From: Candidatus Jettenia sp. AMX2
GTDB lineage: Bacteria > Planctomycetota > Brocadiia > Brocadiales > Brocadiaceae
Direction: 5' to 3'
Assembly (NCBI GenBank): GCA_030583665.1
Contig: CP129469.1
Location: 2,285,043 to 2,349,042, forward strand
Length of the DNA: 64,000 bases
The first letter of the stretch is position 1. Every line of letters begins with the position of its first letter. Below are positions 1 through 64,000 of this stretch, in pieces. The notes under the pieces were generated by a model. It made no database searches, was not told the origin of the DNA, and was given only the letters and a program-made list of their open reading frames with translations. Both the position numbers and the translations under genes were made by a program.

Positions 1-64
1 TAACTTAATTTAATGACATTGGTATGCAGCTTGAACCTTTTTGTGTGAACTTCCTTACAGATTG

Positions 65-1129
65 CTAAGATATCTTCCTTTTTACAGACATGAGTTCTCT
101 TCCCGCAATCTTTGAACCCATCCTCCATGATAGCTTTGTTTGCTTTCTCTCCCGTTCTGTTAATTCCGAATAGCAGTCAAGCACATTACTCCCGGATCTG
201 ATACCTTTCGTTATTGCTTCTGCCGCAAAGAGACCTGTTAACAATGCGCAGGATATCCCTTCACCAAAGGCGTGGAGAAAGCCAGCTGCTTCCCCAACCA
301 AAAGCACATTTCCCTTTCCTAAATAAAAATTACCGGTCGTGCACATATCATTGCCAAGACAACTGACCTTTCTCACTAATTTTCCAACCTTTAAGCCAAA
401 CCTGTTTTTTAACATCTCCGAATATTTCAGAAGGTATGGGTATATCCTGCCCCCTTTCCTTACTGCCGTACCAAAAACCTGCAAGCCGTCTTTCACGTTA
501 TACCATGCATAAACATCACCATAGGATAATTCCAAAAAACCGTGGTAGAAATAAGGATCCAACCCTGAATCGCCTTCGTAATAATTCTGATATGCCACAA
601 ACCATCCTAGCCCCTGTTCACATCCCGGATCAAGGGTTGCCCTGATTATGGATCTGCTACCTTCTGCGCTTATCAGATATTTACAGGAAATGATTATTGC
701 CCTGTTATTGACAGCATCATAGCACTCTACCTTCACGAAATTACCAAAATCATCAAACCCTTTTAAAGAACAACAATCCTTTACTTCTGCGCCGGAAATT
801 TTCAAAAGCCAGTTGTCATATGCTGAACGCCATACGTTCGGTGCACCATTACCGTTCTTGTGAAAGGGCCAATCGGTAAAGTTTTTACTATCCTCCCAAA
901 GTCTTACTCCCTTTAAAAGACTTGGTGTAACATATGCCGATTCAGGGATTTTGCCAAAATATTCTTCGGTGATATCCTGTGCTTCTTTGAAAATAATCCC
1001 CGAGCACATTTTATATCTGGGGAGCTTCTTCTTTTCCAGTACCAAAACCTTTAATCCCTCGTTTACCAAATATCTGGCTGAGGCTGCACCTGAAGGGCCA
1101 GCCCCTGCAATTATAACATCGTATTCCAT
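65..1129 (-). CDS. Geranylgeranyl-reductase-family FAD oxidoreductase
   Basis: Predicted FAD-dependent reductase of the geranylgeranyl reductase/digeranylgeranylglycerophospholipid reductase type, which saturates double bonds of isoprenoid chains or related lipids. Seen: an N-terminal Rossmann dinucleotide fold (VIIAGAGPSGAASA, residues 5-18), a KMCSG segment after the first sheet as is usual in this family, and a late FAD-contacting block (LLVGEAAGFLHAFGEGIS). About 354 aa, a normal length. I prefer the ATG at 1129 because the Rossmann strand begins directly after it and AAGGGG lies about 12 bases upstream; an in-frame extension to 1219 adds 30 residues of non-conserved sequence. Substrate unknown. 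A second, tandem-duplicated relative is at 19289-21991. Confidence 0.8.
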   Translation of the reverse strand: MEYDVIIAGAGPSGAASARYLVNEGLKVLVLEKKKLPRYKMCSGIIFKEAQDITEEYFGKIPESAYVTPSLLKGVRLWEDSKNFTDWPFHKNGNGAPNVWRSAYDNWLLKISGAEVKDCCSLKGFDDFGNFVKVECYDAVNNRAIIISCKYLISAEGSRSIIRATLDPGCEQGLGWFVAYQNYYEGDSGLDPYFYHGFLELSYGDVYAWYNVKDGLQVFGTAVRKGGRIYPYLLKYSEMLKNRFGLKVGKLVRKVSCLGNDMCTTGNFYLGKGNVLLVGEAAGFLHAFGEGISCALLTGLFAAEAITKGIRSGSNVLDCYSELTERERKQTKLSWRMGSKIAGRELMSVKRKIS

Positions 1130-1533
1130 GTGTTCGTGATACCCCTTGATAAAAAACCTGACATCTGTTAAATTGATAGATAAATGAGATGCATTGGATA
1201 GCTTGGCCTTCATGGACATAACTATCGCTCAAGACAATTTCCAGACAACTAACCTGTATGGTGTTGTTTTTCTGCTCTATTCTCCCAATTCCTGCAATAA
1301 AGTCAACGTCATTTTCCGGATATGTAAATACTGTATCGCTCCTACGGAGCGTTGTTCCCGTGTTTCGTTTTTGCTATTTCTATTTCACCCATACTGAGCT
1401 GTTTTTCTGCTTTTGTCATGCTGAACGGAATGAAGCTTCCCAACTCCGGGTAGTTTGGAATTCATGAATATGAAATTATGCTTACTGTGATTTTATTTGT
1501 GGTGTGAAATTTCTACACATTCAAATCAGGCAA
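1130..1533. other. Divergent intergenic region
   Basis: About 400 bases between the minus-strand reductase and the plus-strand pseudouridine synthase. It contains a short GTCATGCTGAAC...GAAGC stretch (about 1417-1440) that looks like a dispersed repeat. No convincing promoter, RNA gene or conserved ORF was recognised. Confidence 0.4.
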
Positions 1534-2367
1534 ATGTCAATACAAACATTTACTTTTACTGCCAGGGACAACACACACACCCTGTTAAATTTTATCACAC
1601 AAAACCTTTCTGTATCAAAAAAGAAGGCAAAACGGCTACTTGACAAGCGAAAGGTTTTTGTAAATAAGAAACGGGTCTGGATTGCTTCCTATCGGTTACA
1701 AAGGGGCGATGTTGTTGAGGTGTTTCCTGAGGAAACACAACCTCCGGTGTTTTCAAAAGATTTTCTCCTATTCCGGGACGATTATTATTTAATCGTATCA
1801 AAGCCACCACACATCTTAACAAATGGCCCGGGAAGCCTTGAGAAAAGCATAAGAAAACTTTTCCACCATGATGGCATTCAGGCTGTTCACCGGCTAGACA
1901 AGGATACTTCCGGCGCTGTTATTTTTGCGTTCACCGATGAAGCCTTTGAACGCATGAAGGCTTTATTCAAAAAGCATTTTCTCAAAAAGATTTACAGGGT
2001 ATTGGTAAGGGGAAGCGTAGGCAGGCATGCATTTACCATAGATACCCCCATCTACGGACAAACGGCTATAACACATGTAAAACTCTTAAAGAAAGGAAAA
2101 GATGCCTCCTGTCTTGAAGTTAGCATTGAAACCGGGAGGACGCATCAGATCCGTATACACCTTGCCTCGGTTGGACATCCCGTCCTCGGAGAAACAGAAT
2201 ACGACCGCAAGCCAATAACAAATCCCTTATTAAGACAGGTCGGCAGACATATGCTGCATGCCTATCAAATAATCTTTCCCCATCCCTATACCCACGAAAC
2301 GGTATCGGTGACGGCAGATATCCCCGATGATTTCCACCGCTGTCTTAGCATCTTCGGTCTTGAATGA
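1534..2367 (+). CDS. RluA-family pseudouridine synthase
   Basis: Isomerises specific uridines of rRNA or tRNA to pseudouridine in the cytoplasm. Seen: an N-terminal S4-type RNA-binding segment (about residues 18-62, rich in Lys/Arg, with KKAKRLLDKRKVFVN) followed by the RluA catalytic domain with the signature HRLDKDTSG at about 119-127, whose Asp is the catalytic residue, and the later GRTHQIRIHL motif. About 277 aa, typical for RluA/RluD-like enzymes. I chose the ATG at 1534, preceded by AGG; a GTG at 1504 in the same frame is possible but has no ribosome binding site. Which uridine is modified (RluC, RluD or another class) cannot be told by eye. Confidence 0.88.
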   Translation: MSIQTFTFTARDNTHTLLNFITQNLSVSKKKAKRLLDKRKVFVNKKRVWIASYRLQRGDVVEVFPEETQPPVFSKDFLLFRDDYYLIVSKPPHILTNGPGSLEKSIRKLFHHDGIQAVHRLDKDTSGAVIFAFTDEAFERMKALFKKHFLKKIYRVLVRGSVGRHAFTIDTPIYGQTAITHVKLLKKGKDASCLEVSIETGRTHQIRIHLASVGHPVLGETEYDRKPITNPLLRQVGRHMLHAYQIIFPHPYTHETVSVTADIPDDFHRCLSIFGLE

Positions 2368-2597
2368 TACAAAGCACAGAACCTGATGTGTATAACGTTT
2401 CAGTAAAATGCCATATTGACATTTTCACGAAACGCTCCATTCGTTATCCCTTGTAAAATATTTTTCAAACCATGGTTATAATACAAAAATTCAGTATAAT
2501 AGAAATACCTATTTTGTTTCCTGGCAAATTTCTATTTTATGTAATTTTATGCAATAATCAATATTGAGAGCGAACACCTTTTCCCTTCATCCTTATC

Positions 2598-4388
2598 ATG
2601 AAAGTATTAGACATTGCGGGCATACCCGTCTCTTTTTCCAATACCGTTACTATCGAAAATCTCAATTATGATTCACCTTATGAATCGTACAGATCGTTCA
2701 AACTCAATTACGAGGCGCACAAATTAGCACTTCATCCTGCCTTTGACACGTTATTTTCGTTGAACCTTGCACGGGGAATTATCCCGCTTGATCATCAGGT
2801 AAATTCTGTGAAAAAACTTCTCAGCAGGTTCAGAGGCAGAGGAATGCTTTGCGACGAGGTTGGTCTCGGCAAGACCATTGAGGCATGCCTTGCCATGCTG
2901 GAACTTATCACGCGGGGGCTTGCCAAACGGGTACTTATATTAGTTCCCTCCTCGCTGATCGAACAATGGAAGGAAGAGACGTTTTTTAAATTCAATCTTG
3001 AATTCATCACCTCTGACGATAAAAGGTTTAAAGATTGCGGAACCGATGCATGGGATAATTTCGACCGGATCATTGCATCCATCCACACCGCCAAAAAAAT
3101 GCCCCACAGTAATGCCATCCTTCAGCAAAATTTTGACCTTATTATTGTGGACGAGGCACACCATATGAAAAATGCAAACACCGTTGGCTGGAAATTCCTG
3201 AATGCTCTCCGGAAAAAATACATCTTTTTGTTAACGGCAACACCGGTCCACAATAATCTTGAGGAGCTCTTTAACCTTGTTACCCTGGTATATCCCGGCG
3301 AACTCGGTACACTGAAATCATTCAAAAGAAACTATATTTCATCCAGAGACCGCCTGACACCCAAAAATTATGAGTCGCTGAAATCGCTTCTGAGCGAACT
3401 TATCATCCGGAACAGGCGAGCAACCAGCGATGTTAAATTTACGAAACGGCATGCACGTACTATCCAGATCCCTATGAATGAAGCAGAAAGAACATTCTAT
3501 GAATCGGTATCCGGTCTCATAAAAAACCAGTACAACGGCTCACGGCAGCAAATAAGGATGACATTGAGAATCCTGCAGGAGGAAATCGGAAGCGTCCCCG
3601 CTGCAGCGGCTTCAACCCTTAAAAGCCTTAAAGATAAACTTCCGGATAACATCATACTTAAGAATTTGATTGAGCAGTGCAACAGTATAACCTTTCCCGA
3701 AAAACTCAGGACATTAATCGATGTTGTCAGCAAACTTACCGACAAGGTAATTGTTTTCACAAAGTTCAGGCCATCCCATGCCCTGATAGCAGAAACGTTA
3801 AAAAAATATGACATTCCCTATTCCCCGCTTCACGGTGGAATGACCCGCATCGAAAAAGAATCATCGATCAGGAAATTTCAAAAAGAAACAAAGGTACTCA
3901 TTGCAACCGATGTGGGCAGTGAAGGAAGAAATCTCCAGTTTTGCAACAATATCATCAACTTCGATCTCCCCTGGAATCCTATGAGGATAGAGCAGCGTAT
4001 CGGAAGGATATCGCGTATCGGACAGGAGAAGGACGTACACATCTTAAACCTGTCTGCCAAAGGCACCATCGAGGATTATATCCTGTACCTCCTCGATGCC
4101 AAGATCAATATGTTTGAACTGGTCATTGGAGAAGTGGATGTTATACTCGGTAAATTAGATGAAGAGTCGGAATTCGAAGAACTGATTCTTGATGCCTGGA
4201 CAAAATCTGCAAATACAGCACAATTTGAAAATAAGATTCATGTTCTGGGAGAAAATCTGCTCTCCGCAAGGCAAAAATATTTTACCTTAAAGGATACAGA
4301 AGATAAAATATTCGGCGATCAATACACTACTGCGGTTGCCGAAGAATCACCCCCGGAAGAGGAGGAAAATGAGCACGTCAGTATTTGA
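2598..4388 (+). CDS. SNF2/RapA-like DEAH-box helicase
   Basis: Superfamily 2 ATPase of the SNF2/HepA-RapA type, expected to translocate on duplex DNA or remodel protein-nucleic acid complexes. Seen: Walker A DEVGLGKT (86-93), DEAH box (185-188), motif III LLTATP (211-216), a helicase C-terminal lobe from about 360, and motif VI QRIGRISRIGQ. At 596 aa it is shorter than RapA (about 970 aa) and lacks its long accessory domains; the tail is acidic (PPEEEENE). Its last 20 bases overlap the next gene, which has a strong ribosome binding site inside this gene, so the two are almost certainly co-translated partners. Role unknown; repair, transcription recycling or defence are possible. Confidence 0.85.
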   Translation: MKVLDIAGIPVSFSNTVTIENLNYDSPYESYRSFKLNYEAHKLALHPAFDTLFSLNLARGIIPLDHQVNSVKKLLSRFRGRGMLCDEVGLGKTIEACLAMLELITRGLAKRVLILVPSSLIEQWKEETFFKFNLEFITSDDKRFKDCGTDAWDNFDRIIASIHTAKKMPHSNAILQQNFDLIIVDEAHHMKNANTVGWKFLNALRKKYIFLLTATPVHNNLEELFNLVTLVYPGELGTLKSFKRNYISSRDRLTPKNYESLKSLLSELIIRNRRATSDVKFTKRHARTIQIPMNEAERTFYESVSGLIKNQYNGSRQQIRMTLRILQEEIGSVPAAAASTLKSLKDKLPDNIILKNLIEQCNSITFPEKLRTLIDVVSKLTDKVIVFTKFRPSHALIAETLKKYDIPYSPLHGGMTRIEKESSIRKFQKETKVLIATDVGSEGRNLQFCNNIINFDLPWNPMRIEQRIGRISRIGQEKDVHILNLSAKGTIEDYILYLLDAKINMFELVIGEVDVILGKLDEESEFEELILDAWTKSANTAQFENKIHVLGENLLSARQKYFTLKDTEDKIFGDQYTTAVAEESPPEEEENEHVSI

Positions 4389-5442
4389 AGACTTTCTTAT
4401 AGGTTTCGTAGAATCAAACGGAGGAATCGCAGAACAGAGCAGTGAAGGAACATACACGGTTCTTTACGGTCCCCAACATACTTTAAAAACGGTCACCTTT
4501 GAATTAGAAGCAGCAAAAGAAAATCCTCAGGCTGAGCTATTTTTGCCGGGAAGCGACTTTTTTGAAACCATCATACACGATGCTATTGCAAAAGGGAGAA
4601 TTTGCTCAACCTTTGTATTAGGGTCACCGCCAATCATGAAACTTATCCAATCGGATGCAATAAAGATATTCAGATTCATGGAACACAAAAAGGAAGGAGT
4701 AAAGAAAACAGAACCACAGTGGTCGCCCTTTCAACCATACAATCTTAAGGTATTGTCATTCACCTTTCAGATACGCATAACGACAGACATTATTGAAGAA
4801 AGTCTATATACAATCTCTGTCGATGCCCGTTCATTGAAAGTACTTAAAAACTTTATTGAATTAATAGACAATTTTCACCATTATGAGCAGTACGGTGCAG
4901 ATATCCCTGATTATACCCGTTTGTCTGCTCCATCTGAGTGCTATCAGATCGCAATGGAAAACATACAACTGAGATTGTCCCGTTTCATCGCACGAAAGAA
5001 ACAGGAGGTTATTAATCTGAAAAACAAAGAAGCAACGCGTATCGCAAAATATTATGAAACACTCATTCAGGAGTCAGTAGAACTTTTGGAGAAAAAAGCT
5101 CACGACCCAAAAGCAACTGAGGAAATACATGCAAAACAAAGAGCTATACAACTCCAGAAACAGTCTTCCTTAAGTGATATTGAGCTCCGGTACAAAATAG
5201 AGGCACATCTGTCGCTCGTTTCCGTACTGGTTACAAACTATCCCTGTTATGTATCAAAAGTACACGTACCATTTTCATCACAAACAGCGGAATTCGATAT
5301 CCTGTGGAATCCGCTTTTCACCCGTTTTGAACCATTGAATTGCCCGGCGTGCGGAAAACATACCTATCAGCTCACCATGCTTCGTTCCAGCATGCGGTGT
5401 CAACTATGTCTTGACAAGGCCTTTACTGTCCGGAAAAAATAA
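4369..5442 (+). CDS. Zinc-ribbon protein coupled to the helicase
   Basis: I do not recognise a named family. The 357-residue protein has a mixed N-terminal half, a highly charged helical middle (about 195-270, ARKKQEVINLKNKEATRIAK and following, probably coiled coil) and a C-terminal zinc ribbon with cysteines at 325, 328, 344 and 347. The start at 4369 is supported by GGAGGAAA immediately upstream; an upstream ATG at 4336 lies deep inside the helicase gene. The 20-base overlap with the helicase implies a stoichiometric complex. The zinc ribbon suggests contact with nucleic acid or protein, and the pair may act as a two-component DNA-processing machine; this is inference. Confidence 0.7.
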   Translation: MSTSVFEDFLIGFVESNGGIAEQSSEGTYTVLYGPQHTLKTVTFELEAAKENPQAELFLPGSDFFETIIHDAIAKGRICSTFVLGSPPIMKLIQSDAIKIFRFMEHKKEGVKKTEPQWSPFQPYNLKVLSFTFQIRITTDIIEESLYTISVDARSLKVLKNFIELIDNFHHYEQYGADIPDYTRLSAPSECYQIAMENIQLRLSRFIARKKQEVINLKNKEATRIAKYYETLIQESVELLEKKAHDPKATEEIHAKQRAIQLQKQSSLSDIELRYKIEAHLSLVSVLVTNYPCYVSKVHVPFSSQTAEFDILWNPLFTRFEPLNCPACGKHTYQLTMLRSSMRCQLCLDKAFTVRKK

Positions 5443-5840
5443 ACCTGACGGCATAACGGAGATTATTCCGGTTATTATTACTCACAGATGTTGCGTTCAG
5501 ATAGATAAAAATCCATGCAAAGATAAGAAATACAAGGGGTAGACGGTACCTGTTCGCTGGAATAGTCTGAAAAATAAGGGTTGAGAATAGCTCAAACAAT
5601 ATGGCATCCTTAACATATTAAAGCACCATTTAATTTTTATTAAGGAAATCCATTATGAAGAAATCATTGACTTCGTCTCTTCAAATCTCAATCCCGTTGC
5701 TCCTCTGTTCCGCATCTGAAAGAGGAAGATCAATCTAAAATTTCTTAACATTAAATTATGCCTTTATCCGTATTTTTCTTAAACTTCACGCTCTTCGTGG
5801 AAAAAGCTATTAGTATAAGGTTCTGAAGCAAATCACAGGT
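5443..5840. other. Intergenic region with a short signal-peptide-like ORF
   Basis: About 400 bases between convergent genes. The only coding-like item is a 27-codon frame at 5655-5738 (plus strand) preceded by AAGGAA, encoding a Lys start, a hydrophobic LLLCSAS stretch and an immediate stop. It resembles the first residues of a lipoprotein and may be a decayed gene or chance. Nothing else was recognised. Confidence 0.3.
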
Positions 5841-6293
5841 TTATTTCTGCAGAGACGGGGTATTTGTCAATGGTAATGGTAAACCGGACCGGAATGTACC
5901 GACCTGCCGCAAACCCTGCCTGCTCCTGAACAATATGCTACCCAGAGCAGATTGAATCATGCACCTTGACCTGTCATAGGTCATCAACATCGTACCGATA
6001 AAATATATCTTTGTTGCCAGCATGAACGTTAATGGCAAAGCAAGGAGAAATGCATTGGTCCGTGACATTTCCTGGTCAAGTCGGGGCGTAACGGAGAGGA
6101 TTATAAAAGCCATAGTGAAAAAGGTGGTAAGAAAAATGAGCCCTATCTTTACGATCATAAAGATAGCAGCACATCTCATCAGGAGCGGTTGATATCTTTC
6201 CTTCATATCCCCGGCAAAGGATGTCAGTTCCTGCATTTTTTCCTGCAGGCGCAGTATGTATCTGTCTTTTTTAAAAGCTATGGTATTCCACAT
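5841..6293 (-). CDS. Small membrane protein of unknown function
   Basis: Not recognised. A 150-residue protein with a basic, helical N-terminal 40 residues (probably cytoplasmic), then two hydrophobic segments at about 40-68 and 82-105, and a basic C-terminal tail ending in a Pro-rich stretch. The ATG at 6293 has GGAG six bases upstream on the minus strand. It stands alone downstream of the ATP synthase cluster, separated from atpC by more than 400 bases of repeats, so it is probably not part of that operon. Only translation signals and a plausible topology support it as a gene. Confidence 0.55.
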   Translation of the reverse strand: MWNTIAFKKDRYILRLQEKMQELTSFAGDMKERYQPLLMRCAAIFMIVKIGLIFLTTFFTMAFIILSVTPRLDQEMSRTNAFLLALPLTFMLATKIYFIGTMLMTYDRSRCMIQSALGSILFRSRQGLRQVGTFRSGLPLPLTNTPSLQK

Positions 6294-6329
6294 ATTTTAC
6301 TCCATTCAGAATATATTTGCAGTTTTTTT

Positions 6330-6351
6330 GGCAGGCAGTGCCTGCCCTACA
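6330..6351. repeat. Palindromic dispersed repeat, copy 1
   Basis: Copy of a roughly 22-base element of the form GGCAGGCRGTGCCTGCC followed by CTACA. Further copies lie at 17027, 24972, 40630 (opposite orientation), 49915 and 51232, all in intergenic DNA. The element can form a short GC-rich hairpin. Confidence 0.75.
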
Positions 6352-6460
6352 TGCTTAAAATATCATCATGGTAATATTGATTAAATATTGATAATTATAC
6401 CCCCAGTACACCACACGATTCAAAGGCTTACAAAATATTTTCTGCATTAACCATACGATA

Positions 6461-6481
6461 GGGGCGAGGTAACCTCGCCCC
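6461..6481. repeat. Perfect 21-base palindrome
   Basis: GGGGCGAGGT and ACCTCGCCCC are exact inverted copies around a single A. It lies downstream of atpC. No T-run follows on either strand, so it is not a standard Rho-independent terminator; a related GGGGCGAAGT half is at about 30199. Confidence 0.65.
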
Positions 6482-6727
6482 TGCATTACGCCAGCATTTT
6501 TTTAAAATGTCATTTCCCACTGTTTTCGTAAGGATAAAATCCAGCGCGAATTCAGCTTCCGGCAGGCGGTGCCCTGTATCATGCTATAAAACAGAATACG
6601 TCATTGCGTGTAGAGACGCACACATGCGTCTCTTGTCTGACTCCCTACGAAGCAATCTCTACCATAAATGACAGGGCAAGACTTTAGCATTGCATTAAAG
6701 ATTATAGAAATCTATTAATTCTGTAAA

Positions 6728-7129
6728 TTAATTCGTCAGGCTTAGCCAGGTGTTAGCGCGGTTGAGGGCATTTTGTGCCTTTTGTTTTTCTTCAGCACTT
6801 CCACTGCCGGCAAGTGTCTGCTCTGCCTGCGCCTTTTCAGCCTGAACCATCCCGACATCCACATTGCCTTCCTGAACACATGCATCTGTCAGCACAATAA
6901 CGTTGTTTGCCATGACTTCAAAAAATCCCCCGTCAAGGGCAAACCGTATTGTTTTGTTACTCGTATCCCGGATGGTTACAATGCTTGTCTTCAGTTCCGT
7001 AATAAACGGTGCATGATCTGCAAGAACGCTAAATGCACCCTGGGTTCCGGTGGCAGAAACGTTCTGAACAGCGCCACTGAAGATAAGCTTTTCAGGTGTA
7101 ATAATCTCGAATTGAAATGTTTTCGCCAT
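6728..7129 (-). CDS. atpC: ATP synthase F1 epsilon subunit
   Basis: Epsilon subunit of the F1 central stalk, which couples gamma rotation to the catalytic head and can inhibit ATP hydrolysis. Seen: the N-terminal beta-barrel of the family (FEIITPEKLIFSG at 7-19, then GAFSVLADHAPFITEL at 31-46) and a C-terminal Ala/Glu-rich helical hairpin (about 90-130). Length 133 aa is standard. It is the last gene of the ATP synthase run, starting only 3 bases after the atpD stop codon, so the two are certainly co-transcribed. Confidence 0.95.
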   Translation of the reverse strand: MAKTFQFEIITPEKLIFSGAVQNVSATGTQGAFSVLADHAPFITELKTSIVTIRDTSNKTIRFALDGGFFEVMANNVIVLTDACVQEGNVDVGMVQAEKAQAEQTLAGSGSAEEKQKAQNALNRANTWLSLTN

Positions 7130-7132
7130 ATT

Positions 7133-8953
<1,821 letters not shown>

Positions 8954-9832
8954 TTATTTTTTATGCACTAATGCCTCGGCGCCAGAAACAACTTCCAGTA
9001 ATTCCTTCGTTATTGCAGCCTGCCGCGCCTTGTTGTAGGTACTTGTCAGCTCGTTAATCATCTCACCGGCATTTTCAGTTGCAGCAATCATAGCCACACG
9101 GCGGGCGGCATATTCGGATGTCATGGATTCCAGAAGGCATTGATATATCCTGGTTTCTATAAATTTAGGGAAGAGGTTATTAAGTATCTGCTCAGCTGAC
9201 GGCTCAAAGATGTATTCACCGGCAGATTTTTCCTTTGATTCGAAAGCACCTTTTTCTATGGGCAGTAATCGAATACTTTCCGGAAACGACTGCATTACCG
9301 TGTGGAATTTCGTAAAAAAAATATGGAATTCCCCAAATTCATCATCTTCGTAGCCTCTGATTATCTGTGCTGCCAATGATTGAATCTGGTTATATCCAAT
9401 TTTTTCCACATTTTCAGGAATGTATTTTTCTATGCTGTTTGCATAGATTCCTTTAGAAAAGTACAAATACCCCTTCTTTCCGATGAGGATCAGTTTAATC
9501 TTCCTGTCTGTCCGGGACCTGATGAACCTTACGGTCTTTTGAATAATATTATTATTATAAGCCCCGCAGAGGCCCTTATCCGCTGTAATAAGCAGCACCT
9601 TTATAGCAGGGGTCTTTTGCTCTTTTTCCGTAAACCAGGAATGCCCCCCTTCCAGTGAAGAAACCAGATGGCTCAGCACTACATACATCTTTTCTGTATA
9701 AGCCCGTGAAGCCAGCACCCTGGACTCAACCCTTTTTAACCGGCTCGCTGCCACCATTTCCATGGCACGGGTAATCTGCTTTATGCTTGAAATACTTCTG
9801 ATACGCTGTCTTATTTCTCTGGTGCTTTGCAT
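8954..9832 (-). CDS. atpG: ATP synthase F1 gamma subunit
   Basis: Gamma subunit, the rotating central shaft of F1. Seen: the conserved N-terminal coiled coil (REIRQRIRSISSIKQITRAM, residues 5-24), the central TADKGLCGAYNNNI motif (about 88-101) and the C-terminal helix with ENAGEMINELTSTYNKARQA (252-271), which together are diagnostic. Length 292 aa is normal. It begins 3 bases after the atpA stop codon, in the order alpha-gamma; beta and epsilon follow after a repeat-filled gap. Confidence 0.96.
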   Translation of the reverse strand: MQSTREIRQRIRSISSIKQITRAMEMVAASRLKRVESRVLASRAYTEKMYVVLSHLVSSLEGGHSWFTEKEQKTPAIKVLLITADKGLCGAYNNNIIQKTVRFIRSRTDRKIKLILIGKKGYLYFSKGIYANSIEKYIPENVEKIGYNQIQSLAAQIIRGYEDDEFGEFHIFFTKFHTVMQSFPESIRLLPIEKGAFESKEKSAGEYIFEPSAEQILNNLFPKFIETRIYQCLLESMTSEYAARRVAMIAATENAGEMINELTSTYNKARQAAITKELLEVVSGAEALVHKK

Positions 9833-9835
9833 TTT

Positions 9836-11350
9836 TTAGTCCTTCTTTGCAAAGATTTCTTTGAATTCTTTGATAGCATTTTCCAGTTTTTGCGTCACTT
9901 CCGGATCGAGTTTTTTCTTCTCTTTAATCTCAATGCCAACCGAAGCATATTTTTCTTTCATAAACTTCAGAAGGTCGCTTTCAAAAAACTTTACCTTATC
10001 AACGGCAACATCGTCAAGATATCCGTTAATACCGGCAAATATTGCAATAATCTGATCCTCTACCGGTACCGGTGAAAACTGTGGCTGTTTTAAGACCTCT
10101 ACCAGCCTGCTGCCCTTTGCCAGCTGAGCCTGGGTAAATTTATCCAGTTCAGAACCGAATTGTGCAAAAGAGGCCAGTTCCCTGTATTGGGCGAGTGTTA
10201 ACCTCAGCGTACCGGCAACCTTCTTCATTGCAGGAATCTGGGCATTTCCTCCGACCCTGGATACCGAGAGACCCACTGATATTGCCGGACGTATGCCTGC
10301 ATTAAACAAATCGCTTTCCAGGTAGATCTGTCCATCGGTAATGGAAATAACATTTGTCGGAATATAGGCAGAATAATCGCCACCCTGCGTTTCCACCACA
10401 GGAAGCGCAGTTAAAGAACCTGCTCCGAAATCATCATTGAGTTTTGCAGCCCTTTCGAGCAGGCGGGAGTGAAGATTGAAGATATCTCCCGGAAAGGCCT
10501 CACGTCCCGGAGGCCGGCGCAGCAGTAAGGAAATCTGACGGTAAGCAATGGCATGTTTATATAAATCATCATACATAACTACTGCATGCATACCGTTGTC
10601 CCTGAAGTATTCACCGATAGCGCAGCCGGCATAAGGGGCGATATACTGGAGCGGCGCAGGGTCTGATGCCGAGGCCACCACAACGGTGCTGATATCCATC
10701 ACCTTATGATCTTCCAGGATTTTCACAACATCGGCAACAGTAGACATCTTCTGACCAATCGCCACATAGATACAATACACCCCTGAATCACGCTGGTTCA
10801 GTATCGTATCAATCAGAATGGCTGTCTTGCCGGTTTGCCTGTCACCGATGATTAGTTCGCGCTGTCCCCTCCCGATAGGTATCATGGCATCAATCGCCTT
10901 GATGCCTGTCTGAAGCGGTTCCTTCACAGGCTGCCTTTCAACTACGTTAGGTGCAGGGCCTTCGATAGGCCTGAATTGTTCTGCAGCAATAGGCCCCTTG
11001 CCGTCAATCGGTTGACCCAGCGCATTTACCACGCGCCCTAACAGCGCCTTGCCCACAGGTACCTGTACAATCTTCCCCGTGGTCTTTACCATATCACCTT
11101 CCTTTATTTTTTCATCTGAACCGAGAAGAATCGCACCAACATTGTCTTCCTCAAGGTTCATAGCAATACCGTATATGTTTTCAGGAAATTCCAGCAATTC
11201 GCTGGATAGACAATCGTCCAAACCATAAATACGGGCTACCCCGTCTCCTACCTGCATCACATATCCGACATTCTCTAATTTTAGTTTTTCCTCATAGCCT
11301 TCAATCTCTCTTTTGATGATTGAAGCAATATCAGTGGATGCTAATGCCAT
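9836..11350 (-). CDS. atpA: ATP synthase F1 alpha subunit
   Basis: Non-catalytic nucleotide-binding subunit of F1. Seen: P-loop GDRQTGKT at 169-176, the [22 protein letters not shown] region, and the [12 protein letters not shown] motif that includes the arginine finger Arg. Length 504 aa is normal, and the N-terminus ([14 protein letters not shown]) fits the helix that meets delta. It lies between atpH and atpG with about 95 bases upstream and 3 bases downstream. Confidence 0.97.
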
Positions 11351-11444
11351 ATCCCCCTACTCCTATCCTAAATTACCGGGTTCTTTTGCGCGTTTTTCCA
11401 TGAAGCCCATGGAACCGTAATAAATGTTATTATGTAAAACAGGG

Positions 11445-11993
11445 CTACCCTGCATGTACCGACAACAGTTTAGCCCTGAGATTTTTTAACCTGTTTGCAA
11501 CACTCCCATCTATCAGCCTGTTGCCGATATGAACAATCATTCCACCGAGGATGTCCGGATTATGAACAATTTCAATCTCTGCCGTTTTACCGGTAATCTT
11601 ATCCAGTTGTTTTCTGAAATTATCCAACCGATCATCGGTTAGCGGAATCGCCGTATGTACCCTAACCTTAACAGCACCCTTCTTTTCATCGACAACCGTT
11701 TTATAAACATCAGGTATAAACTCCAGAATCCTTTCCCTTCTCCGGTCTACAAGCAAGTACAGAAAATTTTTTATGAGATCCGAAACCAGTCCGTCAAATA
11801 CATTTCCGATCACCTTCTTTTTGTCATCCCGTGGGATTGTTGGATGAAAGAGTACTTTTTTCAGGTTATCATTTCCTGTAATCACATCAGAAACTACTTC
11901 CAGATCTTTTTCGATCTGCTCAAACCGCCCTCTTTTTAAAGCAACATCTGCAAGGGCATTGACAAAGGTAATTGCAACGCTTTTATCTAACAC
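11445..11993 (-). CDS. atpH: ATP synthase F1 delta subunit
   Basis: Delta subunit (OSCP equivalent) joining the peripheral stalk to the F1 head. Seen: N-terminal helical domain with the typical ITFVNALADVALKRGRFEQI stretch and a C-terminal domain ending with IDGSVANRLKNLRAKL, the usual family signature region. Length 182 aa is normal. The start overlaps the end of atpF by 11 bases, consistent with translational coupling of the two stalk proteins. Confidence 0.93.
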   Translation of the reverse strand: MLDKSVAITFVNALADVALKRGRFEQIEKDLEVVSDVITGNDNLKKVLFHPTIPRDDKKKVIGNVFDGLVSDLIKNFLYLLVDRRRERILEFIPDVYKTVVDEKKGAVKVRVHTAIPLTDDRLDNFRKQLDKITGKTAEIEIVHNPDILGGMIVHIGNRLIDGSVANRLKNLRAKLLSVHAG

Positions 11994-12501
11994 GTAATTC
12001 CCCTATATCCTTAATAAGTTCATCGACAAGGTCTTCAGCCGTTTTCTGACTTATTGATTGTTTGATTATACGGGAAGAAGCCAGCATGGAAAGGGTCACA
12101 ACCTGGTTTTTTATCTCAGTCAGGGCCTTCTTCCGTTCCTGTTCGATACTTTCCTGTGCTTTTACCCGCATCGATTCAATCTCTTCCTTCGCATGTTTTA
12201 CAAGGTCTTCGCTCATGCGATTACCCTTGTTGATGGCTTCCTGAATCCTGGCGGTAGCTTCTGCCTCGGCATCCGAAAGCTTTTTTTCGTATTCCAATCT
12301 GAACCTTTCTGCCTCTGCCCTGTCCTTTTCTGTTTTCTCATAGGTACTCCTTACTTCATCGGCCCTGGCCTGAATCACAGCCGATATCTTCCCGAAGAGA
12401 AATTTTTTGAGGACAAAAAGCAGTATGATAAAACCTGTTCCCTGGATAATTATGGATTTGATATTAATACCCAGGGTATTTAGCATCTCCAATGAAATCA
12501 C
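11983..12501 (-). CDS. atpF: ATP synthase Fo b subunit
   Basis: Peripheral stalk subunit b. Seen: one N-terminal membrane helix (about residues 14-33, IKSIIIQGTGFIILLFVLKK) followed by a long charged coiled coil to about residue 130 and a C-terminal helical region that meets delta. Length 172 aa is standard. A single b gene is present with no b' paralog nearby, as in most non-photosynthetic bacteria. It is 9 bases downstream of atpE and overlaps atpH. Confidence 0.93.
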   Translation of the reverse strand: MISLEMLNTLGINIKSIIIQGTGFIILLFVLKKFLFGKISAVIQARADEVRSTYEKTEKDRAEAERFRLEYEKKLSDAEAEATARIQEAINKGNRMSEDLVKHAKEEIESMRVKAQESIEQERKKALTEIKNQVVTLSMLASSRIIKQSISQKTAEDLVDELIKDIGELRVR

Positions 12502-12510
12502 CTCCTACGC

Positions 12511-12783
12511 TTATTTAACAGCGTGCTGAATTAACTCAAGAACGGCCTCTGTCCGTGGTAACTTCCCGAGGAGAATAAAGGACATCATCAGGGAATAGAT
12601 GGTTAATGACTCAATAAATGCCAGACCCACAAACATGACAAGCTGTATTTTACCAGCAGCTTCCGGCTGTCTCGCTATGCTGTTCGCTGCGCCATATACC
12701 GCAATCCCCTGTCCTAGACCACAACCAAATGCTGCAACAGAAATTAATCCCACGGCAATTGCCAATAATGCAAAATAAATCAC
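12511..12783 (-). CDS. atpE: ATP synthase Fo c subunit
   Basis: Ring-forming rotor subunit with two membrane helices (about 4-28 and 48-72) linked by the polar ARQPEA loop (37-42). The ion-binding acid is Glu58 in AFIESLTIYSL. Aligning to sodium-translocating c subunits such as that of Ilyobacter tartaricus, Gln25, Glu58, Ser59 and Tyr63 occupy the positions of its Na+ site ligands; the Thr position is Leu60. Chloroplast and cyanobacterial proton-type c subunits share the Gln and Glu but usually have Ala where Ser59 is. Length 90 aa, slightly extended at the C-terminus. The coupling ion is therefore uncertain from sequence. Confidence 0.95.
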   Translation of the reverse strand: MIYFALLAIAVGLISVAAFGCGLGQGIAVYGAANSIARQPEAAGKIQLVMFVGLAFIESLTIYSLMMSFILLGKLPRTEAVLELIQHAVK

Positions 12784-12808
12784 GTCTTAACCTCCTTTTC
12801 CAAAAAAT

Positions 12809-13582
12809 TTAATGATGTTCTTCGTCATGGATGCCAATTGCACCCGCAATATAAAAACTCGCAAGCAGCGAAAAAATCATTGCCTGTATCGTACTCCCCA
12901 GCAAGGCAAGAAAAACCATAGGTAAATGTGCCGGTATGGGGATAATGCCCAATAATAACGGAGAAAACCCAATAAATATTGCTATAATGGTGTCCTCACC
13001 CATAATATTCCCGAATAAACGCATTGAGAGCGATAGTGGCCTGGAAAGAAGTTCCTGCATCAGATGGAGCGGGAATACCAGCGGGGCAAGCCAGAGTGGT
13101 TTGCCTGCCATATGCTTAAGATATCCGGTAATACCGTTGTTTTTTACCCCCTGATAATGGGTGACAAAAAACACGATAAGGGTTAACGCAATTGTTGTGT
13201 TAAAATTACTCGTCGGCGAATGGAAGAGCGGAATCTGTCCTACCATATTCATGATAAAAATATAAATAAACAAGGTGCCGATAAACGGTATAAACGGTCC
13301 TGCTGCCCTTCCCATCTGTGATTGGGTGAAGTTTGCAAGCCCTTCCACAACAATTTCTAAAAACGCCTGAAGTTTGCCGGGAACCTTCTGCAACCTTCTC
13401 GTGGCAAGTATTGAAAATATGCCCAGGAATAGTATTATGGTTGCAGACATGATGATTGGCACCAGGTCGTGTTTCGTTAATCCTAAAAAGTGACTATGGG
13501 GATCAAGGGGGATTAAATCTACAAACGATGGCAATTCTGTTGCGTTCTCACTTCCACCACCAGCTTCTGACAATCGTCTCAC
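12809..13582 (-). CDS. atpB: ATP synthase Fo a subunit
   Basis: Stator subunit forming the ion half-channels next to the c ring. Seen: five to six hydrophobic segments and the hallmark RPLSLSMRLFGNIMGED near residues 181-197, whose second Arg is the essential residue. The ending HDEEHH is His/acid rich. Length 257 aa is normal. The first 20 residues (MRRLSEAGGGSENATELPSF) are polar, so a slightly later start is possible. It sits between atpI and atpE. Confidence 0.95.
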   Translation of the reverse strand: MRRLSEAGGGSENATELPSFVDLIPLDPHSHFLGLTKHDLVPIIMSATIILFLGIFSILATRRLQKVPGKLQAFLEIVVEGLANFTQSQMGRAAGPFIPFIGTLFIYIFIMNMVGQIPLFHSPTSNFNTTIALTLIVFFVTHYQGVKNNGITGYLKHMAGKPLWLAPLVFPLHLMQELLSRPLSLSMRLFGNIMGEDTIIAIFIGFSPLLLGIIPIPAHLPMVFLALLGSTIQAMIFSLLASFYIAGAIGIHDEEHH

Positions 13583-13618
13583 ACTCCTTTCTTCTTACTC
13601 ATGAACGGTTTCTGGAAA

Positions 13619-14059
13619 TCACACCTTCCTGTTTCCGGAAGGTACCCGTACTGCTTTATTCAGATAATCTACCAGTAGCCTGCTTCCTATCTTCATTACC
13701 ATTACCATAAGCACAACTCCCAGCCCAAATGCCATCGCAGGAATATTAACATTCGTAAAGAAACAGACAGAAAACAACGCCATACCAACGATAAAATATT
13801 TTAAAAGACCTATCTTTAAAAAAAACTTCTTTATTTCTGCTTTCCGGTAACGCATCCCGTACCGTATTGTCCACCACATCGTTTTGTAGATGGCAAGGCT
13901 TATGAAACACCCTGCCGCAATGCTCAGGGTTGATACAAGGGACACGTAAGATAACGAGCATAGTACTATCATCAGCGAAAGGAGTAATGAACTCCTCAGC
14001 ACCCTGTCAGGAAAATCCTCATCGGGGAATACCGCGGAACTGTTTTGTTCATGTACCAT
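13619..14059 (-). CDS. atpI: AtpI-like membrane protein of the ATP synthase cluster
   Basis: Probable AtpI homologue, a small membrane protein encoded upstream of atpB and implicated in c-ring assembly or ion supply. Seen: 146 residues with four hydrophobic segments, in two pairs separated by a basic loop (YRKAEIKK). I prefer the ATG at 14059, which follows GAGGT by five bases; the frame extends to a TTG at 14083. Its first 11 bases overlap the end of atpZ. The identity depends mainly on size, topology and position, because AtpI proteins diverge strongly. Confidence 0.7.
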   Translation of the reverse strand: MVHEQNSSAVFPDEDFPDRVLRSSLLLSLMIVLCSLSYVSLVSTLSIAAGCFISLAIYKTMWWTIRYGMRYRKAEIKKFFLKIGLLKYFIVGMALFSVCFFTNVNIPAMAFGLGVVLMVMVMKIGSRLLVDYLNKAVRVPSGNRKV

Positions 14060-14252
14060 TGCGACCTCTTGTGTCCTCTGCAAACAATTTTTTTATTAAC
14101 CGGTAAAATTCAATAAAACTTCCTGCTACACCCAGCATGATAAGGATTACCATAATCCACGGAGAGGTATCAAATTTTTTATCCAGATAGCTTCCAAGAA
14201 AATAACCAACGGCCATAGACCCTGCAGCCGTGAAGCCAAAACTTCCTATCAA
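14049..14252 (-). CDS. atpZ: AtpZ/AtpI-type F0F1 assembly protein
   Basis: Small two-helix membrane protein of the AtpZ family (putative F1F0-ATPase subunit), found at the head of many bacterial atp operons. Seen: 67 residues, helix 1 with the family pattern GSFGFTAAGSMAVGYFLGSY (residues 3-22), then a DKKFDTSPW linker and helix 2 (33-52), as is typical. In some bacteria AtpZ with AtpI has been linked to Mg2+/Ca2+ transport; whether this applies here is unknown. It is 52 bases downstream of the PhoU-like gene and overlaps atpI. Confidence 0.8.
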   Translation of the reverse strand: MIGSFGFTAAGSMAVGYFLGSYLDKKFDTSPWIMVILIMLGVAGSFIEFYRLIKKLFAEDTRGRNGT

Positions 14253-14304
14253 CCCTATAACACGATATAATTCTCTGTTTTTCTCTATATCTTTCTCTCC
14301 GCCG

Positions 14305-14931
14305 TTATTTACTCAAAAAAAATCTGTCTATAGCATGCTTCATATGAGAAATTACCTTTCCCAGAGAGCTTACGATACTTAAATACAATGAGGAACTTTG
14401 CGGTTGACAGAGACCCTGAATTAAACGGTTTTCATGCTCTTCCGAATACACGTCAATCGTTTGATTCACGCTTCCCCATTTATCAACAAGATGTCTCTTC
14501 AACACTTCGTTCTTTGTCAGGATGGTATCTGCGGTGGTCTTTATTATATCTCCTGTTTCTCTGAAAAGGTGGCTGATCTCATTGACTGCTTTATCGCTGA
14601 ACAATATCCCCTCCTCTGTCTTTATCCGGATATGCTGAAGGATAGCATCTAATCCGTCCATCGCCAGTTCTACATTGCTTATGACAATCATCAGGGATTT
14701 TATGAACTCTTTGTCCGTTTCAGGTTCTGTACCTATTCTGCTAAGGATATTCATCAATTCATTCTCTTCGTTATGAACGGAAAGGCTTATTCCTCTTGCT
14801 TCTTCAAGATAGGTAATATTGTTTTTCAGGAAGCCGTTGACGCAGGCGTTCAGCATAGACTCCACCTTTAAGCACATTTCGCTAATCCGTTCAATTACAG
14901 CTTTCAGTTCTTCACTTTTATTGGTAATCAT
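14305..14931 (-). CDS. PhoU-like helical protein
   Basis: 208-residue all-helical protein resembling the PhoU domain, which in other bacteria regulates phosphate uptake or binds metals at helical bundles. Seen: two copies of a helix pair, with an acidic stretch [11 protein letters not shown] (about 53-63) of the kind that binds metals in PhoU. No Pst transporter genes are nearby. It overlaps the end of hemL by four bases (ATGA), so it is translationally coupled to hemL and lies upstream of the atp genes. Function in this context unknown. Confidence 0.6.
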
Positions 14932-16220
14932 CGTTCTTTTATTACCTCCGCAAAGGCATCGATGGTCGCATCGATCTCTTTTTCACCATGGGCTGCCGAC
15001 AGGAAAACCGCCTCAAACTGTGAGGGTGCGAAGTAGAAGCCCCTCTCCAGCATGCCATGAAAAAATTTTGCATACAGCTTTGTATCGCATTGTTTTGCCG
15101 TAGTATAATCCGTAACCGGTTGACCAGTAAAGAAGGTACATAACATTGACCCTACCCGTGTATGATAAGTGGGAACCTTCGCATCCCTGCACACCTTTTC
15201 CATGCCGGCAGCAAGCCGCTGTGATTTTTCCTCCAGTGATTTGTACACGGAGGGATCTTTGAGTATCTCCAGGGTAGAAATACCGGCGGTCATGGCCACC
15301 GGGTTGCCGGACAGCGTACCAGCCTGATACACAGAGCCAAGCGGCGATATGCAATCCATAATCTCCTCCCTGCCACCGTAAGCACCGACGGGCAGGCCGC
15401 CGCCAATAATCTTTCCGAGGGTAGTAATATCGGGTGTAACCTTATAAAGTGACTGAGCACCACCGTATGCAACCCTGAAACCGGTCATCACCTCATCAAA
15501 AATCAGGATAATTCCATGCTTGCTTGTTATTTCCCTCAATCCTTCAAGATAGTTTTTCTTTGGCGGCACAACACCCATATTCCCTGCTATTACTTCGACA
15601 ATAATACAGGCAATATCAATGCCCCGTTTTGAACATACTTCATTTACCACATCGATATCATTGTAAGGAAGCGATATGGTATGTCTGACAAAATCCTGAG
15701 GAACACCTGGACTTGTAGGCATTCCCAACGTAGTAGCCCCCGAGCCTGCCTGAATAAGCAAACTATCCACGTGCCCATGGTAACAACCGTCAAATTTAAT
15801 TACCGCATCACGTTTGGTAAAACCCCGCGCCAAACGAATGGCGCTCATCGTCGCTTCCGTGCCGGAATTTACCATGCGCACCTTCTCCATGGAAGGCACG
15901 GCCTCACGGATAAGCTGTGCCAGCTTTACTTCCAGTCCGGTGGGAGCGCCATAACTTGTTCCTCTGGCAACGGCCTCCTGAATGCTCTTTACCACATCCG
16001 GATGGGCATGCCCTACTATCAGCGGACCCCACGAACCGACATAATCCACATAGGTATTGTCGTCAATATCAGTAAGATAACATCCTGCCCCTGATTTAAT
16101 AAATATTGGAGTACCCCCTACTGCACCAAATGCCCTGACAGGACTATTTACCCCCCCGGGTATAAACTTAAGGGCTTCCGTGAAAACCTTTCTGGACTTT
16201 TCCGTATTTCTTTTTGACAT
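14928..16220 (-). CDS. hemL: Glutamate-1-semialdehyde 2,1-aminomutase
   Basis: PLP enzyme converting glutamate-1-semialdehyde to 5-aminolevulinate in the C5 pathway of tetrapyrrole (heme) synthesis. Seen: fold-type I aminotransferase with [17 protein letters not shown] (117-133), the PLP-contacting FDEVMTGFR (241-249), and Lys270 in [14 protein letters not shown] as the Schiff-base lysine. Length 430 aa is standard. Heme supply fits the c-type cytochromes in the window. It is preceded by a well-formed promoter at 16298-16326 and is the first gene of the run that continues into the ATP synthase genes. Confidence 0.96.
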
Positions 16221-16275
16221 ATGATTTTTGTTCTTATATAGTTAAATAAAGGCAGTAATAAATTTACAAAATTCA

Positions 16276-16297
16276 GCCTGTCTTATCAAAGACAGGC
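16276..16297 (-). promoter_or_regulatory. Hairpin at the hemL transcription start
   Basis: Perfect inverted repeat GCCTGTCT (16276-16283) and AGACAGGC (16290-16297) with a 6-base loop, placed directly downstream of the hemL -10 box. It could be an operator spanning the start site or a stabilising hairpin at the 5' end of the mRNA. Confidence 0.5.
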
Positions 16298-16326
16298 ATA
16301 ATAGCAAATTATCTTTTTTTTGTCAA
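16298..16326 (-). promoter_or_regulatory. Sigma70-type promoter of hemL
   Basis: On the minus strand, TTGACA (16326-16321) and TATTAT (16303-16298) are separated by 17 bases, a near-consensus vegetative promoter about 75 bases upstream of the hemL ATG. It may drive hemL, the PhoU-like gene and part of the atp genes. Confidence 0.75.
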
Positions 16327-16359
16327 TAATTTTCATGAAATTTAAGCTGGCTCTGTTTT

Positions 16360-17013
16360 ATGATAAAAAAGATTAACTTAGGGGTATTGATCTCCGGCAG
16401 CGGCAGTACGCTGCAGAATTTTATTGATCTGATAATGGCGGGAAGGTTACCTGCCTGTATTCGGGTTGTGATAAGCAGCAAAAGGAACGTTCCTGGCCTG
16501 GACCGGGCCAGGGAAAATGCCATACCGGCAGTAACTATCCCTTATACAGACCATACGGACACCGGTTCATTCAGTAACGCAATTACAAGGGAACTGGACA
16601 AGTATCCGGTTGATCTGATAACCCTTGCAGGCTTTGTTCATTTCTACAAAATCCCTGAAAAATATTCCGGGCGGGTAATGAACATCCACCCCGGCCTTAT
16701 TCCTGCCTTCTCCGGACATAATTTTTACGGCATGAAGGTACACGAAGCTGCTGTCAGTTACGGTGTGAAGGTTTCTGGATGTACCGTTCATTTTGCCGAC
16801 AATACCTATGACAATGGCCCTATTATTCTGCAAAGGGCCGTTCCGGTATTTTTTGAGGACACCCCCGGTATCCTTGCCAAACGTGTATTTCAAGAGGAAT
16901 GTAAGGCATACCCTGAAGCAATACGGCTTTTTGCAGAAGGAAGGTTGCAGATAGAAGGAAGAAAGGTAAGGATACTCAATCCGCTGGAAAATACCAGCAC
17001 AACAACATTATAA
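16360..17013 (+). CDS. purN: Phosphoribosylglycinamide formyltransferase
   Basis: GAR transformylase, which uses 10-formyltetrahydrofolate to formylate glycinamide ribonucleotide in purine synthesis. Seen: the N-terminal VLISGSGSTLQNFID phosphate-binding region (residues 8-22), AGFVHFYKIP, and the active-site block MNIHPGLIPAFSG followed by HGCTVHFAD-like VSGCTVHFAD with the catalytic His and Asp. Length 217 aa is typical. The ATG at 16360 has only a weak ribosome binding site. It is divergent from hemL and followed by a repeat-containing gap, so it looks monocistronic. Confidence 0.93.
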   Translation: MIKKINLGVLISGSGSTLQNFIDLIMAGRLPACIRVVISSKRNVPGLDRARENAIPAVTIPYTDHTDTGSFSNAITRELDKYPVDLITLAGFVHFYKIPEKYSGRVMNIHPGLIPAFSGHNFYGMKVHEAAVSYGVKVSGCTVHFADNTYDNGPIILQRAVPVFFEDTPGILAKRVFQEECKAYPEAIRLFAEGRLQIEGRKVRILNPLENTSTTTL

Positions 17014-17026
17014 AAATCTGGTAATT

Positions 17027-17049
17027 GGCAGCGCGGTGCCTGCCCTACA
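17027..17049. repeat. Palindromic dispersed repeat, copy 2
   Basis: GGCAGCGCGGTGCCTGCC followed by CTACA: a slightly diverged member of the family seen at 6330, 24972, 40630, 49915 and 51232. It lies 14 bases after purN. Confidence 0.65.
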
Positions 17050-17132
17050 CCAGAAAGTATGTTTTAACACCACGAAGAAAGATAAAATCAAAAATTCATT
17101 TTGTAACTTTTCTCAATGTTCTTGCTGAGTTC

Positions 17133-17171
17133 GTGGTTAAAATTTTCGGTTTTGGCTTTGCCACATTGTGA
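17133..17171. repeat. Dispersed repeat with GGCTTTGCCAC core
   Basis: A stretch beginning GTGGTTAAAATTTTCGG and including GGCTTTGCCACATTGTGA matches, with few changes, the stretch at about 8865-8905 between atpG and atpD. It is in the gap before the M16 peptidase gene. Confidence 0.55.
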
Positions 17172-17218
17172 TTTTGATCTTATTTTACAAAGTAGCCTAT
17201 AACATACCTATTACATAA

Positions 17219-18511
17219 ATGTATACATACAACAAGGTAGTACTGCCAAATGGAATCCGTGCAGTCTTTATTGAAATGCCGCACATTCATTCTGTCGTTC
17301 TGTCGGGTTACATAAACATGGGATTCCGGTATGAAGCAGAAAACAAGCCTGGCATATCACATTTTCTTGAGCATATGCTTTTCCGGGGAGCAAGACATTT
17401 CAACAATTCGTTTGAACTCCTTCAGGCTATCGACAGTATTGGCGGTGAGAGCGATGCCTATGCGTCCCCGGAATATTCTGCGGTAACGATCCAGGTGCAC
17501 AAGAAGTATGTTGAACAGGGTCTGCAAATACTGGGAGATATTATCCTTGGAGGAAATTTTAAACAGGAAGATATTGAAATAGAGAAACGTATTATCCATG
17601 AGGAGATGAAACAGTTCGTGGATGTAAAAGGGAAGTATGTATGTTTAGATGACCTGTCTTACTGCCTGATGTGGAAGGACGGCTCAGGAAAAAAACCTTT
17701 GTTTGGAGATGAGAAAACCATTACAGCCTTAACAATTGATGACCTGAACGCATACTATAAAAAATTCTTTGTTCCTGATAATATCGTCATCTGTGTAAGC
17801 GGGAATTTCAAGAAGGAACAGGTCTCCCGGTATATCCATGAAGTATTCGGCGGCCTGCAGGGAAGGTTTAAGGGAAAGAAGCTTCCGCTAAAAACAGCTC
17901 AAGCGGAACCAAAATATTTATTCATAAAATCACCTTCACGCACTACGAGTTTCAAGCTTTGTCATAAGGCATATCCCTACAAACATAAAAATGTTATTAT
18001 CATGTTCCTTCTTGCAGATGTATTAGGCGGAGGTATCAGCTCCCGGTTGCTGCTTAATATCCGTGAAAAATTAGGTTTGGTTTATGAAATTACCTGTTAT
18101 CCAACGATGTTTTCAGATGTCGGATCCCTTGATATCTATACCTCTGCCAAAAAGGGAAATTTTGAAAAAACCATGCAGGCTGTTATGGACGAGATACGGA
18201 AACTCTGCAACGAAGGAATCACTGAACAGGAACTCAAAAGAACGGAAAAACGGGTATTCAGTCAGATGCAGCTCGTAATGGACAGTCCGCTTTCTATGGC
18301 AAACTGGTTCGGGATCGAGGAGCTTTTGCTCCGGTCAGAAATACCCGATACCCCTGAGAAACAGGCCAAAAAAATTCATGACATCAGACCGGATGATGTA
18401 CAGAAAGCAATTTCTGATATTTTTATACCGGAAAAACGGAATCTTATCGTTGTAGGTGATTACACCAGGACAAACAGGACACATACAATCAGAATGATTC
18501 ATGAAGTTTAA
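17219..18511 (+). CDS. M16-family zinc peptidase
   Basis: Predicted zinc metallopeptidase of the M16 (pitrilysin/mitochondrial processing peptidase-like) family. Seen: the inverted zinc motif HFLEH (48-52), with the third ligand expected in the RIIHEEM segment (Glu128/129), and a C-terminal M16 domain from about 170 with LGGGISSRLLLNIREKLGLVYEI, the usual substrate-clamp region. Length 430 aa matches the single-chain bacterial M16B type. No signal peptide, so probably cytoplasmic. It is followed after 52 bases by a lipoprotein gene in the same direction. Substrates cannot be predicted. Confidence 0.9.
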   Translation: MYTYNKVVLPNGIRAVFIEMPHIHSVVLSGYINMGFRYEAENKPGISHFLEHMLFRGARHFNNSFELLQAIDSIGGESDAYASPEYSAVTIQVHKKYVEQGLQILGDIILGGNFKQEDIEIEKRIIHEEMKQFVDVKGKYVCLDDLSYCLMWKDGSGKKPLFGDEKTITALTIDDLNAYYKKFFVPDNIVICVSGNFKKEQVSRYIHEVFGGLQGRFKGKKLPLKTAQAEPKYLFIKSPSRTTSFKLCHKAYPYKHKNVIIMFLLADVLGGGISSRLLLNIREKLGLVYEITCYPTMFSDVGSLDIYTSAKKGNFEKTMQAVMDEIRKLCNEGITEQELKRTEKRVFSQMQLVMDSPLSMANWFGIEELLLRSEIPDTPEKQAKKIHDIRPDDVQKAISDIFIPEKRNLIVVGDYTRTNRTHTIRMIHEV

Positions 18512-18563
18512 TACAGCATAACGTACTATTTGTTTTCCAAGTTTTCCAAGAAAGGAACTTGTT

Positions 18564-19289
18564 ATGAGAATCAGCCCGATACTACCCCTTGTTTTATTCC
18601 TTACCCTGATTCACCTGGGTTGCAGCAAGGGTGATGCACCACCCCCAAACCATGGTATTGTTTATACAGCAGGGCATATGAAAGACGGACAACATGCCGG
18701 CGAACAGCACGGACCGGATGACTCCCCAGACATTGACCTTGAGCAAATCAGCAACAAACTTTCCGCAATGAGTACTATTGATATATTCCGTTATGCACTC
18801 GATTCGCAGAATCAGGGAAAATATGCAGTAGCGATGGCAGCATACAATATAGTACTGGAAAGAGATGAAAATTATCCTGACATCTATTATCATCAGGGCG
18901 TTCTGTACCGGGATATGGGCATGCGGGACGAGGCTTTTTCTGCATTTCAGAAAGCCGTTCTCCGGAACCCAAATTCAGCAGTGGCATATTATAATCTCGG
19001 CTATGCCTATCGCTGTAAAGGATTACATAGCGAAGCTGTTGCTGAATACAAAAAGGCTTTGGCGCTTGTTCCCGAAAATAATGCAAGACAAAGGGCATCT
19101 ATTCACTATCATATGGGTTTTTCCTATTTTGCCAGCGGATTGGTTGATGATGCCATTCGTGAATTTAGCCAGGCACTCGCCTATAAACCAAAAGACAAGG
19201 CCATCCATCAGAAACTCGGTATTGCTTATACAGCAAAGGGTTGGTCTGATAAGGCCAAAATTGAATTTTCCTATTCTGATAAGAAGTAA
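18564..19289 (+). CDS. TPR-repeat lipoprotein
   Basis: Predicted envelope lipoprotein. Seen: a lipoprotein signal with lipobox HLGC (Cys at residue 20), a polar linker to about 60, then tetratricopeptide repeats from about 70 to the end (examples: YYHQGVLYRDMGMRDEAFSA, YYNLGYAYRCKGLHSEAV). 241 aa. TPR arrays act as protein-binding scaffolds. AAAGGAA precedes the ATG. Its stop codon overlaps the start of the next gene (TAATG), so it is coupled to the tandem reductase at 19289; it may anchor or recruit that enzyme at the membrane (inference). Confidence 0.82.
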   Translation: MRISPILPLVLFLTLIHLGCSKGDAPPPNHGIVYTAGHMKDGQHAGEQHGPDDSPDIDLEQISNKLSAMSTIDIFRYALDSQNQGKYAVAMAAYNIVLERDENYPDIYYHQGVLYRDMGMRDEAFSAFQKAVLRNPNSAVAYYNLGYAYRCKGLHSEAVAEYKKALALVPENNARQRASIHYHMGFSYFASGLVDDAIREFSQALAYKPKDKAIHQKLGIAYTAKGWSDKAKIEFSYSDKK

Positions 19290-21991
19290 TGAACATACCT
19301 TTAAAAGACAATTCAAGCATTGCAGTAATCGGCGGCGGACCTTCCGGCAGTTTCTTCTCCCATTTTGCCCTCAAGCTTGCAAAGAAATATAACCGGAAAA
19401 TTACGTTAACCATCTTTGATGGAAGAAATTTCATACAGAAGGGACCCGTTGGATGCAATATGTGTGCAGGGGTACTGTCTGAAATTTTGATAGAAAAGAT
19501 GGCATCTGAAGGAATCATACTACCCAAAACACACGTTCAGCAGGAAATTGATGGCTATTATTTTCAGACCCGTGAGCGGGGTATTCCCCTCTATCATCCG
19601 GTATGCGGGCATAAACCAAACATTGTAACGATTTTCAGGGGAAACGGTCCCCGGTTTTCAGAAGATACAACCAATATAAGCTTTGATGATTTTTTGCTAA
19701 GACACGTTACTGGTCAGGGGGCAAGGATCATCTCTGCGGTTGTTGAAGAAATAGAACTGCCGGAAAACCCACGGGATCTGGTAAATATCGTCTACCGTGA
19801 AGCCGGAATACGAAAAAGCATGTCCGTTCACCTCGCAGTAGGGGCATTTGGCCTTAACACGTCTCTTATCAAGAGGATTGTCGGGAAAGAATTCGGGTAC
19901 CGGGAACCACAATCCGTGCGAACGTGCAACGCAGAACTTTACCTGGGCCGCTCTTTTATACAGGAAAATTTCCAAAAGACCATTTATGTATTTGCTCTGG
20001 GAATAAAACCCATTAAGTTCGCAGCTCTCATACCAAAAGGCGATTATGTTACTATTTCACTTGTTGGAAAAGAAGACATAACAAAGACCCACCTTACAAA
20101 CTTTCTGAAACATCCCAGGGTATCGGAACTTTTGCCGGAAGGATGGTCACTGCCCAGGAAACTTTGCATCTGTTTTCCCAAAATACCGGTCTCCCATGCT
20201 ATGCATCCCTATGCCAACCGGTTTGTTATCGTGGGCGATGCCAGCATATCGCGTACTTATAAAAATGGTATCGGATCTGCTTTTGATACAGCAGCATTAG
20301 CATCACAGACGGTCTTCAAATACGGTATTTCAGAAAAGGATTTTAAGAAAGGATATTATAAACCTGCACTGAGACTCCTGGCGCAGGATAACTTTTTTGG
20401 CAATCTTATGTTCAGTATTCATGATTATACAACATCCAGCAGGCAGCTTGTAAATGCGCAAATCGATCACCTTGTCAAGCACAGAAGTACATGGGAATCC
20501 ATACAGATCAACAGTATCCTGTGGAACATGGTTACGGGTAATACCAGCTACAGGGAGATTTTTTTTAAGGTCATTGACCTGCGACTGCACATACTCATGT
20601 TTCCCTGCATCTATACTGCCCTGGTCAAGCACCTGTATGAATTCGTGAGAAATCGCATGCATCTGAAACATGATAAAAAATCAAACATTTTGAAAGAGCC
20701 GGAACAAGGCCCTTTAAAGAACGGACAAAGGATTGTCATTATTGGTGGAGGGCCTGCCGGTACCAGTTGTGCAATTGCCCTGAAAAATCTTGCAAAAAAG
20801 CGGAATATCGACATAGGTGTTCTCTTGTTTGAAATGAAGGATTTCGAGGGCGGCATTGAACACAACGAGTGCGCCGGCGTCCTCTCACAACCGATTGAAC
20901 GCATCATGGAAGAAAAACTGGAAGTGCCTTTCCCCTGGCATCTCGTCAAGAGGGAAATTAGCGGTTATTATCTCCACAACGGTAAAGAGGTTATCAAACT
21001 TGATGGAGAGGGGGAAATATCCTATGCAGTCCGCAGAATTCAATTTGATGCCTATCTTTTACAAAAGGCGAAGGAAGCCGGAGTGACAGTTATCCGAAGC
21101 AAGGTTACCGATGTGGAAATTGAGAGTCGCAAGGTTACGGTATACAGCGAGACGAAACAGGTACAGGCCGATGTTGTTGTCGGCGCGTTTGGCATTGAAG
21201 AAGGTACTAACCGGATACTTGAGAGTGAAACACCCTATCAATCACCACAGTTTCTCTTAACTATCCTGACAAAATTTCATCCAAAGGGAAAATACCACGA
21301 CCTGACGGATACGGATGGTTACATACACGCCTTCCTACCTTCAATGAAAGGGATAGAGTTCGGCGCAATTACTCCGAAGGCAGATCACTATACCATTAAC
21401 ATCGCCGGAGAAAAGATATCCACGAGATCTATGGATGATTTTCTGCAATTACCCGAGGTCCAGGAAGTGCTTCCCGAAAACTTCAGGAAATCCCTGGCAA
21501 TGCTTGATTATCACCGGGGTTGTTTTCCGGTAAAACCAGCCCAAAACCTCTTTGGAGACAGGTATGTTACTATTGGCGACGCTGCAGGACTCATCCGTCC
21601 GTTTAAAGGGAAAGGGGTGAATGCTGCATGTTTAATGGGTATCACAGCGGCTGAAACCATGCTATCAGCCGGCATATCAAAAAAAGCATTTCAAACTTAT
21701 TTGGACAACTTCAGGGATGTCATCAGGGATATCCCCTATGCAAAAACCGTAAGGAGGTTTGTTGTCTATGGCGCGCGCTATGGCTTTCTGACACCTGTCA
21801 TTCAGGCAGCAAAGGATCATCCTGTGTGCAGAAAGGCCCTGTTTGACAGTATATCTGGGAAAAAAATGTATCGCGAGATAGTATTGCATACCATAAGCAC
21901 AACCCTTTCCATAAAAATACTCGTGATCCTTATTCGCTGGCTGGCAGTACGGTTGTATCGTCGTATGTGGGGAAGATTCTTTACCCATTAA
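19289..21991 (+). CDS. Tandem geranylgeranyl-reductase-like flavoprotein
   Basis: A 900-residue protein made of two consecutive FAD oxidoreductase units of the geranylgeranyl reductase family. Seen: Rossmann motif IAVIGGGPSG (11-20) in unit 1 and IVIIGGGPAG at about 480-490 in unit 2; each unit has the NxCAGVLS segment after the first sheet and a late FAD-contacting block (FVIVGDASIS in unit 1; YVTIGDAAGLIRPFKGKGVN in unit 2). Unit 2 keeps the canonical block better than unit 1. Normal family members are 350-450 aa with one unit. The C-terminus has a hydrophobic stretch and basic tail, suggesting membrane contact. Substrate unknown; isoprenoid or other lipid saturation or a quinone-linked reaction are possible. 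Confidence 0.82.
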   Translation: MNIPLKDNSSIAVIGGGPSGSFFSHFALKLAKKYNRKITLTIFDGRNFIQKGPVGCNMCAGVLSEILIEKMASEGIILPKTHVQQEIDGYYFQTRERGIPLYHPVCGHKPNIVTIFRGNGPRFSEDTTNISFDDFLLRHVTGQGARIISAVVEEIELPENPRDLVNIVYREAGIRKSMSVHLAVGAFGLNTSLIKRIVGKEFGYREPQSVRTCNAELYLGRSFIQENFQKTIYVFALGIKPIKFAALIPKGDYVTISLVGKEDITKTHLTNFLKHPRVSELLPEGWSLPRKLCICFPKIPVSHAMHPYANRFVIVGDASISRTYKNGIGSAFDTAALASQTVFKYGISEKDFKKGYYKPALRLLAQDNFFGNLMFSIHDYTTSSRQLVNAQIDHLVKHRSTWESIQINSILWNMVTGNTSYREIFFKVIDLRLHILMFPCIYTALVKHLYEFVRNRMHLKHDKKSNILKEPEQGPLKNGQRIVIIGGGPAGTSCAIALKNLAKKRNIDIGVLLFEMKDFEGGIEHNECAGVLSQPIERIMEEKLEVPFPWHLVKREISGYYLHNGKEVIKLDGEGEISYAVRRIQFDAYLLQKAKEAGVTVIRSKVTDVEIESRKVTVYSETKQVQADVVVGAFGIEEGTNRILESETPYQSPQFLLTILTKFHPKGKYHDLTDTDGYIHAFLPSMKGIEFGAITPKADHYTINIAGEKISTRSMDDFLQLPEVQEVLPENFRKSLAMLDYHRGCFPVKPAQNLFGDRYVTIGDAAGLIRPFKGKGVNAACLMGITAAETMLSAGISKKAFQTYLDNFRDVIRDIPYAKTVRRFVVYGARYGFLTPVIQAAKDHPVCRKALFDSISGKKMYREIVLHTISTTLSIKILVILIRWLAVRLYRRMWGRFFTH

Positions 21992-21996
21992 GGTCA

Positions 21997-22581
21997 TTAT
22001 TCCAGATTAGAATGCCTTTTATGCATATCTTGTTCAGAACTGTTTAATATCTTTAAAAGAGAGAAAATAATCCCATCCAGATACACAAGGCACGCCTGCT
22101 CAAAAAGCGTACTCCGGAACTGGATAGAACCGTTATTTTTATAATTCGTGCTTACCTCCTGTACGGGCAGTTCAACCACAATATCCGCAGCCTTTGCGAG
22201 CGGGGAAGATTTCTGGGAGGTTACGGCTACGATCGTGGAACAGGACCTTTTGGCGAGTCCCGCAATATAACAGGTAATATGGGTATTGCCGGAACTGCTG
22301 CAGGCAACCAGCAGATCCCCTTTCTCTATGTTTGGCGTCGTGGCATCCCCGACACAGTAAGCATGCAACCCGAGATGGGTGAGCCTCATGGCGAACGTAC
22401 GGGAAACCAGACCGGACCTTCCCTGTCCTGTAACAAATATGTTTTTTGCCGTAAGAATTGATGAAACAAACTGCCCGTAAGCATTTTCATCGATCTTTTC
22501 AAGCACAGAGTGAATTTCATCCAGGATAATCCGGGTCGTTACCTTTATACCTATTTTGCTATCAACAACCTTCAAAATCAT
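21997..22581 (-). CDS. hxlB: 6-phospho-3-hexuloisomerase (SIS domain)
   Basis: Sugar isomerase interconverting hexulose-6-phosphate and fructose-6-phosphate, the second step of the ribulose monophosphate pathway of formaldehyde fixation or, in reverse, pentose supply. Seen: a SIS domain with VTGQGRSGLVSRTFAMRL (51-68), ACSSSGNTH (93-101) and the VAVTSQKSSPLAKAAD block, the pattern of PHI proteins. 194 aa, a normal length. No hexulose-phosphate synthase (hxlA) gene is in the window. It is convergent with the tandem reductase, with six bases between stops. Another SIS-type sugar isomerase remains possible. Confidence 0.82.
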   Translation of the reverse strand: MILKVVDSKIGIKVTTRIILDEIHSVLEKIDENAYGQFVSSILTAKNIFVTGQGRSGLVSRTFAMRLTHLGLHAYCVGDATTPNIEKGDLLVACSSSGNTHITCYIAGLAKRSCSTIVAVTSQKSSPLAKAADIVVELPVQEVSTNYKNNGSIQFRSTLFEQACLVYLDGIIFSLLKILNSSEQDMHKRHSNLE

Positions 22582-22835
22582 ATTCCTTGTTAAAAATGAA
22601 ACAATTTAACAAAACCGGACAAACACCATTACAAACAGATGGACTTAAAAAAATTTTATCACGTGGCCTGCCACATTTCAAGCAATCATCCGGAAAACAA
22701 CCCTGCCGGTAGATTTTATTTTTTATTGCCCTCTTTCATGGTATGTGTTAAAATTATTTTTTTAAATATTTTTCATAAATACTGTGTAAATATTTTTATT
22801 GCTTATTGTTACATTACTAATGAAGGAGTGTTTAT
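22582..22835. other. Divergent intergenic region hxlB / yggT
   Basis: About 250 AT-rich bases between divergently oriented genes. It must hold promoters for both but I could not single out a consensus pair. A clear ribosome binding site AAGGAG (22822-22827) precedes yggT. Confidence 0.4.
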
Positions 22836-23075
22836 ATGGGAGCTTTTTTGGGAAAAATCATCAGTCTCTATGAAATTGCACTGCTTATCAGAATCATACT
22901 CTCATGGGTTCCCCACAACCCATATAATCAGGCCGTACAAATTCTTTATAAGATTACGGAACCCGTATTAAGTCCTGTACGAAAATTTATTCCTCCTTTC
23001 AGGGGCATAGATTTTTCTCCTATCTTGGTATTTGTTGCTTTAGGCATTGTCAAACGCATGATTATTCACATGTAG
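22836..23075 (+). CDS. yggT: YggT-family membrane protein
   Basis: Small membrane protein of the YggT/Ycf19 family. Seen: 79 residues with two hydrophobic helices and the family motif ILSWVPHNPYNQ (about 25-36), followed by ITEPVLSPVRKFIPP (about 45-59), which is diagnostic. Relatives have been linked to osmotic tolerance or, in chloroplasts, cytochrome b6 maturation; the role here is unknown. AAGGAG lies 8 bases before the ATG. It is followed after about 115 bases by the HAD/kinase fusion. Confidence 0.9.
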   Translation: MGAFLGKIISLYEIALLIRIILSWVPHNPYNQAVQILYKITEPVLSPVRKFIPPFRGIDFSPILVFVALGIVKRMIIHM

Positions 23076-23190
23076 CACCGCTGGCAAGTCTTTCCCTTAC
23101 CGTTTTCCCGGTTCGTTTTTCATAGGTATTGGTTTTAATAGTGCTGAGATCATATCCGATGGTATTTTTCCCAAACCCCTGTCAAAATAC

Positions 23191-24468
23191 ATGATTCATA
23201 CTGCCTGCAAAAAAATTATTATCCTGGATGTAGACGGCGTAATCTTCCGGGGACAATTTCTTTTACACCTGGCACGTTCTTTGGGTTTCCTTATTTATAT
23301 CAGGACAGCGCTTCTCTGTCTACTTTTTAATATGAATAAAAACACGATCCATCAATTGCTTACCAAGGCATATGAGCGCTTTAAAGGCACCGAATTTAAT
23401 CATGTTCAGAACGTTTACAAAAATGTTCCTCTCATAAAAAATGCCAGGAAAACTATTGGAATACTGCAGGAACACGGCTATTCCGTTATTCTTATGAGCA
23501 GCGGCGTACCTGATATATTTGTAAAAGACCTCGCCGCAAGGGTATCGGCAGGCAACGGGTACGGTATAGAAATTGATGTCCGGGACGGGCGGCTAACGGG
23601 AAGGGTATCCGGATGCCTTGCAAAACCCAACGGAAAAAAACAGCTCGTTGAAAAAATACTTCGTGAAAATAATCTTACCTGGCAAAACGCTATTGTTCTC
23701 GTAGACGACCGTAATAACCTCGACATTATGCATAGCGCCAGTCTTAATATCGGCGTTCATGCACATTATCCGGTAAGAAAACGTGCACATTATTTAATTG
23801 ACAGTGGCGACCTCTCGGAAGTCCTGGATATTCTTGCCCTGGCAGGCGTTCATTCTTCGCAGATGCTGTTTAACGGCATGCGGAAACAATTTGCCCGTTC
23901 CTGGCATAAGGAAATCCGGAGAAAAATTATCCACATCATGATCGCATGCGTTCCTTTGTTCTCGGGTATTCTGTACTACACAACGATAACGGCACTCTTT
24001 GGCCTGTTGGTCATTTACACGATCTCTGAATGCCTGAGAATAAATGGTTACTCTTTACCACTGGTAGGAATTGTCACAAGGTCAAGTATCCGTAAAGAAG
24101 AAGAGAGAAGTTTTGCCTTTGGGCCAGTAACCCTGATCCTGGGAGCATCTGCATCCCTGTGTTTCTTCCCCCCTTTTGTTGCCAATATTGCTATCTGGAT
24201 TGTTGCATTTGCTGATACGCTTGCAACGCTTGCAGGAAGGAAGTTCGGGTTTCGCCGTCTTCCTTATAATAAAAAGAAGAGCCTCGAAGGCACCCTTACA
24301 GCACTCGTAGTAGCTTTCTTTTGCGGTTTCTTCTATTTGCCTGCACCTGAGGCTTTACTTACAGCGGTCTTTTCAAGTATAATTGAATCACTGCCGCTGA
24401 AGTCACTTGACAATTTATTCATGCCTCTTTGCACGGGAATATTTCTCATGTTGCTTGGATATCCATAA
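23191..24468 (+). CDS. HAD phosphatase fused to dolichol/phytol-kinase-like domain
   Basis: A 425-residue two-domain protein. Domain 1 (about 1-215) is a HAD-superfamily phosphatase: motif I ILDVDGVIF (11-19, nucleophile Asp), motif II VILMSSG, and motif IV VLVDDRNN. Domain 2 (about 240-425) is an integral membrane domain of the CTP-dependent dolichol/phytol kinase and phosphatidate cytidylyltransferase type, with RRKIIHIMIA, DTLATLAGRKFG and KKKSLEGTL, a typical motif series. The two would act oppositely on a polyprenol phosphate or act in sequence; this is inference. The next gene, ruvX, starts two bases later. Confidence 0.78.
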   Translation: MIHTACKKIIILDVDGVIFRGQFLLHLARSLGFLIYIRTALLCLLFNMNKNTIHQLLTKAYERFKGTEFNHVQNVYKNVPLIKNARKTIGILQEHGYSVILMSSGVPDIFVKDLAARVSAGNGYGIEIDVRDGRLTGRVSGCLAKPNGKKQLVEKILRENNLTWQNAIVLVDDRNNLDIMHSASLNIGVHAHYPVRKRAHYLIDSGDLSEVLDILALAGVHSSQMLFNGMRKQFARSWHKEIRRKIIHIMIACVPLFSGILYYTTITALFGLLVIYTISECLRINGYSLPLVGIVTRSSIRKEEERSFAFGPVTLILGASASLCFFPPFVANIAIWIVAFADTLATLAGRKFGFRRLPYNKKKSLEGTLTALVVAFFCGFFYLPAPEALLTAVFSSIIESLPLKSLDNLFMPLCTGIFLMLLGYP

Positions 24469-24470
24469 TT

Positions 24471-24884
24471 ATGCGCATACTTGGAATCGATTACGGTGAA
24501 AAGCGTATTGGTCTGGCATTAAGTGACCCGCTGGGAATTACCGCACAAGGGCTGACAACCATCGAACGCACCCATATCGAAAAAGATTTACAGAAAATAT
24601 CAGACATTATCCATGAAAAAGGAGTAGAAGAAATTGTCATCGGTTTACCAAAACGTATGGACAATACCCTTGGTGATAAAGCACATGAGGTCATTGCTTT
24701 TACCGAACTGTTACAAAAACGAATTAGTATTCCCGTAAAAATGGCAGATGAGAGACTCAGCACCGTAAAAGCAAACAGGGCTATGCTGGAAGGAGACCTC
24801 TCAAGAAAAAAACGAAAGGTGCGCATCGATATGATCGCTGCACAGTTAATATTACAGAGTTATCTGGACGGGATAAAGAAATAA
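24471..24884 (+). CDS. ruvX: RuvX/YqgF-type RNase H-like nuclease
   Basis: RNase H-fold nuclease of the YqgF/RuvX family, associated with pre-16S rRNA 5' end maturation and proposed as a Holliday junction resolvase. Seen: ILGIDYGEKRIGLALSD (3-19) with the first acidic catalytic residue, EEIVIGLPKRMDN, and DERLSTVKANRAML, followed by KVRIDMIAAQLILQSYL with the last acid. 137 aa is standard. The ATG at 24471 directly follows the upstream stop; a longer frame starting at 24429 would overlap the preceding gene by 40 bases and lacks conservation. Confidence 0.94.
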   Translation: MRILGIDYGEKRIGLALSDPLGITAQGLTTIERTHIEKDLQKISDIIHEKGVEEIVIGLPKRMDNTLGDKAHEVIAFTELLQKRISIPVKMADERLSTVKANRAMLEGDLSRKKRKVRIDMIAAQLILQSYLDGIKK

Positions 24885-24971
24885 GGTAAACCTGTGGAAG
24901 GACAACATAGCTGACGCATGGACTTGTTTTTGATGAACGGTGCCTGCCCTTTTATGAACGAAACGGTAATT

Positions 24972-24993
24972 GGCAGGCGGTGCCTGCCCTACA
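24972..24993. repeat. Palindromic dispersed repeat, copy 3
   Basis: Exact GGCAGGCGGTGCCTGCC followed by CTACA. A truncated copy (CGGTGCCTGCCCT, about 24938-24950) lies just upstream, making a local doublet. Confidence 0.75.
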
Positions 24994-25012
24994 TGTTGTG
25001 AGGCGGAACAAC

Positions 25013-25040
25013 GTCATTGCGAGGAGCAAAGCGAAGAAGC
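25013..25040. repeat. GTCATTGCGAGGAG-type dispersed repeat
   Basis: Begins GTCATTGCGAGGAGCAAAGC and ends GAAGAAGC. An inverted relative lies at 58755-58786 and a diverged one at about 6600-6650. Similar short repeats are common in many bacterial genomes. Confidence 0.65.
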
Positions 25041-25107
25041 CATCTTAATACTATCCATAAAATGACATCTTTCGCAGGAATAAGAGTATACTTAACTGAT
25101 AAAATCC

Positions 25108-26340
25108 ATGATAAAAACAACTACGAAATACAAAAAACCTGAACTCGTTGCGCCGGGGGGTGATCCCGAAAAGATCAAAACCGCTATAGAGTACGGTGCT
25201 GATGCAGTTTATGCAGGCGGGGAAGGCTTTAACCTGCGTATGGGCGCCCCACCAATAACCTTACAGCAAATCAGGGAAGTTACAGACTGGGTTCATGACA
25301 GAAACAAAAAAATATATATCACGTTAAATATCTTCGCCCGCAATTACCATATTCGTGGTCTGCGGCCCTACCTGGAAAAACTCTCCGGGATTCCAATTGA
25401 TGCGGTAATTGTTTCTGACCCAGGAATTCTGCTAACAGTGCGGGAAATCGCTCCGCATATTCCGGTACATCTGAGCACGCAGGCAAATACCACCAATATA
25501 AAATCTGTTGAATTTTGGCAACAACAGTGTATAAATAGAATTATACTGGCAAGGGAAATGACGTTGGGAGAAATCGGGGAGATTACTCAGAACTCCACAA
25601 TCGAAACAGAAGTGTTTGCACACGGTGCTATGTGTATGTCCTATTCCGGACGTTGCCTCCTGAGCAGCTTTATGACCAACCGGCATGCCAATCTTGGTGA
25701 TTGCTCGCATTCATGCAGGTGGCAATACACACTGAAAGAGGAAAAGCGTCCCCATGAGACATATCCTCTTGTTGAAGATGAAAGCGGGACCTTTATCCTG
25801 AGTTCCAGGGACCTTTGCATGATTCAGCATATTCCGGAATTAATCCGTGCAGGTGTTACTGCATGGAAAATAGAAGGACGTATGAAGAGCCAGTATTATG
25901 TTGCTGTTGTCACCAGAATATACCGGGAAGCATTGGACCGATTTTTTGCAGACCCTGACGGATATAGCTACGACCCGAGATGGCTGTCTGAACTGAAAAA
26001 AGCCAGTCACCGGGAATATGGAACAGGCTTCTTTTTCGGAAATCAGGGATACATGAGTCAAACAACGCATCCGGGGAGTATCACGGTAAAAGAATATGAT
26101 TATATCGGCACGGTCAATAACGTTCTTTCAGCAGATATCGCCGAGGTAGTAGTAAAAAACAGTATTTCCAGCAATACCTCTGTAGAAATAATGGGAAAAC
26201 GTTTACATGAAGATTTTCAACAGGTAATATCTGATATGAGAAATGAATATCATGAACCAGTCGAATCTGCTCATGCAGGCCAAAAGGTACTGATAAAAGT
26301 TGTACGCCCTGTAGATACCTATTTTATGCTCAGGAAATAG
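25108..26340 (+). CDS. Peptidase U32-family protein (TrhP/YegQ-like)
   Basis: Member of the U32 family, whose bacterial members (TrhP, RlhA, UbiU/V) act in prephenate-dependent tRNA or rRNA hydroxylation or ubiquinone synthesis rather than proteolysis. Seen: the N-terminal KPELVAPGGDPEKIKTAIEYG (10-30), GADAVYAGG, and the Cys-rich signature with HGAMCMSYSGRC (about 173-184) and GDCSHSCRWQY, giving the four cysteines that bind an iron-sulfur cluster in characterised members. 410 aa with a C-terminal beta-barrel-like extension fits TrhP. Two bases separate it from the next gene. Confidence 0.88.
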   Translation: MIKTTTKYKKPELVAPGGDPEKIKTAIEYGADAVYAGGEGFNLRMGAPPITLQQIREVTDWVHDRNKKIYITLNIFARNYHIRGLRPYLEKLSGIPIDAVIVSDPGILLTVREIAPHIPVHLSTQANTTNIKSVEFWQQQCINRIILAREMTLGEIGEITQNSTIETEVFAHGAMCMSYSGRCLLSSFMTNRHANLGDCSHSCRWQYTLKEEKRPHETYPLVEDESGTFILSSRDLCMIQHIPELIRAGVTAWKIEGRMKSQYYVAVVTRIYREALDRFFADPDGYSYDPRWLSELKKASHREYGTGFFFGNQGYMSQTTHPGSITVKEYDYIGTVNNVLSADIAEVVVKNSISSNTSVEIMGKRLHEDFQQVISDMRNEYHEPVESAHAGQKVLIKVVRPVDTYFMLRK

Positions 26341-26342
26341 CA

Positions 26343-26606
26343 ATGAAGAAAACCATGAAAAACCTGGCAGGCAGTTTTCTTGTACTCGTTGGCTGTGTTA
26401 TGATCTTTTTGCCTGGCCCCGGCCTTTTAACAATATTAATGGGGTTGTACCTGATAAATTCTCCGAAAAAAGATTCTCTTATTAAAAGGCTAAAGGGAAC
26501 AAGATTTTACAATAAATACTTACACAATATTACAACACAAACCAGGTCAGCAAAAACAAAGCTGCGGTTAAAGTTTAAAAGAAGGCAAAAGAGAAATGAA
26601 GAGTAA
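26343..26606 (+). CDS. PGPGW-type small membrane protein
   Basis: 87-residue membrane protein with the motif FLPGPGLLTILMGLYLI (about 23-39), characteristic of the putative transmembrane PGPGW family, here with PGPGL. One to two hydrophobic helices are followed by a strongly basic tail (KLRLKFKRRQKRN). Function of the family unknown. It starts two bases after the U32 gene and overlaps the next gene by 11 bases, so it belongs to an operon of three. Confidence 0.75.
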   Translation: MKKTMKNLAGSFLVLVGCVMIFLPGPGLLTILMGLYLINSPKKDSLIKRLKGTRFYNKYLHNITTQTRSAKTKLRLKFKRRQKRNEE

Positions 26607-27633
26607 AATACTCCTGTCAATCACCCTCGTTATCTGTGTGACGGGTTGCAGTTCATGGTCCCCTTTTTCAAAAAAGAGATCTTCAGCGAAAGCTGAAGAC
26701 TCCGCCCTGAAAAGCAGGAAAGGTGTTAAGCATTCGCCTATCCATGAAACAGATACTATCTTTGTGTCTGGAGGGGATATAGACACTTCGTATCAGGTAC
26801 TGGATACAGTGAGCCTCAGTGAATTCGGTTTCTCAGGTCACGACGTCCTCGCTTATAAAATACGGGAAAAGGCACGTGAGCTTGGAGCTCAGGCAGTAAT
26901 TAAGGTTACTTATGATACCGGAGCTTCAAAATCGTGGCGCGGATATGGAGAGTTGGGAGGGACCGATTACGGCATACGACATACCTCATGGTGCAAGGGC
27001 ACGGCGATTATTTTTACGGAACCGCACAACCATTTGGGATTTCTGGTGTGCAATCTTACAAAAGATCATATGGAATGGTTTAACCTAAGAAAAGCCCAGA
27101 CAGGTGTTCTTGTTACGCATGTACTGCCTGGAAGTACAGCGGCACACACAGGTATTAAGGCAGAAGATCTCATTACACAATGGAACGGTGAAAAGGTTGA
27201 AAACAAGAATCATCTGATGCAACTCATACAGGCATCAGCCAATAAAAAAGAAAACCGCCTCACGGTATTGCGTACAGGAGAAACACACCTTCTTACCCTT
27301 TTTACTCCGGAAAAGCCAGCAACCCGCCTGGTTGCATCACCACAAACCCAATCGCCCGTCAAGGAAAGAAAACCCGCACCTGCAAGAGAAAAAACCACCC
27401 CTGCAAAAACGGAACTGTACAACGCCGACCTTTATAATGAAATTGGCGATCTCTACTTAAGAAAAGGCATGTATGATGAGGCAATCAGGGAATATCAAAA
27501 GGCAATTGAAGCTGATCCGGATTGCGCCCTTGCCTACTTTAATCTTAGTATTGTATACGGGAAAAAGGGTATGTCTGAAGAGGCTGACAGGGAGTTCGAA
27601 AAATACAAAAAACTAAGAGCAAAAAGAAGATAA
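26596..27633 (+). CDS. Lipoprotein with PDZ and TPR domains
   Basis: 345-residue predicted lipoprotein: signal with lipobox VTGC (Cys18), an acidic and Ser-rich segment, a domain of about 50-140 resembling heavy-metal-binding/YbjQ-like small domains (VISGGDIDTSYQVLDTVS-like start, with GAQAVIKVTYD), a PDZ domain at about 165-235 (VTHVLPGSTAAHTGIKAEDL), a Pro/Lys linker and C-terminal TPR repeats (about 275-340). Likely an envelope scaffold that recognises protein termini. Its start lies inside the preceding gene. Function unknown. Confidence 0.78.
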   Translation: MKSKILLSITLVICVTGCSSWSPFSKKRSSAKAEDSALKSRKGVKHSPIHETDTIFVSGGDIDTSYQVLDTVSLSEFGFSGHDVLAYKIREKARELGAQAVIKVTYDTGASKSWRGYGELGGTDYGIRHTSWCKGTAIIFTEPHNHLGFLVCNLTKDHMEWFNLRKAQTGVLVTHVLPGSTAAHTGIKAEDLITQWNGEKVENKNHLMQLIQASANKKENRLTVLRTGETHLLTLFTPEKPATRLVASPQTQSPVKERKPAPAREKTTPAKTELYNADLYNEIGDLYLRKGMYDEAIREYQKAIEADPDCALAYFNLSIVYGKKGMSEEADREFEKYKKLRAKRR

Positions 27634-27722
27634 CCCCGTACCCTGTAACACGCCGGCTTGAATTGTTACGGGGAATACACCCTGCTACGTTCAGGTTAAA
27701 AAACACAAGCAAGAATTCCGAT

Positions 27723-28202
27723 ATGAATACAACGAAACTCAGGAAATTAAAACCAGCCATCCCGAAAAAGTGGCTTTTTTATGTTGCTACTTTTGTATGG
27801 GGAATTGTATCTTACCGGATACTCTCGATCGGATTAGCAGATATTTACGAAAATCCTTCGTATTCGATGATATACATACCTGCCGGCTTAATCCTTTCCT
27901 TGCCTTTTTTTAAATATTTCTTTCTGAGAATTACCAACAGGCATATCGGGAGGATTTTACAGGTAAAAAGTGAACGGCCCTGCCTTTTTTCTTTTTTTGA
28001 TATCAAAGGCTATCTTATCATGTCATTTATGATTGTGCTGGGAATTACCGCTCACAAAATAAGCGCAATCCCCCACAGATATTTGGGGGTGTTTTATATT
28101 TCCTTAGGGTTATCACTTTTCTTTTCCGCTCTTCACTTTTTTATTTCAGGGATACGATATAAACAGAAGGATATTTTGCCAAACCCATTAAACAGGACGT
28201 GA
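27723..28202 (+). CDS. Hypothetical four-helix membrane protein
   Basis: Not recognised. The preferred ATG at 27723 gives 159 residues; the open frame runs back to 27663 but the extra 20 residues look non-coding. Four hydrophobic segments (about 20-37, 46-65, 97-115, 122-145) in two pairs, with a basic stretch between (RITNRHIGRILQVKSERP). It is 90 bases after the PDZ/TPR lipoprotein gene in the same direction and may be its last operon member. No motif gives a function. Confidence 0.55.
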   Translation: MNTTKLRKLKPAIPKKWLFYVATFVWGIVSYRILSIGLADIYENPSYSMIYIPAGLILSLPFFKYFFLRITNRHIGRILQVKSERPCLFSFFDIKGYLIMSFMIVLGITAHKISAIPHRYLGVFYISLGLSLFFSALHFFISGIRYKQKDILPNPLNRT

Positions 28203-28264
28203 TGGTTTGATGAATGAACTTATCTCTACCAAATAATTAATCACCATTTGTAAATGAATTTAGG

Positions 28265-28282
28265 CAAGACTGGAACGTCTTG
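28265..28282. terminator. Hairpin between convergent genes
   Basis: CAAGAC and GTCTTG flank a 6-base loop between the convergent genes ending at 28202 and 28366. There is no T-run, so it is at most a weak terminator or pause site. Confidence 0.3.
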
Positions 28283-28365
28283 TCAGGTACAATATTACAT
28301 ATCCCGAATTCTTGTAACAGTAAAACAGCCGAGAATTAGTATCTTTTGGCTTTACGATTACTCTT

Positions 28366-29022
28366 TCATTGTTGAGATTCCTCAAGCACTTCGGTATATT
28401 TACCCTCCAACTGAACCCTTACCAGCGCTGCTACCAATCTCGGAAAATCGTAACTGCCTGCAAGGTCTGCCAGTATCCTGACATTGTCTGTAAGTCCCAG
28501 ATTTTTGGCCCCAACAAGTGCTCTCTGATCTGCAAAAGGAAATAACTCTTCCCATGCAATCTGCACCTCACGAAAGAAGATGTCTACGCCAACATCGCCA
28601 ATACCTTTAAACTGTTTGAGAAGCATCCGTTCTTTCTCAGGCTTGCGGTCAGCCTCTTCCCGCAGGTTACGGAGATCACCTTTGTACTGGTCGAGCAACA
28701 ACTGAGCAGTGTCTCCCAGCATCCTAGAAGTACGCTCGTCATAGCGCGCATATCCGGACCGGTTCAACACTTTTGTCCTTTCAGCCCATCCGGCGGCAAT
28801 CATTTTTTCCGGTGTTGTCCATCCATGTTCAGTAAGCGATTGAGCAGCCCTGATTGCTATTTTATAACTAATCCGCGCGCTGAACAGCAATGCGGCACAG
28901 AGCAGGCGGAAAAGTACCGACGGAGTATTCTTTTTTACCGGAATACCGAGTTCTTCTGCAAAGGTACTTCCATATCTTCTAAGCAGCACCGTTATCATTT
29001 CCTGTTTTGAGGATTTTTCCAT
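28366..29022 (-). CDS. HhH-GPD-like DNA glycosylase/endonuclease III relative
   Basis: 218-residue all-helical protein resembling endonuclease III-type glycosylases. Seen: a helix-hairpin-helix FKGIGDVGVDIFF (about 151-163) followed at the right spacing by PFADQRALVG, where the Asp could be the catalytic residue; the usual catalytic Lys (LPGVGRKTA type) is not present at that position. No four-cysteine iron-sulfur cluster. I chose the ATG at 29022, with GGGGAG six bases upstream. A neighbouring gene encodes a MutY-like enzyme, so the region may serve base excision repair. Lesion specificity unknown. Confidence 0.65.
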   Translation of the reverse strand: MEKSSKQEMITVLLRRYGSTFAEELGIPVKKNTPSVLFRLLCAALLFSARISYKIAIRAAQSLTEHGWTTPEKMIAAGWAERTKVLNRSGYARYDERTSRMLGDTAQLLLDQYKGDLRNLREEADRKPEKERMLLKQFKGIGDVGVDIFFREVQIAWEELFPFADQRALVGAKNLGLTDNVRILADLAGSYDFPRLVAALVRVQLEGKYTEVLEESQQ

Positions 29023-29209
29023 ATGCATCTCCCCGTGCTGACATATTCTGCAACAAAGTAACAATACAGAGCGTCACGAATCAGATAAGAGTCCCCGTTT
29101 TCACTGGGATAAGCAGGTCATTCATGCAACCTGTTTTTACGGGGATAAAATCCGGCGGGAATTCTGAAAACAGATGAACGGTAACATAACCATTCACAGG
29201 CATCTTTTC

Positions 29210-30052
29210 CTATGCTATGGTAAATTTTCTCTTCTTTTTCTTAAGAAAACCTTCTCTCTCTAACCGGGACAGATTATTCCTAAGTTTTTCCGGACAAACC
29301 TGAAGCCTCTGTATAATTTCATGCTCGGAAAGGTACGATTCCTGAGTAATCACTTTAAGGATCATACCCCGAATCTGTCTGTTTGAACCCTGAAAAGGTG
29401 CTTGTTTCTGATAGTGAGCGCTTCTCCTGTTTGGGTTCTCATGATCACTTTTCAATAGTACCCCATAATCCATAAGCGCATAATACCATGCACGGGGATT
29501 GGCAGTATCCAAGGTACGCGCAACAAAAGGAAGTATCTCGATATCTTTAATGTCATCCTTATCCTGAAAAAAACAATGAATGAATACCCTCCGGATATTC
29601 GTTTCAATAAAGACTTCCGGTTTTTGAAATGCAAAAGCAGCAATTGCCGAAGCGGTTGCATTCCCAATGCCGGGAAAAGTTCTTAATGTTTCTGCAGAAG
29701 AGGGAATAGTTCCATGAAACTCATCAACAACCCTTCGTGCAATTTGCTTTAAAGCTATTGCACGGCGGTTATAACCTAACCCCTGCCATTCGTTCAATAC
29801 CTCTTGGAGTGTTGCACGGGCAAGGGAAAAAATATCCGGAAAAGTGTAAATAAACCATTTATATTTTTCTAAGACCTTTTGTACCTGTGTCTGCTGGAGC
29901 ATAATCTCTGATACGAGGATGTAATAAGGATTCTGTGTTGCCCTCCAGGGGAGATCACGGCCATATTTCTTAAAGTAACGGTATACGATTCCCCGGAATT
30001 TCTTTACTGCTGCATTTGTAAGAATTTGTTCTTGCTTTATCGTATCAGACAT
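29210..30052 (-). CDS. MutY-like DNA glycosylase without Fe-S cluster
   Basis: HhH-GPD superfamily glycosylase close to MutY by its N-terminal domain. Seen: RDLPWRATQNPYYILVSEIM (32-51) with Glu49 at the MutY catalytic Glu position, MLQQTQV, GLGYNRRA (91-98), and HhH FPGIGNATASAI (126-137). At the MutY catalytic Asp position the protein has Glu150 (VFIETNIRRV). The C-terminal four-cysteine [4Fe-4S] loop is absent; a winged-helix-like, Lys-rich domain (about 225-280) replaces the MutT-like domain. 280 aa, shorter than MutY (about 350). Probably a divergent A/G-type or thymine glycosylase. Confidence 0.75.
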   Translation of the reverse strand: MSDTIKQEQILTNAAVKKFRGIVYRYFKKYGRDLPWRATQNPYYILVSEIMLQQTQVQKVLEKYKWFIYTFPDIFSLARATLQEVLNEWQGLGYNRRAIALKQIARRVVDEFHGTIPSSAETLRTFPGIGNATASAIAAFAFQKPEVFIETNIRRVFIHCFFQDKDDIKDIEILPFVARTLDTANPRAWYYALMDYGVLLKSDHENPNRRSAHYQKQAPFQGSNRQIRGMILKVITQESYLSEHEIIQRLQVCPEKLRNNLSRLEREGFLKKKKRKFTIA

Positions 30053-30539
30053 TAAGATTATTTTTTTGGTTTATGACATTCTCTCTGCGGGAGTCGCCGT
30101 TCAGGTTATCATAACAACCTGCTTATAAAGCCAAAAGTTTCGTAACAATTTCATTTTTTAAAAAACGCTCATAATAGCGATTTTTACCGCACAGTGTAGG
30201 GGCGAAGTATTTACTCTATATTGGTATCCATGCGTTCATAACCAAACCGACAAATGCTTCTCCCCCTACTTTTTCAAAAAACGAAATTGTTACAAAGTTA
30301 CTGCTCTTTGAAAAATGCCGGCTAATATCTGATGTTTCTTGGATTAAGCACTGAAAACCTGGCTTGTTATGCTATAACCTAAAGCGGCTCCTTTACCTGA
30401 TAATTGGCAAAAACTATCTATCTGAAGAAGGAATACAAATTTCGTAATGCTAACAGGGAGGGATTTTTGCTAAAACAATTACAACCAGCAACAAAAGCCA
30501 AATAATGACCTATCCGGATCAAATAATCCGGTTTTGCAT
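30053..30539. other. Intergenic region with a MITE-like inverted repeat pair
   Basis: About 490 bases with no recognisable gene. GTAACAATTTCATTTTTT at 30142-30159 is matched by an inverted copy at 30271-30293 (GTAACAATTTCGTTTTTT on the other strand), enclosing about 105 bases that include a TAGGGGCGAAGT fragment. The arrangement is like a short non-autonomous element or two arms of a larger hairpin. Confidence 0.45.
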
Positions 30540-30782
30540 TCAAGTTTCTTCTATTTTCTTTTTCATCCTTTCGAATTCATGTTCGGTAATTTCTCCCCGC
30601 GCAAAACGTTTTTCCAAAATTTCCAGAGGCGATTCCCCTGAAGCGAAATCCGTAGTATCGGTAGTTATATCTTTAGACTTTTTTCCCATTACAACGAGCT
30701 CGTATTTTACAATCAAATAAACCCCTAAACCAATTACCAAAAAGAATATCAGCCACGTAAACGGGTCATAAAACCAGAACAT
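30540..30782 (-). CDS. SHOCT-domain small membrane protein 4
   Basis: 80 residues: one N-terminal membrane helix (about 8-27), a short basic linker and a C-terminal SHOCT (short C-terminal) domain with the pattern LEILEKRFARGEITEHEFERM (broken here by two helices). GGAGAG precedes the ATG at 30782. It is the last of four tandem paralogs on the minus strand (30540-31934). SHOCT domains are thought to mediate oligomerisation or protein contacts; function unknown. Confidence 0.8.
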   Translation of the reverse strand: MFWFYDPFTWLIFFLVIGLGVYLIVKYELVVMGKKSKDITTDTTDFASGESPLEILEKRFARGEITEHEFERMKKKIEET

Positions 30783-30902
30783 CTAATCTCTCCTTCCCTT
30801 CTACATTTGCAAGAAATATAATTGAGTAAATTCCGGGATAAAGCATTTGTCCACAACAGTAAGTGTGAATATATTCTCTCAACTCGTACCATGGCTCCAT
30901 CA

Positions 30903-31166
30903 TTATGTTTCTTCCAATTTTTTTTTCATTCTTTCAAATTCCTGTTCGGTAATCTCTCCCCGTGCAAAGCGTTTTTCCAAAATACCCAAAGGAGATTCTC
31001 CTCCTATTGCAGAAGAACCGCTACTAAGTTGCTTTCTTACCTCCTTGGTTGTAATAACAAGTTTGTATTTAACAAACAAGTAAAGAGCCACACCGATAAC
31101 AAGAAAAAAAAGCAGCCAATTAAATGGCCCATACCACATGAACAACAACTTCACCACCGACACCAT
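30903..31166 (-). CDS. SHOCT-domain small membrane protein 3
   Basis: 87 residues: membrane helix at about 14-32 and a C-terminal SHOCT domain (ILEKRFARGEITEQEFERMK). Start: the ATG at 31166, with GGGAGG eight bases upstream; a TTG one codon earlier is possible. At the DNA level the last 60 coding bases closely resemble copies 2 and 4, indicating recent tandem duplication. The linker differs (Ser/Gly-rich, GSSAIGGESP). Confidence 0.8.
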   Translation of the reverse strand: MVSVVKLLFMWYGPFNWLLFFLVIGVALYLFVKYKLVITTKEVRKQLSSGSSAIGGESPLGILEKRFARGEITEQEFERMKKKLEET

Positions 31167-31253
31167 CAAATTTCCCTCCCCTTTAGATACTTATGCATAC
31201 AAACGTCAGTATTAAAATTTTAACTATTGCTCTTTTTATATAAATTAGTTCCT

Positions 31254-31278
31254 CAAAGTCCCCCTTAAAAAAGGGGGT
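31254..31278. repeat. AAAGTCCCCCTT-type inverted repeat
   Basis: CCCCCTT and AAGGGGG arms separated by a few As. Relatives at 8817-8840 and 44190-44213. Lies between SHOCT genes 2 and 3. Confidence 0.6.
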
Positions 31279-31324
31279 CGTCGTAAAACCGCTTAAATTA
31301 AATGAAAATTCCTATACAATTAAA

Positions 31325-31576
31325 TTATTTTCTTATTTTTCCCTTAAGCCGTATAAATTCCTGTTCGGTAATCTCTCCCCGTGCAAAACGCTTCTCCAGA
31401 ATCTCCACAGCCGACTCCCGTCTGAAATTACCTTTACCGATCTCCTTTCTGGCAGTTCTCGTAGCCTTAGCAACTTTATATTTAATAAATACATAGAGAG
31501 CTATACCAGCTATGAGAAAAAAAAGCAACCAATTGAGAGGAGCATACAGCATAACCATCATTTTCATTACCCACAT
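31325..31576 (-). CDS. SHOCT-domain small membrane protein 2
   Basis: 83 residues from the ATG at 31576; a GTG one codon upstream also sits at a good distance from GGAGGG. Membrane helix at about 12-30, a basic linker (KVAKATRTARKEIGKGNFRR) and the SHOCT domain ILEKRFARGEITEQEFIRLK. Closest to copies 3 and 4 in its SHOCT region. Confidence 0.8.
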   Translation of the reverse strand: MWVMKMMVMLYAPLNWLLFFLIAGIALYVFIKYKVAKATRTARKEIGKGNFRRESAVEILEKRFARGEITEQEFIRLKGKIRK

Positions 31577-31733
31577 CACCAGGCATCCCTCCGACTTACA
31601 AGCCCATCCACAGAAATATCTTTCTTAAAGTTTATGATATTATTTTTTTGTTTAAGCTAATTAGAGACAAACAAAGTTCGTTAATATCTCCAAAAAACCG
31701 CCTAAATATTCAGAAAATTCTTATACAGTTAAT

Positions 31734-31934
31734 TTACTTTTCTATCCTTTCTTTCAGTTTTATAAATTCGTGATCAGTAATTTCACCTTTGGCATAACGC
31801 TTTTTCAGGATGTCTAAAGCTGATTCCCTGACATTAATTATTTGCTGACATTGCTCTCCTTTGCTGGCCCTGTATTCAATAAAAAAATAGACGACAAAAC
31901 CGATTATAAGTATATCAATTAACCAGCCCGCCAT
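31734..31934 (-). CDS. SHOCT-domain small membrane protein 1
   Basis: 66 residues, the shortest and most diverged copy and the first in transcription order. Membrane helix at about 3-20 and SHOCT domain ILKKRYAKGEITDHEFIKLK. GGGAGG precedes the ATG by eight bases. Bases downstream of its stop resemble those downstream of copy 2, so the duplicated unit included flanking DNA. Confidence 0.78.
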   Translation of the reverse strand: MAGWLIDILIIGFVVYFFIEYRASKGEQCQQIINVRESALDILKKRYAKGEITDHEFIKLKERIEK

Positions 31935-32337
31935 GAATGTTTCCTCCCATTAACGGTTGTTGAGTTCCCTAGGCATAACACATCAACTACTAGATATAAT
32001 AACATATAATATTTATATTACCGGCATTATATTAAAAATTTCACATATTTTCAATAATCATTACAATTAAAATTTCACTCTATTAAAAATAATGGATTTG
32101 TCCGGTTTTTGCCAAAACATCAGAACATGGCAAACCCTCAGATGAGAAAATAAAGCTATCAGTAAAATTGCCGGTATCGTAATTTTTTACTTGATTCTAC
32201 AAGTCTTCTATAGTATATAACAAAGTAGATATTAACCACGAAAAAATGAACTTTTACGAAATAAAATCCAGACAACCCCAGAGTTTATCCTATATCGTGA
32301 TATATAACACCCTTTTTAAATTATGAGGAGGATTGGT
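31935..32337. other. AT-rich divergent intergenic region
   Basis: About 400 bases between the SHOCT array (minus) and dodecin (plus). Very AT-rich (31980-32090). Apart from the dodecin promoter no structure was recognised. Confidence 0.4.
32191..32219 (+). promoter_or_regulatory. Probable dodecin promoter
   Basis: TTGATT (32191-32196) and TATATA (32214-32219) with a 17-base spacer, about 120 bases upstream of the dodecin start codon. Confidence 0.5.
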
Positions 32338-32556
32338 ATGGCAGGTAGTGTCTATAAGATAATTGAACTGGTCGGAACAAGTACTGAATCGTGGGAAAAA
32401 GCTGCCATGAATGCGGTTGAAACAGCATCGAAAACCATTCAGGATCTTCGTGTTGCTGAAATCGCCGAACTCGATATGCACATTGAGGATGGTAAAGTAC
32501 AAGCCTACAGGGCAAAGGTAAAGCTATCATTTAAGTGCCATGCTGATAAGGACTAG
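32338..32556 (+). CDS. Dodecin
   Basis: Small flavin-binding or flavin-sequestering protein that forms hollow dodecamers. Seen: 72 residues with the family pattern VYKIIELVGTSTESWEKAAM (4-23), including the Trp that sandwiches the isoalloxazine ring, then AVETASKTIQDLRVAEI and a final beta strand YRAKVKLSFK. The ATG at 32338 follows GAGGAGG by about six bases; an in-frame ATG at 32323 overlaps that ribosome binding site and is unlikely. Fits a cell rich in flavoproteins. Confidence 0.93.
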   Translation: MAGSVYKIIELVGTSTESWEKAAMNAVETASKTIQDLRVAEIAELDMHIEDGKVQAYRAKVKLSFKCHADKD

Positions 32557-32564
32557 AAACAAGA

Positions 32565-33794
32565 TTATTTTTGGCACCTTATCATAAATTGGTCAATAAG
32601 TTCTAAATGGTCTTTTTCAAATTCCCTCACAAAGGTGTCGTCACAAGGCAACCCCTTTGTTATATCATACCGAAGGCCAAAGACTTTACATTCTAACAAT
32701 ATATTATTTTTATCGTCCGTATCTGCTATGATATCCAGAAAGTGATAGGCAGTTGAAAATTCCATACAACGAAAACCATCAAATGAAATTTCAGAAATAT
32801 TATATTCGCCCGTGCCAGATAAATCAGCACCACCTCCCCCTGTGATAACATAAACAGGTATTTGCACATTCCCTGATTCATCCACCCTGCCTATTCGCTG
32901 ATAGTTATGATCATGACCGCTCATAATCAATACAATATTATTGGATACATCATTAAAAAACCTTGTGTATCGCTCCCGGAATCTGTACTCCCAGGATTGC
33001 TTATCCGTCAGGCTTTTATAACCATAGTTTCCTATAGAATAGGGCGGATAATGCTGAAGTACAACCTTAGGCCCGCCAAAATGTTTTAATTCCTCCAGAA
33101 ACCATTGAAGCTGCTCCTCGTCATCGGGTAATAAGGAATTTAAGACAATAAATTTTATGTTTAATCCATTCACCTTACGTAGAAAGGAATACCATGACCG
33201 CCCATTTGCACCATCATCAAGCACCTCGTTCAGATAAGAGGTGTATGCAGGATCTAACCTATCCTTAAATTCTTTATGTAATACCTGGTGGCTCCTTGTC
33301 TTTATCTGTGATTCCTTCATAGATGCAATTTCCTCTGATAATTTTAGCCACAGATCTTTTAGCTTACTAGCTGTCAACATATTTTCCATAGTAGCTGCCG
33401 ATAAATGAATTTCTTCTTTTTGTATTATTTCCATTATTTCACGTATCAGCGAATCTACCTTTTCCGTAACTATAATCTCGTGATTGCCAATGGCAGGATA
33501 GAGAGGAATCATCTTCTCTCCAGCATAGTTCCTGGCAATTATTTCCAGAAACCGGTCAAACTCGTTATAGTAAATCATGTCTCCCGAAAATAAAACAAAA
33601 TCAGGCTCCATCTGGCTTATAACTTTTGCAATAGCATCATGTTTTCGCTGTGGTTTTTCCATTGTCTGTATATTCTGGCGGGTATCTCCATATGCAATAA
33701 AATGCAATCCCCCTGCATAAATGAGCTGAGGAAAAAGAAAAAAACCAATAAGGAGGCTATATATCAGTAAGAATATTTTAGTTTTTTTTAGCAT
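32565..33794 (-). CDS. Exported calcineurin-like metallophosphoesterase
   Basis: 409-residue two-metal phosphoesterase of the purple-acid-phosphatase/calcineurin-like type. Seen: N-terminal signal peptide (about 1-27), then metal motifs GDTR, FSGDMIYY, GNHEI, a central QHYPPYS (His) and GHDHNYQR, in the canonical order. A helical insertion (about 95-160) lies between GNHE and the later His motif. The ATG at 33794 has AGGAAG eight bases upstream; a TTG at 33812 in frame is less likely. Probably periplasmic; substrate unknown. It is convergent with dodecin (8 bases between stop codons). Confidence 0.88.
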   Translation of the reverse strand: MLKKTKIFLLIYSLLIGFFLFPQLIYAGGLHFIAYGDTRQNIQTMEKPQRKHDAIAKVISQMEPDFVLFSGDMIYYNEFDRFLEIIARNYAGEKMIPLYPAIGNHEIIVTEKVDSLIREIMEIIQKEEIHLSAATMENMLTASKLKDLWLKLSEEIASMKESQIKTRSHQVLHKEFKDRLDPAYTSYLNEVLDDGANGRSWYSFLRKVNGLNIKFIVLNSLLPDDEEQLQWFLEELKHFGGPKVVLQHYPPYSIGNYGYKSLTDKQSWEYRFRERYTRFFNDVSNNIVLIMSGHDHNYQRIGRVDESGNVQIPVYVITGGGGADLSGTGEYNISEISFDGFRCMEFSTAYHFLDIIADTDDKNNILLECKVFGLRYDITKGLPCDDTFVREFEKDHLELIDQFMIRCQK

Positions 33795-33935
33795 ATGGAG
33801 CACTTCCTGCAAATAGCTATGGTCTTATTGCAATACCTTTGTTTTTCGTTTCCCGAAAAAAACCCGTTAAAGAGTTGCCTGCTTAAGCTTTTCAGGTTTT
33901 CTCCGGCAATCCTAAAGTATCAATGCTTTTTTCTC

Positions 33936-34655
33936 TTATCTTTTAACGGTTTCCCGCCCCCTTTGAGCCTGGTATATCACGCCTAAAGCAAAATAGGATT
34001 TATAATCATCAGGATCGATCTCCTGTGCTTTTTTCAGGAATTTAATAGCATCATCATACTGTTCTTTTTTCGCATACGCAATACCGAGATTATAGAATGC
34101 TTCCGAATATTCAGGATTAATACTTATGGCCTTTTCAAATGCAACTATAGATTCATCTATATTACCCATTGAGACATAGGTAACGCCAACATTATAATAT
34201 CCCTTATCAAATTTCGGGTCAAGGTCTACAGTTCTTTTAAATGCCTCCAACGCTAATTTGTATCTCCTCTTTGCATAATATACAATTCCCAGGTTGTAGT
34301 GTGCATCAATATATTGTGGCAGTATTTCTGTAGCTTTTTTCAGTGATTCAATAGCTTCGTCTAACAGGCCTGCCTCATAATAAACAACTCCAAGATTGTT
34401 ATAAGCTTTCACAAAATTGGGATCTATTTCTATCGCCTTTTTATATCTCTCAATCGCCTCGTTGACCATTCCTTTTTCACTATACACAACCCCAAGATTA
34501 TAATGCGCATCAACGTGATCCGGTTTTTTTTCTATAACCTTCTGAAAGGCTTTCATTGAAGCTTCCAGAAACTCATTAGCATCCTGACCCTGGCTATACC
34601 CTGTCTTCATGAAAAGTAATGCCATAAAAAGTAATATGCTGCACCAAATTTTCAT
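33936..34655 (-). CDS. Exported TPR-repeat protein
   Basis: 239 residues: a signal peptide (MKIWCSILLFMALLFMKTGY) followed by six consecutive canonical 34-residue TPR units from about 30 to 235 (for example AHYNLGVVYSEKGMVNEAIE and KAYNNLGVVYYEAGLLDEAI). GGAGG lies four bases before the ATG. Such all-TPR exported proteins act as protein-interaction scaffolds, here in the periplasm. It follows the membrane protein at 34680 by 24 bases and is likely in one operon with it. Confidence 0.85.
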   Translation of the reverse strand: MKIWCSILLFMALLFMKTGYSQGQDANEFLEASMKAFQKVIEKKPDHVDAHYNLGVVYSEKGMVNEAIERYKKAIEIDPNFVKAYNNLGVVYYEAGLLDEAIESLKKATEILPQYIDAHYNLGIVYYAKRRYKLALEAFKRTVDLDPKFDKGYYNVGVTYVSMGNIDESIVAFEKAISINPEYSEAFYNLGIAYAKKEQYDDAIKFLKKAQEIDPDDYKSYFALGVIYQAQRGRETVKR

Positions 34656-34679
34656 ACCGCCTCCTTTTATACCTGAATT

Positions 34680-35633
34680 TTAATTTATCGTTATAATGCC
34701 TTCCTTCAGGGGCTTACCCAATGTCATTACAGGAACCAGCGTTTCGGCTTCAGGCAAGTCAGACAAAGGGTGCCGTCTTTTAATCCCTTCCAATTCCTGA
34801 TCAGGCATTTCATGGCTGAATCTCAAGTCTGTAATTACTGTGCCAGAGCTTCTCACTGGTAATGCAACCTTATATTCATTAACAACAGATACAATTTCTT
34901 CACCCGCCAAAGGGGCAAGGAATGCTACAGGTAATAATTTTAAGCTCCTCTTGTCCAGAACATCCCGGATCATATATTTATGTCCGTTTAAAAAGACAAA
35001 TTCCAACCCCAAAATCTCTGTTCTTATATCGCCATTACGGGGCAGTCCGATTTTATATTCTTCTACGCTATCAGTAATACCACTCATTGCTGTGGGTCCG
35101 TTTGCAGGAACAGGCAGCACTAGCTCAAGACCTACTTTTACCGGAGTAGCTATCGGCCCTCTTAACTGATCCAGTGATAAATCCGGCATAGGTATTTCCG
35201 GCGGAAATACATCCGGAATTCTCCTCGGTGATAGAACGGCAAGGGGACCTTTCTCGATAGTCTGTGCAATTTTATTTACAAGCAAATCCCCCACTAACAA
35301 TCTTTTAAAAGGTGCGTCTTCTTTCACAATCCTCAGGAAATAATAATTTGCATAGATTGCTACAACCCCGAATCCTATAATAATAACCAAGGTAAATAGC
35401 CTTGAGATGTAAGGGAAAAACCTCATAATCAAAAGGAATAAGGATACGAAGATAAAAGCAGACGTTCCAACTTCTATAAGACCTGCCTGTGGCGAACCCG
35501 TCGCTGAAAAATAGACCAGGGTGAGAACTATAATAAAGAACAAAACGCAAAGGAAAATAACCAAGTGCCTCAACGTATTTGCAGATACCCAAAAATCAGA
35601 CTTCTTTGTTGGTTCAACGGATGGATTATTCAT
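34680..35633 (-). CDS. Hypothetical membrane protein with C-terminal soluble domain
   Basis: Not recognised. 317 residues: three membrane helices in the first 105 residues (about 21-46, 54-73, 76-98), then a soluble region with repeated similar stretches such as VGLELVLPVPANGP, LGLEFVFLNGHKYM and VNEYKVALPVRSSG. The repetition suggests a beta-rich domain probably outside the cytoplasm. The ATG at 35633 is the only sensible start. It is upstream of the TPR protein gene. Function unknown. Confidence 0.6.
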   Translation of the reverse strand: MNNPSVEPTKKSDFWVSANTLRHLVIFLCVLFFIIVLTLVYFSATGSPQAGLIEVGTSAFIFVSLFLLIMRFFPYISRLFTLVIIIGFGVVAIYANYYFLRIVKEDAPFKRLLVGDLLVNKIAQTIEKGPLAVLSPRRIPDVFPPEIPMPDLSLDQLRGPIATPVKVGLELVLPVPANGPTAMSGITDSVEEYKIGLPRNGDIRTEILGLEFVFLNGHKYMIRDVLDKRSLKLLPVAFLAPLAGEEIVSVVNEYKVALPVRSSGTVITDLRFSHEMPDQELEGIKRRHPLSDLPEAETLVPVMTLGKPLKEGIITIN

Positions 35634-35792
35634 TTGTATAAACTATTTGTTATGAAAAAAGATTATTTGTTACGGACTAGTCTGGACTACTCCAGACACA
35701 GGAAAATGTATGGCTTGTCTGCTATTTAACTGCGTTCTCTTCAAAAATGCAAGTGATAAATTATATTATTGCTGGTATTTAGCATTTAACAA

Positions 35793-35822
35793 TTGACAGA
35801 TAGTCTTACTAAATAGTAGTAT
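35793..35822 (+). promoter_or_regulatory. Possible mgtE promoter
   Basis: TTGACA (35793-35798) and TAGTAT (35817-35822) with an 18-base spacer, about 70 bases upstream of mgtE. No Mg2+-sensing M-box riboswitch structure was recognised in the 250-base upstream region. Confidence 0.4.
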
Positions 35823-35888
35823 TTCCAATTACGCTTCCACCCGGAAATTGCATTCTTTATTATAAATAGGGTACTTCATTATTTCCTT

Positions 35889-37229
35889 ATGGATGATTTA
35901 ATAAGAAATTCATTACTGCAAAACATTCACGAAAATAAATGGCAGGATATCAGGAATCAGGTTATGAAACTTTCTGTACCTGAGATCGCGGATGTTTTTT
36001 TAGATATAGAGCCTGATTCAAGATTGCCGGTTCTCCGCCTTTTGCCGGAAAAGGTATCTGTTGCGGTATTTTCTTATATCCCCTCTGAACTTCAGAAAGA
36101 ATTGATAGAACATCTGACCACAGATGAAAAAAGAAAATTACTGTCGTTAATGCACCCTGATGACCGGACTAGATTATTTGAAGGAATGCCTGATGAAGTA
36201 ACGAAAGAACTGCTTACCTTACTAAGCCCTGAAGACCTTCAGGAATCGGAAGAGCTTCTTGGATATCCTAAAGAAAGTATTGGCCGGTTAATGACAACCG
36301 AATATCTTGCTGTTTATCCTGACTGGAATATTGGACAGGCGTTGGGACAAATACGCAGATATGGGAAATTGAGTGAAACGGTAAACAACATGTATGTTAT
36401 TGACAGGCATGAATTATTGCTCGGAGTAATTACCTTAACAGACGTTATTCTCAGCGAGCCTTCCGACCCGATTGAAAAAATTATGATAAAAGATATCGTA
36501 ACCCTAAACCCCTATGATGATCGTGAACGCGCTTCAGAAATAATGCAGGAATACGATATAACGATACTTCCTGTCGTTGATTCAAATGGTGTTATGCTCG
36601 GTATTGTTACCATTGATGACGTTTTTGATGTTGCTGTGGAGGAAACGACAGAAGATTTCCAGAAATCCTCTGCTGTTACACCGTTCACTACCAGCTATCG
36701 CGGAACAAGCATCTTCCAGCTCTTCCATAAGAGAATCGTATGGCTGATACTTCTTGTATTCGCCAACCTTGCATCGTCAGGGGTAATTGCAACCTTTGAA
36801 GAAACGCTTACCTCGTATATAGTGCTTGCCTTTTTTATTCCTCTTTTGATTGACAGCGGGGGAAACGCAGGATCTCAATCTGCAACCCTGATGATCCGGT
36901 CTATTGCTACCGGTGATGTTGCTATTTCCCAATGGTTTCGTACCTTTATGAAGGAAATAGGTGTTGGTTTAACACTGGGCATTGCAATGGGCAGCGCAGC
37001 TACAGTACTGGGATTATTCCATGGAGGATACCAGATTGGACTTGTCGTAGGGATTTCTATGATGTCAATTATCCTTATAGCCAATCTCATCGGAGCATCA
37101 CTTCCTTTTATATTCAGCCGGTTTAAAATGGATCCGGCAATTGCAAGCGGCCCGCTTGTTACGACAATTGTTGATGTTTGCGGATTATTCTTTTACTTCA
37201 CGATAGCCCGTATTCTGCTACGTGTCTGA
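35889..37229 (+). CDS. mgtE: Magnesium transporter MgtE
   Basis: Homodimeric Mg2+ channel. Seen: the full domain series, N-terminal superhelical domain (about 1-130, with LLSLMHPDDRTRLFEGMPDE), two CBS domains (about 133-255) with Mg-sensing acidic residues, the plug helix region and five membrane helices (about 280-446) with IDSGGNAGSQSATLMIRSIA, the conserved pore block. 446 aa is standard. Its last 12 bases overlap the end of the convergent nuclease gene. A shorter relative lacking the N domain is at 51271. Confidence 0.95.
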   Translation: MDDLIRNSLLQNIHENKWQDIRNQVMKLSVPEIADVFLDIEPDSRLPVLRLLPEKVSVAVFSYIPSELQKELIEHLTTDEKRKLLSLMHPDDRTRLFEGMPDEVTKELLTLLSPEDLQESEELLGYPKESIGRLMTTEYLAVYPDWNIGQALGQIRRYGKLSETVNNMYVIDRHELLLGVITLTDVILSEPSDPIEKIMIKDIVTLNPYDDRERASEIMQEYDITILPVVDSNGVMLGIVTIDDVFDVAVEETTEDFQKSSAVTPFTTSYRGTSIFQLFHKRIVWLILLVFANLASSGVIATFEETLTSYIVLAFFIPLLIDSGGNAGSQSATLMIRSIATGDVAISQWFRTFMKEIGVGLTLGIAMGSAATVLGLFHGGYQIGLVVGISMMSIILIANLIGASLPFIFSRFKMDPAIASGPLVTTIVDVCGLFFYFTIARILLRV

Positions 37230-40200
37230 TGCACCTTCTCTTTTTTTATCTTTTGTTTTGATAGTCCTGCTGTTAATCTCACGGTACTTCGTCAGTCTTT
37301 TATCATTTTCCAGCCTGAACCGCAACGGCTGATTACCCCTGCGGCACAGAGCAGCAAATTCACACCATTCACATTTCTGATCGTCATCAAAAGGAGAAAC
37401 CGGAAAGATACCTTTCCGGATATACTCCAAAAATACTTTTACAGCGTCCAGGCATTGCTCCCCGTATTCTTCCCAATCGCTCCCTGCAATAATCTTTTCG
37501 GGGATGCCTCCCTCTCCGTTTTTATCATCTGTTTGTACAACATATGTGAAGTATGCCTTTTCCAGCTCTGTCAGAAATCCTGACAAATTTCCCTCTAATT
37601 TCTTTGACAAAAGATATTCCGCCATAATGATATAGAAAGGAAGCTGCAGTTTCTGACCACGAATAACAGACCTTATCATATTTTCCTTCGAATGCTTTCC
37701 TGTTTTGTAATCCACTACACGGAAAACCATCCCATTTTCCGATTTCTTTATATCGATACGATCAATTTTTCCTTTAAACAGTATTTTTTGCATATTATCA
37801 GACAAGGTTTTCACCGGACTGATCTTTACATTCTTTTCAAGAAAGGTGGGCACATAGCCACTTTGTTCAAGTTGTTTAAGATCGCCAATGATAAAATTTG
37901 TCAAAGAAGCAAGTATCGCCTCTTTTTCCAATTCCCAGATAACCGGATAGGGAACCGGAACACGTGACTCCCTGTCACTGAAATATTTCCGGGTAATCTG
38001 ATGCAAAAGTGCTATAGGATTTACAACATCCGTTTCTTTATAAAAATACCCTTTTGCTAGTAATGTTTGATAAAAATCTCTCAATATATTGTGGCAAAGT
38101 ACTCCCAGATCAGCAGGAGTTGTTGCCATATCTTTCCCCGGTTCATTCATAGGTTCCAATCTCAGGATTTTTTCTGCAAAGAATTTAAACGGGCATACGC
38201 CAAACATCTCCAAAGCAGTAGGACTAAAACCGAGAATTTTCTGTTCATTCCACCATTGTGGCACATTATCAACAATCCCGTCATACGCCGTTAAATAGGT
38301 ATAATAACTCTCAATACGGTTTAAAGCCAGTTGAGACCGGATAAAGGTATCAGGATTCACATTCAATGATTGTAAAAAAGGTATGGGGTTTACTCCTTCG
38401 AGCGCAATACGAATGCCAATTTCCTTGGGGGTAAGTAAGAATATTTCCTGATTACAAAGCTTACTTTTTATACCTCTGGGGACAGACAAGATGCATTCGG
38501 ATTTTTCCGGATTGTCTTTCCTAACCACAGGCAGACCTTTTCTGCCCTGAATGCAATCTATCAGATAATGAGAAGGGATTTTTGGCTTTCCTGTTTCATC
38601 GGAACGTTCGTAAAGGAGGTAGAGCCGTTCTCTTGCCGAGTTCACGATAAGATAAAAAAGTAAACGTTCTTCCTCAAAACCTTTCAGCCTTTCCGGGATA
38701 TAGTTCCCGAGCACCTCTGCAAGTTTTCTCCGTACATGATCCCTGAGGAACGGTTCTTCAAAAACGGGGCGGGGAAATACCTTTTCATTAAGACCCAACA
38801 CAAACAACACACGGAAAGAAATACCCTGCACCGGCACAGCATCCATAAAGGTTACTCCCCTGGCATTCCTCAATCCCATCGGAATACCCTCCTGCCGGCA
38901 TGCATCCAGAAAGGTGTCGATGAACTGTTCCCTGGTAACCTCCTCATGCAAACAATCCAGCGTCCTTAATATTTCCAGCAGTTCTCCTATCTTATGCATA
39001 ATCATCCGGTCCCTCTCTTCATCATCATGATTTATGCCCTCTGACGGAATACCAATATGGTTTTTCAGGAAACCGAATATCTTCTGACTCATCATACTCC
39101 ATGATGCCTTTTCCGGAAGGGATGCTATATCATTTGATATCCTCTGCAGGACATGCCTGAGAAACACTATTTGATCAGGAGGAATGTAAACCTGTCTGCC
39201 TTCTGCTTCGTCATCAACAGTTCCTGTAAATTCATTTTTTTCTTCATTCGGCACACGTGCTGCCTGCTCAAGTCTTGATAGCCAGCACCCGATGCCACCC
39301 CGGATACCCAATCTTCTGCTTACTATGTCCCAGAGATCAGGACGGGGAACAAACTCCCCGGTTTCCGGAGCAGGCATTTTAAAATAGGGAGATTTTAACA
39401 GCTCTATCACCATGGAACGATAATAATTTTCCCGCTGCAGAAGAAGTATTTGCCGGACAACTTTTACCAAGGGATACCTTTCGATGGGTTCCTGTAACTC
39501 CGTCACCAGGGGGATACAATTCTCGTAAAATATTCTCTTCAGGTCTTCTTTATATTGCCAGGGCATCCTTGCAACGATGCCAATCTCTTCCATTTTATAT
39601 CCTTCCTCTGCCAAATTGAGAATTTCCTTGGCAACAGACCAGATTTCGTCTCTTTTTCCACAGGTATTTATCACAAAGCAGTTCCCGTTATATCTATCAC
39701 CTTTCTGAGGAATTTTTATCCTGCCTGAATTATCATCCATCTCAACCCCGCACGGAAATGATAAAGCATCATCTGAGGATAATTCCTCTACATCATGCGC
39801 CAGTCCCATGATAAAAGACTCAAAAAAAGGTTTCACATAAGAAAATGCCATGCGATTCTTTTGATAGGGCAAAAATAAAATCGTAGGATGAAACCTGAAT
39901 ATTTCCCTGAAAAAATCCATTTCTACGCCCGTAAGGTCATAAAATCCATAAATCAGAATAGAACGGAAATTTTTAAGGAATCCGGAATCAGGCAGAAAAG
40001 GAGTAGCCAAACGGTAAACATCTGAATAGCCGGATATCCTTAAGTCCATCAATTTCCGCCTCAGCATGCCGTAGAGATGTGCAATCCCGTAAAGTTTCTG
40101 AATATCAGCGCCGTCAATACATTTCTCTTTTACCGCCTGATTAAAATCACCCGGGCAAACATTTGCATTTGCAAGCTCCAGCATAACACGGGAAAGCGCA

Positions 40201-40547
40201 CGTTGTGACCTCACATTCTTACCTAATGACCCGCGCAACAAAGGATCCTTTAATAATCCCTCTATCATGCATTCGTAAAAGACAGGTTGTGATATAACCC
40301 TTCCAATCTCAATCCCCGCATGCCTGCATATCTCACTTGCAAGGGCAAAGAAATTTACAAAGGAAATATTTATATAAGATGCGCCCTGATCATGGACAAA
40401 ACGCTTCTGGAGGTAGTTCAACATGACATTGGTGGGAGTTACCACAATAAGAGGCACGAATGGGTCTTCCTTTTTTAATGCCTGTATGGTAGCAACCAAC
40501 GAATCTTCAAGGAACGGGTGGTAGAGTCCTGTTTTAACAGACAGCAT
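37218..40547 (-). CDS. AddB/RexB-like PD-(D/E)XK nuclease with degenerate helicase
   Basis: Large 1109-residue protein like the AddB subunit of the AddAB recombination-repair complex. Seen: a C-terminal RecB-family nuclease with FKGKIDRIDIKK and FRVVDYKTGKH (PD-(D/E)XK core, about 947-982), and cysteines in GVCPFKFF (about 795) and QKCEWCEFAALC (about 1070-1081) arranged to bind [4Fe-4S] as in AddB. The middle has the SF1-like blocks MDAVPVQGISFRVLFVLGLN. At the N-terminus, where AddB often has GxxGxGKT, the sequence is VKTGLYHPFLED, so the Walker A is missing. No addA gene lies in the window. Its end overlaps mgtE tail to tail. Confidence 0.8.
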   Translation of the reverse strand: MLSVKTGLYHPFLEDSLVATIQALKKEDPFVPLIVVTPTNVMLNYLQKRFVHDQGASYINISFVNFFALASEICRHAGIEIGRVISQPVFYECMIEGLLKDPLLRGSLGKNVRSQRALSRVMLELANANVCPGDFNQAVKEKCIDGADIQKLYGIAHLYGMLRRKLMDLRISGYSDVYRLATPFLPDSGFLKNFRSILIYGFYDLTGVEMDFFREIFRFHPTILFLPYQKNRMAFSYVKPFFESFIMGLAHDVEELSSDDALSFPCGVEMDDNSGRIKIPQKGDRYNGNCFVINTCGKRDEIWSVAKEILNLAEEGYKMEEIGIVARMPWQYKEDLKRIFYENCIPLVTELQEPIERYPLVKVVRQILLLQRENYYRSMVIELLKSPYFKMPAPETGEFVPRPDLWDIVSRRLGIRGGIGCWLSRLEQAARVPNEEKNEFTGTVDDEAEGRQVYIPPDQIVFLRHVLQRISNDIASLPEKASWSMMSQKIFGFLKNHIGIPSEGINHDDEERDRMIMHKIGELLEILRTLDCLHEEVTREQFIDTFLDACRQEGIPMGLRNARGVTFMDAVPVQGISFRVLFVLGLNEKVFPRPVFEEPFLRDHVRRKLAEVLGNYIPERLKGFEEERLLFYLIVNSARERLYLLYERSDETGKPKIPSHYLIDCIQGRKGLPVVRKDNPEKSECILSVPRGIKSKLCNQEIFLLTPKEIGIRIALEGVNPIPFLQSLNVNPDTFIRSQLALNRIESYYTYLTAYDGIVDNVPQWWNEQKILGFSPTALEMFGVCPFKFFAEKILRLEPMNEPGKDMATTPADLGVLCHNILRDFYQTLLAKGYFYKETDVVNPIALLHQITRKYFSDRESRVPVPYPVIWELEKEAILASLTNFIIGDLKQLEQSGYVPTFLEKNVKISPVKTLSDNMQKILFKGKIDRIDIKKSENGMVFRVVDYKTGKHSKENMIRSVIRGQKLQLPFYIIMAEYLLSKKLEGNLSGFLTELEKAYFTYVVQTDDKNGEGGIPEKIIAGSDWEEYGEQCLDAVKVFLEYIRKGIFPVSPFDDDQKCEWCEFAALCRRGNQPLRFRLENDKRLTKYREINSRTIKTKDKKREGASDT

Positions 40548-40629
40548 TATCGTATTATTTTATAAAAGTTTCTCTTTTCCACATCCGCATACATCACCAG
40601 GATTTTATGGTAGCTGGTATAGTTTTTTA

Positions 40630-40652
40630 TGTAGGGCAGAACACCGTCTGCC
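40630..40652. repeat. Palindromic dispersed repeat, copy 4 (inverted)
   Basis: TGTAGGGCAGAACACCGTCTGCC: the reverse orientation of the family seen at 6330 and 24972, with several changes. Lies between the nuclease and EamA genes. Confidence 0.6.
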
Positions 40653-40741
40653 AGATAAAAACTATTAGAAAATCATTCACTGTTGTATTATAATATGCTT
40701 CCTTATCAACTGAATCATTGCATTTTTGAGGAAAAGATTTT

Positions 40742-41158
40742 ATGGATGCATTTTTACTTGCCTTACTTACTGCATTTATATGGGGGTCTGTGCCATTTCT
40801 TGAGAAAATAGGACTCTCATCAGTAGAACCTACAGCCGCATATCTTGTAAGAAGCTTGGGGGTCTTCATTGGCGTTATCATAGTCATCTTATTTACACCA
40901 AGCCTGCCATCTATCGGAAAGATGGGAGCCAAACCCTTTTCTTTCCTCATACTCGCGGGTGTTTTGGCTGGATTTGCAGCACAGGTAATCTTCTTTAAAG
41001 CACTTAAAACCGGAGAGGTATCAAAGATTATTCCCATTACCAGTAGCTATCCTTTATTTACATTCCTGCTAGGCTGGCTTTTTCTCAGTGAGGAAGTGAC
41101 CCTGTCCAAGATGTTTGGCACACTTCTTGTTTTAGGAGGAATATACCTTCTGAGATAA
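40742..41158 (+). CDS. EamA-type half-size membrane transporter
   Basis: 138-residue membrane protein of the EamA/drug-metabolite transporter superfamily. Seen: five hydrophobic helices and the family features AFIWGSVPFLEKIGL (about 12-26), PITSSYPLFTFLLGWLFLSE (about 99-118) and a terminal GGIYLL. Full-length members have two EamA repeats (about 290 aa), so this is a single-repeat form that would need to dimerise. GAGGAAAAG lies before the ATG. Substrate unknown. Confidence 0.88.
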   Translation: MDAFLLALLTAFIWGSVPFLEKIGLSSVEPTAAYLVRSLGVFIGVIIVILFTPSLPSIGKMGAKPFSFLILAGVLAGFAAQVIFFKALKTGEVSKIIPITSSYPLFTFLLGWLFLSEEVTLSKMFGTLLVLGGIYLLR

Positions 41159-41159
41159 T

Positions 41160-42116
41160 TCAAACCCTTGTTATAATCGTACCTGTTTTACCCTGCAAGG
41201 CATCTTCAACCTTATCAAGAGATGTAATAATAACAAATTCTCCGCCCCGGTTCAGGAAATTTATGGCAGCCTGTATTTTGGGTCCCATACTTCCCGGTGG
41301 AAAATGGCCTTCTGACAAATACTGTTGAGCCTCCTTTATCGTCAATTTTGCCAGCGGCCTTTCGCCAGGCTGCCTGAAGTTTAAAAAAACATATTCAACA
41401 TCAGTAAGCATGGCAAGACAATTCGCCTTGATATCCTTTGCCAGAACACCGGAAGCGAGGTCTTTATCAATTACAACGTCAACACCTTCCATATCACCAT
41501 CATCCCTGATTATAACAGGAATGCCGCCACCGCCGGCTGCAATAACGATTTCGCCTGCTTCCAATAACCTTTTAATAGCCCTCACTTCCACAATTTCCAG
41601 GGGAACCGGTGAAGAAACAACCCTGCGAAATCCTCTGTGGCTGTCTTCCTTTATATGCCAGCCTTTTTCCTGCCGGAAACGTTCTGCTTCTTTTCTGGAG
41701 AAAAATGGCCCGATAGGCTTCGTTGGATTCAGGAATGCCGGATCATTTTTATCAACAACAACCTGTGTAAGGATGGTAACTACACACCGGTCTATACCCT
41801 CTTTTCGTAACCGGTTGGTCAGGGATTGCTGGATCATATATCCTATGGCACCCTCGGTATCTGCGACGCATATACCAAGGGTAAGTTCAGGCACATGATT
41901 TCTGCTGGCCTCTGCCATGAGTAACATATTACCTACCTGAGGCCCGTTCCCATGAGTAAGAATTACCATATACCCTTGTTTTAAACAGGCAATAATACTA
42001 TCGAGACTAGTGCGTATATTTTCAAATTGTTCCGAGACAGTACCCCGCTGCCCTTCCTTAATAAGGGCATTCCCACCCAAAGCAATTACCATAACCTTGT
42101 TTTTTACATAAATCAT
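41160..42116 (-). CDS. arcC: Carbamate kinase
   Basis: Transfers phosphate between carbamoyl phosphate and ADP, forming ATP, ammonia and CO2 (or the reverse). Seen: VIALGGNALIKEGQRG (10-25), the THGNGPQVGNML motif (about 54-65), IAAGGGGIPVI and the C-terminal GSMGPKIQAAINF. 318 aa is normal. No arginine deiminase or ornithine carbamoyltransferase gene is adjacent, so it is not a classical arc operon. Its ATG overlaps the stop codon of the upstream GTPase gene (ATGA), implying coupled translation. Confidence 0.95.
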   Translation of the reverse strand: MIYVKNKVMVIALGGNALIKEGQRGTVSEQFENIRTSLDSIIACLKQGYMVILTHGNGPQVGNMLLMAEASRNHVPELTLGICVADTEGAIGYMIQQSLTNRLRKEGIDRCVVTILTQVVVDKNDPAFLNPTKPIGPFFSRKEAERFRQEKGWHIKEDSHRGFRRVVSSPVPLEIVEVRAIKRLLEAGEIVIAAGGGGIPVIIRDDGDMEGVDVVIDKDLASGVLAKDIKANCLAMLTDVEYVFLNFRQPGERPLAKLTIKEAQQYLSEGHFPPGSMGPKIQAAINFLNRGGEFVIITSLDKVEDALQGKTGTIITRV

Positions 42117-43432
42117 AATTTCTTTTGAAGAAGGAGTTCCCTTAACCCAGGTGTACTGATTTCCTGAAAACTGTACCGGACACGGTCGGCAGGCTTCTCT
42201 ATGGGAATGAGTTTCCTGAGATCAACAGGAGTTCCAATAATAACAATATCACAGGGGATACGGTTTATAGTCTCCTTCAACTCTTCGATCTGTGCGTGTC
42301 CATACCCCATAGCAGGAAGTGATTTACCGATATGCGTGTACTCTTTAAATACTTCGGCAATTGACCCTATTGCATAAGGTCTCGGATCGACAATTTCAGC
42401 TGCGCCAAATTTCTCTGCAGCAAGGATGCCAGCGCCGAAAGACATGCCACCATGCGTTAATGTCGGACCATCCTCAACAACCAGCACCCGTTTGCCCTTT
42501 ATATCCGCTGGTTTTTCAACCGTTACCGGCAATGCAGCATCTACGATAGCAGCGGTCGGATTGAACATCCGTACCTGTTCTTTCAAATGGTTTATATTTT
42601 GCGGCTGTGCCGTATCCTCTTTACTTATAACAATAATATCAGCGAGCAGAAGGTTCGTCTCTCCGGGATAATAGGCAGTCTCATGCCCTGGCCGGTGTGG
42701 ATCTACAATAGTAATATGAATATCCGGCACATAAAACGGAGTATCGTTATTCCCGCCATCCCAGACAATAATATCCGCTTCTTTCTCCGCTTCCGATAAA
42801 ATAACCCCGTAATCGACACCCGCATACACAACAGTATGCTGCTCTATATGAGGTTCGTATTCCTCAATCTCTTCAATCGTACAGTCATACCTTTTAAAGT
42901 CGTTATAGGCAGAAAACCGCTGTATACGCTGTTTCCTGAGATCGCCATAAGGCATAGGGTGCCGTATAACAACAACGTTGCTACCCGTTTCTTTCAGTAT
43001 TTCGCAGGCCTTTCGTGAAACAGGGCTTTTGCCGCAGCCTGTTCTTACAGCACAAACCGCAACAACCGGTTTTTTACTTTTTAGCATAGTCTGCCTTGCA
43101 CCGGGAAGGGTAAATTGAGCGCCTGCTGCACTTACCATACTTGCCCTGTGCATTACGTATTCATAGGAAACGTCGCTGTAAGAGAATAGTACCTCATCAA
43201 TTTCATGAAGTCTTATGAGGGATGCTAATTCCTGCTCCGGTTTAACAGGAATACCCTCGGGATATAATTTCCCTGCTAATGAAGGTGGATATTCCCTTCC
43301 GGCAATGTTGGGAATCTGGGTTGCGGTAAATGCAATCACCTGATAATCAGGATTCTCACGAAAGAGGATATTGAAATTATGAAAATCCCGCCCTGCCGCC
43401 CCCATAATAATAATCTTTTTCCTTTTTGACAT
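42113..43432 (-). CDS. Cyclic-2,3-diphosphoglycerate-synthetase-like GTPase
   Basis: 439-residue P-loop protein matching the family annotated as cyclic 2,3-diphosphoglycerate synthetase, first characterised in thermophilic methanogens where it makes the osmolyte/thermoprotectant cDPG. Seen: N-terminal Rossmann-like KIIIMGAAGRDFHNFNILFR (6-25), a P-loop AVRTGCGKSPVSR (128-140), and VWDGGNND plus DGPTLTHGGMSFGAG. In bacteria the true substrate is not established. It lies upstream of, and is translationally coupled to, carbamate kinase; such pairing suggests a phosphoryl-transfer role (inference). Confidence 0.78.
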   Translation of the reverse strand: MSKRKKIIIMGAAGRDFHNFNILFRENPDYQVIAFTATQIPNIAGREYPPSLAGKLYPEGIPVKPEQELASLIRLHEIDEVLFSYSDVSYEYVMHRASMVSAAGAQFTLPGARQTMLKSKKPVVAVCAVRTGCGKSPVSRKACEILKETGSNVVVIRHPMPYGDLRKQRIQRFSAYNDFKRYDCTIEEIEEYEPHIEQHTVVYAGVDYGVILSEAEKEADIIVWDGGNNDTPFYVPDIHITIVDPHRPGHETAYYPGETNLLLADIIVISKEDTAQPQNINHLKEQVRMFNPTAAIVDAALPVTVEKPADIKGKRVLVVEDGPTLTHGGMSFGAGILAAEKFGAAEIVDPRPYAIGSIAEVFKEYTHIGKSLPAMGYGHAQIEELKETINRIPCDIVIIGTPVDLRKLIPIEKPADRVRYSFQEISTPGLRELLLQKKL

Positions 43433-43465
43433 GTGGAAATCCCCTGCCGATCAATCCTTATTTCC

Positions 43466-44152
43466 TTATTTATTCAGTACAGAACGAGCTACAGTATCCC
43501 AGACCTTGTCAGCAATCATCTGCTCAGACAACAAAACACCATCCTCGGTGCAGTCAATAATTGCCCAGTCACTTCTTCCTCTGGCAATTTCAAGGAAGGT
43601 TTGTTGTGTACATTGCAAATGTTTTCTGTCCTCTTCATGAATATCCTTTTTTAAACTCCCCAGATACGCACGTTGTTCTTTCTTTTCAATAAGCCGGTAC
43701 GCTGTCTCCACCGGCACATGCAACAAAATATTCAAGTCAGACTCCGGAATAGTAAAAACGCCGTGCTCTAACCTTTCCAACCACTGAAAAAATTTTTTTC
43801 GTTCAGACGAATCGCTGATTTTCCCCCCCTGATGAGCCATATTATCGCATACATACCGGTTTGATACGATAATACACCCCTCCCTGAGCCAGCCATTCAT
43901 CTCATTTTTGCATTCCCAGCGGTCGCCAGCGTAAAGTATTGCTGCAAGATATGGACTAACTGCATCTGCATTACCAAACTCACCCTTGAGATATTTTACA
44001 ATCAAATCAGCAAAAAATGTCTTCCCGTACCGGGGAAAATCGGTAGTAACGGCAGGATACCCTTCCTTTCGTAACCGTTCGTAAAGGAGTCTTGTTTGTA
44101 CTGTTTTACCGCTCCCATCAATGCCGGAAACAGCAATTAACTTTCCGTACAT
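43466..44152 (-). CDS. tmk: Thymidylate kinase-like P-loop kinase
   Basis: Probable dTMP kinase (dTMP to dTDP). Seen: P-loop SGIDGSGKTVQT (9-20), TTDFPRYGK (35-43) as the base-recognition segment, and a LID-like EKKEQRAYL region. The usual DR(Y/H) motif appears as SNRYVCDNMAHQG, with Asn instead of Asp, so it is a divergent member; another deoxynucleoside monophosphate kinase specificity is possible. 228 aa, normal. It is 33 bases upstream of the GTPase gene, in the same direction. Confidence 0.8.
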   Translation of the reverse strand: MYGKLIAVSGIDGSGKTVQTRLLYERLRKEGYPAVTTDFPRYGKTFFADLIVKYLKGEFGNADAVSPYLAAILYAGDRWECKNEMNGWLREGCIIVSNRYVCDNMAHQGGKISDSSERKKFFQWLERLEHGVFTIPESDLNILLHVPVETAYRLIEKKEQRAYLGSLKKDIHEEDRKHLQCTQQTFLEIARGRSDWAIIDCTEDGVLLSEQMIADKVWDTVARSVLNK

Positions 44153-44189
44153 GAATTATCCCAATTGAAAACGTCTTAAGTTCGTTCCT

Positions 44190-44213
44190 CAAAGTCCCCC
44201 TGAAAAATGGGGA
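44190..44213. repeat. CAAAGTCCCCCT-type repeat
   Basis: A diverged copy of the element at 8817 and 31254, in the roughly 350-base divergent gap between the thymidylate kinase and HEAT-repeat genes. Nothing else but the promoter at 44407 was recognised in that gap. Confidence 0.55.
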
Positions 44214-44406
44214 TTAAGAAGTTTTCGTGAAAATATTTAAAAAATGAAACTTCTCTACAATTCTTTTTTTGTGCCTGTAATTATGCAATAATACTACCTG
44301 ATTGACTCGGAATCATAGCAATTTTACCGACAATGTCAATAACTATATCAGTTTCAATTAAAATATAACAGGAATCAAGAAAATAATTTAGAGTTTATCT
44401 TACGTA

Positions 44407-44435
44407 TTGACCTGGAACGTAAAATTTGCTACATT
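44407..44435 (+). promoter_or_regulatory. Promoter of the HEAT/TPR lipoprotein
   Basis: TTGACC (44407-44412) and TACATT (44430-44435) with a 17-base spacer. Because it lies inside the upstream part of the open frame, it supports the later start at 44509. Confidence 0.55.
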
Positions 44436-44508
44436 TTATTTTTACAAAACACAAGAACCTTGCCTCCTTATTTATTACTGCAGGAAAATAATAGTACGTT
44501 ATATATTT

Positions 44509-46596
44509 ATGTTTAAAAACGGCAAATTAAGACTTTGCATGATATTGCTTGCGGCAATATCCATAATGAACTTTTCAGGATGTACGACAATCACATCAAG
44601 AAGAGGCACAAGGGAAAATACAGGATTAAAAACCGACATTGAGATACAGCGCAAGTTAGAAGAATGGACAGAAAAATTGTATTCTCCTGACCCTACTGTA
44701 AGAAGTTCTGCTGCTGTTTTCCTCCTGGGCCTTAATCATCCTCAAGCCCAGGAACCACTTATAAGAATATTACGGCATAATAAAGAACGCGAAGACGTTC
44801 AAATCTCTATTATCCGGGCATTTGGTTTCACAAGAGATGAGCGTGCAACCGGAATATTAATCAGTTTGTTAGATCATGAATCAACCGCTGTAAGGGAGGC
44901 AGCAGAAGAGGCACTTGGGAGGCTCAATACAAGCAACGCGATACGAAGGATGTCAGAATCACTGTTGGATACTAGTCAGTCATTAAACGTCAGGATGCTC
45001 CTGGCAAAAATACTTGGCAATACGAATGACAGGGACGCTGTTGACCCTCTGATTAAAATACTTGATGCCGACAACCGCGAATTAAGAGAAACAGCCATGA
45101 AGTCCCTCGTAAAAATCACAAAAGAAACCGGCACAAACGATCCTGCATGGTGGAAACAATGGTGGTCACGCAATAAAGCAAAACCACGCGATCAATGGCT
45201 GGAAGATATCCTCTCAAAGCAGGATGTTAGCATGCAGGAACTGAAACAAAAAATCGATCAATTAAAACTTGAAGTTGCGCAAAAAGCAATTAGATTACTT
45301 GAAACCAGGCCTGATAAAACAGATCCGAAACCATTAATCGATGCACTCCAGAGTGAGCATTCCTCAGTGAGAATATTCGCAGTAAAAGAGTTAGTAAAAA
45401 TAAAAGACCCTTCTGTAATTGGAGCATTAAGTAATGCTGTTACCGACAAGGAAGAAGAGGTCCGTATAGAGGTAGTTCAGGCATTGGGGGACATAGATGA
45501 CAGAAAATCCATTGAATCCCTGTTGTATTCACTGAACGATGAGAATCTTATCGTAAGGGAAAAGGCGGCCAGATCTCTCGGTAAGCTGGGAAAGGCCGAG
45601 GCGAGAGACGCATTAATCCTGGCATTGCATAATAATACCCATGTACCAATAATAGGCGCCATTATCGATGCCCTTGGACAAATCGGAAATTTACGGTCTG
45701 TTGAACCGCTGGTTGTATACTTAACACACAAGGAACCAAAAATAAGAGAAATTACTGCCGCAGCCCTTGGCAAGATCCGTGATGCACGTGCAGTCGAGCC
45801 CCTTATTGCTGCATTAAGCGATGAACACGAACGCGTCCGGTGGTTTGCAGCGGATAGCCTGGGCAAGATAGGTGATCCTGCCAGCGTGGAATCCCTTATC
45901 AAATTACTCACGGACAGCAGTCCCCGGGTAAGGGAATCGGCAGTAACAGCATTAGGACAGATAGGAAACCGGCAATCAATAGAGTCGTTAATAACGGTAC
46001 TTCAGGATGTCGACAAGAGGGTCGCAGAGCAGGCGGCAGAATCTATTCTCAATATCAAAAAAATGGATTTTGAAATTATGAATACCATAGCGTCTGCTTT
46101 TTTAGCACATAAAGATTACAGAAGGGCAGAGATTGTCTTAGAACGACTCATAGCTGAACATGCAACACAACCAGAACTTAAAGAAGAAATTCTGCAAGCA
46201 AAAATTAAATTAGCCAGGACACTTGTTGCTGCGAATAATCTGAGAAAGGCAATTGCGATTTATGAGGAATTGGTAAAACAAGTGCCCGCTGATGATGCAA
46301 TGAAGTCCCAACTTATCCAATACCTGAAAGAAACGAAACAATATGACAGGGCGCTGGAATGGTATGCCGTCTGGATCAAAGAATCGCCACACAACAATAA
46401 ACAACAATACTGGCAGGGGCGCGTGGAGATCGCCAACACCCTGTTTGGACAGGGTAAATACGAGCAGGTAAAAAATATTATTGCCAGATTACAAGCAGAA
46501 GACCCCGGTCTTGGCGGAAATGAATTCCAGCAAAATTTTGAACGATTAGCTGAATTAAGTATGGAAGAGTTGTCTAATTCAAAACAACCGGAATAA
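44509..46596 (+). CDS. HEAT-repeat and TPR lipoprotein
   Basis: 695-residue predicted lipoprotein: signal with lipobox NFSGC (Cys about 25), a HEAT/PBS-lyase-like repeat block (about 50-200), a Trp-rich break (DPAWWKQWWSRNK, about 210), a second block of eight or so HEAT repeats (about 255-500; repeating SVEPLVVYLTHKEPKIREIT and LIAALSDEHERVRWFAADSL), and a C-terminal TPR region (about 520-690). Both repeat types form protein-binding superhelices, so this is a large envelope scaffold. The ATG at 44509 is preferred because a promoter lies at 44407-44435. Function unknown. Confidence 0.85.
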   Translation: MFKNGKLRLCMILLAAISIMNFSGCTTITSRRGTRENTGLKTDIEIQRKLEEWTEKLYSPDPTVRSSAAVFLLGLNHPQAQEPLIRILRHNKEREDVQISIIRAFGFTRDERATGILISLLDHESTAVREAAEEALGRLNTSNAIRRMSESLLDTSQSLNVRMLLAKILGNTNDRDAVDPLIKILDADNRELRETAMKSLVKITKETGTNDPAWWKQWWSRNKAKPRDQWLEDILSKQDVSMQELKQKIDQLKLEVAQKAIRLLETRPDKTDPKPLIDALQSEHSSVRIFAVKELVKIKDPSVIGALSNAVTDKEEEVRIEVVQALGDIDDRKSIESLLYSLNDENLIVREKAARSLGKLGKAEARDALILALHNNTHVPIIGAIIDALGQIGNLRSVEPLVVYLTHKEPKIREITAAALGKIRDARAVEPLIAALSDEHERVRWFAADSLGKIGDPASVESLIKLLTDSSPRVRESAVTALGQIGNRQSIESLITVLQDVDKRVAEQAAESILNIKKMDFEIMNTIASAFLAHKDYRRAEIVLERLIAEHATQPELKEEILQAKIKLARTLVAANNLRKAIAIYEELVKQVPADDAMKSQLIQYLKETKQYDRALEWYAVWIKESPHNNKQQYWQGRVEIANTLFGQGKYEQVKNIIARLQAEDPGLGGNEFQQNFERLAELSMEELSNSKQPE

Positions 46597-46650
46597 AACT
46601 GTTCATTGTATAATTGAATAAAATGGCAATAACAATACTCTTTTTATAGT

Positions 46651-46674
46651 ATAGATTACCAAGGTATAATCTAT
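46651..46674 (+). promoter_or_regulatory. Dyad over a possible trkA -10 box
   Basis: ATAGATTA (46651-46658) and TAATCTAT (46667-46674) form a perfect 8-base inverted repeat that overlaps a TATAAT sequence (46665-46670) upstream of trkA. It could be an operator. Confidence 0.4.
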
Positions 46675-46732
46675 GAATTGTTATGTATGTGTATGGTAAA
46701 CGTTTTCACAAATCAGGAGAAATAAGATTACT

Positions 46733-48088
46733 ATGAAAATTGTTGTTGTTGGTGCAGGTGCTGTGGGGTATAATCTGGCGAGACAATTATCTACGGAAGG
46801 GCATGACATCTCGGTCATCGAAAAAGATCCCGACCTCGTCGAGCGGCTCACCGAAAAACTGGATGTATCGGTTGTCGCAGGAAATGCAACGACACCTTCT
46901 ATCCTGGAAGATGCTGGGGTAAAAAATGCTGAGATGCTGCTTGCGGTGACAAACAGTGATGAAGTAAACATGGTGGTCTGCACCTTCGCACACAGTTACA
47001 ATGTCAGAACCAAGATCGCCCGCATCAGAAACCCTGAGCTTACTGACGATAAACCAATATTGCACCAAAATGGATTTCACATAGACCATGTTGTAAATCC
47101 GGATAAGATAACCGTCAATTCCATCCTCGATATCATAGGTACCCCAGGAGCTATTTATGTTGCTGACTTTACCGGAGGACATATCCTTCTGCGGGGCTTT
47201 GATGTGCCTGCTGATGCCCCAATTGTAGGAAAAAAACTTTCGGAACTAAAGGAAATCGAATCCACGGATTCTTTCCTGATCGTTGCTATTGAGAGAAATG
47301 AACAGATGGTCATCCCTACCGGTGAAACAAAACTGCAGCCCCATGATAACATCTTTGTACTCGTAGCCAAAGAGGTGCTGCCTTTCTTTCTGCCAATGGT
47401 GAACAGGCGGGCAGATGAGGTTGAGAAGGTTGTTATTTACGGAGTCAATGTTACGAGCCTTGAGCTGGCAAGAAAATTAGAAAATCAGAAGATCGATGTT
47501 ACCATCATTGAACCTGACAAAGAAAAAACACAGGAAGCTGCCAGGGTACTTGATAAAACGATAGTACTGCAGGGAAATGCGCTTGATATTGATATTCTGA
47601 AAGAGGCTTCAATTGACATCTCTGATTTCTTCGTAGCCTTATCAGGAAATGAACAGACAAATTTCCTGTCCGCATTGCTGGCAAAAAGATTTGGCGCACA
47701 AAAGGTCATTGTGCTGACGGAAGATCCGGCCTTTGTGCCTATTATCAATACACTTGGAGTAGACATCGTCGTCAATCCAAGGCTGGTTACGGTAGGGTCA
47801 ATTCTGCAGCATATCCGTCGGGGACATACCCTTTCTGTCGTAAAATTTCAGCGCAGTGAGGCGGAGGCTATGGAATTTATCGTCGATGAAGATGCAAAGA
47901 TTGCAGGGAAGCGCCTCAGGGAAATAACCTTTCCCCAGGGGTCTATCATAGGAGCCATTGTCCGTGAAGGTGCCATGCAAATACCAACAGGCAACTCTTT
48001 GATAAATCCGGGAGAGAGCGTTATCGTCTTTGCACTGCCTAACGCCATTGAAAAGGTTCAGTCCCTTTTCTCAAATAAAAGGGACTGA
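46733..48088 (+). CDS. trkA: Trk potassium uptake regulator TrkA
   Basis: NAD(H)/ATP-binding gating ring of the Trk K+ uptake system. Seen: two RCK modules, each with an N-terminal Rossmann domain and a TrkA-C domain: KIVVVGAGAVGYNLARQL (2-19, intact GxGxxG) and, from about 230, KVVIYGVNVTSLELARKL (glycine motif degenerate). 451 aa is standard. AGGAGA lies upstream of the ATG. The trkH gene starts two bases after its stop codon. Confidence 0.95.
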   Translation: MKIVVVGAGAVGYNLARQLSTEGHDISVIEKDPDLVERLTEKLDVSVVAGNATTPSILEDAGVKNAEMLLAVTNSDEVNMVVCTFAHSYNVRTKIARIRNPELTDDKPILHQNGFHIDHVVNPDKITVNSILDIIGTPGAIYVADFTGGHILLRGFDVPADAPIVGKKLSELKEIESTDSFLIVAIERNEQMVIPTGETKLQPHDNIFVLVAKEVLPFFLPMVNRRADEVEKVVIYGVNVTSLELARKLENQKIDVTIIEPDKEKTQEAARVLDKTIVLQGNALDIDILKEASIDISDFFVALSGNEQTNFLSALLAKRFGAQKVIVLTEDPAFVPIINTLGVDIVVNPRLVTVGSILQHIRRGHTLSVVKFQRSEAEAMEFIVDEDAKIAGKRLREITFPQGSIIGAIVREGAMQIPTGNSLINPGESVIVFALPNAIEKVQSLFSNKRD

Positions 48089-48089
48089 G

Positions 48090-49604
48090 TTGAAATTTAT
48101 CACTGCTTACCTGAAATCTATGAATATTCCCGTTGTATTATCTACCGTAGGCAATTTTGTACTCATGCTGGCCGGCATACTTCTTGTCCCGCTTGGCGTG
48201 GCTATTTACCATAAGAACGGCGAAGTTATATGGGGTTTTGCATATACGATAATCATCGCCGGGATTCTCGGCGGACTCAAGAAGGCCTTCTTAAGAAAAG
48301 AATCGGCCGAGATTGGCGTCCGTGAAGCGCTTGCCACTGTTACCTTTAGCTGGATCATTTGCATTTTTCTTGGAGCCATTCCTTTTTGGTATTCCGGCGT
48401 ATGTACAACATATGGTGATGCTATTTTCGAAACAACCAGCGGTTTTACAACAACAGGGGCATCAATCTTTAAGGACGTTGAGGTATTACCATACAGTATT
48501 CTCTTCTGGAGGGCATTTACAAACTGGTTGGGCGGTATGGGAATTGTCGTTATCTTCGTTGCCCTGCTACCTGCAATGGGCGTAAGCGGCTATCAGCTCT
48601 TCAGCGCTGAAGTCAGCGGTCCGTCTACTGATAGATTACGGCCAAGGATCGGTGAAACAGCAAAACTACTCCTGCTAATTTATCTCGCCATTACGATTAC
48701 TCTGTTAGTGCTTTTGATATGTGGCGGCATGCCCGTGTTTGACGCATTTTGTCATACATTCTCAACTGTATCCACCGGTGGTTTTTCTACAAAAAATACC
48801 AGTATCGCATACTTTAATAGTCTTTATGTAGAAATTATTGTAAGTATCTTTATGTTTATTTGCGCATGTAACTTCTCTCTCTACTACATGTGTTACCAAA
48901 AAGAATTTCCAAAAGTCTTCAAAAATTCAGAGGTCCGGTTCTTTATAGGTTTAATTCTCACAGCAATCCTGTTTAGTGTATTTATTTTATACACCAGTCA
49001 ACCAGAAGCCTTCTCCGGCGGAGCCAAGGACAGCCGTTATTACAATTTAGGAAGTACTTTCCGCTATGCAATTTTTCAAATATTAACCGTCACTACTGCG
49101 ACAGGGTATTCAACTACTGATTTTGACCTATGGCCGAATGCCTGTCGTTTCTTATTGGTTTTGTTACTGTTTATTGGTGCATGTGCAGGCTCAACAGGGG
49201 GCGCTATCAAATGTGTAAGGATTGTCTTGTTATTAAAATCGAGCATGCGTGAGTTTGGCAAGATAATAAGGCCACGCATGATAAAACATGTGAAACTGAA
49301 CGGCAAGTCCGTCAGCGAAGAGATTATTATGGAAAGTTCCGTGTTCTTTGTTATTTACTTGGGATTTTTTGGTCTCGCAACACTGGCATTAGTTGCTCTA
49401 AATACTGATATTATAACTGCCTTTTCTGCTGTGGCAGCATGTATGGCTAATTTTGGCCCCGGTCTGGGACAGGTTGGTCCTATGTCGAATTACAGCGATA
49501 TCTCTTACACCGGCAAATGGATATTAAGTTTCTGCATGCTCCTGGGCAGGCTGGAAATCTACAGTTTGATACTTTTATTTTTACCCATTATGTGGAAACG
49601 CTAG
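48090..49604 (+). CDS. trkH: Trk potassium transporter membrane subunit
   Basis: K+-conducting subunit of the Trk/Ktr type with four pore-loop (M1-P-M2) repeats. Seen: filter-like segments TTSGFTTTGAS, STVSTGGFST, TVTTATGYSTTDFD and AACMANFGPGLG, and about ten membrane helices. I prefer a TTG at 48090 (AGGGAC six to seven bases upstream, two bases after the trkA stop), giving 504 residues; the first in-frame ATG at 48120 has no ribosome binding site. It forms an operon with trkA. Confidence 0.93.
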   Translation: MKFITAYLKSMNIPVVLSTVGNFVLMLAGILLVPLGVAIYHKNGEVIWGFAYTIIIAGILGGLKKAFLRKESAEIGVREALATVTFSWIICIFLGAIPFWYSGVCTTYGDAIFETTSGFTTTGASIFKDVEVLPYSILFWRAFTNWLGGMGIVVIFVALLPAMGVSGYQLFSAEVSGPSTDRLRPRIGETAKLLLLIYLAITITLLVLLICGGMPVFDAFCHTFSTVSTGGFSTKNTSIAYFNSLYVEIIVSIFMFICACNFSLYYMCYQKEFPKVFKNSEVRFFIGLILTAILFSVFILYTSQPEAFSGGAKDSRYYNLGSTFRYAIFQILTVTTATGYSTTDFDLWPNACRFLLVLLLFIGACAGSTGGAIKCVRIVLLLKSSMREFGKIIRPRMIKHVKLNGKSVSEEIIMESSVFFVIYLGFFGLATLALVALNTDIITAFSAVAACMANFGPGLGQVGPMSNYSDISYTGKWILSFCMLLGRLEIYSLILLFLPIMWKR

Positions 49605-49611
49605 AATTCTA

Positions 49612-49640
49612 TTGACTCATAAAAAATGTGATGATATACT
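49612..49640 (+). promoter_or_regulatory. tRNA promoter
   Basis: TTGACT (49612-49617) and TATACT (49635-49640) with a 17-base spacer, about 20 bases upstream of tRNA-Val; it probably drives both tRNAs. Confidence 0.75.
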
Positions 49641-49659
49641 TTGTTTCTATATTACACAG

Positions 49660-49736
49660 GGGCGATTAGCTCAATTGGCTAGAGCACTTGCCTTACAAGC
49701 AAGGGGTCATAGGTTCGAGTCCTATATCGCCCACCA
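49660..49736 (+). tRNA. tRNA-Val (anticodon TAC)
   Basis: Full cloverleaf: acceptor GGGCGAT/ATCGCCC, D arm GCTC/GAGC, anticodon stem CTTGC/GCAAG with loop CTTACAA (anticodon TAC), T arm ATAGG/CCTAT with TTCGAGT loop. The discriminator is A and the 3' CCA is encoded. Confidence 0.95.
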
Positions 49737-49773
49737 TTCTTTGTAAACAAGTTTGTCCTTTCATTCAAAATCT

Positions 49774-49847
49774 GGGGCCGTAGCTCAACTGGTTAGAGTA
49801 CCAGACTGTCGATCTGGATGTTGCGGGTTCGAGTCCCGTCGGCCTCG
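49774..49847 (+). tRNA. tRNA-Asp (anticodon GTC)
   Basis: Full cloverleaf: acceptor GGGGCCG/CGGCCTC (one G-U pair), D arm GCTC/GAGT, anticodon stem CCAGA/TCTGG with loop CTGTCGA (anticodon GTC), T arm GCGGG/CCCGT-type with TTCGAGT. Discriminator G; the CCA end is not encoded, unlike the neighbouring tRNA-Val. Confidence 0.93.
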
Positions 49848-50183
49848 TTTTCTTTATCTTTATATATCAAATACTTAGCATTTTCGCCCTCCTCATACAT
49901 TTACAGGATTTCATGGTAGGCGGTGCCTCCCCTACAAGATTGCCAGGCTGACATGACAATTTTACCTTTTTTACCCCCTGATTCCGAAACCACCCTGATA
50001 TCTCATGTGGAAAACATGCCTTTCAGTACCATAACAAAAGCCTGATAATGCTCCTCATGCTGTTTTTCCTTGATTACTCTGTCTGTTTGTGATTAGATAA
50101 ACTATATCGTCATGCAACAGAACTTCTCCATTTTACCTATGTGCACAAACTGGTTGGTTACCAAAACGAAAAGGAGATTAACG
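49848..50183. other. Intergenic region after the tRNAs
   Basis: About 335 bases with one degenerate palindromic repeat (49915-49936, GGTAGGCGGTGCCTCCC followed by CTACA). No gene recognised. A ribosome binding site AAGGAG (50171-50176) marks the start of the next gene. Confidence 0.45.
49915..49936. repeat. Palindromic dispersed repeat, copy 5
   Basis: Same family as 6330 and 24972, with changes in both arms that weaken the hairpin. Confidence 0.6.
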
Positions 50184-50471
50184 ATGACTGTAAAAGAGAC
50201 CTATGAAAAGAAGCTGCAGGCACAGCTAGACGAATGGGAAGCAGAGATCAACAAGCTAAAGGACAAGGCAGATAAAGCAGCGGCCGAAGCACAACCTGAG
50301 TATAATAAACTGATTGATGAGTTGAGGTCCATGCAAGAAGCTGCAAAAAAGAAAATCGCTGAGCTGAAAGCGGCTGGTGATAATGCGTGGGAACACCTCG
50401 AGGAAGGTATCGAAAACATATTTAATTCGCTCGGCAAGGCCCTGGATTCAATGAATTCCAGATTTCAATAA
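50184..50471 (+). CDS. Coiled-coil protein (Sll1863-like)
   Basis: 95 residues, almost entirely a Lys/Glu/Ala-rich amphipathic coiled coil (KLQAQLDEWEAEINKLKDKA at about 9-28), ending with AWEHLEEGIENIFNSLGKAL. It resembles the small stress-response proteins of the Sll1863 type. The ATG at 50184 follows AAGGAG by seven bases; an in-frame codon at 50112 is ignored. No signal peptide, so cytoplasmic. The next gene encodes a related protein with a signal peptide. Function unknown. Confidence 0.75.
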   Translation: MTVKETYEKKLQAQLDEWEAEINKLKDKADKAAAEAQPEYNKLIDELRSMQEAAKKKIAELKAAGDNAWEHLEEGIENIFNSLGKALDSMNSRFQ

Positions 50472-50564
50472 CATCAAACTGTTCACATACATTATTGCGG
50501 TTACCAATCGGGACCATTTCAGTAATCCCTATACTTATTTAAATTCTCATATAGGAGGTTATCA

Positions 50565-51038
50565 ATGAAACCAGAAATACTGAGCCGTTTCGCACTCGCA
50601 TTTCTATTTGCTGTGGCATCCGGCATTACCTCGATCTGCTATGCCAAAACATCAGACGATAAACCATCCGCAGAAGAGATTAAAAAAGAAACGCAAGAAT
50701 TAATTCAGGCACTGAAAGCCTATACGGCAGAACAGCGTGACCAGGCAATTGAAAAGACCAAAGCCGCACTGGAAAGCCTGGATAAGCGCATCCAGGAACT
50801 GGAAAAAACGATTGATTATAACTGGGATAAAATGGATAAAACTGTTCGTGAAAAAGCACGCGACAGCTTATCAGCACTGCGCAAACAGCAGACACAACTG
50901 GCCGATTGGTACGGCAACCTGAAAAGCAGCACCAGCGAGGCTTGGAGCCATATGATGAAGGGTTTTTCTGATGCATTTCAGGCTATCCATGAGGCATGGG
51001 AAAAATCTGTAAAAGAACTCAGCTCAGATAAAAAATGA
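50565..51038 (+). CDS. Exported coiled-coil protein
   Basis: 157 residues: signal peptide (about 1-27, ending ICYAK) and a long helical, charged coiled coil (about 35-110) with KTKAALESLDKRIQELEKTI, then AWSHMMKGFSDAFQAIHEAW, similar to the ending of the preceding cytoplasmic protein. The pair therefore looks like paralogs placed on opposite sides of the membrane. AGGAGG precedes the ATG. Likely stress or envelope function; unknown. Confidence 0.75.
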   Translation: MKPEILSRFALAFLFAVASGITSICYAKTSDDKPSAEEIKKETQELIQALKAYTAEQRDQAIEKTKAALESLDKRIQELEKTIDYNWDKMDKTVREKARDSLSALRKQQTQLADWYGNLKSSTSEAWSHMMKGFSDAFQAIHEAWEKSVKELSSDKK

Positions 51039-51231
51039 CCTGATAAGATATTCGATCCGAATAGAGGACAGAACAAATTATATCCAGACAAGTCAGGTCT
51101 TTGGTGCATAATCCAATAAACACCAGGGATTCATCCGGTATTTTTCGAAAAATAGAAACTTTTGGCTATAACACCATACGGATGGTGATTGTATTATTAT
51201 ATGATTGCTTTACTTCCTGGAGATTTTTATT

Positions 51232-51254
51232 GGGCAGGCAACACCTGCCCTGCA
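51232..51254. repeat. Palindromic dispersed repeat, copy 6
   Basis: GGGCAGGCAACACCTGCCC followed by TGCA. It falls in the extended open frame ahead of the CBS/MgtE gene, which argues that this gene starts after the repeat, at 51271. Confidence 0.65.
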
Positions 51255-51270
51255 GAAATTGCACAATATT

Positions 51271-52260
51271 ATGCTTTTTCGCAATAAAACGATCGAAAAA
51301 CACTCCAAATTTAGATACAGTACTGAAATATTTGCAGTATGTAAAGACCATACGGCTCAGGATGCTATAGAACAAATCAGGAATAACGAGCTTTCCGGCA
51401 ATATTTTTTATTGCTATGCAGTTGATGACGAAGGAAGGCTGACAGGGATCGTACCTTTGAGAAAACTCATTACAGCCCCACCGGAAACGAAAATATCTCA
51501 GATTATGATTCACAACCCCATACGGCTGGCCACGCAAACCCCTATAGACACTGCGCTTGAATATTTTGTAACTTATAAATTCCTTGCCTTCCCTGTAGTC
51601 GATGAACAGGGAATGCTTGTTGGAATTGCGCGGGCTAATGATTTTTTAGGAGATACGATTGCTATCGAGGAAGAACTGGAGCAAGCACGTGACGATCTGC
51701 TCAAAATCATTGGTGTTAAACTGGAGGAATTCCGGAAACCGACTGTCTTTAAAAGCGCCTTTTTACGGTTTCCTTATTTACTTTTTAATATTATAAGCGG
51801 AATCACCTGTGCTTTTATTACCAGTGCATTCAGCCATACAATCAATAAGTTCGTTTTTGTTGCCTTTTTTATAACAATAATCTTAGGTCTTGCCGAAAGT
51901 ATGGGCACCCAGGCCGTTGCGGTTGCTCTTTCTTCTCTTGGAAAGACCATCAAAATGAAGGGTCTTGTCCTTTATGAAATATTAGTTGGAACAAAAATAG
52001 GAGCGTTATGTGGTGCGCTTATGTATATCGTTTCTTTTTTATGGTTGCGGGAACAGGCTTTCTCCATAACATTATCCCTGACTATCCTGTTTACCCTTAT
52101 CACAGCCTCTTTTCTTGGAGTTTCCCTGCCAATCTTCTTTAAAAAGCTAGGTATCAATCCAACTCATGCCTCAAGCCCGCTCGTCCTGGCGATCTCCGAC
52201 ATCATTTCACTGACTTCCTATTTTCTTCTCGGGACACATCTTCTTAACCGTTTTGCATAA
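51271..52260 (+). CDS. CBS-domain MgtE-like transporter lacking the N domain
   Basis: 329 residues: a CBS pair (about 20-135, with YAVDDEGRLTGIVPLRKLI and PVVDEQGMLVGIARANDFLG) followed by the five-helix MgtE membrane domain (about 165-329; GLAESMGTQAVAVALSSLG replaces the Mg-pore block and SSPLVLAISDIISLTSYF follows). The N-terminal superhelical Mg-sensor domain of MgtE is missing, and the pore signature differs from that of the full MgtE at 35889, so the ion may differ. Start chosen at the ATG at 51271, after the palindromic repeat. Confidence 0.82.
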   Translation: MLFRNKTIEKHSKFRYSTEIFAVCKDHTAQDAIEQIRNNELSGNIFYCYAVDDEGRLTGIVPLRKLITAPPETKISQIMIHNPIRLATQTPIDTALEYFVTYKFLAFPVVDEQGMLVGIARANDFLGDTIAIEEELEQARDDLLKIIGVKLEEFRKPTVFKSAFLRFPYLLFNIISGITCAFITSAFSHTINKFVFVAFFITIILGLAESMGTQAVAVALSSLGKTIKMKGLVLYEILVGTKIGALCGALMYIVSFLWLREQAFSITLSLTILFTLITASFLGVSLPIFFKKLGINPTHASSPLVLAISDIISLTSYFLLGTHLLNRFA

Positions 52261-52397
52261 TTTGCATAATACGGAAATGTCCAGGACGAAAGCTTAAAAC
52301 ACCAATACATGAACCACAGATTCCACAGAAATAAAATGCACTCTGCGCAACAAAATAAATTAAAGAGACAAGAATACCCTGTCAGGAGAAAATATTT

Positions 52398-52841
52398 TTA
52401 ATCTTCTTGAAAAACAATATCATCATAATACAATTCCAGCTTGTGTTTATGCTTTAGTTCTTCCTGAGCAAGCATTTTGCATAATTTTCTTATATCTTTG
52501 TCATCGGTTGATTTTGCCATACTCACGTAAAAGTTATAGGATTTCTGCTCTTTTTTCATGGCAACTATCAATAAATCCTGTGCATCTTTGACTTCTGTTA
52601 TATCTTTGTCAACCAGGTATTCTGTAATATGCAGATCCTGAATTTTATCCGGTTTAAATTTTTTCACCTTTGATATATCGAAGTTCACCAACAGCTGTTT
52701 ATGTTTCAATTCTTCATCGGCTAATTCCTTTATCCATACCTTTGCAACAGGGTCTTTTATAATATTTAACGCATTCATATAATACTGATATGCTTTGTCT
52801 TCCTGTTCAGCTGCTTGTCTGATAATTTCTTTTACATCCAT
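52398..52841 (-). CDS. Ferritin-like/rubrerythrin-type diiron protein
   Basis: 147 residues forming a four-helix bundle of the rubrerythrin-like kind. Seen: a repeated Glu/His pattern EQEDKAYQYY (12-21), ADEELKHKQLL (41-51), KKEQKSYNFY (95-104) and AQEELKHKHKLE (126-137), which supply diiron ligands. No rubredoxin-type cysteine cluster. It could act as an iron store or peroxide-reducing protein. It lies 33 bases after trxB on the minus strand, in the redox cluster. Confidence 0.85.
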   Translation of the reverse strand: MDVKEIIRQAAEQEDKAYQYYMNALNIIKDPVAKVWIKELADEELKHKQLLVNFDISKVKKFKPDKIQDLHITEYLVDKDITEVKDAQDLLIVAMKKEQKSYNFYVSMAKSTDDKDIRKLCKMLAQEELKHKHKLELYYDDIVFQED

Positions 52842-52874
52842 GTCTCAATATTCCCTCCCTATTACCATTTACGT

Positions 52875-53810
52875 TTACTTTTTTAAGGATTTCCATTCGG
52901 CTAATTTATGTTCGGCAGCAATAGCAGCAATTGCTCCGTCTCCTACCGCAGTTGCAATTTGCCGGTATGAATTCTTTCGTACGTCACCAACGGCATATAT
53001 TCCTTCAATTGCAGTCTCCATATGCATATTTGTCTCAATATGACATCCGGTATCTACACAAAGCAGATTGCCCAAAAAAGCCGTATTTGGAGAACTCCCG
53101 ATAAAAATAAAAATCCCCTCGCAAGGGATATTTTTCTTTTCTCCGGTTAAAACATTCCTGCAAACAACCCCTTCAACCTTATCTTTCCCATAGATACTTT
53201 CAACTACCGTGTTTACTTCTGTATTTATCTTTGGATTTGAAAAGGCATCATCCAGATAAATCTTTGTTGCTCTGAACTCATCCCTCCGATGTATTATTTT
53301 AACTGTTTTAGCATATTTTGTCAGGAAAATAGCCTCTGTTACAGCAGAATCTCCGCCACCTACGACAACAACATCCTTATCCCTGTAAAAAGCCCCGTCA
53401 CAAGTTGCGCAATAGCTTATCCCTTTACCATAAAACTCCTTCTCTCCCGGTACATCTAATTTTTTAGGATCTGCGCCAGCGGCTATTATTACTATCTGGC
53501 TGGCATATTTGCCTGCATCGGTTGTCACAATCTTTTCATTACCCTCAACGTCCAATTTTAAAACATCCTCGTATCGAATATCTGCACCAAACCGTTTTGC
53601 CTGAGCCTCCATCCGCTGTGTCAGTTCAACACCGGTAATAACATCAGGAAATCCAGGGTAGTTTTCAATAAGTTCTGTTCCGATTAACTGCCCACCAAGA
53701 TATCTCTTTTCTAGAATAACGGTTTTCAGCAAGGCACGACAAGCATAAATAGCAGCAGAAAAACCAGCCGGACCTCCTCCAACGATAATTATCTCATAAT
53801 CTCTGTTCAC
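52875..53810 (-). CDS. trxB: Thioredoxin reductase
   Basis: NADPH (or ferredoxin/NADH)-dependent FAD reductase. Seen: FAD motif VGGGPAGFSAA (10-20), redox-active CATC (134-137), NADP-binding VVVGGGDSAVTEA and the late GIYAVGDVR. 311 aa, normal. The start is a GTG at 53810 with GGAGAAG at the right distance. It lies between a ferritin-like gene and a tetraheme cytochrome gene and may serve the peroxide defence of this cluster. Confidence 0.95.
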   Translation of the reverse strand: MNRDYEIIIVGGGPAGFSAAIYACRALLKTVILEKRYLGGQLIGTELIENYPGFPDVITGVELTQRMEAQAKRFGADIRYEDVLKLDVEGNEKIVTTDAGKYASQIVIIAAGADPKKLDVPGEKEFYGKGISYCATCDGAFYRDKDVVVVGGGDSAVTEAIFLTKYAKTVKIIHRRDEFRATKIYLDDAFSNPKINTEVNTVVESIYGKDKVEGVVCRNVLTGEKKNIPCEGIFIFIGSSPNTAFLGNLLCVDTGCHIETNMHMETAIEGIYAVGDVRKNSYRQIATAVGDGAIAAIAAEHKLAEWKSLKK

Positions 53811-53847
53811 ATTTCTTCTCCGGTAATAATTCTATCGTTATTCCGGT

Positions 53848-54435
53848 TCACATTCCCTTTAATCCCTTTACCGTCTGAAAAACCTGCCATCCGTAATAAT
53901 TCAAAGCAAACTGTTTTTTTTCAATATGACATGCCAGGCATTGTTTTGTTCCTTCTGTTGCCCATTCACGGGTTACAAAAGCAGTTGCAGACTTTTCTCC
54001 TTTCGGGGTCAGCTTATCTTTCCCCGCATGGCAAAAATCACATCCGGCCCCCATGATTTCACTCAACTCAAACATCTTCCTTGCCTGACGTTCATTTTCT
54101 TTGTAATGCTTGAGATCAATATGGCAGTAGTCGCATTCAACCCCCAGAGCGACAGAAGCCTTCATCATCTCTTTTGATTTTTCCCCTGCCTCTGTAAACA
54201 CTGTTAAATCATTATTATGACAAAAATTACAGTCGACCCCCAGGAGAGAAGTCATTCTCTGAATCATTGCAATCTTCTCCTCCTTTGTACCCTTAAAATA
54301 GGGATTTGAATAGGTGGTCTCCGGCATGCCTGTTTGTTCTGATTCTGACAGAACAGGGCTTCCGGGGTTAGCAACTAACGCAACACCAATAATCAAGGGA
54401 CAGAACCATGTATATTTTTTTATTATGTTTAACAT
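53848..54435 (-). CDS. Exported tetraheme c-type cytochrome
   Basis: 195 residues with a signal sequence (about 1-30) and four CxxCH heme-binding motifs: CNFCH (69-73), CDYCH (101-105), CDFCH (132-136) and CLACH (166-170). The spacing and the GVxCxxCH pattern resemble the photosynthetic-reaction-centre cytochrome subunit domain and related periplasmic multiheme electron carriers. It is the second gene of a run rubredoxin-tetraheme-trxB-ferritin-like protein. Electron partners unknown. c-type maturation implies a periplasm-like or anammoxosome-type compartment. Confidence 0.88.
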   Translation of the reverse strand: MLNIIKKYTWFCPLIIGVALVANPGSPVLSESEQTGMPETTYSNPYFKGTKEEKIAMIQRMTSLLGVDCNFCHNNDLTVFTEAGEKSKEMMKASVALGVECDYCHIDLKHYKENERQARKMFELSEIMGAGCDFCHAGKDKLTPKGEKSATAFVTREWATEGTKQCLACHIEKKQFALNYYGWQVFQTVKGLKGM

Positions 54436-54447
54436 GAATGTGGAATT

Positions 54448-54609
54448 TCAATCGATTTTATCAAAAAGTTCTTTAGCAGCCCCGCAAGCAGGACAAACCC
54501 AGTCATCCTGTATGTTCTCAAAAGATGTTCCAGGGCTAACACCGTTATCCGGGTCTCCCTTTTCCGGATCATAGATATAACCACATACCCTGCATTCCCA
54601 TTTTGACAT
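54448..54609 (-). CDS. Rubredoxin
   Basis: Small iron protein of 53 residues, begins [19 protein letters not shown] and contains the second cluster [13 protein letters not shown]. The four cysteines (6, 9, 39, 42) bind one Fe, and the aromatic pattern (Trp4, Tyr11, Tyr13, Trp37) is classic. GAGGAG precedes the ATG. Rubredoxins pass electrons to rubrerythrin, superoxide reductase or flavoproteins. It ends 13 bases before the tetraheme cytochrome start and is the first gene of that operon. Confidence 0.95.
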
Positions 54610-54730
54610 AACTCCTCCTCACCATAAATTCATTTTGTTTTGATAATTCACGCAATACAGAACATTCAGAACAATAGAATGTAGTCCATTTTACACTATT
54701 TCATAAATTATTATCAACCCTTAAAATAAA

Positions 54731-54763
54731 AGAAAGTACAAAAGTTTGGCTTTTGTACTTTCT
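54731..54763 (-). terminator. Rho-independent terminator
   Basis: A perfect 14-base stem, AGAAAGTACAAAAG (54731-54744) with CTTTTGTACTTTCT (54750-54763), followed on the minus strand by TTTTATTTT. It lies 20 bases after the c'-like cytochrome gene and separates it from the rubredoxin operon. Confidence 0.85.
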
Positions 54764-54782
54764 TTTTGCTTCCGTTTACCGG

Positions 54783-55310
54783 TTAACGATTTTCAATAGG
54801 TATTTGTTTAACTCTCAGTTGTTTGTGGCATTCAAAACAGGATTTTTCTACCATATTTGTAAATGCCTTAAACGTTGCCCCTTCGTCATATGATGATGCA
54901 GCCTTTTGAACCTCAAGTGCAGATGAAGTTATTTCTTTCAAATACACCGTAAATTCTTCCTTCAATCTGGTTATTTTTTCTGAATCATTTGGATCAATTT
55001 TGGCACGCTTAAACCATTCATTCTCCTTTGGATCCATTGGAAAAAATACCTCATTGACCTTGTAACTTTCGTTAACGACTGCACCTGCCTCCTGTACAAT
55101 GGATTTAAAATTTCCTGTAAGCAATCCATTCAGCATATTATTGATATGTCCTGCTATTTCATTCATTAATATTTTCGTGGGTTCCATCACCTTTTCATGC
55201 ATAGGTACCCACTCCTCTGCTGCACGAACTGCAGAATAATGAATACTGCCTGCCAATCCCATAAAACACAGACCCAAAATACTATTTTTAAAAAATCTGC
55301 TATTCTTCAA
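54783..55310 (-). CDS. Exported c'-like monoheme cytochrome
   Basis: 175 residues with a signal peptide (ending AVRAAEEW, cleavage after about residue 31), a four-helix body and a single C-terminal CFECH (158-162), the arrangement of cytochrome c' and related proteins that bind NO or act in electron transfer. I chose a TTG at 55310, which follows AAAGGAGG by six bases; an ATG at 55349 in frame has no ribosome binding site and would add a polar extension before the signal peptide. A terminator follows the gene. Confidence 0.8.
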   Translation of the reverse strand: MKNSRFFKNSILGLCFMGLAGSIHYSAVRAAEEWVPMHEKVMEPTKILMNEIAGHINNMLNGLLTGNFKSIVQEAGAVVNESYKVNEVFFPMDPKENEWFKRAKIDPNDSEKITRLKEEFTVYLKEITSSALEVQKAASSYDEGATFKAFTNMVEKSCFECHKQLRVKQIPIENR

Positions 55311-55415
55311 CGGGTGCCTCCTTTCATTAAAAATAAAAAGTTGTTTCATACTTTAATTCAACCACAAAAACTCAGCAATACATTTTTTACGAAAGCCTTC
55401 AAAAAGTTCCGGAGA

Positions 55416-56858
55416 TCATCTACATTGTGCCGGAACACCCTTCCTGCAGGGTTCCGTCAGAGAGACAGGGGATAATATCTGATTTAACTCTTCAGCAGGA
55501 ACAAGTCGCCATTGCTGGATAATATCCTTTACTGATTTTCCTGTTCGCAACGATTCCCTGACTACCTCGGCGGCTTTTGAATATCCTATCAGAGGATTCA
55601 GAAACGTCGCGATCCCTATACTCTTCATAGCATAATCCCGGCATTTGTTATCATTTACGGTTATACCAGATACGCACTTATCATGAAACACCCTTACTGC
55701 ATTCGTCATAATATGGATAGAATCCAGTAACTTATACTGGAGCAGTGGCATCATAACGTTAAGCTCAAATTGTCCTGCCTGAGCGGCCATTGTAATTGAC
55801 ATATCATTCCCCAAAATAGAGAAACATACCATGTTCATCATCTCAGGAATAACAGGATTCACCTTCCCGGGCATTATCGATGAACCTGGCTGTACTGCCG
55901 GCAAATTGATTTCTGCCAAACCGGTATTTGGCCCGGAATTCATTAACCTTAAATCATTCGAAATGCGGATAAGTTCTATACAAGATGTGCGAAGAGCACC
56001 GGAAAGATCCATAAAACAGGCGTTGCTCTGCATAGATTCAAACCGGTTCTTTGATTCCCTCAAATCAAGGTTCGTCATTTTTCTGAGTTTTTCAATCACC
56101 TTTCCGCTAAATTGCGGATGGGTATTGATTCCTGTTCCTACAGCACTGCCACCAATTCCTAATTCTTTTAAACCCTCACTTGCCTTTTCAATGCCTTTTG
56201 TCGTTTTAAAAATAGATTCTGTATAGCCTGAAAATTCCTGTCCCACACGGATAGGTACAGCGTCCTGCAGGTGTGTACGACCCGATTTTATTATTGAATC
56301 AAATGATTTTGCCTTCTGGCTGAATGTTTCTGTCAAGACATAGAGATTCTTGACAAGATTCTTTGTTAGTTGTAACGCTGCTAAACGCATGGCTGTTGGA
56401 TAAACATCATTGGTAGATTGACCGCAGTTAACATGATCATTAGGATGTACAATAGAATAATTGCCTTTCTCCCCTCCAAGCATCTCAATTACGATATTAG
56501 CAATAACTTCATTCAGGTTCATATGAAGAGACGTCCCTGCCCCCGCCTGATAAACATCTACCAGAAATTGATCCTGGAATTCGCCATTTAAAATACGATC
56601 GCATGCCAGAATAATCAAATTACCAATCTTGCTGTCAAGACAACCAAGCTCTACATTAACCATAGCTGCAGCCTTTTTTATGTAACTGAGCGCCAATATA
56701 AAAACCGGATTTGATGTCTGTCCGCTGATAGGGAAATTCTCAATTGCCCTGGCAGTTTGAATTCCGTAATAAGCAAATAACGGAACCTGCATTTCTCCCA
56801 TATAATCTTTTTCTATGCGGTAAGGATTTATTCCGTGCTGACTCATGATTTTATCCAT
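55416..56858 (-). CDS. aspA: Aspartate ammonia-lyase
   Basis: Reversibly converts aspartate to fumarate and ammonia. Seen: IQTARAIENFPIS (34-46, aspartase-like), the NPNDHVN-type VHPNDHVNCGQSTNDVYPTA and the fumarase/aspartase signature GSSIMPGKVNPVIPEM (catalytic Ser loop). 480 aa is standard. The aspartase-type N-terminus separates it from fumarase. In-frame ATGs at 56858 and 56846 are both possible. It lies 14 bases after the rubrerythrin-like gene. Confidence 0.9.
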   Translation of the reverse strand: MDKIMSQHGINPYRIEKDYMGEMQVPLFAYYGIQTARAIENFPISGQTSNPVFILALSYIKKAAAMVNVELGCLDSKIGNLIILACDRILNGEFQDQFLVDVYQAGAGTSLHMNLNEVIANIVIEMLGGEKGNYSIVHPNDHVNCGQSTNDVYPTAMRLAALQLTKNLVKNLYVLTETFSQKAKSFDSIIKSGRTHLQDAVPIRVGQEFSGYTESIFKTTKGIEKASEGLKELGIGGSAVGTGINTHPQFSGKVIEKLRKMTNLDLRESKNRFESMQSNACFMDLSGALRTSCIELIRISNDLRLMNSGPNTGLAEINLPAVQPGSSIMPGKVNPVIPEMMNMVCFSILGNDMSITMAAQAGQFELNVMMPLLQYKLLDSIHIMTNAVRVFHDKCVSGITVNDNKCRDYAMKSIGIATFLNPLIGYSKAAEVVRESLRTGKSVKDIIQQWRLVPAEELNQILSPVSLTEPCRKGVPAQCR

Positions 56859-56872
56859 TCATATTTATTATG

Positions 56873-57229
56873 TTACTGCGGAAGGAATTTTATTGAATAA
56901 TCATCATCTATATCGACAAGAACAAATTTCTGGCAGCATAATGAACACCGCTCCTCATTCCCAACAGAAGGCATCTTTCCAAAATTAATCTCCCACCCAC
57001 AGGTAAGACAATAAAAACTCACATCATGTGCGTCTGTTTCAATATCCCTGATAATCTTTCCAAGGGCATCCCTGTGTCCTTTAGCAGCCCTTGCCAAACG
57101 TTGAAATGTTTCTTTTACCTTGGTGTCTTTTGAATCAGCAGCAAACTGGTTGTAGAGATGCTCCTGTTCTTCTTCCACTTCCATATCCGATTCCAAAAAT
57201 TCTAATATAGATTTATATCCTTCTCTCAT
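56873..57229 (-). CDS. Rubrerythrin-like protein with rubredoxin-type ribbon
   Basis: 118 residues: a helical part with Glu/His residues (about 15-60, EEEQEHLYNQFAADSKDTKV and LARAAKGHRDALGKII), followed by a cysteine ribbon with CLTCGWEI and CSLCCQKF. This resembles a shortened rubrerythrin or related desulfoferrodoxin-type repair protein, though only about two helices are present where four are usual. GGAG precedes the ATG at 57229. It is between aspA and a small helical gene. Iron or zinc binding is likely. Confidence 0.7.
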   Translation of the reverse strand: MREGYKSILEFLESDMEVEEEQEHLYNQFAADSKDTKVKETFQRLARAAKGHRDALGKIIRDIETDAHDVSFYCLTCGWEINFGKMPSVGNEERCSLCCQKFVLVDIDDDYSIKFLPQ

Positions 57230-57241
57230 TCATTTTCTCCT

Positions 57242-57433
57242 CTATGATGTTAATCTATTAAGATGATCTTCCAGTTCTGTTTTATGCCGCATCTCGTTAT
57301 GGAGTATTCCTTCAAGCAGTGCATTGATTTTAGGATCACTGAATGCCTTAATCTGGCTGCTGTACCGCTCTATAGATGCATCTTTTTTTTGTATTGCCAA
57401 TTTCAGATTCTCAATATCCTTATTTTTGTTCAT
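57242..57433 (-). CDS. Small helical protein, ferritin-like fragment
   Basis: 63 residues, highly charged and helical: two helices with KKDASIERYSSQIKAFSD (about 16-33) and LHNEMRHKTELEDHL (about 45-59). The Glu/His pattern in the second helix (ExxxH) is reminiscent of half of a ferritin-like bundle, so it may dimerise to form a diiron site or be a remnant. GAGGGG precedes the ATG. First gene of the run 57242-55416. Confidence 0.55.
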   Translation of the reverse strand: MNKNKDIENLKLAIQKKDASIERYSSQIKAFSDPKINALLEGILHNEMRHKTELEDHLNRLTS

Positions 57434-57721
57434 TGGTAATTTCCCCTCTCTTTCTTTGATGATATTTAGTTGGGCAATACGTATTTGCTTTTCTATGCCA
57501 CTTAAACCACCTCAATTATAATACCAAAATAACAATTTTTTAAAATTATCCACAAATTTATTCTAATTTCTTAAAAAACATGTATTTAAAAAACGCATCT
57601 GACTGCAAAGATTTACGCCGGTTCAGCTTTTCTATTAAGAATTTTAGATTAAATTCTATTTATTTGGACATCAGAATATAAAACCGGAATCAGGACTGGA
57701 AATCAAGCTGGCAATTTCTTA
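57434..57721. other. Intergenic region between divergent units
   Basis: About 290 AT-rich bases between the minus-strand redox cluster and the plus-strand candidate RNA. A TATTAT/TATAAT-like sequence on the minus strand around 57515-57524 could be a -10 box for the redox genes, but no good -35 box was found. Confidence 0.3.
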
Positions 57722-57749
57722 TTGACAAGAAAGTATTAATATTTATAAT
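57722..57749 (+). promoter_or_regulatory. Consensus promoter before the candidate RNA
   Basis: TTGACA (57722-57727) and TATAAT (57744-57749), both perfect consensus boxes, 16-base spacer. No protein gene begins in the next 180 bases, so it drives the RNA element below or a leader of the amidase gene. Confidence 0.8.
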
Positions 57750-57755
57750 GCAATT

Positions 57756-57857
57756 ATCTGTGGCAGAAATGGTTGAATCAATACATGAATCACGGTAAAA
57801 CAGCCTTACCGCTGAATGAGTTCTTGAAAGAATATTTTCACGGTAAGGCTTTTTTCA
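57756..57857 (+). ncRNA. Candidate small RNA or attenuator leader
   Basis: Region of about 100 nt from the expected start after a consensus promoter to a strong intrinsic terminator. GCCTTACCG (57803-57811) pairs with CGGTAAGGC (57841-57849), extended inside by TGAA/TTCA, enclosing TTCTT/AAGAA, with six Ts at 57850-57855. The TTACCG arm can instead pair with CGGTAA at 57793-57798, giving a competing hairpin as in attenuators or riboswitches. Two GAATCA direct repeats (57775, 57787) precede it. A 25-codon open frame (57785-57862, MNHGKTALPLNEFLKEYFHG...) overlaps but has no ribosome binding site. No known riboswitch class was recognised. Confidence 0.55.
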
Positions 57858-57937
57858 GATAAAAGCAGCAAATACAGAACTCTTGAAGTTGCAAAAAGCG
57901 ATATTTTTCTAAAATAACCCCCAGGCGACTCTATATT

Positions 57938-58600
57938 ATGTACAAATACGAAAAAGTCATACAATATATCTCGTTAGTCATTATAACAATAACATTGGGA
58001 ATATTTATCTTTTTCCCTTTTTTTGATAAACCAAAAACAGATAGAATTCCTTATTTTATTAATCCTCCCCTGGTTGATAAATTAGACCCGGAATTGAAAC
58101 TTGCGAGTCTCTGTCGTACAGATGTTGATGAAAACCAATGGAAATATATCGTCATTCATCATAGTGCAACGGCAAGAGGTAACGCAGCCGTGTTTGATGA
58201 TTATCATAGAAACAAAAGGGGTTGGGAATATGGACTTGCCTATCATTTTGTAATCGGGAATGGTACGCTATCAGGGAATGGCGAAATTGAGGTTGCAGAG
58301 AGATGGAAGAAGCAAATCCATGGGGCACATACAGCAAACATGGATTATAACCGGGTGGCAATTGGAATATGCCTGGTAGGTGATTTTGAAAACGGAGGCG
58401 GGCCCACAGAGAACCAGTTTGAGTCGCTGGTAAAATTGACACAATACCTTTCCAAAAGATATAGCATCCCCTTATCAAATATAATATTACATAAACAGGT
58501 ACATCAAAAAGGTACGGCTTGCCCCGGGAAAAATTTTCCCTTTGCTGAACTAAAAGCCCGCCTTATGCAAATAGCCCTGAATCCAACCAACCAGATATAG
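57938..58600 (+). CDS. PGRP-type N-acetylmuramoyl-L-alanine amidase
   Basis: Predicted peptidoglycan-cleaving amidase of the Amidase_2/PGRP type. Seen: an N-terminal membrane anchor or uncleaved signal (about 9-30), then IVIHHSATARGN (about 71-82) with the first zinc His, YHFVIGNG, the catalytic-region WKKQIHGAHTANMDYNRVAIG (about 128-149), and GTACPGKNFP, whose Cys takes the third zinc position. 220 aa. It acts at the outer face of the inner membrane. Preceded by the candidate attenuator RNA; no clear ribosome binding site before the ATG. Confidence 0.88.
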   Translation: MYKYEKVIQYISLVIITITLGIFIFFPFFDKPKTDRIPYFINPPLVDKLDPELKLASLCRTDVDENQWKYIVIHHSATARGNAAVFDDYHRNKRGWEYGLAYHFVIGNGTLSGNGEIEVAERWKKQIHGAHTANMDYNRVAIGICLVGDFENGGGPTENQFESLVKLTQYLSKRYSIPLSNIILHKQVHQKGTACPGKNFPFAELKARLMQIALNPTNQI

Positions 58601-58941
58601 AACCACATTATTTCTGCATGATGTCTTAAGTAATTGTACATAACCCGGACAGGATAGATAGTACTCAAAGCATCAAACCGAACATATTCTCAACTGATAA
58701 AGACTACCCATCGGTCATTGAGAGGGTCTTTTCCGAAGCAATCCCAAAGACAGAGATTGCTTCGTCGCTTCACTCCTCGCAATGACATTTTTTTTCAGGA
58801 TACACCCTGTCCCATATACCTGCGTACAAGCAAAAGACCCTACTTTCACCATATTCTGTTCGGTTTCATACGGTAGATACTATAATTCATCAATAGAAAG
58901 GTTGAACAATACTATGTAAATACTATGTAGAATGCTATACT
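58601..58941. other. Intergenic region with a dispersed repeat
   Basis: About 340 bases between convergent genes. Holds an inverted copy of the GTCATTGCGAGGAG repeat at 58755-58786. No gene or terminator was recognised. Confidence 0.45.
58755..58786. repeat. GTCATTGCGAGGAG-type repeat, inverted copy
   Basis: GATTGCTTCGTCGCTTC then ACTCCTCGCAATGAC, the reverse of the element at 25013-25040. Confidence 0.65.
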
Positions 58942-59289
58942 TTATTTTCTCTGTTCCTTTAGAAGCGCAGCCTTCACGTCTTCTATCGACATGCCGTACG
59001 GCCTTCCATGCTGTTGTAATTTTTTATCATATCTGTAGTTTCTGACAGCCGCAAGACCAAACCCTCCTCCCTGAAAATACTCATACACCATAATAGTCTG
59101 TTCTTCCGTATCAACGAGATAAAATGGCTGTCTATTACCGAGCTGTTGTCCTACTACCCCAAAAACATGACGCGCACTGCCGTCACCCTGAGCAACAACA
59201 GAGTCCGTTGTATTTTTAAAGACAAGCATTATAAACAATAAGACAATAATTATAAGCAAGAGTGTGTTTATGTGATATATTTTATTCAT
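58942..59289 (-). CDS. Hypothetical membrane-anchored protein
   Basis: Not recognised. 115 residues: an N-terminal membrane helix (about 7-24), then a small soluble domain with TIMVYEYFQGGGFGLAAVRN (about 65-84) and YRYDKKLQ, a pattern I associate with small exported planctomycete proteins but cannot name. A short helical end (MSIEDVKAALLKEQRK). It is 130 bases after the secretin gene and may belong to the pilus-like cluster. Function unknown. Confidence 0.6.
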   Translation of the reverse strand: MNKIYHINTLLLIIIVLLFIMLVFKNTTDSVVAQGDGSARHVFGVVGQQLGNRQPFYLVDTEEQTIMVYEYFQGGGFGLAAVRNYRYDKKLQQHGRPYGMSIEDVKAALLKEQRK

Positions 59290-59418
59290 AGACTACTCCT
59301 CAATAATTGTAACAGTTTAAGCTGTTCGGAATGGTTTTCTCCCGAAAAGGCGAAGCATTTGCTGTAACTGGTATAAATACGCTCATTATCAATCCGGTAA
59401 ATGTTTCTCCCCTGCTGT

Positions 59419-61632
59419 TTAATCATACGGCTTGTGTACCTGTTGAGTAAGTTTTACTTCATGTTCCTCTTTGATAATTATCGTAGGTTTTAAAAGGATA
59501 ATAAGGTTGGATCTTTTATTCTCCTTCCTGTCCCGCGTAAACAGCTTCTTTATTACAGGTATCTTGGATAAAAGAGGAATACCGCTCGTCAGACGGTCTT
59601 TGTTAATAGAACCCAACCCGCCGATCATCAAGGTGCCCTTATCAGGCACACAGACTGTTACGGATACCTGGGAAACATTTACCCTGGGTAACTGGACTGT
59701 TGTTGTAGGGGGAATATTAACAACGCCTGTACCTCCAGCCGTAAATGTTGTATCCGGATCGACTCCCGTAAAGGTAAATGAATCTATCGCCTCAATCTGA
59801 AAGACAGAGGGGGTTACTTCCAGATAGACATATTTTCTGTCTGCGCTAACTATAGGCCGGACATCAAAAGTGGTTCCTTCGGGTATGGTACCAATAACAG
59901 GCGTTACAATACCCTCGGCAACAGAGGTACTCTGGATATAATTCGTTGTCTTAACAACAGCAATATTTCCGCGCTGGGTATTGGAAAGCGTTATTCGCGG
60001 TGTTGTGAGTATCTCTGAACCTTTACTCTCCTGAACAGCTTTAAGAAATCCTTTTAGCATAGAATCGGTTAAGATAGAATAGTTAAGACTAAGCCCCTGA
60101 ACTGCCTGTGTGCCAAGGTCTCCAACAACATTCTGAGCGCCTGTTTCAATCGTTGCCCTTTCGTTAAAAAACTTCGAGAAATCACTTCCGATATCCTCCA
60201 GGAATTCATCGGTAACAGAGATAAAACGGGCCTCAATACTAACCTGGAGGTTTTGCGAAGACCGTAAAGATGCCAGAAGGTCTTCTATCTGCCCATGAAC
60301 ATGTTTCGTGTTAACGATTACCAGGTCACCGGGCTGACCTATTCGCGCAGTAATACTGCCTTCGCCCTGTCCTGGAACATTGACGCGTCGTTGAGTAACA
60401 CCGGAAATACCAATAACACCTGTACGGGACGACCACGAAAAGGGTTCGATCGTGGTAGCAATCAACTCGATTAAATCTAAAACCCGTTCCGAAGGCTCTT
60501 TCATCTTGACAGTTTCTCTCCTTTGTACACTTAATTGAGAAACAGATGCCGTAATATCAAACTCAAGGGGGTCCTTATCGTCAAGATTGATTAATATATC
60601 CCTTACATCATAAACCCTCAGTTCCATTTTTTGTTTATAAATATGCAGGATGTCGCCTTCTATTACATACTCGTATCCTTTAGGTAAGATATACCTCAAA
60701 CCTGTCCTCAGCGGAACATCTTTTAATTTTAAGGTGATAGGAATACTGCCCGCTTCCGGATCAATAATCATGTTAATATTTGTTTTCTCCCGCAGGAAAG
60801 TAACAATATCCTTTAAGGGTGTCTCTAAAAACTCGAATGAAATAACCGTATTCAGGGCATTCTCAATAGTCTTTGAGAAAGGAACTTCAGGAGGCGCTGT
60901 AACGATCCTGAGCTGCTCTGTTTTTCGTTTGTTTTCTTCAACAATTCTGTTTAAATCGGGAAGAATACGGCCTGAGATTGCTTCCCACTGTTTTTTTGAA
61001 GGAAACCTTACGGTATCCTGATAGGGGACAGATATTTCATGCAGGTATTCGTCACTTTTCAATTTCTCCTGTTTACGGATAGTTTTTAAATATTCGGTAT
61101 TGCCTTCATGCCTTATATCATTTACCCTTCCCTTAATATACAATGCATCTCTGTTTGCCGGATCTTTTTGGAGTATTGAATCTGCGATCACCGCTGCATC
61201 ATCATATCGTTTCTCCTGTATGGCAGAATATGCGATTTGGAGTAAGACGGAGACATCTTCCGGCATTTTTTCTGCCTCAGAAGATTTTTGTAATACTTTT
61301 GGTGCTGCAACTTTCTCATAAAGCTGTTGTTTTGATTCATTTAAAAGCACCGTTGCTTCTTTATTATCAGGTTCCAGAAGGATCGCTAACCCAAGCGCTT
61401 CAATAGCATTCGTATAGTCTCCTGACTCAAAATATACTTTGGCTATTCTCAAGTAACTGTTATTACTTGTTGACGACTTTCTAACCTTAGCAGGTGGTTT
61501 CAATCCTTGTGATATTGTATGTGGTTCAGTATTAAAAAGTTCTGGTTTTTGTGTATCTTGTGTAAAAATTTGTTTTGTTAAAATAAATAACGAAAACACA
61601 TTCACAGCAATAAAGATTATGGTATTTTTCAT
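59419..61632 (-). CDS. Secretin with N-terminal TPR (PilQ/GspD-like)
   Basis: Outer-membrane channel of a pilus or type II/III-like secretion system. 737 residues: signal peptide (1-24), TPR-like helices (about 60-170), an STN/N0-type domain (about 270-325, ISFEFLETPLKDIVTFLREK), N1-type ring, then the secretin core (about 430-715) with the closing TLMIGGLGSINKDRLTSGIP and PLLSKIPVIKKLF. TPR repeats before the secretin resemble those of Akkermansia Amuc_1098-type proteins of the Planctomycetes-Verrucomicrobia group (family placement inferred). It is the last gene of a run that also encodes three inner-membrane proteins. Confidence 0.88.
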   Translation of the reverse strand: MKNTIIFIAVNVFSLFILTKQIFTQDTQKPELFNTEPHTISQGLKPPAKVRKSSTSNNSYLRIAKVYFESGDYTNAIEALGLAILLEPDNKEATVLLNESKQQLYEKVAAPKVLQKSSEAEKMPEDVSVLLQIAYSAIQEKRYDDAAVIADSILQKDPANRDALYIKGRVNDIRHEGNTEYLKTIRKQEKLKSDEYLHEISVPYQDTVRFPSKKQWEAISGRILPDLNRIVEENKRKTEQLRIVTAPPEVPFSKTIENALNTVISFEFLETPLKDIVTFLREKTNINMIIDPEAGSIPITLKLKDVPLRTGLRYILPKGYEYVIEGDILHIYKQKMELRVYDVRDILINLDDKDPLEFDITASVSQLSVQRRETVKMKEPSERVLDLIELIATTIEPFSWSSRTGVIGISGVTQRRVNVPGQGEGSITARIGQPGDLVIVNTKHVHGQIEDLLASLRSSQNLQVSIEARFISVTDEFLEDIGSDFSKFFNERATIETGAQNVVGDLGTQAVQGLSLNYSILTDSMLKGFLKAVQESKGSEILTTPRITLSNTQRGNIAVVKTTNYIQSTSVAEGIVTPVIGTIPEGTTFDVRPIVSADRKYVYLEVTPSVFQIEAIDSFTFTGVDPDTTFTAGGTGVVNIPPTTTVQLPRVNVSQVSVTVCVPDKGTLMIGGLGSINKDRLTSGIPLLSKIPVIKKLFTRDRKENKRSNLIILLKPTIIIKEEHEVKLTQQVHKPYD

Positions 61633-61684
61633 ATAACATTCTCTGGAAAAGGTGGCATAAAAATGCTTAAAATCCTATATAACC

Positions 61685-62467
61685 CTAATTAGTTAACAAG
61701 ACGTCTGCCGTAACCTGGGCAGCGACTGTGCCATCGCTTAAACTTACAGACTCTCCTATCCACAAACCGTAATATTTACCTTCTCTGCACTCAAATACAA
61801 TTTTTGGAGTTGACACCATCTGTATTTCTTCAGTAAGCAAAATCCCTGAAAAGTTACCCTTTTCATCCTGAAGAATGTTTGTCTTTTTGAAAGTTACCGG
61901 TTTCTGTGCAAGAGGAATAATTTCTCTCAGTTTACAGTACGTATCAAAATCTATAACCTCTTTTTTTATGGTTGCTTTTTCACCAATCGCCTTTCCTTGT
62001 TCAATAGCAAAACTCTTTGTCCACCATATATTATTATGGAGTTTCCGAATCTGAATTAATGCCATTTGTGACGTTCCCCCTTTAAAGATAAATTCCGTGT
62101 CAGGTACAGGGGTTTCATGTCCGGAATCTTTCACCGGTATATCTTTTATTATATTCCTGGCAACAATTCCTTCCCGTGAAGACCTGCGAAAAACCCGGGG
62201 TCTTTGCAATACCTGAGCAACAGGAGGAGTTGTAAAACGTAATTCCATGAGTTCTGCGTCATTGAACTGTAGATCAGGAACTGGTGGCTTCCCCGTTCTC
62301 AGTTTTCTGTCCATGGTATCCGATAACAATTGCAATTTTGCATCAACCTCATACGCTTCTCTGTTTAACAGTACCAAGGTATGAATTGTTGTATATATCA
62401 GGTAACACAATACAACACCGAAAACAAATTTTTCCATATGCCTGAACAGGATATTTTTTATGTCCAT
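61685..62467 (-). CDS. Inner-membrane pilus-system protein (Amuc_1099-like?)
   Basis: 260 residues: N-terminal membrane helix (about 11-33, MEKFVFGVVLCYLIYTTIHT), a proline-rich linker, then a soluble domain in the periplasm (about 100-258). The sequence does not show a clear PilP motif, but position between an O-like and a secretin gene fits the role of PilP or Amuc_1099, connecting inner membrane to secretin. Assignment is by context. It is 52 bases upstream of the secretin gene in transcription order. Confidence 0.6.
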   Translation of the reverse strand: MDIKNILFRHMEKFVFGVVLCYLIYTTIHTLVLLNREAYEVDAKLQLLSDTMDRKLRTGKPPVPDLQFNDAELMELRFTTPPVAQVLQRPRVFRRSSREGIVARNIIKDIPVKDSGHETPVPDTEFIFKGGTSQMALIQIRKLHNNIWWTKSFAIEQGKAIGEKATIKKEVIDFDTYCKLREIIPLAQKPVTFKKTNILQDEKGNFSGILLTEEIQMVSTPKIVFECREGKYYGLWIGESVSLSDGTVAAQVTADVLLTN

Positions 62468-62485
62468 GTTTTTATCAAAAACAGT

Positions 62486-63373
62486 TTATGCATTATAATC
62501 AATAACATATACATCAAGAGTAACACCGACAACCGGATCAGGTAAGGAACCATCTACATCCTGAGTCAAAACATCCCCATGTTTCAAAGTAAAACCGGAA
62601 TCATCGTTTTTATCCGTGCTTACAATAACAATGCCTTCTATAACAAACGGAATATCCGAGCCAAGAATCTCACGAAGAAGGAATTGAATGCGGCCCGCCT
62701 GTAATTCAACCTTAAGGGTAAGGGGGATTGCAGTATAAAGTTGTGCAGGCGAAGGGTTATATGAATACGGTACCTCCCTGAAATTAATATTTTCGAGCTT
62801 TGTTATTCCTTTGGTCTTTATCACAGCATTAATGAGCGTCTCTAAAATCCAGAACCTTTTTTGTGCAGGCAGGATGGCATCCCACGATGGAATATCAGAC
62901 CCCCATTTCTGAAATGGTAGGGCATTTTCGTGAAAGATGATTTTGTTCTCTTGTATTTTTACTAACAGCGCAGAAGCCCTTTTTAAATATTCACTTCTCC
63001 AAAGCGCCTCGTCATCTATAGTAACATGACCCCTTTCAGGGTCTTCAATTACAAAAACGGCTTCCAGCAGATCGTCCTTCCTTTTCAGAAACGACCTGCA
63101 TTTTTCAACCTCTGCCTTATAAAGTTCAGTCTCTGCCTTTTTGGATTCAATCCAATGAGAATTATAAAGATCTTTTTTTAAGGCATACTTTTCTAAGGTA
63201 TCAGCCAAATCCTGTAAACCGTTATACCTCTTTGTACACTGTTTTGAAAGCGGGTAAACAACCAAAAGCAAAGAAACCATCAAGAGTAAAAAGATAATGC
63301 CTGTCAATATCCAGAAACGGAAGACTCTGGTAAAGAGGTCTGATAAAAACTTCCTGAGTTGTGAAGAATTCAT
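62486..63373 (-). CDS. Inner-membrane pilus-system protein (PilO-like/Amuc_1100-like?)
   Basis: 295 residues: short cytoplasmic start, membrane helix (about 18-42), a long charged coiled coil (about 45-110) and a C-terminal mixed domain ending with VVGVTLDVYVID, the layout of PilO and of Amuc_1100-like proteins. In PilMNOP systems this protein dimerises with PilN to link PilM to the secretin. Seven bases separate it from the PilN-like gene upstream. Primary sequence is too diverged for a certain name. Confidence 0.6.
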   Translation of the reverse strand: MNSSQLRKFLSDLFTRVFRFWILTGIIFLLLMVSLLLVVYPLSKQCTKRYNGLQDLADTLEKYALKKDLYNSHWIESKKAETELYKAEVEKCRSFLKRKDDLLEAVFVIEDPERGHVTIDDEALWRSEYLKRASALLVKIQENKIIFHENALPFQKWGSDIPSWDAILPAQKRFWILETLINAVIKTKGITKLENINFREVPYSYNPSPAQLYTAIPLTLKVELQAGRIQFLLREILGSDIPFVIEGIVIVSTDKNDDSGFTLKHGDVLTQDVDGSLPDPVVGVTLDVYVIDYNA

Positions 63374-63379
63374 ATTCTG

Positions 63380-64000
63380 TTACCTTTTCGACAACGATTC
63401 AATTTCAGTCCGGATTTCATCCGGTGTTTTTACAAGCCAGCGTATCTCAAAAGCGATATAACTTCCCGGTTCATCTTTTTGTCCTACCTGATAACTGGAA
63501 CCGGGGACAATCTCTACATTTCTGAATGCCGGAATGTTTTGATCAAAAAGGGTCAAACCCTGGATAGGCTTCAGGATATGCTCCCCCACAAATCCCATCC
63601 TCGGGTCCCTGCTTTCCCCTTTCATCTCCATAAGCAGTAATTTTCTAGGGGGTACAGATTTTTTTGGCGCCGGTGTCCTTCTTTGATTTTGAAAGAATTT
63701 AGGCTCCGTTTGCTTCGGCACCCCTTCACTTTTTAAAGTATTTTCATCTACCCATGAAGAACGAATGCTCGTTATAGATACATTATAGGGTATCAAAGGC
63801 AGCAGTCTGTCCAGTGTTTCCATCCAAAAAAACCTTGAAGAGTCAATAGAAGATATAACATTAAGTGCCGATTTATTTGCTTGTGCCTGAGTTTCAGCAA
63901 TTTTGTAGTTCCTTTCGAATTCCCTGACGTCTTGTAATTTCCTTTGATGATACTTATAAGAATTATCAAAATATTTAATTCTCGTATGCGAACCATAATA
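63380..64000 (-). CDS. PilN-like pilus assembly protein, 5' end outside window
   Basis: The frame is open from its stop codon at 63380 through the right edge (64000), so about 206 residues of a longer protein are visible and the start lies beyond. Seen: a coiled coil near the edge (HQRKLQDVREFERNYKIAET), then SSRFFWMETLDRLLPLIPYN, a block typical of PilN-like proteins (RxFWxxxLDxLxxxLPxxV), and a C-terminal beta-rich domain. It is the first visible gene of the pilus/secretin run. A full PilM gene would be expected next, off the window. Confidence 0.68.
   Translation of the reverse strand, partial: YYGSHTRIKYFDNSYKYHQRKLQDVREFERNYKIAETQAQANKSALNVISSIDSSRFFWMETLDRLLPLIPYNVSITSIRSSWVDENTLKSEGVPKQTEPKFFQNQRRTPAPKKSVPPRKLLLMEMKGESRDPRMGFVGEHILKPIQGLTLFDQNIPAFRNVEIVPGSSYQVGQKDEPGSYIAFEIRWLVKTPDEIRTEIESLSKR

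What the first reader, a model, noticed from the sequence alone, without database searches (positions are those of the whole stretch)
57722..57857. Candidate structured RNA with perfect promoter and competing terminator hairpins
Seen: consensus -35 and -10 boxes (16-base spacer), then about 50 bases and a long stem (GCCTTACCG with CGGTAAGGC, extended inside) ending in six Ts. The TTACCG strand can also pair with an upstream CGGTAA, giving a mutually exclusive hairpin. No protein gene begins before 57938, so this is either a roughly 100-nt small RNA or an attenuator for the PGRP amidase. A 25-codon frame with a doubled HGK motif overlaps it. I recognise no known riboswitch family.
Basis: partly seen in the sequence, partly recalled or inferred. 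Interest (0 to 1): 0.62.

Follow-up and report, generated by a model that had tools for sequence, protein, structure and literature searches.

The report
Riboswitch remnant that lost its sensor
Upstream of a cell-wall amidase gene in an anammox bacterium, a c-di-GMP riboswitch that many related species still carry has lost its ligand-sensing half but kept its promoter and its transcription-stopping hairpin, so it probably makes a short RNA and throttles the gene without sensing the signal.

Summary
The observed sequence is real: a 12/12 sigma-70 promoter (57722-57749), a ~50-nt leader, and a strong intrinsic terminator (57802-57855) 80 nt before an Amidase_2 (PGRP) gene. It is not an unknown riboswitch. 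The terminator belongs to a family found across the anammox family Brocadiaceae, where nearly every copy is the expression platform of a c-di-GMP-I riboswitch (RF01051/RF03167). At the PGRP locus itself, 19 of 31 readable relatives carry an intact c-di-GMP-I riboswitch, close upstream of the gene in 17. In the window's genome (a Ca. Loosdrechtia relative), G001, three Jettenia species and G004, the promoter and terminator survive but the aptamer does not. It is degenerate but detectable in Jettenia (22-28 bits against 63-82 when intact) and unrecognisable in the window, where about 50 nt remain. The terminator stem has compensatory changes (ancestral CTG/CAG; window CCG/CGG; G001 CAG/CTG), so termination is probably still selected. 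The competing CGGTAA:TTACCG hairpin exists but is weak (-7.8 against -23 kcal/mol) and in energy no better than shuffles. Best reading: an aptamer-less riboswitch relic, now a ligand-independent terminator and ~100-nt RNA. Rewiring into a new attenuator is possible but unproven.

The parts
57722..57749 (+). sigma-70 promoter TTGACA-16-TATAAT, orthologous to the PGRP promoter of most relatives
   Evidence: 12/12 match; the same 16-nt-spaced 12/12 promoter upstream of PGRP orthologs in G001, Jettenia, G003, g6, Kuenenia-like and most Brocadia-like genomes
57756..57801 (+). leader in place of the lost c-di-GMP-I aptamer (start site inferred from the promoter)
   Evidence: no Rfam match up to E=10 that is not chance; aptamer model R2 scores -1.9 bits or less here, against 63-82 bits for intact orthologs
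57758..57763 (+). CTGTGG, can pair with TCACGG (57790-57795): possible strand 1 of an attenuator
   Evidence: RNA folding only
57790..57798 (+). TCACGGTAA, exact copy of part of the terminator 3' arm; can pair with 57806-57811 (possible antiterminator strand)
   Evidence: sequence; folding -7.8 kcal/mol; duplex shuffle p=0.11; 9-nt identity p=0.002, post hoc
57802..57855 (+). intrinsic terminator, homologous to terminators of c-di-GMP-I riboswitches
   Evidence: 57.3 bits, E=2.5e-12 with a model built without the window and G001 sequences; stem covariation
57785..57862 (+). 25-codon open frame over the terminator, judged incidental
57938..58600 (+). downstream gene: PGRP/Amidase_2 N-acetylmuramoyl-L-alanine amidase
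   Evidence: PF01510 E=2.8e-22; orthologs in 32 of 33 family genomes

Best explanation
The element is what remains of a c-di-GMP-I (GEMM-I) riboswitch that controls the PGRP amidase gene in other anammox bacteria. In those relatives (inferred from structure) c-di-GMP binding stabilises the aptamer, whose last helix uses the 5' arm of the terminator, so the terminator cannot form and the amidase is transcribed. In the window's lineage the aptamer degenerated and most of it was lost, while the promoter and terminator were kept. The RNA now starts near 57756 and mostly ends near 57855 regardless of c-di-GMP, giving a ~100-nt RNA, and the amidase gets only read-through or a weak internal start. 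Shown by computation: orthology, loss of the aptamer, retention and compensatory evolution of the terminator. Inferred: transcription, low ligand-independent expression, loss of c-di-GMP control.
For: Blastn with the window element finds hairpins in 17 of 39 relatives. Of the 27 of these fetched as hairpin loci (L002-L025, L027, L029, L030), all but L006, L014 and L017 carry RF01051/RF03167. PGRP orthologs in 19 family genomes carry an intact c-di-GMP-I aptamer upstream. Flanking genes are syntenic in G001 and Jettenia (rubrerythrin-like, 63-aa orf, PGRP, 115-aa orf, PilQ-like). Promoter and terminator are the conserved islands between the window and G001/Jettenia. Aptamer decay series: 63-82 bits intact, 22-28 bits in three Jettenia, nothing in the window or G001. 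A terminator model without the window hits it at 57.3 bits. Stem: 5 of 10 pairs with two-sided changes, 18 cells, 0/500 shuffles. The genome still has 13 RF01051 matches over cut-off and 11 GGDEF matches, so the loss is specific to this locus.
Against: No expression data. The remaining leader cannot be aligned significantly to any aptamer (p = 0.17 to 0.97), so deletion of the aptamer is inferred from position, not seen as a junction. A 9-nt repeat that creates a competing hairpin may mean that regulation continues in another form. A few terminators of this family also stand at sites without an aptamer (own 174248, Kuenenia-like G010 1205971), so the hairpin alone does not prove riboswitch descent.
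Confidence: 0.77

Rival explanations
1. Rewired attenuator: after loss of the aptamer the leader became a new 1:2 / 2:3 / 3:4 attenuator, in which TCACGGTAA (a copy of the terminator 3' arm) pairs with the terminator 5' arm and something other than c-di-GMP (ribosome, protein, small RNA or another ligand) decides between the hairpins.
For: 9-nt exact repeat p=0.002; alternative hairpin -7.8 kcal/mol and 1:2 pairing -6.4 kcal/mol; a promoter and the terminator kept in all six members of the aptamer-less group.
Against: Duplex energy not beyond shuffles in the window (p=0.11) or G001 (p=0.15); terminator favoured by 15 kcal/mol; leader not conserved between the two species of the genus (p=0.94); no supported leader peptide.
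Confidence: 0.13
2. Independent small RNA: the conserved product is the ~100-nt RNA itself, acting in trans, and its position before the amidase gene is incidental.
For: Consensus promoter and strong terminator; the own genome holds another family hairpin at 174248 without an aptamer.
Against: Orthologous position is a cis riboswitch for the same gene in 19 relatives; the leader, which would hold a seed region, is not conserved between species.
Confidence: 0.06
3. A still functional but diverged aptamer (altered c-di-GMP aptamer or a new small aptamer) sits in the ~45 nt before the terminator.
For: Jettenia keeps a recognisable but altered aptamer (GGCAG..GGACAAAAG instead of GGCAAACC..GGACGCAAAG).
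Against: Window leader scores below zero with the aptamer model, has no Rfam match, is less than half as long as an intact aptamer region, and is not shared with G001.
Confidence: 0.04

Closest known systems
c-di-GMP-I (GEMM-I) riboswitch, Rfam RF01051 / RF03167
   Same: Same locus, promoter and terminator as the c-di-GMP-I riboswitches before PGRP orthologs in 19 relatives; terminator 5' arm is the strand that the aptamer's last helix would use
   Different: The ligand-binding core (GGCAAACC, P2 hairpin, GGACGCAAAG) and most of the last helix are absent
Transcription attenuators with 1:2, 2:3, 3:4 strands
   Same: A strand upstream can pair with the terminator 5' arm and exclude the terminator
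   Different: No supported leader peptide, binding protein or ligand; alternative hairpin weak and not conserved
Intrinsic terminators / short terminated leader RNAs
   Same: G+C-rich stem, six T, own promoter, expected ~100-nt product
   Different: Homologous across many loci in the family because the loci share a riboswitch expression platform

Membership tests
c-di-GMP-I riboswitch (RF01051) | matches the Rfam covariance model above gathering score | tested here: not met
   no RF01051 match in window, none at E up to 10 in 57600-58000 or in L001
c-di-GMP-I riboswitch (RF01051) | conserved core GGCAAACC / P2 hairpin with GNRA-like loop / GGACGCAAAG | tested here: not met
   family-specific model R2 scores -1.9 bits at the leader, against 63-82 bits in intact orthologs
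c-di-GMP-I riboswitch (RF01051) | expression platform: terminator whose 5' arm doubles as aptamer strand | tested here: met
   terminator homologous; the shared 5' arm is seen in intact orthologs
c-di-GMP-I riboswitch (RF01051) | binds c-di-GMP and changes termination | not testable with these tools
   needs in-line probing and transcription assays
Descent from the PGRP-locus c-di-GMP-I riboswitch | orthologous position and retained flanking elements | tested here: met
   synteny, promoter, terminator, tree
Peptide-coding attenuator leader | conserved short leader peptide | tested here: not met
   similarity of the 25-aa frame is limited to terminator DNA in mixed frames and strands
Small regulatory RNA | expressed ~100-nt transcript | not testable with these tools
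   no RNA-seq at hand

The most novel reading that the evidence does not exclude
After losing its c-di-GMP aptamer, the riboswitch was rewired into a new regulator: a copy of the terminator's own 3' arm (TCACGGTAA) serves as an antiterminator strand, so an expression platform outlived its sensor and acquired another input.
Probability: 0.13. Interest if true: 0.7.

Novelty: new variant of a known kind. Interest (0 to 1): 0.42.

Why it matters
Riboswitch loss is usually seen only as absence. Here one gene locus in one bacterial family shows intact, degenerate (Jettenia), aptamer-less with terminator kept (window, G001, G004), promoter-only (G003) and fully erased (G002) states. That allows a direct test of whether an expression platform can persist and keep functioning after its sensor is gone. 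It also shows c-di-GMP control of a cell-wall amidase as a likely ancestral trait in anammox bacteria, lost repeatedly.

Tried and rejected
Known RNA family in the window: none. Mobile or REP-like hairpin repeat: considered when blast returned dozens of copies, rejected because almost all of those examined sit after c-di-GMP-I aptamers. Leader peptide MNHGKTALPLNEFLKEYFHGKAFFR: rejected, similarity reflects terminator DNA. Antiterminator pairing as a proven switch: not supported by duplex shuffles. Aligning the remaining leader to the aptamers of relatives: best case TGGCAG..AAATGGTTGA against Jettenia, p=0.17, not significant. Literature on c-di-GMP riboswitches in anammox bacteria, or on riboswitch relics: nothing relevant found in the held library; a c-di-GMP evolution review mentions riboswitches only briefly (PMC10333796).

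Full report
Observation. TTGACA (57722-57727) and TATAAT (57744-57749) with a 16-nt spacer are the only 12/12 match in 2.6 kb. The hairpin 57802-57850 with six T folds at about -23 kcal/mol on its own, and the 102-nt transcript at -30.6 (z = -3.57, 0/200 shuffles). The next gene on that strand is an Amidase_2 (PGRP) gene at 57938.

What the hairpin is. Blastn of the element against 39 relatives gave hairpin matches in 17 genomes, most over query positions 97-156, the terminator. When the surrounding loci were scanned with Rfam, all but a few carried a c-di-GMP-I riboswitch (RF01051 or RF03167) whose last helix ends inside the hairpin's 5' arm. The hairpin is therefore the expression platform (intrinsic terminator) shared by the many paralogous c-di-GMP-I riboswitches of this family. 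The window lies in a 3.46-Mb single-contig genome.

Orthologous locus. PGRP orthologs occur in 32 of 33 family genomes. Of 31 with readable upstream DNA, 19 have a c-di-GMP-I aptamer above the Rfam cut-off upstream of the gene. In 17 it stands between a consensus or near-consensus promoter and the terminator directly before the gene; in two genomes of genus g9 it lies about 400 nt or more further away. Flanking genes are the same in the window, G001 and three Jettenia genomes. So the element occupies the place of a c-di-GMP-I riboswitch.

Loss of the aptamer. The window genome, G001, the three Jettenia and G004 have no Rfam match at this place even at E up to 10. A family-specific aptamer model (R2) scores 63-82 bits on intact orthologs, 22-28 bits on the three Jettenia, and nothing meaningful in the window or G001. 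The Jettenia sequences have GGCAG..GGACAAAAG where the intact core has GGCAAACC..GGACGCAAAG. In the window about 50 nt remain between the -10 box and the terminator, against 118-132 nt in G001, Jettenia and two intact orthologs. A tree of PGRP proteins puts the window with G001 and the Jettenia species (95/89; with G004 added at 92/80). Loss is scattered: at least 4 changes on the tree. G003 keeps only the promoter and G002 shows neither. The own genome still has 13 RF01051 matches over cut-off and 11 GGDEF matches, so c-di-GMP signalling has probably not been lost.

Retention of the terminator. A model built without the window and G001 still finds the window terminator at 57.3 bits (E = 2.5e-12) and the G001 one at 20.4 bits (E = 0.0036). 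Over 23 PGRP-locus terminators, 94.8% of cells in the outer 10 pairs are paired, 5 pairs show changes on both sides and 18 cells are two-sided changes, with 0 of 500 shuffles as high for the percentage paired, the two-sided cells and the covariation score, and 8 of 500 for the number of two-sided pairs. In the ninth pair most sequences have T-A, the window C-G and G001 A-T. This argues that termination is still under selection without the aptamer. Related sequences inflate such counts.

Competing hairpin. CGGTAA:TTACCG can form (-7.8 kcal/mol) but the terminator is far more stable, and the duplex energy is matched by 11% of shuffled leaders. The exact repeat TCACGGTAA is unlikely by shuffling (p = 0.002), but this was tested after being noticed. 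It also explains the doubled HGK in the 25-codon frame, which has no other support.

Mechanism. In intact relatives the aptamer's last helix and the terminator share one strand, so ligand binding should prevent termination (an ON switch; inferred). In the window the sensor is gone, so the default outcome is termination near 57855 whatever the c-di-GMP level, with the amidase expressed by read-through. Whether a new input acts through the repeat is open.

Verdict. A known kind of element in a derived, sensor-less state: explained by descent, moderately interesting as a relic that still shows selection on its terminator.

Noticed in passing
G000:C1:2350278-2350369 (about 1.2 kb beyond the window end), minus strand: An intact c-di-GMP-I riboswitch lies just outside the window, upstream of the pilus-like operon that fills 59419-63996; a c-di-GMP-I match stands about 7 kb from PGRP in G001 and Jettenia as well.
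   Followed up: partly
L047, L048, L049 (Jettenia), about 1258-1310: An altered c-di-GMP-I-like aptamer (GGCAG..GGACAAAAG) is shared by three Jettenia species before PGRP; it may be decaying or have changed ligand.
   Followed up: partly
G000:C1:174248-174293; G010:C1:1205971-1206024; G012:C1:3535776-3535829; G001:C33:78173-78224: Terminators of the same family without a recognisable c-di-GMP-I aptamer at other loci; possible further relics or ordinary terminators.
   Followed up: partly
Brocadiaceae genomes: Terminator sequence, not only structure, is strongly conserved across many paralogous c-di-GMP-I riboswitches per genome, suggesting spread of whole riboswitch modules by duplication.
   Followed up: no
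L059 (G020:C1:752716-753354): A second PGRP copy in a Brocadia-like genome has no riboswitch, while the other copy in that genome does.
   Followed up: no
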